DNA of 27,432 nucleotides. Origin: a virus. Position numbers and translations under genes: made by a program. How positions within the stretch are numbered: the first letter of the stretch is position 1; every line of letters starts with the position of its first letter. Shown here piece by piece: positions 1 to 27,432 of the stretch. Location: positions 1 to 27,432 of IMG/VR virus record IMGVR_UViG_3300030099_001798. The stretch is one strand, 5' to 3'. Below the pieces are notes generated by a model. It worked only from the letters and a program-made list of their open reading frames with translations. It made no database searches and was not told the DNA's origin.

Positions 1-107
1 AGCTGCGTGATGCACCCGCTGCATCTGCAATTACTAACGCAGACACAATCGCTAAACTCAAGGCAGCTTGGGATACGTCTGTACTTGGCGACTCACCCTA
101 CGCATGA
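1..107 (+). CDS. C-terminal end of an unidentified phage protein (5' truncated)
   Basis: The frame starting at base 3 is open from the window edge and ends at a TGA at 105-107. It gives the last 34 residues of a protein ending in SVLGDSPYA. The tail is rich in Ala and Asp and contains a pattern like ITNADTIAKLKAAWDTS. Similar endings occur on small proteins beside phage tail fibres, but this fragment is too short to name a family. Its stop lies 11 bases before the GTG of the S74 fibre gene, so it is probably co-transcribed with the fibre genes. A role in the tail-fibre region is inferred from position only. Confidence 0.6.
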   Translation, partial: LRDAPAASAITNADTIAKLKAAWDTSVLGDSPYA

Positions 108-118
108 GGAGATAGACA

Positions 119-1312
119 GTGGCGTTGACTAAAATCACAGGCAATGGATACGGTGCAGGAACAATCACTACTGACGACAATAGTGCAAACCTTACACTCA
201 AGTCTACAGACGCAGATGGTGGTCGTGGCCCTGATTTGGTCTTAACAAGAGATTCTGCTTCTCCCGCTGACGGTGATGCTATCGGATTTATTAGTTGGAC
301 TGCTGATAACGATGCCGGTGCAGAACATGCGTTTTGTGGAATTGAGGTGCTTGCATCAGATGTCAGTGATGGCTCTGAAGATGCAACTTGGTCTTTGGTG
401 ACGCAGGTCGCTGGCACATCAAGGTCACGCCTGTCAGCCACTCCTACGGAAACTGTATTCAATGAGGACAGCGTAGATGTAGACTTCCGTGTTGAGAGCA
501 ACGGCAACGCTAACATGCTGGTTGTTGATGGGGGTAATGACAAGGTTGGTATTGGTACTGCGTCAGGCAGCGGTCAAGTCACTATTCAAGGCGACGGCTC
601 TACCAGACAGCTTGTAATTACAGATGATGATGCTGAGAGACTGCAACTATACTTAATCGGCAATAACGCAACGATTGAAGCTGGCTCGTCCGGAAGCAAC
701 AGCACGAACCTTATCTTCAAAACTTCGAACTCTGGAACAGAAGCTGAAAGGATGCGACTGGATAGCGGCGGCAGGTTATTTATAAATCAGGACACAGCTC
801 CTCTCGGCGCTAAAATGCACCTCAAATATGCTGGCAATGTGGAGCAGGGTTTTGTTATAGAAAACAGCGTCAATAGCCAAAACGGCGCGGCAATTAGATT
901 TTTAGACCACGCTGGCGCAACTTCTGGCGGGGGCATCTTTTTTACGAGCAGCAATTCGATAACTTATGCGGACAGTTCGGATGCCAGACTAAAAGAAAAC
1001 ATTGTTGACATGACCGGCGCAATCGAACGTGTGAAGGCACTGGCACCGAAGCGGTTTAACTTTATTTCTGACCCTGATGACACAACTGTCGATGGCTTCC
1101 TCGCGCACGAGGCACAGGCTGTCGTGCCGGAAGCAGTCGTCGGAACCGAAAATGGCGTGGATGATGATGACAATCCGATGTATCAGGGGCTGGACGCAAG
1201 TCGGCTAGTACCGCTGCTGACCGGCGCACTGAAAGAGGCGATTGCCAAAATCGAAACCCTCGAAACCGAAATGACTGCGCTCAAGGCGCGCGTGACCGCA
1301 TTGGAGGCATAA
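119..1312 (+). CDS. Tail fibre/spike protein with C-terminal S74 intramolecular chaperone
   Basis: This 397-aa protein is a likely receptor-binding fibre or spike. The C-terminal ~110 residues match the peptidase S74 (endosialidase-type) chaperone. That domain trimerises the fibre and then cuts itself off at a serine just before the signature; here the signature is SDARLKENI, with candidate cleavage at Ser287. A FLAHEAQAVVPEAV motif follows, and the end is a heptad coiled coil (residues ~365-397, LETEMTALKARVTALEA). The upstream part contains a 'VGIG' beta-type repeat (NDKVGIGTASGSG) common in S74-linked fibres. The start is GTG at 119, with AGGAG at 107-111. The receptor-binding part looks richer in A/T than the S74 part, which suggests module exchange. 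Its stop is directly followed by the second fibre gene. Confidence 0.88.
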   Translation: MALTKITGNGYGAGTITTDDNSANLTLKSTDADGGRGPDLVLTRDSASPADGDAIGFISWTADNDAGAEHAFCGIEVLASDVSDGSEDATWSLVTQVAGTSRSRLSATPTETVFNEDSVDVDFRVESNGNANMLVVDGGNDKVGIGTASGSGQVTIQGDGSTRQLVITDDDAERLQLYLIGNNATIEAGSSGSNSTNLIFKTSNSGTEAERMRLDSGGRLFINQDTAPLGAKMHLKYAGNVEQGFVIENSVNSQNGAAIRFLDHAGATSGGGIFFTSSNSITYADSSDARLKENIVDMTGAIERVKALAPKRFNFISDPDDTTVDGFLAHEAQAVVPEAVVGTENGVDDDDNPMYQGLDASRLVPLLTGALKEAIAKIETLETEMTALKARVTALEA

Positions 1313-2242
1313 GTGGCTAAAGACAAACTCACAGATTACTCCGCGACCAACGCCTCGAACACGGATGTCGGCGGGATCAACATCGACGAGGGCATGCTCC
1401 CCAGCGCGGTGAACAACTCGATCCGCGAGTTGATGACGCATCAGAAAGAGGCTTTTGGCTCTGGTACACCTATGTTTGTCGATCAGACGAACAATCGTGT
1501 GGGCGTGGGTAACTCGGCTCCGTCTACTGCGCTTGAAGTCGATGCTGATGGCGCAACTGTGCTGACTGTAGACCGTGCGTCTAGTCATGGCGACATAGTT
1601 GAGGTGCAGAAAGACGGTACACGGTTTGGTGCTCTGGGGTCACAGTCTAGCGGCTTTTACATTGATGGCGAAAGCGGACACTCTGGATTGCGGTTTGCCA
1701 ACGGTGCGGTAACTCCTAGAGAAGATTTAGCAGACGCTGACAACAGCAATGACTTAGGCGCATCAAACAATCGCTGGGCTAATCTCTATCTTGGCGGCAA
1801 CCTGTTCATCGGCGGAACCGGCAGTGCCAATGCGCTGTCGGACTACGAGCTGGGTACGTTTACACCGGTCTTTTCGTCAGGACTTACATCAGGGGGATAT
1901 GCAACTCAAGCAGGCACTTACGTTAAAGTCAGTGCGATGGTCATTTGTTCTATCTTCCTTCGAGCTAATTCTGGCACTGAAGATAGTAACCATATTCGTA
2001 TAGGCGGGTTGCCATTTGCATTTACCAGTGCAACTGACCATGCGTATGGGGCTTTCTTTACTTATAACGCTGGATTTTGGACATCAGATGCCAATACGCA
2101 GTGGCTTGCCTTTCAGAGCGACACCAATATGGGATTTTACAAGCAATCTGATGGTGGCGTTATCGCCGGAACAAACTCAAATGTGGCCGCTAATCTAAAT
2201 GCAGACTGTAGACTTACCGTTGTGTATAGAACAGATTCTTAA
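1313..2242 (+). CDS. Second tail-fibre-like protein
   Basis: This is a 309-aa protein starting at a GTG that directly follows the TAA of the S74 fibre gene. The N-terminus (DKLTDYSATNASNTDVGGIN, then a segment containing NNSIRELM) is a recurring N-terminal module of marine phage fibre proteins and probably attaches to the virion. A NNRVGVGNSAPSTALEVDAD segment near residues 62-81 is the same 'VGIG' repeat type seen in the preceding fibre. The remainder is rich in Gly, Ser, Thr and Asn, as in beta-structured fibres, and I see no S74 domain. The first ~50 codons look GC-rich while the rest is AT-richer, which fits swapping of the distal adhesin. Fibre is well supported; the receptor is unknown. 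Confidence 0.75.
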   Translation: MAKDKLTDYSATNASNTDVGGINIDEGMLPSAVNNSIRELMTHQKEAFGSGTPMFVDQTNNRVGVGNSAPSTALEVDADGATVLTVDRASSHGDIVEVQKDGTRFGALGSQSSGFYIDGESGHSGLRFANGAVTPREDLADADNSNDLGASNNRWANLYLGGNLFIGGTGSANALSDYELGTFTPVFSSGLTSGGYATQAGTYVKVSAMVICSIFLRANSGTEDSNHIRIGGLPFAFTSATDHAYGAFFTYNAGFWTSDANTQWLAFQSDTNMGFYKQSDGGVIAGTNSNVAANLNADCRLTVVYRTDS

Positions 2243-2261
2243 CCCCACCAGAGGTAGGGGT
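2242..2261 (+). other. Intergenic hairpin after the fibre genes
   Basis: An ACCCC/GGGGT stem, extended by ACC/GGT with one bulged A, folds around an AGA loop just after the fibre stop codon. No T-run follows, so it is not a standard intrinsic terminator. It could be an mRNA-stabilising or pausing hairpin. The rest of the 62-base gap holds the GAGGAG ribosome-binding site of the next gene. Confidence 0.35.
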
Positions 2262-2304
2262 CGGACAGGTCGCAGTCGTGCGACGGTAAACAGAGGAGTA
2301 AGAA

Positions 2305-2583
2305 ATGAGCCTTACAGAAGAAACAGTAGAAGACAAGATTGAGGTAGTCGGTGACTACAAAACCGTGCAAGTACGTACTGCAACCGTCATCAAGAAAGAT
2401 GGGGTAGAAATCAGCCGTAGTTTTCACCGTCATGCGCTGCAATGCCGCACCAAGTCAGGCGACACATGGGCCGACACAGACGTTTCTGGCGAAAGCGCAG
2501 AGGTGCAAGGCATCTGCAACGCTGTGTGGAGCGATAGTGTAAAGACAGCGTACCAAAAGATGGTGGACGCGCAGAGTGTCTAA
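2305..2583 (+). CDS. Hypothetical 92-aa phage protein
   Basis: The ATG at 2305 has a good Shine-Dalgarno sequence (GAGGAG at 2293-2298). The product is 92 aa, soluble and acidic to neutral. It has a beta-rich N-terminal half (VVGDYKTVQVRTATVIKKDG) and a helical C-terminus (AVWSDSVKTAYQKMVDAQSV). The pattern 'V-K-D-G-x-E-I-S-R-S-F-H-R-H' resembles small conserved proteins found downstream of tail fibres in marine phages, but I cannot assign a function. It sits between the fibre genes and the lysis cassette and overlaps the next small gene by 8 bases. Confidence 0.65.
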   Translation: MSLTEETVEDKIEVVGDYKTVQVRTATVIKKDGVEISRSFHRHALQCRTKSGDTWADTDVSGESAEVQGICNAVWSDSVKTAYQKMVDAQSV

Positions 2584-2746
2584 GCCTACCGCATCATCGG
2601 TCAAGGCTGAACTGGACACTCTGACAGCCGTAAGCCAAGAGCGTTTCGTCGAGCTACTTAGTCGTGTGAAGCGACTTGAGGCCATTATGGTTGGCAGTGC
2701 TGGCACGACAATACTGTTGCTGATAGGGATCATAGTTAATGGATGA
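2576..2746 (+). CDS. Small coiled-coil plus single-TM protein (XhlA-like, putative lysis accessory)
   Basis: This is a 56-aa frame from a GTG inside the end of the previous gene to a TGA at 2744-2746. The N-terminal ~36 residues form an amphipathic helix (ELDTLTAVSQERFVELLSRV). A hydrophobic C-terminal segment follows (TTILLLIGIIV, about residues 44-54). A helix followed by one C-terminal membrane span is the layout of XhlA-type haemolysin/holin-associated proteins. The gene overlaps both neighbours (8 and 4 bases), as is usual in this tightly packed cassette, which supports it being real. The GTG lacks a strong ribosome-binding site, so translational coupling is likely. The function is inferred from architecture and position. 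Confidence 0.6.
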   Translation: MSKPTASSVKAELDTLTAVSQERFVELLSRVKRLEAIMVGSAGTTILLLIGIIVNG

Positions 2747-2931
2747 TCCATGTATTTTTATTATACGTTTATGTGGGTCTAGGTGAAGACAAGCGCCTTG
2801 TTAGCAATGATATGTATTTCCGCAGCGTTGATGACTGCGTGTACTTCGCTAAACGACTGCACAAACAAGGACAGAAAATCACCTCTTATTGTTTGCCAAC
2901 GCTGGTAGATAAAGATGTAAAGGTATACTGA
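2743..2931 (+). CDS. Small secreted/membrane-anchored Cys protein of the lysis region
   Basis: A 62-aa product starts at an ATG that overlaps the preceding TGA (ATGA). The first ~12 residues are hydrophobic (MIHVFLLYVYVGL) and could be a short signal or anchor. The rest is polar and contains two cysteines 17 residues apart, the second in CLPT, followed by the ending VDKDVKVY. A second gene in the same cassette (4003-4191) has the same plan, including a CFPT motif and a DLDIEV ending. The two look like paralogues or functional analogues. I do not recognise a named family. A lysis or envelope role is inferred from context. Confidence 0.6.
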   Translation: MIHVFLLYVYVGLGEDKRLVSNDMYFRSVDDCVYFAKRLHKQGQKITSYCLPTLVDKDVKVY

Positions 2932-3362
2932 TGCTTGCCGAACTTGCCGCAGCCAATGCAGCCTTTGCAGTCATCAAGCAAGCAGTATCGAACGGCAAAG
3001 AGATAGCTGCTGCTGGCAATGCCATTGCAGAGTTCGTCGGCGCCAAAGAAAAACTACAGTCCAAAGCTGCCAAGAAGGGCGGCGGCTCCGACCTTGAGGA
3101 GTTCATGGCCCTTGAGCAAATCCGTCAAAAAGAAGAAGAATTGAAGCAGATCATGATCTATCTGGGTCGCCCCGGCCTGTGGAATGACTGGCAAAGGTTC
3201 CAAGCAAAAGCGAGAGTTGCGCGCCGAGAGGCAGAGGCGGCAGCAGTTATCAAGCGAAGAAAAATTATTGACGGCACAATCATCGGAACAATCTTGCTTG
3301 CGATATTGCTTGTTCTGGCTGGCATTGTCGCTTTAATACTGCATCATCAGGGCAGAATATAA
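2931..3362 (+). CDS. Membrane protein with central charged helix (lysis cassette)
   Basis: This 143-aa protein has an ATG overlapping the preceding TGA by one base. The N-terminus is Ala-rich and amphipathic (LAAANAAFAVIKQAVSNGK). The middle is a long charged helix (EEFMALEQIRQKEEELKQIM, then KARVARREAEAAAVIKRRK). The C-terminus has one strong membrane span (about residues 116-138, TIIGTILLAILLVLAGIVAL) with a short HHQGRI tail. Proteins of this layout accompany lysozyme and holin genes in many marine phages. Membrane location is well supported. It could be a holin accessory or spanin-like protein, but no lipobox or classical spanin pattern is visible. Confidence 0.7.
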   Translation: MLAELAAANAAFAVIKQAVSNGKEIAAAGNAIAEFVGAKEKLQSKAAKKGGGSDLEEFMALEQIRQKEEELKQIMIYLGRPGLWNDWQRFQAKARVARREAEAAAVIKRRKIIDGTIIGTILLAILLVLAGIVALILHHQGRI

Positions 3363-3378
3363 TGAGATGGAGACGAGA

Positions 3379-3804
3379 ATGGACAAGCTGATCGAGATGA
3401 TCAAACACCACGAAGGCGTGGTCCCGCACGCATATAAAGACAGCAGGGGATATCTCACCATCGGCGTGGGGCGCCTGATCGATGAGGAGCTAGGTGGCGG
3501 ACTGTCTGATGACGAGATCGACTACCTGCTGGCGAATGATCTGAAGCGTTGCCGGGCAGAGGCAGAAACCTACCCGTGGTTTGCTGGCCTCTCAGAGCCG
3601 CGTCAGGCGGTTGTGATCTCAATGCTGTTCAACCTAGGAAAGCCACGTTGGGACGGCTTCAAGAAGGCTCAGGCGGCGATTGAGGCGGGTGACATGGCTG
3701 AGGCCGCGTCGCAGATGCTCGACAGCAGGTGGGCGGCGCAGGTTGGCAAGCGCGCCGAGGACATGGCTGCAATGATGATCAGCGGGGAATGGATGGATGG
3801 CTGA
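3379..3804 (+). CDS. Endolysin, T4-type lysozyme (glycoside hydrolase 24)
   Basis: This 141-aa muramidase is predicted to cut the MurNAc-GlcNAc bonds of host peptidoglycan at lysis. The T4 lysozyme catalytic set is present with exact spacing: Glu12 (in HHEG), Asp21 (in YKDS) and Thr27 (in LTIGVG), compared with E11, D20 and T26 in T4. The C-terminal half carries the helical-lobe signature (QAVVISMLFNLG, then SRWAAQVGKRAEDMAAMM). I see no signal or SAR segment, so export should depend on a holin. I chose the ATG at 3379 because GGAG lies 6 bases upstream; an in-frame ATG at 3367 would add four residues but has a poor ribosome-binding site. The stop overlaps the following holin-like gene. Confidence 0.93.
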   Translation: MDKLIEMIKHHEGVVPHAYKDSRGYLTIGVGRLIDEELGGGLSDDEIDYLLANDLKRCRAEAETYPWFAGLSEPRQAVVISMLFNLGKPRWDGFKKAQAAIEAGDMAEAASQMLDSRWAAQVGKRAEDMAAMMISGEWMDG

Positions 3805-4006
3805 TCTGACTTTCGAGCGCATCCTCCAGTGGAAGCTGCTCCCGCGTGGAATGATGTTACTGTTTACGCTGATGGCGTGGAATGTCTGTGACTGGTTTAT
3901 GAGCCTCGGCTCGGACGCAACGACACAGCAGACCGCGTTTGTCTCAACCATCGTCGGGGCCGCCACGGGGGCGTTCGCCGTTTGGATGGGACATGAAAGC
4001 AAGTGA
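3797..4006 (+). CDS. Small two-TM holin-like protein
   Basis: This is a 69-aa protein whose ATG lies inside the end of the lysozyme gene (8-base overlap). Two hydrophobic segments are visible: about residues 18-36 (GMMLLFTLMAWNVCDWFMSL) and 46-64 (TAFVSTIVGAATGAFAVWMG). A short polar linker lies between them and a charged HESK tail follows. Small size, two membrane spans and a position next to the lysozyme are typical of a class II holin, but sequence alone does not prove holin activity. A second holin candidate, the 3-TM type at 4191-4556, lies in the same cassette, so this one may be an antiholin or a co-holin. Confidence 0.65.
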   Translation: MADLTFERILQWKLLPRGMMLLFTLMAWNVCDWFMSLGSDATTQQTAFVSTIVGAATGAFAVWMGHESK

Positions 4007-4191
4007 AGTGGCTCTTGCTGATGGTCATCGCCGAGGTAAACGGTGAGATGACCGTCCACATCCTGAGCGACCATGAGACGATGGCCCAGTGTCATGTCGC
4101 CGGGACTTACATCAACTGGTCGGATCGCATGCCTGTAAACAAGGAAATGCTATGCTTTCCGACCGACCTAGACATAGAGGTGATGGAATAA
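4003..4191 (+). CDS. Small secreted/anchored Cys protein, paralogue-like to the gene at 2743
   Basis: A 62-aa product starts at a GTG that overlaps the preceding TGA. The N-terminus is hydrophobic (KWLLLMVIAEV) and the rest polar. There are two cysteines 20 residues apart, the second in CFPT, and the ending is DLDIEVME. This matches the plan of the 62-aa product at 2743-2931 (same length, CLPT motif, VDKDVKVY ending). The stop overlaps the ATG of the next gene. Envelope targeting is plausible; no family is recognised. Confidence 0.6.
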   Translation: MKWLLLMVIAEVNGEMTVHILSDHETMAQCHVAGTYINWSDRMPVNKEMLCFPTDLDIEVME

Positions 4192-4556
4192 TGCTTGCAA
4201 TACTTGGCAAAATACTTGGTTCAGAGAAGGTGATCTCGAAAGGGATGGACCTGATCGATGATATGGTCGTGACCTCTGAGGAAGAGATAGCGGCGAAGAG
4301 CAAGGCGAAGATCGACTTGATGAACGCATATGCGCCGTTCAAGCTGGCGCAGAGATATCTGGCGCTGATGTTTGCCGGAATGTTTTTGTTCATCATGGCA
4401 AATGGCGTGATCGGCGCACTATATGGTGTGATCGATATGAACAACGTCGAGGCAGCTAAAGACTTTGCGTCGGAGATGTGGCTCGGTGAGATCATGCTCG
4501 GCATCGTCGGCTTTTACTTCGGCGGCGGCCTAGCCGAGAGCGTGAAGAAGAAATAA
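4191..4556 (+). CDS. Holin of the 3-TM gene-transfer-agent type
   Basis: This 121-aa protein starts at the ATG at 4191, which overlaps the preceding TAA. The frame is open further upstream, but that extension lies over another gene. After an N-terminal helix (LGKILGSEKVISKGMDLIDD) come a charged stretch and two or three hydrophobic segments: residues ~58-84 (LALMFAGMFLFIMANGVIGA) and ~97-115 (EIMLGIVGFYFGGGLAES). The charged tail is VKKK. This is the pattern of the 'holin of 3TMs, for gene-transfer release' family known from alphaproteobacterial gene transfer agents and phages. It would form the membrane lesion that releases the lysozyme. It is the last gene before the convergent terminator. 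Confidence 0.75.
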   Translation: MLAILGKILGSEKVISKGMDLIDDMVVTSEEEIAAKSKAKIDLMNAYAPFKLAQRYLALMFAGMFLFIMANGVIGALYGVIDMNNVEAAKDFASEMWLGEIMLGIVGFYFGGGLAESVKKK

Positions 4557-4561
4557 AAAAA

Positions 4562-4579
4562 ACCCCGCCGAGGCGGGGT
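4562..4579 (-). terminator. Intrinsic terminator for the leftward operon
   Basis: An 8-bp perfect stem (ACCCCGCC / GGCGGGGT) with a GA loop is flanked on its left by a run of A. Read on the minus strand this is a GC hairpin followed by a U-rich tract, the standard intrinsic terminator for genes transcribed leftward from 9388 to 4601. Read rightward it lacks a T-run, but the stem may still slow transcription leaving the lysis cassette. It marks the convergent junction of the two transcription units. Confidence 0.85.
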
Positions 4580-4600
4580 CAGTTGGGGAGGAATATCACG

Positions 4601-4777
4601 TCAAGGATCGTAACTCTCGGCGACTTCCTCGTCAACTTCGCCTAATCCATTACAGAGATGGCACTCCATCTCTTTCGCTTCGAGCCAGCCGCCGCTCCAT
4701 GCCATTGGTGCGGCGACTGCGACCTCGTACTCGCGGCGCCCTTCTCCGCCGCATGATGGGCAGGTGGCGCTAGTCAT
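4601..4777 (-). CDS. Small zinc-binding protein with two CxxCxG motifs
   Basis: This is a 58-aa product from the ATG at 4777. The frame is open upstream, but that part overlaps the next gene. Two motifs, CPSCGGEG (residues 6-13) and CHLCNGLG, are CxxCxGxG units like those in the DnaJ zinc domain, and together they could bind one zinc ion. The C-terminus is acidic (EVDEEVAESYDP). It overlaps the end of the 77-aa gene by 8 bases and is the last gene of the leftward operon. Zinc binding is well supported; the role is unknown. Confidence 0.65.
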   Translation of the reverse strand: MTSATCPSCGGEGRREYEVAVAAPMAWSGGWLEAKEMECHLCNGLGEVDEEVAESYDP

Positions 4778-5003
4778 AGCTATGCTCGATATCCATCCAC
4801 TTGCGGTACAGGCGATCAACCTGCTTGTTAGCCGCGTCGGCTGAGCGCTGCGCCAGATGCGCTGCCTCATAAAACTCCAGCGCATTCTCGCGGTTATCGA
4901 CCGCAAGGTCCATAAGAACTGCCGAGATATTCTCAAGCTGGTTGGCCTGATCCTTGAGGTAGTTGGCGACCTTGAGCCGGTCATTATTCTTGGTGATTTT
5001 CAT
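4770..5003 (-). CDS. Hypothetical 77-aa helical protein
   Basis: The start is the ATG at 5003, which sits behind the leader CGAAGGGAGACA shared with two other leftward genes; the longer open frame upstream lacks such a signal. The product is almost entirely helical and charged (DRLKVANYLKDQANQLENIS, then NRENALEFYEAAHLAQRSAD). It has no membrane span or cysteine motif. I do not recognise the family. It lies between an OB-fold-like candidate protein and a zinc-binding peptide in the early operon. Confidence 0.6.
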   Translation of the reverse strand: MKITKNNDRLKVANYLKDQANQLENISAVLMDLAVDNRENALEFYEAAHLAQRSADAANKQVDRLYRKWMDIEHSYD

Positions 5004-5007
5004 CGTA

Positions 5008-5022
5008 TGTCTCCCTTCGATG
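5008..5022 (-). repeat. Shared 15-nt translation leader, copy 3
   Basis: The plus-strand sequence TGTCTCCCTTCGATG gives CATCGAAGGGAGACA on the coding strand, upstream of the ATG at 5003. Identical copies precede the genes starting at 8608 and 9388. GGGAGA is the ribosome-binding site. Confidence 0.75.
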
Positions 5023-5038
5023 ATGGTGGGGGGTGGCG

Positions 5039-5635
5039 CTAGGCCACCCACTCTGCTTTTGTCGGGCGCTTGAAGAACCCGAACTTCTCGTCGTCAGCGC
5101 TTTGCGTGACGGTGGCGGTGAATGTAACGCGCTTGCCCGGCATGTCGTCAGCGTGGAACTGGTTGCGACCCTCCTCGTCGTCCCAGCCGAACAACGCGCT
5201 CGGAACCGTACCCCAGAGCTTGAAGCCATCGTCCGACTTGAACAGCATCTTCCAAGTCGTACCGAAAGCGTTCTCGCGCAGGTCGGTTGAGATGACGACG
5301 CCGGTCAGGTCGATGCGGCCCTCGGGGCAGTCGGCAGCGGCAGCGCGCTCTGCCTCGCGCTCGGCAGCGCGCTTCTCGGCGCGCTCGTTGCGATCTGCCA
5401 TAATTTTTCGAACAGCAGCTTCCTGCTTCTCGGTGAGGTGGCCCCACTCGTCAAGCTGCGCGCACATTGCGCCGAGGAAACCGTCGGTGTTGTGCCAAGG
5501 AAAAAGAAAGCCCTCGACCTTGCGGCGGCTCTCGTCCGCAGCGATCCAGCGGTCGTTGCGACCCTTGCTGGCGTTCGCCTTGATGGCGGCGTCACGGCCC
5601 CTTGCCCAAGCGTCGTGATCCATAATTACAGTCAT
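5039..5635 (-). CDS. Early phage protein with C-terminal OB-fold-like region
   Basis: This 198-aa protein has a helical, charged first half (ending in DRNERAEKRAAEREAERAAA). From about residue 106 (CPEGRIDLTGVVISTDLREN) a beta-rich second half follows. That half contains WKMLFKSDDGFKLWGTVPSA and ends in VTFTATVTQ...FGFFKRPTKAEWV. Alternating strands with 'G-x-V-x-S-T' and 'R-V-T-F-T-A-T-V' resemble an OB fold. Related proteins with the FFKRPTKA ending occur in many phages, usually without a known function. A nucleic-acid-binding role is inference. It lies directly downstream of the second leftward promoter; GGGAGA before the ATG at 5635 is the ribosome-binding site. Confidence 0.7.
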   Translation of the reverse strand: MTVIMDHDAWARGRDAAIKANASKGRNDRWIAADESRRKVEGFLFPWHNTDGFLGAMCAQLDEWGHLTEKQEAAVRKIMADRNERAEKRAAEREAERAAAADCPEGRIDLTGVVISTDLRENAFGTTWKMLFKSDDGFKLWGTVPSALFGWDDEEGRNQFHADDMPGKRVTFTATVTQSADDEKFGFFKRPTKAEWVA

Positions 5636-5647
5636 CTCGATCTCCCT

Positions 5648-5700
5648 GTTCTAGAAATGTCCTACTCCAAGAAGATAAGGGGATATTGATCTAATATCAA
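5648..5700 (-). promoter_or_regulatory. Leftward promoter with LexA-box-like operator (copy 2)
   Basis: On the minus strand, TTGATA (5695-5700) and TATCTT (5672-5677) are separated by 17 bases and form a good sigma-70-type promoter. Just downstream lies GTTCTAGAAATGTCCTACT (plus strand, 5648-5666). It contains GTTC-N7-GTCC, one base from the alphaproteobacterial LexA box GTTC-N7-GTTC. Nearly the same 19-mer lies by the leftward promoter at 9408-9426. Binding by host LexA or by the phage LexA-like protein encoded at 5719-5925 is inference. Confidence 0.65.
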
Positions 5701-5708
5701 TACCCCCT
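5678..5708. repeat. Palindromic hairpin/operator overlapping the -35
   Basis: The arms A-GGGG-A-TATTGAT and ATCAATA-C-CCCC-T surround a CTAAT loop, giving 12 pairs with one A/C mismatch. It overlaps the -35 box of the second leftward promoter. Seven T follow on the plus strand, so it could also end rightward transcripts, though no rightward gene lies upstream. A regulator-binding palindrome is the alternative reading. Confidence 0.5.
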
Positions 5709-5718
5709 GATCGTTTTT

Positions 5719-5925
5719 TTACATCATCTCAATCGCGCGGGTTTCGTACCTGCTTCGCTTGATGGCGCCGCGCTTTTCAAGCTGCGTCATCAGATGGTGG
5801 GCCGCTGTTGGGGATCGGCCCGTTGCATCTGCGACCTCTCGCACGCTGGGCGCATACCCATAGCGGCGAACGTGTCTGGATATGTAAGCAAGAACGGAGG
5901 CTTGCTTTTCTGTCAGTGTCACCAT
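5719..5925 (-). CDS. LexA-type winged-helix DNA-binding protein without peptidase domain
   Basis: This 68-aa protein consists only of the LexA N-terminal DNA-binding domain. It begins LTEKQASVLAYISRHVRRYG, as LexA proteins do. Next comes APSVREVADATGRSPTAAHH, with the recognition helix at about residues 38-50, and then the wing (KRGAIKRS). The C-terminal Ser/Lys self-cleaving domain and its hinge are missing, so RecA-stimulated autocleavage is not expected. It is probably a small repressor or a competitor of host LexA. Two GTTC-N7-GTCC boxes lie at leftward promoters, one of them directly downstream of this gene. AGAAAGG upstream of the ATG serves as the ribosome-binding site. Confidence 0.85.
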   Translation of the reverse strand: MVTLTEKQASVLAYISRHVRRYGYAPSVREVADATGRSPTAAHHLMTQLEKRGAIKRSRYETRAIEMM

Positions 5926-5980
5926 GATCTTTAAGTCCTTTCTATTGACAAATATGCCTAATCGAGATTACGGTCCCTGC

Positions 5981-6093
5981 TGGCTTGGACTGTACCTAGT
6001 TTTGTAACGTTAACCTAATCTGCGAGCCGTTTTGTCGGTTGGTTTTTTTGGTGTCGGTGCGAGATTTTGTGGTTTCGACAGCAGTCCAAGCCA
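5981..6093. repeat. 12-bp inverted repeat bracketing 89 nt of non-coding DNA
   Basis: TGGCTTGGACTG (5981-5992) and its exact reverse complement CAGTCCAAGCCA (6082-6093) enclose 89 bases with no gene. They lie in the gap between the YqaJ exonuclease gene and the LexA-like gene (5926-6098). The enclosed DNA has a T7 run and smaller complementary pieces (TGTCG/CGACA on the minus strand). It could fold into a structured leader RNA for the LexA-like gene or hold paired protein-binding sites. I see no tRNA and no clear promoter in the gap. Confidence 0.6.
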
Positions 6094-6098
6094 ACACC

Positions 6099-7055
6099 CT
6101 ACACCTCCTTCACAGTCAGGGTTTTGGCGCGCACCTGCCGGGCAGGCTTAGCCTCAGTGGTCTTGGCTGGCTGCGCCTTGTAGTTACGCATCGGCCACTT
6201 GATGTAGTAAACGGACCCATCGACCTCGATCTGTCCCTCCTCATGGTTGCCGAGCATCTCCTTTAGCATCGTCTCGCACTCGTCGATCTCAGCCTCGGCT
6301 GCACGGCGAGCCTCACGCGCAGCAAGCAGAACGCTCGCCCAGTGGTCCGCGTCAGCTACCTCGTTCAGGTCAACCGCCGGGGCGCCGTCATCGACACGGC
6401 TCCATGCCACGTTCGCATCAGCGCTCGATGCTGCGGGATACCAATCGACATCGCGCTTGCGCCGCTCGAACTCGTGGACCGCATCCTCGATCTGATCCTG
6501 CATGTCCTGATCCTGACGGTACAGAAAGATGCGAAGCTCGGAGCCGCGGTACAGGACGCACACAGCGCCCCAAGCGTAGCCAGTACACATCATCTGCGCC
6601 TGAAGCTGGAGCGGCCCTCTATAGGGCGCAGGAGCCTCCTCAGGGGATGCGCTTGTGTTCTTGGCCTCTAGGCAGCCGGGGCCGCCAGTGTCCACCACGC
6701 CGCCTTGTGGGACATAGATGCCCATCGCCGGGTTGTGCTCGAACACGATGCCGCCACGCCCCCTGCCATCAAGCGAACATGCAAGCGGCAGGTCCGGGTG
6801 GTGGACCGCCTCGGTGATGTCGGTGACCACATCCTGAAGGTCGAGGCGATAGGCCGCCTCGGCGAGGATCACCGGCTCCAGCAGATCGCCGAAGCGCATG
6901 GCCTCGTTCTGTGTGAGCCGCTCGGGCGGCTTACCAGCCGCAGCCTCAATAGCCTCCTTCAGCAACTCGTTCGGGGTCATGTAGGGCGACAGGCCCATCA
7001 GGACCGGAACGCGGGATGCGGTGACGATATCGTCGGGTGTGAGTTTACCTACCAT
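6099..7055 (-). CDS. YqaJ-type recombination exonuclease (lambda Exo family)
   Basis: This 318-aa PDDEXK nuclease probably degrades one strand of double-stranded DNA ends during phage recombination. It begins with the family motif SRVPVLMGLSPYMTPNELL (residues 14-32). RFGDLLEPVI (54-63) contributes Glu60. SLDG holds catalytic Asp96, and LEAKN holds Glu130 and Lys132. PYRGPLQLQAQM (144-155) is the conserved Gln-rich helix. The C-terminal region has a helical insert and a basic tail. I chose the ATG at 7055 because AGGAG lies about 8 bases upstream; the frame also offers an ATG at 7070. It overlaps the preceding gene by 11 bases. A partner single-strand annealing protein is not obvious nearby. 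Confidence 0.88.
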   Translation of the reverse strand: MVGKLTPDDIVTASRVPVLMGLSPYMTPNELLKEAIEAAAGKPPERLTQNEAMRFGDLLEPVILAEAAYRLDLQDVVTDITEAVHHPDLPLACSLDGRGRGGIVFEHNPAMGIYVPQGGVVDTGGPGCLEAKNTSASPEEAPAPYRGPLQLQAQMMCTGYAWGAVCVLYRGSELRIFLYRQDQDMQDQIEDAVHEFERRKRDVDWYPAASSADANVAWSRVDDGAPAVDLNEVADADHWASVLLAAREARRAAEAEIDECETMLKEMLGNHEEGQIEVDGSVYYIKWPMRNYKAQPAKTTEAKPARQVRAKTLTVKEV

Positions 7056-7689
7056 TTTTCTGCTCCTCATATTTGGTGCGTTCGTGACTGCGGATCATGT
7101 CCCGCGTGATCTTCCGGCCCGACCAATCGCGTGGCCGGGTTTTCTCAAATTTGACCTCCCTGCCAAGAAGCCTGACGGCTTCGTCTCCATTGAGGCCGGT
7201 CTGCTCGGTGACGAGGCGAAGCTCCTTTGCAAGGCGAGCGGCGCTGCCGAAAAACTTAGCCATCTCCATCATGGTGGGCTGTTCTTCACGCATCATCTGT
7301 CTAAGGCTCTCGCGCTCACGCTGCTGCGCGACAGACGGCGATAGGGGGATATCAGTGTAAATCTCCCCCGGCACAAGCCAGCACTGCCCGGTTGGGGCGT
7401 AGCAGTTTTGCCCTGTCCTCCAGAAAGACTTCCCAGCGTACCCTTCGTGATCGTGGTTCACGACAAGGCGCTTTCGTGCTGTGATGGTCTCTATGGTGGT
7501 GACATGCGGCTTCATCATCTTCCCTGCCCAAGTGTGCAACACGACAACGGTGTCGCCTGCGGATGGAGGGTTTGCCTCATAATGTTCTTTCGTGCGAGGC
7601 ATGTCGTGATGCTTGTGGCGCATCTCATAGTGCCAGTTCAGCCAATCATCATCGGGTCGCAGGCCCGGCACGATATCAAGTCTCAGCAT
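7045..7689 (-). CDS. Hypothetical 214-aa early protein
   Basis: The product is soluble. Its N-terminal half is rich in His, Trp and Tyr (DDDWLNWHYEMRHKHHDMPR, then SAGDTVVVLHTWAGKMMKPH). Beta strands follow around the YAGKSFWRTGQNCYAPTGQC segment. The C-terminal ~85 residues are helical and charged, ending in RDMIRSHERTKYEEQKNGR. No known catalytic motif is visible. The start ATG at 7689 is preceded by AGAAAGGGGGA, a good ribosome-binding site. It ends inside the YqaJ exonuclease gene, so the two are translationally coupled, and a link to recombination is possible but unproven. Confidence 0.65.
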   Translation of the reverse strand: MLRLDIVPGLRPDDDWLNWHYEMRHKHHDMPRTKEHYEANPPSAGDTVVVLHTWAGKMMKPHVTTIETITARKRLVVNHDHEGYAGKSFWRTGQNCYAPTGQCWLVPGEIYTDIPLSPSVAQQRERESLRQMMREEQPTMMEMAKFFGSAARLAKELRLVTEQTGLNGDEAVRLLGREVKFEKTRPRDWSGRKITRDMIRSHERTKYEEQKNGR

Positions 7690-7703
7690 CTTAATCCCCC
7701 TTT

Positions 7704-7847
7704 CTATTTACCGAAGTGGACAATGAGCGCCCACCATGTGTAGGACCGAGAACTCTCAATCCCAAAAATCCAAAGCCAGTCAATCCAGCCAAGGGTGAAA
7801 AACAGCAGGATAATCCCGCCGATGATGTCGTCTAGATATTGTCTCAT
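7704..7847 (-). CDS. 47-aa Trp-rich membrane protein
   Basis: The ATG at 7847 is preceded by a strong GGAGGAG ribosome-binding site, and the frame ends in TAG at 7704-7706. After a charged start (MRQYLDDI) comes a hydrophobic segment, IIGGIILLFFTLGWIDW (residues 8-24). A second hydrophobic, Trp-rich stretch contains WLWIFG and later TWWALIVHFGK. The product is short enough to be missed by length filters. It fits exactly between two neighbours of the leftward operon, with no overlap and short gaps. An early-expressed membrane peptide of a phage could act on the host membrane, for example in superinfection exclusion; that role is inference only. Confidence 0.65.
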   Translation of the reverse strand: MRQYLDDIIGGIILLFFTLGWIDWLWIFGIESSRSYTWWALIVHFGK

Positions 7848-7850
7848 GGC

Positions 7851-8255
7851 TCACTCCTCCGATGCTGGGTCGTAGTATCCGTCCCGGCCATTAGCCGGGA
7901 AGATGAAGCCCTTCCGGCGATACCAAGACTTCAGTTCGCGCTGGGCCATGCCATTCGCATACGGGTAGCAGCTTTGCGTCTCACAATGAATGTGCAGCAG
8001 GATGCCGTGCTCATGGCAAAGGTCAAGCAGCCAGCGCAGGCAGCGCCCACCATTGCCCTCTTTGCGTTCCAGCGATTGAATGAAGCCCAGTGTCATCTGC
8101 CCATCTCTGAAGCCGTCAGTCAGTTCGAGGCAACAGTTATGCTCCGGCACATAGACAAGGTGCCGGTTGTATGGGTGCGGCTGGGTGGCAGCAAGCACGG
8201 CCTCGGTGAAGGCCGTGTTCTGTGAATGGCGCGCAAGGCGATCAAAGTTCAGCAT
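7851..8255 (-). CDS. GNAT-fold acetyltransferase-like protein
   Basis: This 134-aa product starts at the ATG at 8255, which overlaps the preceding TGA; the frame is open further upstream only as a shadow of the neighbouring gene. The order of elements fits a GNAT fold. A beta strand with MTLGFIQSLER precedes EGNGGRCLRWLLDLC, which resembles the acetyl-CoA pyrophosphate loop R/Q-x-x-G-x-G/A (residues 65-70) and its helix. Next is the strand GILLHIHCE. LKSWYRRKGF (residues 109-118) is the typical GNAT 'WY-x-R-x-GF' element. Phage GNAT proteins can modify proteins, nucleotides or DNA (Mu Mom has a GNAT-like fold). The substrate here is unknown. Confidence 0.62.
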   Translation of the reverse strand: MLNFDRLARHSQNTAFTEAVLAATQPHPYNRHLVYVPEHNCCLELTDGFRDGQMTLGFIQSLERKEGNGGRCLRWLLDLCHEHGILLHIHCETQSCYPYANGMAQRELKSWYRRKGFIFPANGRDGYYDPASEE

Positions 8256-8608
8256 CACGCAGCACTTTCGTAGCGGTCGTGGATGGCGACCGGGCCAGCG
8301 CAGTCCGCGCCGGTGATCTCTTTGACGGCGCGGCTGAACCGGCTGTCGCTGGTGTAGGCGAAGTTGCCGCCAAACATGCGGTTGCCGGTCGCCCACCGAA
8401 GCCATTTGCCACACGCCGGGACGATGCGGACAGAACCAAGCGGACCGGCTTCCAGCCGAGCAGCAGGCCGACGTTCGTCTGGCGTGAAAGGACCGTCCAC
8501 GTTAATCAGACAAAGCTGATCGACGCCGTCACGAGAGTTGGTCATTCCGTTGTTGGTGCAATCGTGGCGGCCGGTATCGGCGCGATAAACTGAAACAATC
8601 ATTCCCAT
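8255..8608 (-). CDS. Hypothetical 117-aa early protein
   Basis: The ATG at 8608 follows the shared GAAGGGAGACA leader. The N-terminus has a strand (MIVSVYRADTGRHDC). Later features are a CLINVDGPFTPDERRPAARL segment and a C-terminal SRFSRAVKEITGADCAGPVA stretch. Four cysteines are scattered without a clear CxxC pair. No family is recognised. It overlaps the GNAT-like gene at the TGATG junction, so the two are probably translated together. Confidence 0.6.
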   Translation of the reverse strand: MGMIVSVYRADTGRHDCTNNGMTNSRDGVDQLCLINVDGPFTPDERRPAARLEAGPLGSVRIVPACGKWLRWATGNRMFGGNFAYTSDSRFSRAVKEITGADCAGPVAIHDRYESAA

Positions 8609-8613
8609 TAGTC

Positions 8614-8628
8614 TGTCTCCCTTCGATG
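8614..8628 (-). repeat. Shared 15-nt translation leader, copy 2
   Basis: An exact copy of the leader seen at 5008-5022 and 9392-9406 lies upstream of the ATG at 8608. Copies 2 and 3 also share a TGGTGGGG extension on the plus strand. Confidence 0.75.
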
Positions 8629-8662
8629 GTGGTGGGGGCGGGGCCGAAGCCCCGCCGGTGGA

Positions 8663-9388
8663 TTAGATGATCGGCATCAGGTCGGTCTGCTGCCAGCCTT
8701 CGAGGCGCTTCTTCTGCTCTTCGATGGCGCGCTCGGTCTGCATGATCAGGCCAGCGCGGCGGAACCTCTTGCCGCTCCAGTGTTTGTAGACCGGATCGTC
8801 GCTTTGACGAAGCTGATCAAGCTGCTGCTCAAGCTGATCTATATGGCGCCCAAGCAGAACGCAATCGACCTCGAACGGAAGGCGGCCACTGCCGTCGCAC
8901 TCGCCCTCAAACCAGCCGAACGAGTGGCCATTACGCGCGTGACGGTAGCCGTGCTTGGCGATGCGGCCAGTGCGCTTGCTGACCTTGTGCGCCGCGCCGC
9001 AAATCTGGCAGGTGCCACGATGGGTGGCTTGGTTGCCGGTCGGCTGAGCCGCAACCTTCGGCTTCGAGGTCGGCTTGATCACCGGCATCGCCTTGACCTT
9101 GTCAAGCTGATCGGCAAGGAACCGGACGCGGTCGGCGTCCTCGAAGCCAATGGCGACCGTCAGGATCGGGGTGTGCTTCGAGCGGATTTGATGAAGGTCA
9201 AGCGGCACGTCCCAGAAGCTCAGGCCATTGGCCTCAAGCGCGGCATAGTTGAGGTCGGCGCGCAGGACGCCGTAAGCGCGGTTGAGATACTGACGCGCAT
9301 CCTTGGCGGCCGCCTTGGTCGGGAAGCTGCCCTCAATGCAAAGGTCGAAGGCTGCTTGAACGTAGTGGGCGTAAGTCTTGGCGGTCAT
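8663..9388 (-). CDS. First gene of the leftward operon; zinc-finger-bearing hypothetical protein
   Basis: This 241-aa product starts at the ATG at 9388, directly behind the shared CGAAGGGAGACA leader. The N-terminal ~80 residues are helical and beta mixed (TYAHYVQAAFDLCIEGSFPT). A Lys/Pro linker follows. Then comes a zinc-type region, CQICGAAHKVSKRTGRIAKH, followed by GYRHARNGHSF and GECDGSGRLPFE; Cys and His residues there could form one zinc site. This Cys-x2-Cys...His-Gly-Tyr...Cys-x-Gly pattern occurs in uncharacterised phage and plasmid proteins. The C-terminus is a coiled coil (HIDQLEQQLDQLRQSDDPVY, later ERAIEEQKKRLEGW). Being first in the operon suggests early, strong expression. Confidence 0.7.
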   Translation of the reverse strand: MTAKTYAHYVQAAFDLCIEGSFPTKAAAKDARQYLNRAYGVLRADLNYAALEANGLSFWDVPLDLHQIRSKHTPILTVAIGFEDADRVRFLADQLDKVKAMPVIKPTSKPKVAAQPTGNQATHRGTCQICGAAHKVSKRTGRIAKHGYRHARNGHSFGWFEGECDGSGRLPFEVDCVLLGRHIDQLEQQLDQLRQSDDPVYKHWSGKRFRRAGLIMQTERAIEEQKKRLEGWQQTDLMPII

Positions 9389-9391
9389 CGA

Positions 9392-9406
9392 TGTCTCCCT
9401 TCGATG
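9392..9406 (-). repeat. Shared 15-nt translation leader, copy 1
   Basis: TGTCTCCCTTCGATG on the plus strand is identical to the copies at 8614-8628 and 5008-5022. It supplies the GGGAGA ribosome-binding site for the ATG at 9388. Confidence 0.75.
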
Positions 9407-9407
9407 T

Positions 9408-9454
9408 GTTCTAGTCATGTCCTACTAGGATAATCAATATTACTGTGATATCAA
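9408..9454 (-). promoter_or_regulatory. Leftward promoter with LexA-box-like operator (copy 1)
   Basis: On the minus strand, TTGATA (9449-9454) and TATCCT (9427-9432) are separated by 16 bases. Directly downstream is GTTCTAGTCATGTCCTACT (plus, 9408-9426), which matches the box at 5648-5666 at 17 of 19 positions. It contains GTTC-N7-GTCC, close to the alphaproteobacterial LexA box. CTAGT/ACTAG arms also make it partly palindromic. It should drive the long leftward operon. Confidence 0.68.
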
Positions 9455-9468
9455 GGTCTGAATAGCAT
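9440..9468 (+). promoter_or_regulatory. Candidate rightward promoter of the divergent region
   Basis: TTACTG (9440-9445) and TAGCAT (9463-9468) are 17 bases apart and point to the gene at 9497. The -35 region lies next to, and partly within, the leftward promoter, so one regulator could control both. The -10 matches the consensus only partly. A T9 run and GGAGG follow before the GTG start. Confidence 0.4.
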
Positions 9469-9496
9469 TTTGCTAAATTTTTTTTTGGAGGCCCAA

Positions 9497-9658
9497 GTGT
9501 CTGACATACAACAACAACTTCTGAGACTAAGGGCTTCGACCCGGCAGATGCTTAAAGAAGAGCTTGAGCTTTCGCCGCATCGAACGCTCTCGACCCTAGC
9601 GGATGAGCTTCTGGTTCAGGCCATAATGAAGAGGCGGCAAGAGCGTGGCGGACAGTAG
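9497..9658 (+). CDS. Small helical protein, first rightward gene
   Basis: This is a 53-aa product from the GTG at 9497, chosen because GGAGG lies 5 bases upstream (9487-9491); the open frame also reaches a TTG at 9470 with no signal. The product is helical and charged (QQQLLRLRASTRQMLKEELE, then LADELLVQAIMKRRQERGG). It may be a small DNA-binding or regulatory protein, judging by size, charge and position as first gene of the rightward unit. No family is recognised. It overlaps the nuclease gene by 14 bases. Confidence 0.6.
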   Translation: MSDIQQQLLRLRASTRQMLKEELELSPHRTLSTLADELLVQAIMKRRQERGGQ

Positions 9659-10121
9659 GAAGAAGGGCGCAGCCGCCGAGCGCGAGATTGCGAAGCTGCT
9701 GTTCGACGAGCTTGGCATGACGTTCAAGCGCGACCTCGAACAGTATCGCGCTGGCGAGCATGGCGACCTTATTTGCGAGGAGCCGTTCCCTTTCGTGATC
9801 GAAATAAAGAGATACAAGACCGGCTGCGCGCCTCAACCCGCGTGGTGGGATCAGGTGTGCGCCGCAGCGAAGTCTGCCGGGCTGCTCCCGATGCTGGTCT
9901 ACAAATACAATCATCAACAGTGGAAGTGGCGCATGCCAGCCGAGGCGGTGATGCGCGCAGGTCTGCCGCATGGTTGCAGCACTATGCGCGAGGGCGCCGA
10001 GCTTGACTGGGGCTATGCCGTCGAGATGGACACGCTCACCGCGATGATGATAGTGAGAGAATTGCTGGCCGACGCGGTGTCGGTCAGTAGTGTCGAAGGC
10101 GTTAACGTAAAGGAGTTATAG
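9645..10121 (+). CDS. Hjc-like PDDEXK nuclease (putative Holliday junction resolvase)
   Basis: This 158-aa protein has a GTG start inside the preceding gene. The N-terminal KGAAAEREIAKLLFDELGM and the following motifs match the Hjc/VRR-type PDDEXK core: Glu12 (AERE), Asp41 (HGDL), and Glu53/Lys55 in IEIKR. Such enzymes cut branched DNA, here probably junctions made during phage replication and recombination before packaging. The conserved Trp/Gln-rich region (PAWWDQVCAAAKSAGLLPML) and a following strand are also typical. It lies beside the SSB-like and primase-helicase genes. Resolvase is the best call; a general restriction-like nuclease is the alternative. Confidence 0.8.
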   Translation: MADSRKKGAAAEREIAKLLFDELGMTFKRDLEQYRAGEHGDLICEEPFPFVIEIKRYKTGCAPQPAWWDQVCAAAKSAGLLPMLVYKYNHQQWKWRMPAEAVMRAGLPHGCSTMREGAELDWGYAVEMDTLTAMMIVRELLADAVSVSSVEGVNVKEL

Positions 10122-10123
10122 TT

Positions 10124-10756
10124 ATGCCTCTAGGTTTTAATCTCGAAGCCGGTTCTTCCGGCGATATCCTGCCCATCATCAAGTGGGACGCAAAGGCCGG
10201 TGACCTGCTGAAGCAGGATCGGTATCAGGCATCAGACGGGACTTGGCAAAAGGATGAGCAAGAACTCTCCCTCCCGATCCAGATGGCAATGGATTTGGGT
10301 GAAATCGAAGTCGGGTGGCTCTCGTTTGCATCCGGCGCCCCTGACTTCCGTATGGCAAAGATCACGGAGCCTTTCCCGGATCAACCCAGCCAAGACCATA
10401 AGCAGGCGTTCCGCGTACGCGTGGCAACGAAGGACTTGGGCCTTCGCGAATTTAGCCACTCGGCTAAGACGGTTCTGCGTGCGCTGGACGGCCTTTTCAA
10501 TCAGTACGAAGCGGAAGCTGCGTCGCATCAAGGCAAGGTTCCGGTCGTGACCATCTCCGGTACGGAGACGATCAAGATCACCTCGCCGCAAGGCGAGCTT
10601 CGCTTCAAGGTGCCGGAGTGGAAGATCACTGACTGGATCGACCGGCCTGCATTGATGGACGGTGGCGCAACCGCTCCATCAGAACCCGCGCCAGTAGCGG
10701 CGGTAGCAAAACCTCCTGCCGCCCCTGCTGAACCGACAGGTGCAAACCTGTTCTAG
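10124..10756 (+). CDS. Putative single-stranded DNA-binding protein
   Basis: The ATG at 10124 has a strong AAAGGAG signal upstream, two bases after the nuclease stop. The 210-aa product has a globular domain (about residues 1-170) rich in strands, with PDFRMAKITEPFPDQPSQDH and FRVRVATKDLGLREFSHSAK. A Pro/Ala-rich flexible linker (GGATAPSEPAPVAAVAKPPA) follows, and the last residues are TGANLF. A folded core plus a disordered Pro/Ala tail ending in a hydrophobic residue is the general plan of phage SSB proteins. Position between a resolvase and the primase-helicase supports that role. The tail is not acidic, unlike bacterial SSB, so the call is moderate. Confidence 0.55.
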   Translation: MPLGFNLEAGSSGDILPIIKWDAKAGDLLKQDRYQASDGTWQKDEQELSLPIQMAMDLGEIEVGWLSFASGAPDFRMAKITEPFPDQPSQDHKQAFRVRVATKDLGLREFSHSAKTVLRALDGLFNQYEAEAASHQGKVPVVTISGTETIKITSPQGELRFKVPEWKITDWIDRPALMDGGATAPSEPAPVAAVAKPPAAPAEPTGANLF

Positions 10757-10763
10757 CGCGGTG

Positions 10764-10801
10764 GCCCTCGGCGGTGTTTGTTTCCCTGCGCCGCCGAGGG
10801 C
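10764..10801 (+). other. Perfect 11-bp hairpin between the SSB-like and primase genes
   Basis: GCCCTCGGCGG (10764-10774) and CCGCCGAGGGC (10791-10801) pair perfectly around a 16-base loop, 8 bases after the stop of the SSB-like gene. No T-run follows, so it is either a weak terminator, a transcript-stabilising element or an attenuator that lowers primase-helicase expression. The rest of the gap has the GGGAGA ribosome-binding site for 10838. Confidence 0.65.
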
Positions 10802-10837
10802 ATCAATATCAAGGGAAGCACACAGGGAGACGGCTCA

Positions 10838-12661
10838 ATGAATAACATAGCGGCACACGCGGAGAGGATCGCCCGGCACTACTGGGGCGAGCCGAACGCG
10901 AAGCTGTCCGTCAAGGGGCGGACGCTGCGCTGGGGCAACAAGGGATCACGCGAACTCGATCTGGCAAAGGGCGCTTGGTACGACTTCGAGGAAGAGCAGG
11001 GCGGCGGGGTGATCGACCTCGTAAAGCGCCACGGCAACCTCGGCATATCAGGCTCGGTCGCCGACGTTCTCGAACGAGAGTTCGGCATACAGAAGCAGGC
11101 GCAGTCCGCTCTGGAGCCGAAGCAATACATACAGCGCATCCACTCTTACTACGACGCAGACGGCGCCGAGGCGTATCAGGCGCTCAGGATGTACCCGAAG
11201 TCATTCCGCCTGCGCCAGCCCGACGGCAAGGGCGGATACCTGCACAACATCAAAGGCATCACGCCGCTGCCGTACAACCTGCCCGGCATCATTGAAAACC
11301 CGAGCGCACCCGTCTTCGTGGTCGAGGGCGAGCAGTGCGCCGACGTGCTGATCGAGGCCGGGCTGGTCGCCACCACTAACCACGGCGGCGCAGGCAAGTG
11401 GGGCGAGGAACACGCGCAGCACCTCGAAGGGCGCAACGTGATCGTCATGCCCGACAATGATCAGGTGGGTCTGCGCCACGCCGACGCCGTGGTTGCGTCG
11501 TTGTGGGGCAAGGCAAACCAGATCAAGCGCGTCGATCTGCCGGGCCTGCCAGACAAGGGCGACGTGGTGGACTTCCTGAGAACCCACACGCTCGATGATC
11601 TCGTCGCCGCAGTGCGGCGCACCGACCCGCTAAACAGGGCGCCGCAAGTTGAAGGTGCAGCCGAAGGGCAGGCCATCGAGCGCTACAGAACGATGCGCCG
11701 CGGCGAGGTGTTCGCGATGCCGCCGGTCGAATTCCTTGTGGACGGGCTGCTCACAAATACAGGCTTTGCGATGATGTATGGCGCACCCGGAACCGGCAAG
11801 TCGTTCCTCGCCATCGACATAGCGCTATCCGTCGCGCACGGCCAGCCGTGGCAGGGACAGAGCGTCAGGCAAGGCGCAGTGCTCTACATCGCCGGTGAGG
11901 GCATCGGCGGCTTCGGTAAGCGCTGGAAGGCGTGGGAGCGGCATCACGGCAAGGCAGACGAGCCGGATATGTATCTGCTGCCGACGGCTGTGAACTTTCG
12001 TGAACCCGAGGATATCGCACGCCTCGTCGCAACGGTCGAAGATATCGGGCAGCAGTTCGTGCTCGTCATTGTGGACACAGTAGCACGCGCCATCGCTGGC
12101 GCAGAAGAGAACAGCAGTACAGACATGGGCCTGTTCGTCGCCGCATGTGACGAAATCAAGGCGCTGACGGGCGGCGCGCTGCTGGCGGTGCATCACGCCG
12201 GTAAGGACGCCAATCGCGGCGCACGCGGCTCTACGGCGCTTCTGGGGGCGGTTGATACCTCACTGATGGTCGGCAAGTCCGATGATATCGTCACGCTCCG
12301 CACCGAAAAGCAGAAAGACGCAGAGCCGCTCGATGACATCAATCTGTCGATGGTGACCGTGCCAGCGTCGATCAGCGAGACATCTGTCGTACTGCAACGC
12401 ACCGACGAAACGCCCAAGAAAAAGAGAACGTGGCGCCCGACCGGCGCACAGAAACGGGCGCTGCAAATCTTCGAGAACATGTGTGTGGATCGCGGCACGG
12501 TGAAGATATCACACAAGGATTGGGCCACGAAAATGACATCCGATATGCCCGATACAAAGCCGCAAACGAGAGGATCGGCTCGGGACGCTCTAATTGACAA
12601 TGAATGGATCATATCCGTTGAAGGTGTATGTTGGAAAAACAAAGAGTTAAGTGATGTTTGA
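10838..12661 (+). CDS. Bifunctional primase-helicase (TOPRIM plus RepA-like ATPase)
   Basis: This 607-aa replication enzyme would both prime and unwind DNA at the phage fork. The N-terminal region (residues 40-65, LAKGAWYDFEEEQGGGVIDL) is the degenerate primase-type domain that precedes TOPRIM. The TOPRIM domain spans ~155-250, with VVEGE (Glu163/165), HGGAGKW and PDND (Asp206/208). A RecA/RepA-type ATPase follows: Walker A GAPGTGKS (315-322), Walker B LVIVD (Asp413), and LLAVHHAGKD (~448-457). The C-terminus is a basic, winged-helix-like region (TWRPTGAQKRALQIF). The ATG at 10838 was chosen for its GGGAGA; the frame is open upstream to 10778. An iteron-like repeat cluster follows. Confidence 0.88.
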   Translation: MNNIAAHAERIARHYWGEPNAKLSVKGRTLRWGNKGSRELDLAKGAWYDFEEEQGGGVIDLVKRHGNLGISGSVADVLEREFGIQKQAQSALEPKQYIQRIHSYYDADGAEAYQALRMYPKSFRLRQPDGKGGYLHNIKGITPLPYNLPGIIENPSAPVFVVEGEQCADVLIEAGLVATTNHGGAGKWGEEHAQHLEGRNVIVMPDNDQVGLRHADAVVASLWGKANQIKRVDLPGLPDKGDVVDFLRTHTLDDLVAAVRRTDPLNRAPQVEGAAEGQAIERYRTMRRGEVFAMPPVEFLVDGLLTNTGFAMMYGAPGTGKSFLAIDIALSVAHGQPWQGQSVRQGAVLYIAGEGIGGFGKRWKAWERHHGKADEPDMYLLPTAVNFREPEDIARLVATVEDIGQQFVLVIVDTVARAIAGAEENSSTDMGLFVAACDEIKALTGGALLAVHHAGKDANRGARGSTALLGAVDTSLMVGKSDDIVTLRTEKQKDAEPLDDINLSMVTVPASISETSVVLQRTDETPKKKRTWRPTGAQKRALQIFENMCVDRGTVKISHKDWATKMTSDMPDTKPQTRGSARDALIDNEWIISVEGVCWKNKELSDV

Positions 12662-12662
12662 T

Positions 12663-12753
12663 CGGATCATCGGATCATCCGATCGGATATGCATACACAT
12701 CCGTCCGATCCGACGACCCCTATAGGGGTCGGATCATCGGATGTATGTCGGAT
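12663..12753. repeat. CGGAT iteron-like cluster with 16-bp palindrome (candidate origin or operator)
   Basis: Nine copies of CGGAT or its complement lie within about 90 bases. They include two exact direct copies of CGGATCATCGGAT (12663-12675 and 12730-12742). A perfect palindrome, GACCCCTATAGGGGTC (12715-12730), sits in the middle. It is flanked by CATACACATCCG on the left and CGGATGTATG on the right, which are largely complementary. Short iterons plus a palindrome immediately after a primase-helicase gene fit a replication origin or a regulator-binding array. There is no T-run, so a terminator is unlikely. Confidence 0.7.
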
Positions 12754-12771
12754 CAGTGAAGGGAGAAGGAC

Positions 12772-13362
12772 ATGGCTAAGAGAAAGAGAATAGCGAAAAG
12801 CAAGCAGGGAAGGGACTGGAAGTTCTATCCTTCGGAGCGAGACGCGGACAAGTGCCGCGCCGCTCTGGCGACATATGATGCCGAGGTGAGGGCGAGGGAG
12901 ATCAAGTGGGGTGTGGATAGGTTGCCGCTTCTGGTCGAGCCGGAACTGCGTGACAGGTTCTGGGCGCAGATGGATGTGCTCAATGCGGCGATAGATAAGG
13001 GTAGCGGTGTTGAGGTCGAAGATGCTGTGGCGGCAACGGTGCGAGGTATTCAGGCGCTAGAGCGCAGAGCCGTCGAGCTTGGTGCCGAGCCGGTCAGTGG
13101 CGAGGTGTGGGAAGAGACAACGCCAGCAGGCGCCGTCGTGGCAGTGTGTAAAGACGAAGCGAGCATCGCCAAGATCAGAGACGAGGGCAGGATCGACAGG
13201 GTCTACACGATGTCGGAGATTGCGGCTATCGTCGAACGGTGGGAAGCCAGCAAGGCGGGTGAAATGACGAACAAGGTGAAGTCGCTGTTTCCCGGTGCTA
13301 CAATCGAGGCAGTCAAACCAAAACCTGCCGAGCTAGAACTGGATGATGAGATACCCTTTTGA
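12772..13362 (+). CDS. Basic/helical protein ending in an SSB-type DDEIPF tip
   Basis: The ATG at 12772 is preceded by GAAGGGAGAAGGA. The 196-aa product begins with a basic stretch (MAKRKRIAKSKQGRDWKFYP) and continues with mostly helical sequence. It ends in LELDDEIPF. That ending closely matches the acidic C-terminal tip of bacterial SSB (DDDIPF in E. coli), which recruits repair and replication proteins such as PriA, RecO and exonuclease I. The rest does not look like an OB fold. Tip mimicry by a phage replication protein is the most interesting reading. The gene follows the iteron cluster and overlaps the next gene at TTGA. Confidence 0.65.
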   Translation: MAKRKRIAKSKQGRDWKFYPSERDADKCRAALATYDAEVRAREIKWGVDRLPLLVEPELRDRFWAQMDVLNAAIDKGSGVEVEDAVAATVRGIQALERRAVELGAEPVSGEVWEETTPAGAVVAVCKDEASIAKIRDEGRIDRVYTMSEIAAIVERWEASKAGEMTNKVKSLFPGATIEAVKPKPAELELDDEIPF

Positions 13363-13598
13363 ACGACGATCTGAACATCATCTACGCCAACCGGGAATAC
13401 CAGTTGCTCGGCAACCATGCGTGGGTCGATGTCCATACGCTGACGATCCACATCATACGCGGCAAGGATGGCTTGAAGGTAGAGATATATCCGTCAGCGC
13501 ATGATGGCGTCAGTGAGCCGGTGGCAACGTGCAGGGCTAGGTGGGTCGAGCCTGATGCAGAAAACAAGACACAGGTGGTGAAGCGATATGTTAGATAG
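13359..13598 (+). CDS. Hypothetical 79-aa protein
   Basis: The start is a TTG (13359) overlapping the TGA of the previous gene, so translation is likely coupled; no ATG lies near the N-terminus. The product is beta-rich (YQLLGNHAWVDVHTLTIHII, then RGKDGLKVEIYPSAHDG). The C-terminus (ATCRARWVEPDAENKTQVVK) is polar. There are no recognisable motifs. It lies in a run of small genes between the replication and packaging regions. Confidence 0.5.
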   Translation: MNDDLNIIYANREYQLLGNHAWVDVHTLTIHIIRGKDGLKVEIYPSAHDGVSEPVATCRARWVEPDAENKTQVVKRYVR

Positions 13599-13917
13599 CG
13601 GTGACGGTACGTTCGAGAAGTGGCTGGCTTTGGGATGCTGCCCGAAATGCCATAGCAATACGCTAGAGGAAGCTCAGGGAGGCAGGAGGTGCCGCTCTTG
13701 TGATTTGATGATAGGAGGTAAAGGTGAAGAAGTTAGAAGCGCTAAAGGCGGCGATAAACGCCGTCGAGAAACGTGGCGAGAGCTATGGCGACGTGCTGGA
13801 GAACCACAAGCGGATAGCGTCACTGTGGTCGGTGGTGCTTGGTCAGCGCGTCACACCGGAGCAGGTGGTGCTCTGCATGACCTGCGTGAAGGTCGCCAGA
13901 TTGATGGAGACGCCTGA
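13588..13917 (+). CDS. Zinc-ribbon small protein with suspicious long overlap
   Basis: The first ~45 residues look like a real small zinc ribbon: CCPKCHSNTLEEAQGGRRCR followed by SCDLMIGG, i.e. CxxC...CxxC. The frame then continues for 65 more residues over the 86-aa gene at 13724, and that part looks like an out-of-frame shadow (RRRETWRELWRRAG). A run of stops (TGA TGA TAG) lies in another frame at about 13705-13714, just after the CxxC pair. The natural gene may therefore end there, and one base may have been lost or gained. I am confident in the zinc ribbon and unsure of the end. Confidence 0.45.
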   Translation: MLDSGDGTFEKWLALGCCPKCHSNTLEEAQGGRRCRSCDLMIGGKGEEVRSAKGGDKRRRETWRELWRRAGEPQADSVTVVGGAWSARHTGAGGALHDLREGRQIDGDA

Positions 13918-13984
13918 CCATGAGGATAGCTGGGTCGATATTGCCGGATACGGCGCGTGCGGTGCAGAAATAGCCGATGGGTGA
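13724..13984 (+). CDS. Conserved phage protein of the 'ESYGDxxENHxRIAxLW' type
   Basis: This is an 86-aa product from a GTG at 13724 with a strong AGGAGG at 13712-13717. It contains KRGESYGDVLENHKRIASLW (residues ~16-35), then TPEQVVLCMTCVKVARL and DHEDSWVDIAGYGACGAE. This pattern is widespread in phage proteins of unknown function. The His and Asp positions recall the helical fold of MazG-like nucleotide pyrophosphohydrolases, but that link is tentative. Its position near the packaging genes gives no further clue. It overlaps the next gene by 8 bases. Confidence 0.75.
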   Translation: MKKLEALKAAINAVEKRGESYGDVLENHKRIASLWSVVLGQRVTPEQVVLCMTCVKVARLMETPDHEDSWVDIAGYGACGAEIADG

Positions 13985-14186
13985 TCTGATCTGCATCGAG
14001 GCGCATGACAGGGACTGGGTGCGGTTCTTCCGCGATCCTTGGGACTGCGACTGGTGTGGGCTGCCGACACGCGGCAGGGTTTACGAGGAGACGCAGACAG
14101 TGGTGTGTAGCGCTTGCCGCAAGCCGCTGCTGGAGATCGACAGCGATCCGCGTCATTACATTGCGTTTGAGGAGGATATTGATTGA
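13977..14186 (+). CDS. Small zinc-ribbon protein upstream of the terminase
   Basis: This 69-aa product has two CxxC pairs: CDWC (residues ~24-27, in WDCDWCGLPTRGRVYEETQT) and CSAC (~44-47, in VVCSACRKPLLEIDSD). Together they form a likely zinc ribbon. Small zinc-ribbon proteins often sit just before phage terminases, where HNH nucleases may also lie, but the HNH His residues are not evident. The ATG overlaps the preceding gene. The end overlaps the start of the small terminase by one base. Confidence 0.6.
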   Translation: MGDLICIEAHDRDWVRFFRDPWDCDWCGLPTRGRVYEETQTVVCSACRKPLLEIDSDPRHYIAFEEDID

Positions 14187-14677
14187 TGCCAATGCCGAAG
14201 ATTGCCGAAGAGGTGTGGGAGGAGTTCCTAGAGCGCATCACGAATGGCAACACGATCACATCAATCGTGAACGACAAGTCGATGCCAAGCTGGACATCTG
14301 TGTCGAGAAAGCTCGCCGCCGAACCGGAGTTCGAGCGGCAGTATCGTCTGGCGCTGGAGTTCAGGGGCATGTTGTTGCAGGAGGAGCTTGAGGACATCAA
14401 GCGGGATGCGAGGATGGGCATGGGCGACGCTCAGGGCTTGCGCCTTGCAGCCGACATCACGAAGTGGCAGGTCGCTCGCATGACGCCGAAAATCTACGGC
14501 GACAGGCAGCAGCTTGAGGTGACGCCATCGAAGGGAGGCTCATATCTTGAGGCGCTGACGCAGGTCAATGCGACTGAGCCGGTAGTCATCACAGACGAGC
14601 GAGACACACAATCGGAAGAAGTACGCGCGCGCGACAAATCCGCTCAAAACGAGTGTCCTGATAGCGACATAATATAA
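14186..14677 (+). CDS. terS: Small terminase subunit, Sf6-like
   Basis: This 163-aa protein would recognise phage DNA and load the packaging motor. The N-terminal helix-turn-helix region contains EEFLERITNGNTITSIVNDK and SMPSWTSVSRKL (about residues 11-43). The central helices end in GLRLAADITKWQVARMTPKI followed by YGDRQQLEV. This 'R-x-D-x-x-K-W-x-x-x-K/R-x-x-P-K-x-Y-G' segment is a hallmark of Sf6-type small terminases. The C-terminal ~50 residues are polar and probably disordered. The ATG at 14186 has GGAGG upstream. The large subunit follows after a 188-base gap. Confidence 0.8.
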   Translation: MPMPKIAEEVWEEFLERITNGNTITSIVNDKSMPSWTSVSRKLAAEPEFERQYRLALEFRGMLLQEELEDIKRDARMGMGDAQGLRLAADITKWQVARMTPKIYGDRQQLEVTPSKGGSYLEALTQVNATEPVVITDERDTQSEEVRARDKSAQNECPDSDII

Positions 14678-14865
14678 GGCCGTAAACGGACTATTCGTAA
14701 GTCATTGAAATCATTGAACCGCAATCTTCCATAATGAACGTTATGCGACATTTGCCAGAAAGTTAACTAAAATGCGGTAGACCCCCCCGGTCTTGCAGAC
14801 GCGCGGGGCGGGTAAAAAAATATATACCCCTCTCACCACCCCCACCCTCGTCTTGGAGATAACGC
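14678..14865 (+). promoter_or_regulatory. 188-base gap before terL: candidate promoter/packaging region
   Basis: No gene fits here. The left part is AT-rich, with a direct repeat TCATTGAA (14702-14709 and 14711-14718). The middle has a C7 run (ACCCCCCCGG) and a GC block. The right part has an A7 run and TATATA, framed by GGGTA and TACCC as a weak hairpin, then pyrimidine-rich DNA and GGAG before the ATG at 14866. The repeats next to terS and terL would suit a terminase recognition site, but nothing decisive is visible. Confidence 0.35.
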
Positions 14866-16278
14866 ATGAACCCCATCGGCGCCGAAAAAAATGATCTTGT
14901 GGAGATGATCGCGCAGTTTCGCGACGATCCGCGTTTTTTCGTGCAGTCCGTCCTCGGCGCAACACCGCAGCGCTGGCAGGCTGAGGCGCTCGATGCGGTC
15001 GCGAAGCACGACCGATTGGCGGTGAAGTCGGGACACGGGGTCGGCAAGACGGCGTTTCAGTCGTGGGTCGTGCTCTGGTGGCTGTTGACGCATTATCCTT
15101 GCAAGGTTGCCGTGACGGCGAACAGCGCGCACCAGCTATCGGACGTGCTATGGACGGAGATCGACCGCTGGGCGCGCGGAATGCCTGAGGCGTTCAAGGA
15201 TTTGCTTGAGTTCAAGTCGGACAAGATCGCGCTGAAGGGTGCTTCTGACAGTTTTGCGGTCGCGAGAACATCGAGGCGGGAGAACCCGGAGAGTTTAGCT
15301 GGTTTTCACTCGCCTTGGATGTTGTTTTGCATTGAAGAGGCGTCTGGCATCCCGAACGTGATTTTTGAGACGGCTTCTGGTGCGCTGTCCACCCCCGGCG
15401 CGAAGATTATCATGTGTGGTAACCCGACCCGTTCGGATGGGTATTTTTACGATGCTTTTCATGGTGATCGTGACAAGTGGCATTGCATGACTGTGTCGTG
15501 CGAGGACGGCGAGTATGTTGATCCGAGGTTTATCACCGACATGGCGGAGAAGTACGGGGAAACAAGTAACGTATTTAGGGTTAGATGTTTGGGTGAATTC
15601 CCTACGCAGTCTGATGATGTGTTGTTGCCGTTGCATTTGGTAGAGGACGCGCAGAAGCGCGACGTGCAGGCGGGGCCGACCACGCCGGTGACTTGGGGGC
15701 TTGATGTGGCGCGGTTTGGCTCGGATCGATCTGCGCTTGCGAAGCGGCAGGGGAACGTACTGATTGAGCCGATCAAGACGTGGTCTGGCAAGGATTTGAT
15801 GGAGTTGGCCGGGATAGTGCTTGCGGAGCATGACGCCGTGCCGTATTCAATGCGTCCCCAAGCGATTTATATCGACGCCATCGGGTTGGGCGCTGGCTTG
15901 GCTGACCGTTTGCGGGAGTTGGACCTCCCTGCTGTGGCGATTTCGGTTAGTGAGACGGCCAGCCTGAAGGATCGATTTAATCGCTTGCGGGACGAGTTGT
16001 TTTGGGCTGCGCGCGAGTGGTTTGAGGCGCGGGATTGCAAGATACCGCAGGACGATACGCTGATCTCGGAATTGACAGGGATCAGGTACAAGTATCTGTC
16101 CAGCGGCAAGCTGAAAATCGAGAGTAAGGACGAGATGAAAAAGCGCGGTCAGCGTTCGCCTGACGTGGCGGATGCGTTCGTGCTGACTTTTGCGGCTCAA
16201 GGTGCGGTTGCCGGGGGTTATTCGAGAGGTTACAATAGCAATCGCATAGTCAAGCCGAAAACGAACTGGGTGGTGTGA
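14866..16278 (+). CDS. terL: Large terminase subunit (packaging ATPase and nuclease)
   Basis: This 470-aa motor protein translocates DNA into the procapsid and cuts it. In the ATPase domain, Walker A is KSGHGVGKT (residues 54-62), Walker B is LFCIEEAS with Glu157/158, and the coupling motif MCGNPTR lies at ~183-189. The RNase H-like nuclease domain has Asp280 (WGLDVARFG), Asp337 (IYIDAIGLG) and Asp433/436 (RSPDVADAF). Length and motif order are normal for the family. The start ATG has a GGAG signal. The final TGA overlaps the ATG of the next gene. This is among the firmest identifications in the window. Confidence 0.96.
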   Translation: MNPIGAEKNDLVEMIAQFRDDPRFFVQSVLGATPQRWQAEALDAVAKHDRLAVKSGHGVGKTAFQSWVVLWWLLTHYPCKVAVTANSAHQLSDVLWTEIDRWARGMPEAFKDLLEFKSDKIALKGASDSFAVARTSRRENPESLAGFHSPWMLFCIEEASGIPNVIFETASGALSTPGAKIIMCGNPTRSDGYFYDAFHGDRDKWHCMTVSCEDGEYVDPRFITDMAEKYGETSNVFRVRCLGEFPTQSDDVLLPLHLVEDAQKRDVQAGPTTPVTWGLDVARFGSDRSALAKRQGNVLIEPIKTWSGKDLMELAGIVLAEHDAVPYSMRPQAIYIDAIGLGAGLADRLRELDLPAVAISVSETASLKDRFNRLRDELFWAAREWFEARDCKIPQDDTLISELTGIRYKYLSSGKLKIESKDEMKKRGQRSPDVADAFVLTFAAQGAVAGGYSRGYNSNRIVKPKTNWVV

Positions 16279-17816
16279 TGGATAGGTTTACGCAGTCTCT
16301 GCTCGGTCAGGGTGACTATGCAGATGCTGGCATGATTTTGCCGTTTGCCATCACGCCAGAGGGTGAGCGTGTTTTTTCTTTCCCGCAGGCTTTGCAAGGT
16401 TTGGGGCGCACGGTAGGCCGCGCGACCGGTCTTCTGCCGATGGAATACGACGCTGAGACGGGCCTGCCTTCTGAAGACATATTGATGGACGCATTTGATG
16501 CGGCCGGGTCGTTTACTGGCGCTGGCCTGCTTGCGCCGCGTCCTGCTAACTCTCTCGGGATGGGTGGGCGTATCGAAGATATGCCCCTTTTCCAGCAAAT
16601 CGGAAAGCGCCCGATGTCTCGGGCCTTGCCCCCGGCTGAGCAGGCGCTATATGAGGCTGGCGCGGCTATGCAGTTGCCGCGAGAAAGTGGGGAGGGCCTT
16701 TTGCTTCCGCAGCGCGCCTATGATCTTGGCGCTGCGGAAGCTCGCGTGCTTGATGAGGGTCTGGCGGTTGACCCCGGCTTTCAGAACATGGCTGCTCCGT
16801 TTATTCCTGCCGAGCAGACCGACACAGTGATCCGCGATGTTGGCACGCTTCTGCCAAGCGCCACGGTTGATCTTCAGAGCTTGATTGGTCAGACTGCGAA
16901 GTTGATGCCCGGCGACATGACGATGGCTGGCAAGGAAATCACGCACGTTATGGGCGTGAAGCTGAAGAACCCGGTCAGGATGCAGGGCGGGAAGGATTTC
17001 TCTGCCGAGCAGCTTTCCCGCGAACTGGGTCTCGTTTGGGCGTCTGACCCCGCCGTGATCTCTGGATACGCAAGGCAGGCGCGTGACAATCCGGGCCTTT
17101 TGGGGATTTACAGCGCTATGGGTGCGAGGTCTGGCGACTTTTCGCATCATGTGGCGGATGTTGTCGTCGATATGACGAAACAGGCCGATTGGATACCGAA
17201 GTCGGAGATCAAGCGCTTCGATGACGAGATGCGTAAATTTACGGTTACGACAGAGCGCCCTGACGGCACGAAAGTGTCGAGCCAGCCATTCGAGGACTTC
17301 CCCGGCATTTTGAGTGATGAGGTGGAGGCGTATATTTACAGCCCCGGCAAGGGTGGTGCGCGCAAGGCGATTGCTGACATTATGGAAAAGGCCAGCTATC
17401 GCAAGAAGGGTTTCCCTGATCTGTCTGTTATCCGCACTGTGGTTGCTGACCCCGAGATGCGCTACCGCGTGAACGACCCGTCTGCGATGATGGCGCCGAC
17501 CGGCGGAAGGATTGTGCGGTTTGATGATGATCCGATGACCCCGATCGGCGGCGAGGGCAATGTTCCTATGTTTCATAAGACTTATCGTCAGGGCATCAGC
17601 GGCGAAGACCTCGGCGGCTTGGAGATGCCGGTCCCGCGCAGCCTGATTTTCCCGGAGTTTTTTGCTAATCGTCGAGCCGCTGACAAGGCGATGTCGTCTG
17701 ACCGCCGCAGCGCCGAAATCAGTAATGTGATGCAAACCATCACGCCTGAGATCGCCGATGATGTTTCGGTGTTTCAGGATATGTATCGTCGCGGACTGCT
17801 AGGAGATGTTTTCTAA
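16278..17816 (+). CDS. 512-aa protein of unknown function between terminase and portal
   Basis: The ATG at 16278 overlaps the terL stop. The first ~100 residues (FTQSLLGQGDYADAGMILPF, then LPSEDILMDAFDAAGSFTGA) are Gly/Ala-rich and look like an exposed or membrane-active leader. A central globular part follows. From about residue 370 there is a compact region (DIMEKASYRKKGFPDLSVIR, later YRVNDPSAMMAPTGGRIVRF). No catalytic motif is recognised. The position suggests a virion or injected protein, or a morphogenesis factor, but this is inference. Codon use looks the same as its neighbours. Confidence 0.7.
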   Translation: MDRFTQSLLGQGDYADAGMILPFAITPEGERVFSFPQALQGLGRTVGRATGLLPMEYDAETGLPSEDILMDAFDAAGSFTGAGLLAPRPANSLGMGGRIEDMPLFQQIGKRPMSRALPPAEQALYEAGAAMQLPRESGEGLLLPQRAYDLGAAEARVLDEGLAVDPGFQNMAAPFIPAEQTDTVIRDVGTLLPSATVDLQSLIGQTAKLMPGDMTMAGKEITHVMGVKLKNPVRMQGGKDFSAEQLSRELGLVWASDPAVISGYARQARDNPGLLGIYSAMGARSGDFSHHVADVVVDMTKQADWIPKSEIKRFDDEMRKFTVTTERPDGTKVSSQPFEDFPGILSDEVEAYIYSPGKGGARKAIADIMEKASYRKKGFPDLSVIRTVVADPEMRYRVNDPSAMMAPTGGRIVRFDDDPMTPIGGEGNVPMFHKTYRQGISGEDLGGLEMPVPRSLIFPEFFANRRAADKAMSSDRRSAEISNVMQTITPEIADDVSVFQDMYRRGLLGDVF

Positions 17817-18109
17817 TGGCCCCACGCGCTCCTAAAGACCCCCGTCTAGCTAAAGCAGGCGTTAGGGAGTACAATAAGCCGAAACGCACTCCGAACCACC
17901 CTGACAAGTCGCATGTTGTTGTGGCGAAGAAAGGTGATAAGGTTAAGCTGATCCGCTTCGGCCAGCAGGGCGTTAGCGGTGCAGGCAAGAGGCCGAAGAC
18001 GAAGGCGGAGAAGGAACGGCGCAGGTCGTACTATGCGAGGCACAACGCGCAAGACCCGAACCCGGACTTCTTTTCGGCACGTTACTGGAGCCACCGCACT
18101 AAGTGGTAA
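17816..18109 (+). CDS. Conserved small basic phage protein (SHVVVAKKGDK...RFGQQGV type)
   Basis: This 97-aa, Lys/Arg-rich protein has the motifs KSHVVVAKKGDKVKLIRFGQ, QGVSGAGKRPKTKAEKERRR and a final FSARYWSHRTKW. This motif order is a recurring family of unknown function in marine and other phages, usually near the packaging or portal genes. The ATG overlaps the preceding TAA. High basicity suggests nucleic-acid contact; whether it is in the virion is unknown. Confidence 0.75.
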   Translation: MAPRAPKDPRLAKAGVREYNKPKRTPNHPDKSHVVVAKKGDKVKLIRFGQQGVSGAGKRPKTKAEKERRRSYYARHNAQDPNPDFFSARYWSHRTKW

Positions 18110-18153
18110 TCCTGTGGCGCGGTCCCTTCGAGGACTGAGACAGCAAATCGTGA

Positions 18154-18174
18154 AGCCACGTAAGGGGCGTGGCT
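18154..18174 (+). other. Hairpin with short T-rich tail (attenuator or weak terminator)
   Basis: AGCCACG (18154-18160) pairs with CGTGGCT (18168-18174) around a 7-base loop, followed by CTTATT. It lies between the 97-aa and 32-aa basic protein genes and could lower expression of the downstream run or protect mRNA ends. The U-tract is too weak for a firm terminator call. Confidence 0.5.
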
Positions 18175-18198
18175 CTTATTCAAGAAAGGAAAAGCACG

Positions 18199-18297
18199 AT
18201 GGGATACGGTAAAGGCAAGGGCATGAACGGCGGCAAGAAGGGCGGCAAGAAGGGCGGCAAAGCCTCTAACGAAGTGCTCGGGAGGTATGCTGGCTGA
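18199..18297 (+). CDS. 32-aa Gly/Lys-rich peptide
   Basis: The ATG at 18199 has AAGAAAGGA upstream, and the TGA at 18295-18297 overlaps the next ATG. The product is almost a pure Gly/Lys repeat in its first 21 residues (MGYGKGKGMNGGKKGGKKGG), then KASNEVLGRYAG. Its coupling to the next gene and good ribosome-binding site argue that it is translated. The repeat is probably disordered and strongly basic, so it could bind nucleic acid. No family is assigned. Confidence 0.6.
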   Translation: MGYGKGKGMNGGKKGGKKGGKASNEVLGRYAG

Positions 18298-18473
18298 TGG
18301 CTAAGGGAGTTGCACATTATTTTCGTGACGGAACCCGTTATAACGGCAGTTCTCACAAGATGGCTGATGGCACTCTTCACAGTGGCGTCCGGCACACTGC
18401 GTCGAGCAAGAAGCTGTTTCATTTCGGCCAGCTATCTGATGCTGCGAAGAAAAAGGCCAGAAAGAGGGCTTGA
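18297..18473 (+). CDS. 58-aa basic phage protein (AxHYFxDGTxYxG...KKLFHFxQLS type)
   Basis: The ATG overlaps the preceding TGA, and the TGA overlaps the next ATG. The product begins MAKGVAHYFRDGTRYNGSSH. It continues with MADGTLHSGVRHTASSKKLF and then HFGQLSDAAKKKARKRA. This 'H-Y-x-x-D-G-T...H-K-M-x-D-G-T-L-H-S-G...S-K-K-L-F-H-F' pattern recurs in small proteins near the portal gene of marine podoviruses. The function is unknown. It is too short for a 60-codon cut-off, so easily missed. Confidence 0.72.
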   Translation: MAKGVAHYFRDGTRYNGSSHKMADGTLHSGVRHTASSKKLFHFGQLSDAAKKKARKRA

Positions 18474-18682
18474 TGGCGCGGAGGTTTCCTAGTGTCCCAA
18501 AAGACAAGAAAACCAATCTGCCGGAAAAATACCTTCGTGGCTCGCGCTCTCGTCGCCGCAAGGCAGCGGAGATTAAGCGCACCGCCAAAGCCTACAAAGA
18601 GGGGCGCAACATCGACGTGAAGAAGGTCAGCGCATCTCGCGCCGCACAGGCGAAGAGGAAAAAGAAACGTGACAAAAGCTAA
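18473..18682 (+). CDS. 69-aa highly basic protein (LPEKYLRG type)
   Basis: The ATG overlaps the preceding TGA. The product carries KTNLPEKYLRGSRSRRRKAA and then EIKRTAKAYKEGRNIDVKKV, ending in a Lys/Arg run (AKRKKKRDKS). 'LP-x-K/R-Y-x-x-G' followed by an 'I-x-x-T/R-x-x-Y-K-x-G' helix is a pattern seen in small phage proteins near the portal gene. It overlaps the next gene by 14 bases. The strong positive charge suggests DNA or RNA binding. Confidence 0.7.
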   Translation: MARRFPSVPKDKKTNLPEKYLRGSRSRRRKAAEIKRTAKAYKEGRNIDVKKVSASRAAQAKRKKKRDKS

Positions 18683-18926
18683 ACCACTTTCCGAGGCGAC
18701 CAAAAAGACGCTTCGCGAAAAAGCCAAGAAAGCGAATTTGACCTATGGAGAGCTTGCTAAGGTGTATCGCAAAGGTCAGGGGGCCTACTTGAGCAGTGGC
18801 AGTAAAAATGTGCCGATGGCGGCTTGGAGTATGGGCAGGGTAAACTCTTATATCAGGGGAGACAAAGCCCGAACCGCCGACAAGGACATCTACAAAGCCG
18901 CTCGCGGCAGGAGCAAGAGAGCATAA
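18669..18926 (+). CDS. 85-aa phage protein (VYRxGxGAYLSSGS...AWSMGRVNSYI type)
   Basis: The GTG at 18669 lies inside the previous gene. The product has a helical start (LREKAKKANLTYGELAKVYR) and then GQGAYLSSGSKNVPMAAWSM and GRVNSYIRGDKARTADKDIY. This motif is shared by a family of unknown function in phages and some large DNA viruses. The charge is basic. It ends at the TAA that overlaps the ATG of the next gene. Confidence 0.73.
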   Translation: MTKAKPLSEATKKTLREKAKKANLTYGELAKVYRKGQGAYLSSGSKNVPMAAWSMGRVNSYIRGDKARTADKDIYKAARGRSKRA

Positions 18927-19165
18927 TGAGTAAAGAGCCAAATTTTGACGTGATGTCGCCTAAAGAGCGGCGGCAGTGGGAAGCTGAGAACGGGAAGAAG
19001 ATCATTCTTGATCCCGGCTCGACGCGCGAGCAAAAGCCCCGCAACGTGAATACCAGCAAGGGCAATGTCCTGATGAAGGGTGACCAGCCTATAGCCGAAG
19101 CCCCGAAAAAGGATGCCCCGAAAAAGCGAGGGCGTCCTAAGGGCGCTAAGACAAAGGCAAAGTAA
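18926..19165 (+). CDS. 79-aa protein with C-terminal AT-hook
   Basis: I chose the ATG at 18926, which overlaps the preceding TAA; the frame is open further upstream as a shadow. The N-terminal half (SKEPNFDVMSPKERRQWEAE) is helical and the rest is disordered. It ends in APKKRGRPKGAKTKAK, which contains a textbook AT-hook core (RGRPKG) that binds the minor groove of AT-rich DNA. It directly precedes the portal gene. A role in DNA packaging or genome organisation is inferred. Confidence 0.7.
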   Translation: MSKEPNFDVMSPKERRQWEAENGKKIILDPGSTREQKPRNVNTSKGNVLMKGDQPIAEAPKKDAPKKRGRPKGAKTKAK

Positions 19166-21172
19166 ATGACAGAGATGGACGAGGTACAGCTTGGGTCAAT
19201 CGTCAGCGGAGAGATCACTGACGCGCTGAACCACTTCGATAGCGAGTACACGCAGGATCGCCTGCGCGCGCTCGACTTCTACCTTGGCGAGCCGCTTGGC
19301 AACGAGGTGGAGGGTCGATCTGCTGTTGTCTCCACAGAATTGGCGGATACAGTCGAAGCTATCATACCTAATCTGATGCGGGTGTTCACGACGAACGACA
19401 AATACGTTCGCTTCGCCCCGCGCTCGGGTGAGGATGTCGAGGCTGCCGAGCAGGCGTCCGATTATGTCAACTATATCATCCAGAACAAAAACGACGGTTA
19501 CAAACTGTTACATACCTTTTTCAAGGACGCGCTGCTGTTTCGTGCTGGCGTGATCAAGTTCTTCTATGAAGAGGTCGAAGAGGTTGACGAGGAAGAGTAT
19601 AACGGCCTGACCGAGGCCGAGCTTGTTCTTCTGCTGAACGACCCGAGCGTCGAGATCGTCGAGCAGCGCGAGACCGTGATGCAGTCGATGATGGATGAGG
19701 ACGGTGTCGAGGTCCCGCTCGATGTGCAGTATGATCTGTCGGTTCGCGTCACGCGCAAATCAGGCGAGATCAAGGCGATCAACGTGCCGCCCGAGGAGTT
19801 CCTTGTTTCGCGTCATACTGTGTCGCTTGATGACGCGCACTTCGTCGCGCACCGCACATCGATGACTGTGTCGGAGCTTGTGGCGATGGGTTACGACCGA
19901 GATATCATCGAGCAATACGCAGGTGAAAACGAACTAGACACCGATCGCGAGGTGAACAACCGCTTCCAAGACCTTGAGGCGACGACCGGCGTTGATCCGG
20001 CCGACCCGACCCTGCGCTCGGTGATTTACCATGAGTGCATCATGAACGTGGACTTCGACGGCGACGGGATCGCCGAGCGTCGCCGTATCTGCGCGATTGG
20101 CGGCGACGGCGCATATATCCTGCACAACGAGCCGTGGGATCATATGCCGTTCGCGGTATGCTCGCCGATCCTGATGCCGCATCGTCTGATCGGCCGGTCG
20201 ATCTATGACCTGACTGAAGACTTGCAGGTCATCAAGACTACGCTGATGCGTCAGTATCTCGACAGCGTCTACAGCAGCACGCTGCCGCGCATGATTGCTG
20301 TCGAGGGTCAGGTGAACCTCGATGACTTGCTTGATGGCTCGGCTGGCGGGATCATTCGTGCGCGTCAGCCCGGCATGGTGCAGCAGATCACCGGCGCGTC
20401 TGTTGGCGGTGAGATCAGGCCGCTGATGGATTATCTCGACAGCGTCAAAGAGAACCGCACTGGCATGTCGAAGGCGTCGATGGGATTGTCGCCTGACGCC
20501 TTGCAGTCCTCGACTGCCAGCGCGGTTGCGGCGACTGTTCGCGGCGCTCAGATAAAGCTGGAGAGCTACGCGCGCACAATGGCTGAGACCGGCGTGAAGG
20601 ATTTGTTCAAGGGCATCCTGCATCTGGTCCTGAAGCACGACAACAAGCCGAAGGTCTTCCGCCTGCGGAACAGCTTCGTGCCGATCAACCCTGCGGAGTG
20701 GAAGTCACAGTTTGACATCATCGTGCAGGTTGGCCTTGGCACTACAGACGACGAAACAAAGATTGCTTTTCTGACGCAGGTCGCGGCAAAGCAGGAGCAA
20801 ATCCTGACACAGCTTGGGCCGCAGAACCCGATCGTATCGATAGAGCAGTATGTAAACACGCTGCGCTCGATAGCCGAGATCGGCGGCTTCAAGGATGTTG
20901 ATCAGTTCTTCAACTCGCCTCAGATGATCCGCCAGCAGATGATGATGCAGCAGACACAGCAGCAGGCTCCGCAGCCCGATCCGAAGCTAGTCGAGCTTGA
21001 GCAGGAGATGGCCTTAAAACGACAGCGTATGGAAATGGAAATCCAGCTTGAGCGCGAGAAGATGGTGATGGAGATGGAGCTTCGCAGGCAGGAGCTTCAG
21101 GCTGAGGCAGAGCTTCGTGTCGCCAAGGCTGTCACTGATAGCGATATTTCAACCAACCTGCCGAGGAACTAG
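19166..21172 (+). CDS. Portal protein (P22/SU10-type)
   Basis: This 668-aa protein forms the dodecameric ring at the packaging vertex. The N-terminal region contains GRSAVVSTELADTVEAIIPN followed by LMRVFTTNDKYVRFAP (~50-85). INVPPEEFLVSR and FAVCSPILMPHRLIGRSIYD are core motifs, as is TGMSKASMGLSPDALQSSTA (~435-455). The C-terminal ~90 residues form a Gln- and Met-rich segment and a long coiled coil (KRQRMEMEIQLEREKMVMEM), probably the barrel. Length and motif order fit large podovirus portals. The ATG follows directly on the AT-hook gene stop. Confidence 0.9.
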   Translation: MTEMDEVQLGSIVSGEITDALNHFDSEYTQDRLRALDFYLGEPLGNEVEGRSAVVSTELADTVEAIIPNLMRVFTTNDKYVRFAPRSGEDVEAAEQASDYVNYIIQNKNDGYKLLHTFFKDALLFRAGVIKFFYEEVEEVDEEEYNGLTEAELVLLLNDPSVEIVEQRETVMQSMMDEDGVEVPLDVQYDLSVRVTRKSGEIKAINVPPEEFLVSRHTVSLDDAHFVAHRTSMTVSELVAMGYDRDIIEQYAGENELDTDREVNNRFQDLEATTGVDPADPTLRSVIYHECIMNVDFDGDGIAERRRICAIGGDGAYILHNEPWDHMPFAVCSPILMPHRLIGRSIYDLTEDLQVIKTTLMRQYLDSVYSSTLPRMIAVEGQVNLDDLLDGSAGGIIRARQPGMVQQITGASVGGEIRPLMDYLDSVKENRTGMSKASMGLSPDALQSSTASAVAATVRGAQIKLESYARTMAETGVKDLFKGILHLVLKHDNKPKVFRLRNSFVPINPAEWKSQFDIIVQVGLGTTDDETKIAFLTQVAAKQEQILTQLGPQNPIVSIEQYVNTLRSIAEIGGFKDVDQFFNSPQMIRQQMMMQQTQQQAPQPDPKLVELEQEMALKRQRMEMEIQLEREKMVMEMELRRQELQAEAELRVAKAVTDSDISTNLPRN

Positions 21173-21174
21173 AG

Positions 21175-22293
21175 ATGCCCGGTCATTACGAAATGTCATT
21201 TGGAGAGCGTGGTCGCGGCGGTGGTGTTTCGCGCAGTCCGTCTCGCGATCCGGCCAGAACTGAACGCGATTTTCAAAGGCAGCAGCGTGATGCTGAAAGG
21301 GCAGCGAATACGGCTGATCGGATTGCCACCACCTTGGCGGCCCAGCAAACCATTTCCAACATGGAGAGCACTCTCAACGATATGGCGATCCGCGACGATG
21401 CTCGTCGGCGTCTTAAAGACATACAAGATCGAGAGATGCTTGCCTTGGAAGTGGCCGCTTTTCAAAGAGCGATTGACGCGAAGCGCGCTGCTGATGTTAG
21501 GGAGGAGCTTCGCGCGCGCGAGGCGGCTATGGGCGGCGCTCCGAACCTTGGCTTTGGCTTCGGGTATATGCCGCCAGCCGTGGACCCCGCGACCGCATTT
21601 AGAGCGCAAGAAGCCGCTCGTTCGATGGGCATGAACCAGCGGCAGGCTGGGTTTGATGCGTATCAGGCGATGCTTTCGGATGCGGCTGCTGCGGCTCGCG
21701 CAAATATTGCTGGTGCATCGGAAGGTCTTTTAGGCGCGCCCACGCGCTTTATGAATGAGCGTTTTCTTGAGGGCTTAGGTAGCCGCATGGGCGGACGCGA
21801 CAGCGAGGCGTATCAGCTTTATCTTTCGGACCCGAACCTGTTCTCGCCTGTGTATGATACGACAGGCCGCCTCACCGGATACCGCGACGAGCGCGGACGC
21901 CTGACCGGGCGTGATCCGATTGCTGAGGAAGAAGAGCGCCGCATGCGTCAGGGTGATGGTGAGCCGGAGATCACCGGCACCGTCACCGACCCAGTGACCG
22001 GCCAAGAGAAGTGTCCCGACGGATACGTCTTCGACGAAGACCTTCAGGCGTGCCGCTTAAAACCGATGGAGCGCACCACGGTTGACACCACGCCCGGCGA
22101 GCGCTTTGTGCGCTCTGGTCTGCTGGATGTGGCCCCGGAAGGCTTGATGGGCTTTCAGGAGCGCTATGGCGCAGGCTTTGGGTCTCCAATGGACTTTAGC
22201 GCAGCAAACCGCGCCTTCCGCATGGGCGGCGCCGTGACGCCGAGCTTCTTCAGCACGCCACCGAAACTGGATGGATACACATTGCTGGCATGA
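21175..22293 (+). CDS. Putative virion-associated protein with CPDGYVFD motif
   Basis: This 372-aa protein has an ATG two bases after the portal stop. The first ~120 residues are a charged helix (RDFQRQQRDAERAANTADRI and on). The middle is Ala-rich. A single Cys-pair motif, KCPDGYVFDEDLQACR (residues ~280-295), recurs in large phage virion or injected proteins of unknown role. The C-terminus is Gly/Phe-rich (GFQERYGAGFGSPMDF). Position between portal and scaffold suggests an internal core or ejection protein. This is inference from context. Confidence 0.62.
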   Translation: MPGHYEMSFGERGRGGGVSRSPSRDPARTERDFQRQQRDAERAANTADRIATTLAAQQTISNMESTLNDMAIRDDARRRLKDIQDREMLALEVAAFQRAIDAKRAADVREELRAREAAMGGAPNLGFGFGYMPPAVDPATAFRAQEAARSMGMNQRQAGFDAYQAMLSDAAAAARANIAGASEGLLGAPTRFMNERFLEGLGSRMGGRDSEAYQLYLSDPNLFSPVYDTTGRLTGYRDERGRLTGRDPIAEEEERRMRQGDGEPEITGTVTDPVTGQEKCPDGYVFDEDLQACRLKPMERTTVDTTPGERFVRSGLLDVAPEGLMGFQERYGAGFGSPMDFSAANRAFRMGGAVTPSFFSTPPKLDGYTLLA

Positions 22294-22568
22294 ACGAGCA
22301 CAAGGCAAGACAGCGGCAGGACCGGGCGGCTAGGGCTGAGGCGCTGCTGCGTAACGAACTTTTTGTCGAGGCTTTCGAGTATCTCGATGAGCAATTCATC
22401 GAGGCGTGGAAGACATCCAGCGTCGATGATAGTGAGGCACGCGAAAAGCTATTCCACCTTATGCAGGCACTTGGCGCCGTTAAGGGGTATTTTCAAAGCG
22501 TTGTCGAGGATGGTAAGTTGGCAAAGGCCCAGCTTGACGAGTTCAGGCGCTACGGCCGAATAAACTAG
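22290..22568 (+). CDS. Conserved 92-aa helical phage protein
   Basis: The ATG overlaps the preceding TGA. The product is all-helical: RAARAEALLRNELFVEAFEY, then LDEQFIEAWKTSSVDDSEAR, then EKLFHLMQALGAVKGYFQSV. Similar ~90-100-aa proteins sit just before the scaffold gene in many podoviruses. Their role is unknown; a morphogenesis factor is plausible. Motif order and gene position give the main support. Confidence 0.72.
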   Translation: MNEHKARQRQDRAARAEALLRNELFVEAFEYLDEQFIEAWKTSSVDDSEAREKLFHLMQALGAVKGYFQSVVEDGKLAKAQLDEFRRYGRIN

Positions 22569-22578
22569 GAGATATTTT

Positions 22579-23586
22579 ATGTCCGACAATCCGCAAGGAA
22601 CCGGAGCCATTTCTTTTACAGATGCAGTTTCTCTTCTGAACACGCCCCCAGCGGACACCGTGACAGAAGAGCAGGTCGAGGCCCGAGAGCCTCAACAGCC
22701 TGAGCCTGAAGCATACGAACCGGAAGAGGACACCGCGGACGCGACCTCGGAAGAAGAGTATGCAGAAGACGATGAGGGCGAAGACGCCTATGAGGCGGAT
22801 GACGGCGAGGAGTACGACGAGGAACCCCCCGAGGTCTACACCGTAAAGGTGGACGGCGAAGAGGTAGAGGTAACCCTCGACGAGCTTCAAAGCGGTTATT
22901 CGCGGCAGCAGGCGTACACTAAGCGTTCGATGGAGTTAGCCGAACAGCGCAAAGCCTTTGAGGCGGAGCAAGCTGAAACGAGACAAATTCGAGACGCTTA
23001 CGCGCAGCAACTTGATCAGTTGGCTGCCCAAATCCAGCAGACAACTCAGCAGGAGCCTGACTGGAGAGCATTAGCCGAGACTATGTCCGAGCGCGACTTG
23101 TTCCTGTACAAGGCCGAGTGGGACCAGCAGAAGGAATACCAGAAGCAGGTTCAGGCCGAACAGCAACGCATAGCGCAGGAGAAGTCTCGCGAACAGGAGC
23201 AGGAGCTTCGCAAGCATCTCGAGGTGCAGAGAACTGACATGCTCAGCCGTATTCCTGCGTGGCAGGATGAGGAAGTTCGCGAGGCGGAGCGCAGGGAAGT
23301 GATTACCTACGCTCAGAAGCGGATCGGGTTTTCGGAGGAGGAGATCGCAAACGCATCTGATGCGCGCGCTATCGAGCTTCTCTACAAGGCGTGGCAGTGG
23401 GACCGGCTTCAGGAGAAGAAACCCGCCGCCAAAAAGCGAACCCGAAAAGCTCCGAAGATGGCTAAAGCAGGGCGACCAAAGACCAAGCGCGAAGTTGCTA
23501 GTCGTTCTCGGCAAGAAGCCAGAAAGCGTTTTGAAAGCGCCGGTACGGTGGACGCCGCTGTTGAGTATCTTATGGGTCGTAAGTAG
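22579..23586 (+). CDS. Capsid scaffolding protein
   Basis: This 335-aa protein, from an ATG with AGGAG, should assemble the procapsid and then leave. The first ~90 residues are extremely acidic (EPEAYEPEEDTADATSEEEY). A small conserved module follows (YTVKVDGEEVEVTLDELQSG). Next is a long Gln/Glu/Arg coiled coil (QRKAFEAEQAETRQIRDAYA and beyond). The C-terminus is a basic, probably capsid-binding tail (AAKKRTRKAPKMAKAGRPKT). An acidic head, coiled coil and basic tail directly before the major capsid gene is the usual scaffold plan. It does not look like a protease-fused scaffold. Confidence 0.85.
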   Translation: MSDNPQGTGAISFTDAVSLLNTPPADTVTEEQVEAREPQQPEPEAYEPEEDTADATSEEEYAEDDEGEDAYEADDGEEYDEEPPEVYTVKVDGEEVEVTLDELQSGYSRQQAYTKRSMELAEQRKAFEAEQAETRQIRDAYAQQLDQLAAQIQQTTQQEPDWRALAETMSERDLFLYKAEWDQQKEYQKQVQAEQQRIAQEKSREQEQELRKHLEVQRTDMLSRIPAWQDEEVREAERREVITYAQKRIGFSEEEIANASDARAIELLYKAWQWDRLQEKKPAAKKRTRKAPKMAKAGRPKTKREVASRSRQEARKRFESAGTVDAAVEYLMGRK

Positions 23587-23611
23587 ACCCGCAACCTGAA
23601 AGGAAAAAGTC

Positions 23612-23946
23612 ATGACGACTTTTGCTACCGGCGCCGCCATTGGTGAGCGCGAACAGCTGGCAGATGTGATTTACCGCATCGACCCTGCTGAAACACCGAT
23701 CTTCTCGAACGTGAAGAAGGAAACCTCGAACGGTATCTTTACCGAATGGCAAGTTCAGGAACTGGCATCTGCCGCGACCGACAACTACCACAACGAAGGT
23801 GCCGACACCGCCACAGCGGCGGCAACGCCGACCTCTAGGATCGGTAACTACCACCAGATTTCCAAGAAGGTCTTCGCGACCTCCGGCACTCTGGATGCGG
23901 TAGATACCGCAGGCCGTGAGCGGGAACACAACTATCAGAAGGTGCT
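23612..23946 (+). CDS. Major capsid protein, exon 1 (SU10-type)
   Basis: This exon encodes residues 1-111 and the first two bases of codon 112 (Leu) of the major capsid protein. The N-terminus matches the SU10 major capsid family (formerly DUF5309): REQLADVIYRIDPAETPIFS, then VKKETSNGIFTEWQVQELAS and NYHQISKKVFATSGTLDAVD. The last exon bases, GGTGCT, pair with GGCACC inside the intron and give a U-G pair at the cut. Reading on without splicing adds 16 intron-coded residues and stops at a TGA (23993-23995), leaving a useless 127-aa protein. The ribosome-binding site is AAAGGAAAAAG. It is joined to exon 2 at 24234. Confidence 0.9.
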
Positions 23947-24233
23947 TAACTCTTTCTCCGAAGGCACCCCTGTTCTAAATCAGATTGCTGTCTGACTGGT
24001 TCAGGAAAAAAATTGGGTGAATTGCTGGGAAGCCCGGAGGCGGGTAATCAGCAGCCAAGCGCCAGATGGAAGCGAAAGCTGAGGGCTGGTGAAGGTTCAA
24101 CGACTAGGCGGTGACGAAAGAATAATCTGCCCACGAGCGCCCAACACGAAAGTGAAGATATAGTCTGAACTACGGTATAACCTGACCAGAAGCCGTAGAA
24201 GTCGATCATAAACAGGTCGGCGGTAACAAATTG
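23947..24233 (+). ncRNA. Group I self-splicing intron in the major capsid gene
   Basis: A complete group I core is visible. P1 is GGTGCT (23941-23946) with GGCACC (23963-23968), with U-G at the splice site. P2 has outer CCTG/CAGG and inner TCAGA/TCTGA stems. P3 is TTGGGTG (24013-24019) with CGCCCAA (24138-24144). P4 is TGCTG/CAGCA. P5 is GCCCG/CGGGT. P6 is CGCCAG/CTGGTG with a GAAA-capped P6a. R element GTTCAACGACTA (24095-24106) and S element AAGATATAGTC (24155-24165) form P7. P8 is CAC-GAAA-GTG and P9 is CTACGG/CCGTAG. An extra hairpin between P7 and P3 (GGCGG/CTGCC) suggests subgroup IA. The terminal G is 24233. It carries no endonuclease ORF. I see no convincing P10. Confidence 0.92.
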
Positions 24234-24849
24234 TAAGGCCCTTGAGTTACGTCGCGACATCGAAAAGATGGTCGGTGACACTGATGTTGCTCGTTCCGCG
24301 TCTGAGCCTCGCAAGTCGGCTTCGCTGTCTTGCTGGATCACTAACGGCTCTGTTGGTGGCGGCTCCGGCGCTTTCGCTACTGGCGATGGCACCGACGCAG
24401 TAACCGGCGGCACCGACCGCGCACTGACGCTCGCCCTCATTGAGGACGCGCAGCAGGACGCATGGGCCGACGGCGGCAACCCTCGTCTAATGCTTATGAG
24501 TGCCACGAACAAAGCCAATTTTTCCGATTTGGCTGCGTCGGGCAACCTCGTCAGCAATGACGTGAACATGACCGCTGCCAAGGAAGTGACCTATGTGGGG
24601 TCCACTAGCGTATTCCTCGGCGACTTCGGTACTGTTGAGGCGACCCCGTCTCGCCAGCTTGGTAACGACCGCATCTTCTTGGTTGACCCGGACTTCGTGT
24701 CGATCTGCACGCTGAACGGTCGTAACTTCCTTGAGGAAGACCTCGCCAAGGTCGGCGATGCGACGGAAAGCCATATCGTGATCGAGTGGGCATTAAAGCC
24801 GACTGCGCCAAAAGCACATAGCATGATTCTCGATCTTAATGGTTCGTAA
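24234..24849 (+). CDS. Major capsid protein, exon 2 (SU10-type)
   Basis: This exon completes codon 112 (CT + T = Leu) and codes for residues 113-316, ending in TAA. Joined to exon 1 it reads YQKVLKALELRRDIEKMVGD across the junction, the conserved 'K-x-L-x-x-R-x-D-I-E' stretch of SU10-type capsids. Later features are a Gly/Ser-rich loop (GSVGGGSGAFATGDG), the helix ALTLALIEDAQQDAWADGGN and the C-terminal VIEWALKPTAPKAHSMILDL. The internal ATG at 24268 could be mistaken for the start of a separate gene, but the frame is homologous from 24234 onward. A strong hairpin terminator follows. Confidence 0.9.
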
Positions 24850-24862
24850 TCAATGACTTAGC

Positions 24863-24888
24863 GAGAGGGCGGCCGGAGCCGCCCTCTC
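24863..24888 (+). terminator. Terminator hairpin after the major capsid gene
   Basis: GAGAGGGCGGC (24863-24873) pairs perfectly with GCCGCCCTCTC (24878-24888) around a CGGA tetraloop, followed by TTCT. The stem is strong but the U-tract short, so partial termination is likely. That would give high capsid expression relative to the tail genes. Confidence 0.75.
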
Positions 24889-24903
24889 TTCTATGAGGAC
24901 AAA

Positions 24904-25227
24904 ATGAAACGATATCTTTACACCAGCCCAAGAGAGCGCAAAGAAATCGTGATGCACCAACATCAAGATGGCTCAATGTACATTGAGCATCGGCAGGAGT
25001 TTGGCGACCTGCTCAAGCTAAACAAGCAGATGGCGAACGACTACCGCCCCGGCTCACTGATCGGTAACACACAGCGCCACGCACAGCATGTGGCCGAAAT
25101 CCCGAACGTGGTGTACAATCACCTTCTGGAGAAGTTCGGGCCGATGCGTGAAAATCAAAAGGCATGGAAGGCGTGGCTGAACGATCACCAAAACCGGGCA
25201 TTTAGAACAGGCGGCGGAAACCTCTGA
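24904..25227 (+). CDS. Conserved 107-aa protein after the capsid gene
   Basis: The ATG at 24904 has GAGGA upstream. The product starts MKRYLYTSPRERKEIVMHQH. It continues with EHRQEFGDLLKLNKQMANDY and ends in AWLNDHQNRAFRTGGGNL. The 'W-L-N-D-x-x-N-R-x-F-R-T' ending recurs in small proteins between capsid and adaptor genes of podoviruses. The function is unknown; a head-completion or assembly role is possible. Its TGA overlaps the ATG of the adaptor gene. Confidence 0.68.
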   Translation: MKRYLYTSPRERKEIVMHQHQDGSMYIEHRQEFGDLLKLNKQMANDYRPGSLIGNTQRHAQHVAEIPNVVYNHLLEKFGPMRENQKAWKAWLNDHQNRAFRTGGGNL

Positions 25228-25871
25228 TGGCTATCTCGACCTACAGTGAACTGAAGACAACTATCGCGAACTTCCTAGCTCGCGATGATCTGACCAGCGT
25301 AATCCCAGATTTTATCCAGCTTGCCGAGGCGACGATGTCTCGCGAGCTTGAGACGCGGTCTCAGGAAAAGCGCGCCACCGCAACGCTTACATCAGGCGAC
25401 GAGTACATTGCGCTGCCGACAGACCTGCGGGAAGTTCGCGAGGTCAAGCTGAACACAACGCCGATCACGGTGCTCACCTACTACAGCCCGGTCGCGCTCG
25501 ACGAGAAGTTCTCGTCTGGAGGCACTGGCAAGCCTCTCGGCTTCAGCATTGTTGGCGACGAGATGAAGATGCGCCCAGTGCCGGATAGCGGTTATACGGC
25601 CGAGATCATTTACATCGGCTCGATTGTGGCGCTTTCTGACAGCAACGCCACAAACAACATTTTGAGCCGCTCTCCTGATGCCTACCTATACGGATCACTT
25701 GCAGAGGCGTATGCTTACCTTCTCGATGAACAGCGTGCTGCTCAGTATATGCAACGCTTCAATCTTGCGCTTGAACAGATCAAGGTTGACGAGCAGCGCG
25801 CGCATTACGGCACGGGGTCGCTGCAAATCAGCAGCATTTACGCGCGCCAGAACGCAGCAGTGGAGAGCTAA
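25227..25871 (+). CDS. Head-to-tail adaptor protein (SU10-like)
   Basis: This 214-aa protein begins with the helical motif TYSELKTTIANFLARDDLTS VIPDFIQLAEATMSREL, typical of podovirus adaptors that line the portal exit. The core continues with YIALPTDLREVREVKLNTTP and GKPLGFSIVGDEMKMRPVPD. The end is helical (YGSLAEAYAYLLDEQRAAQY). This order matches SU10- and T7 gp11-type adaptors by pattern. It should bind below the portal and hold the nozzle. The ATG overlaps the previous gene's stop. Confidence 0.78.
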   Translation: MAISTYSELKTTIANFLARDDLTSVIPDFIQLAEATMSRELETRSQEKRATATLTSGDEYIALPTDLREVREVKLNTTPITVLTYYSPVALDEKFSSGGTGKPLGFSIVGDEMKMRPVPDSGYTAEIIYIGSIVALSDSNATNNILSRSPDAYLYGSLAEAYAYLLDEQRAAQYMQRFNLALEQIKVDEQRAHYGTGSLQISSIYARQNAAVES

Positions 25872-26258
25872 ATGTCTGCAATGAGCGATTACTTAGAGAA
25901 CAAAATCCTTGATCATGTTCTTGGCACAACAGCATACACCCATCCATCAACGGTCTATATCGGTCTTTCGACCGGGTCTTTTGGTGATGACAACAGCGGC
26001 ACCGAACTGAGCGGCAGCAATTACAGTCGTGTGGCGGCTGCTTTTGATGCGGCCTCTGGTGGCACGACCGATAACACTGCGGCGATTGAGTTCGCGGCAG
26101 CGACAGGAACGTGGGGCAGTGTCAGCCATTTTGGTATCTTCGATGCGGCGTCTTCTGGAAACCTGCTTATTCACGGCGCGTTTACCACGGCGAAGACAAT
26201 CGCATCGGGCGACGTTCTAAAAATCTCAGCGGGTGATCTCGATGTCACCGCAGCATAA
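25872..26258 (+). CDS. Virion/tail protein of the 'SDYLENKxLDHVLGT' type
   Basis: The ATG directly follows the adaptor TAA. The 128-aa product starts with MSDYLENKILDHVLGTTAYT. Then come STVYIGLSTGSFGDDNSGTE, YSRVAAAFDAASGG, WGSVSHFGIFDAASSGNLLI and a closing KISAGDLDVTAA. This small beta-rich family is common in phage structural regions and often labelled tail fibre or decoration protein. The precise location is not known; a fibre-proximal or capsid decoration role is equally possible. Confidence 0.7.
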   Translation: MSAMSDYLENKILDHVLGTTAYTHPSTVYIGLSTGSFGDDNSGTELSGSNYSRVAAAFDAASGGTTDNTAAIEFAAATGTWGSVSHFGIFDAASSGNLLIHGAFTTAKTIASGDVLKISAGDLDVTAA

Positions 26259-26267
26259 GGTGATGTT

Positions 26268-26996
26268 GTGGCAATTACGAAGCCGACCCTCGATCAGCTA
26301 ACTGGCTCCATTGACGCCTTCGTCGGGTCGCTTGATACCGATGCTGACCTGCTTCGTGCCGACTTTACCAAAGAGCCAACCCTTGAAGAGCTAGACAGCA
26401 TTGTCGGGAGCCTTGACAGTGCTGATGCCTTTGGCGATCTCGACAGCCTGAGCTTCGACTTCTTCTCCGTCGCCGGTAGCGCGGCCACAGCAATCACCAC
26501 GACGGCGCAGATTAGCGTCCCGATTGAGTTCGATGCGTCTGTGTCGCTCTCGATGTCGGCCACCTCCGACAACTTCCGCGAGCGCGGCGTTGACGCATCA
26601 GTGACCGGCGCAGCAGCCGTGTCGGCGACTGCCGCCTTTATCGCACACATGGAAGGCGCCGCCAGCGTCGCGATCACCGCCACATCTGACAGCGACCGCA
26701 TCCGAGGCGTAGAAGGTGCCGCCAGCGCCTCTATGGCGGCCACAGGGTCGTATGTGCTGGTGTTTACCACTGCTGGTAGCGCAGGCATCTCTATGGACGC
26801 CACAGCGGCTTCTGTGGGCGTTTTTGTAGGGGCAGGTTCCGCAGACATGGCTCTGTCTGCTACAATGAGGGGCAAGGTGCTTGGCGAGGATTGGACAGAG
26901 ATCGCTGACGGCACTGAGACATGGACAAACGTCGCAGTAGGCTCTGAGGTCTGGGCGACGGTAACTACAGGCAGCGAGGTCTGGCACACGCAATGA
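26268..26996 (+). CDS. Repetitive Ala/Thr-rich virion protein with Trp repeats
   Basis: This 242-aa protein, from the GTG at 26268, has three parts. Residues 1-70 are acidic and helical (AITKPTLDQLTGSIDAFVGS). Residues ~70-208 form imperfect beta repeats of the kind GSAATAITTTAQI, GAASVAITATSDS, GAASASMAATGSY and GSAGISMDATAAS. The C-terminus carries three ten-residue repeats starting with Trp: WTEIADGTET, WTNVAVGSEV and WATVTTGSEV, then WHTQ. I do not recognise the family. Its position between adaptor and nozzle genes and the beta repeats suggest a fibre or tail-surface protein. Its stop overlaps the next ATG. Confidence 0.62.
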   Translation: MAITKPTLDQLTGSIDAFVGSLDTDADLLRADFTKEPTLEELDSIVGSLDSADAFGDLDSLSFDFFSVAGSAATAITTTAQISVPIEFDASVSLSMSATSDNFRERGVDASVTGAAAVSATAAFIAHMEGAASVAITATSDSDRIRGVEGAASASMAATGSYVLVFTTAGSAGISMDATAASVGVFVGAGSADMALSATMRGKVLGEDWTEIADGTETWTNVAVGSEVWATVTTGSEVWHTQ

Positions 26997-27432
26997 TACA
27001 GTTTGGCGAATGGCTGCCCGATCAGCCCGACTATTCAAACCCCGGCGTGACGCGCGCCGAGAACGTGATCCCTGCGGCCGGGGGCTATCGCAGCCTGCCC
27101 GATTTCGTCGCCTACTCTGGTGCGGCTGACGCGGATATCAATGGCGTCTTTGCCGCAAAAGATAACAGCGGAAACGTCAAGCTGTTCGCTGGTGACACCA
27201 CAAAGCTGTATCAATTCGACAGCAGTGATAGCGGCCTCGACAACATCTCAAAGTCCGGCAACTACACGCTGACTGCGCCGGAAGAGCGCTGGCGCTTCGT
27301 GCAGTTTGGCAAGGACGTGATCGCGGTTGGCGGCATTGGCGTGCCGCCCCAGCGCTATACGCTCGGCACCAGCAGCCTGTTTGCCGATCTAGCTGGCTCT
27401 CCGCCTGACGGTGATTTCATTGCGGTCGTGCG
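26993..27432 (+). CDS. Tail nozzle-like protein (3' truncated by window end)
   Basis: The ATG at 26993 overlaps the preceding TGA. The visible 146 residues start MIQFGEWLPDQPDYSNPGVT, followed by RAENVIPAAGGYRSLPDFVA and later RWRFVQFGKDVIAVGGIGVP. The 'W-x-P-D-x-P-x-x-x-N-P-G-x-T-x-A-x-N-V-I-P...G-Y' start is typical of podovirus nozzle/tail-hub proteins that follow the adaptor gene. The rest of the gene lies beyond the right edge. Confidence 0.75.
   Translation, partial: MIQFGEWLPDQPDYSNPGVTRAENVIPAAGGYRSLPDFVAYSGAADADINGVFAAKDNSGNVKLFAGDTTKLYQFDSSDSGLDNISKSGNYTLTAPEERWRFVQFGKDVIAVGGIGVPPQRYTLGTSSLFADLAGSPPDGDFIAVV

Follow-up and report, generated by a model that had tools for sequence, protein, structure and literature searches.

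What reads two nearly identical boxes at the starts of the leftward genes of a marine phage, and to what effect? The question arises in a 27,432-nucleotide stretch of viral DNA (the window) from a 28,194-bp IMG/VR record. The boxes, GTTCTAGAAATGTCCTACT (5648–5666) and GTTCTAGTCATGTCCTACT (9408–9426), are exactly where a preliminary description had placed them and share 17 of 19 bases. No further match with three or fewer mismatches was found elsewhere in the window, no further box was present in the rest of the record, and none of 100 shuffled sequences yielded two boxes. The same description had put a leftward TTGATA/TATCYT promoter just before each box; a consensus scan of the region, which returned 5 promoter-like sites against 1.7 expected, recovered both (P1 and P2; Table 1). 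Each box directly follows the −10 element of its sigma-70-like promoter and covers the predicted start site. On the minus strand, which is the one transcribed, each box shows TAGGAC-N5-TAGAAC, two half-sites repeated directly with an 11-bp period, a spacing that puts both on one face of the DNA. Self-identity of the boxes, those of relatives included, is 0.85 at offset 11 versus 0.13–0.30 at offsets 3–10, 12 and 13. The earlier reading of the boxes as GTTC-N7-GTCC captured their LexA-box-like layout but missed the conserved TA before each GRAC.

Table 1 Features of the leftward region, in window coordinates
Feature	Position	Strand	Details and basis
Promoter P1, TTGATA-16-TATCCT	9427–9454	−	Consensus scan; TATACT in several relatives
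Operator O1 (predicted), AGTAGGACATGACTAGAAC	9408–9426	−	Half-sites TAGGAC 9424–9419, TAGAAC 9413–9408
Leftward unit 1, behind P1/O1	5719–9385	−	ORFs; single transcript inferred
Unit 1 genes	8663–9385, 8255–8608, 7851–8255, 7045–7689, 6099–7070, 5719–5925	−	ORFs; LexA-like gene last
Proposed repressor, a 68-aa winged-helix DNA-binding protein of LexA type that lacks an S24 domain	5719–5925	−	PF01726 profile, predicted fold
Hairpin resembling unit 1 terminator, overlaps P2	5678–5708	−	−21.4 kcal/mol, z −4.4
Promoter P2, TTGATA-17-TATCTT	5672–5700	−	Consensus scan; conserved in relatives
Operator O2 (predicted), AGTAGGACATTTCTAGAAC	5648–5666	−	Half-sites TAGGAC 5664–5659, TAGAAC 5653–5648
Leftward unit 2, behind P2/O2	4601–5635	−	ORFs 5039–5635, 4770–5003, 4601–4777

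The leftward genes are presumably early, judging from their position and from a recombination function, a YqaJ/RecE-like exonuclease (6099–7070; PF09588, phrog_434). The LexA-like gene stands at the end of unit 1, immediately before P2/O2. The hairpin at this junction holds the P2 −35 element in its left arm, with the T-rich −10 immediately after it; it is conserved, with two of its base pairs preserved by compensatory changes in relatives, and is likely to be the terminator of unit 1. Unit 2 ends at a terminator-like site (4561–4580). In some relatives (for example, L083 and L082) another gene comes straight after the helix–turn–helix (HTH) gene; a second promoter is missing there and O1 is the sole box found, so the constant feature of the arrangement seems to be control of the operon that carries the HTH gene. 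Three further elements were seen in this region. A 15-bp inverted repeat (93%; 5978–5992 and 6082–6096) flanks the gap between the exonuclease and LexA-like genes and folds as RNA into a long stem (z −3.7). Upstream of the P1 −35 lies a palindrome, TAGCAAAATGCTA (9461–9473), with both arms changed in relatives (for example, TCGCCAGATGCGA), which is perhaps another operator or a weak terminator. A Shine–Dalgarno leader (minus strand CATCGAAGGGAGACAT) recurs in identical or near-identical form ahead of three leftward genes, at 5007–5022, 8613–8628 and 9391–9406.

The preliminary description had also reported a LexA DNA-binding domain without a self-cleaving domain at 5719–5925, and this holds. 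The protein matches the LexA_DNA_bind family (PF01726) at 57.5 bits, above the curated cut-off of 23.7, and its residues 1–64 align with profile positions 1–65, that is, nearly the entire 68-aa protein. A structure model built without an alignment predicts three helices (pLDDT 81) that match the LexA DNA-binding domains 3k2z and 3jso; the weak wing was left uninterpreted. The protein stops after the winged helix and has no C-terminal S24 self-cleaving and dimerisation domain of the kind found in LexA repressors. Judged from its sequence, this phage mini-LexA has retained the LexA-type winged helix but not the domain for self-cleavage and dimerisation. Its recognition helix reads SxTAAH, compared with SKSGIH in alphaproteobacterial LexA.

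IMG/VR scans that used the exonuclease, the HTH and the products of adjacent genes as queries retrieved more than 50 related contigs of marine phages, in which the boxes recur at the starts of leftward units, several of them as cleaner repeats than in the window (for example, TAGAACATTAGTAGGAC). By recognition helix, the HTH proteins fall into class A (SxTAA; the window and most relatives), class B (SHGAA) and class C (TVGAA). Among 59 distinct HTH-bearing contigs, the 45 with a scorable box entered a comparison of box type with class. Class A occurs with TAG[AGT]AC (TAGRAC-type) boxes in 34 contigs, class B with GTAGAC-type boxes in 7 and class C with GTAAAC/TTRAAC-type boxes in 4; the agreement is 45 of 45, with zero exceptions, for class patterns set after inspection of the data. 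Even HTHs merely 52–54% identical to that of the window (L074 and L075) retain both the SxTAA motif and the TAGRAC half-sites. Residues that distinguish the classes align with S39, N41 and E45 of Escherichia coli LexA, which are listed among its DNA-contacting residues (PMC3091678).

The box follows the HTH rather than its surroundings. O1 and O2 lie about 2.5–4 kb apart with the exonuclease between them, and are of the same type wherever both are seen. The O1 regions of a class B and a class C phage (L023 and L084) are near-identical, yet the half-site is GTAGACA in one and GTAAACA in the other. Downstream genes are shuffled among the phages, and one gene family (such as the relatives of 5039–5635) sits behind boxes of type A, B, C or D, depending on which HTH its phage encodes; box type tracks the HTH, not the gene behind the box. 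In relatives with a variant promoter (TTTACA or TTGTAC), the −10 is ambiguous. In the exonuclease tree, class B forms one clade, class C another, and the two together a third (94/92), the joining being seen in a tree without most of three long rows. An earlier tree that included those rows had split B from C, and the two separate swaps that it implied were dropped. With B and C each forming a single clade, probably sister to the other, the 45 matches reduce to about two concerted changes rather than as many independent ones, and an independent-pairs count gives only one event. The conservation of the boxes supports their behaving as real operators, and the covariation indicates that the phage protein, not host LexA, reads them.

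The nearest relative, G001 (the contig of L004; 34,771 bp), matches the window at 92–95% identity along most of its length, has a 141-bp terminal direct repeat and is likely a complete genome. It carries exactly two boxes, at the corresponding places, with zero control matches. No tyrosine integrase or serine recombinase (resolvase) was found in four records including this one, and no S24 peptidase domain in G000, G001, G011 or G012; the integrase plus S24-type repressor of a CI-type lysogeny system was thus found in none of four records, one of them with terminal repeats. Compared with sequenced phages, the DNA of the leftward region shares only 77 bp, with Roseobacter phages CRP-821/822. The nearest phage by terminase, C72C1 (75%), has no HTH match, and the phage collection searched held no close cultured relative. 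As a separate observation, a group I intron (RF00028, 60.2 bits, E = 1.7 × 10−14; 23971–24185, plus strand) splits the major capsid gene of the window (23612–23995 and 24268–24849), with no homing endonuclease seen in the insert. G001 has an intact 316-aa capsid ORF, unlike the window, and the split capsid gene of C72C1 also gives an intron match (81.8 bits).

Host LexA could read the boxes instead, repressing both leftward promoters and thereby linking the phage early genes to cellular SOS status, a tie that the preliminary description had proposed. GIL01 uses host LexA in such a manner, LexA boxes of alphaproteobacteria are direct repeats too, on the same strand, and A-type boxes keep 6–8 of the 8 bases of GAAC-N7-GAAC (7 of 8 in both window boxes; all of them in L021, whose box, TAGAACGTTAGTAGAAC, is also a cleaner repeat). 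We compared the boxes with bacterial loci. Exonuclease relatives were absent from the bacterial and archaeal genome collection, and an HTH profile gave one weak match there, in a Variovorax record. Among 299 genomes sampled across the phylum of that record, 81 gave an alphaproteobacterial-type LexA; the LexA probe served purely as bait, and the conclusions rest on the genome loci retrieved. A perfect GAAC-N7-GAAC direct repeat precedes lexA in all 24 loci with upstream sequence (25 were read), compared with 1 of 17 distinct phage boxes, the other 16 deviating, although the 11-bp period is common to both. B-type boxes keep only 4 of the 8 LexA-box bases, so host LexA is unlikely to be the main reader, and the boxes change with the phage recognition helix. 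In addition, no integrase was found, hence no sign of an inducible lysogen. Control by host LexA is therefore improbable, and on sequence grounds host LexA is unlikely to be what maintains the boxes, although it could cross-bind the A type. The other role suggested beforehand for the phage protein, silencing host SOS genes, finds no support: the phage-type operator is absent from the 25 alphaproteobacterial lexA loci (78 kb), a weak test because these loci need not be those of the host.

The overlap of host and phage consensus in class A would also suit successive readers, host LexA first and the phage protein later, so that the start would be SOS-sensitive and the shut-off SOS-blind. That overlap is not conserved in classes B and C, and we give such a dual reading little credence. 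There is a similarly slim chance of its corollary, in which a phage without a detectable integrase would sense host DNA damage at entry and then override it, the GTAGAC/GTAAAC shift in the sister phages being an escape from host LexA. That the phage protein activates from the boxes is very unlikely: GIL01 gp6, also a bare LexA DNA-binding domain, does activate a phage promoter, but from an upstream site centred at −43.5, whereas the boxes here come right after the −10, over the predicted start, where binding normally blocks. Least credible, and highly improbable, is a 5′ leader RNA element acting on stability or translation rather than a protein site on DNA. The boxes do fall within or close to the predicted 5′ leader, immediately ahead of the Shine–Dalgarno sequence, and folding of the O1 leader is somewhat stronger than that of shuffled sequences (z −2.1). 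The O2 leader shows no such advantage (z +1.1), the 11-bp period fits the helical phasing of DNA, and the covarying partner is a DNA-binding helix.

We consider it probable that mini-LexA is an autorepressor, non-cleavable and independent of SOS, that lowers expression of the leftward operons, including its own gene. From the computed boxes, promoter-like sites, family and fold, conservation, box–helix association and absence of integrase and S24 domains, we infer binding, repression, monomer cooperativity and timing as follows. Mini-LexA would bind both boxes, each made up of two 6-bp TAGRAC half-sites head-to-tail 11 bp apart. At both P1 and P2 the predicted start site lies under the box, so occupancy of the boxes would block transcription. 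With its gene last in unit 1, the protein would accumulate only after the operon has been read, and would then turn down unit 1 (itself included) and unit 2, as a shut-off of early genes or a delayed negative feedback, the latter being the simplest reading for the leftward genes. As mini-LexA has no cleavage domain, no SOS response is expected. A weak point of the model is its demand that a winged helix lacking any dimerisation domain bind half-sites of 6 bp with sufficient affinity.

Several known proteins resemble mini-LexA in part. In the temperate Bacillus tectivirus GIL01, gp6 is a bare LexA DNA-binding domain that activates a late promoter from a palindrome (PMC6182141). Both phages encode the LexA DNA-binding domain alone, and a dedicated site is indicated here by covariation. 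The gp6 site is a palindrome overlapping the −35, whereas the boxes here are direct repeats right after the −10, over the predicted start sites; no integrase was detectable and repression is predicted. That gp6, the characterised example of this kind, activates transcription counts by analogy against a repressor. Alphaproteobacterial LexA shares the winged helix and a head-to-tail repeat with an 11-bp period ahead of the regulated gene; mini-LexA differs in lacking S24 and in its half-site, TAGRAC (or GTAGAC, GTAAAC/TTRAAC) in place of strict GAAC. The 7-kDa winged-helix-like phage protein T7 Gp5.7, likened here by description only, represses host-polymerase promoters on the phage genome and also interacts with RNA polymerase (PMC5569994); a defined repeat operator is predicted here. 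BldC, a MerR-like Streptomyces developmental regulator, is likewise a bare DNA-binding protein of 68 residues that lacks a dimerisation domain and binds direct repeats head-to-tail (PMC5859096), but it belongs to another family. The LexA-like proteins of PHROG 362 and coliphages mEp460 and SfII match LexA DNA-binding domains and are 36.8% identical to mini-LexA; these coliphages are temperate and the gene neighbourhood is different. None of gp6, Gp5.7 and BldC combines the features seen here.

Taken together, these findings predict a regulatory circuit for this group of marine phages and point, after GIL01 gp6, to a second way in which phages may use a bare LexA domain. The group also provides naturally varied LexA-type recognition helices, each paired with its own kind of operator (TAGRAC, GTAGAC and GTAAAC/TTRAAC), a code of site changes that is testable by swaps.
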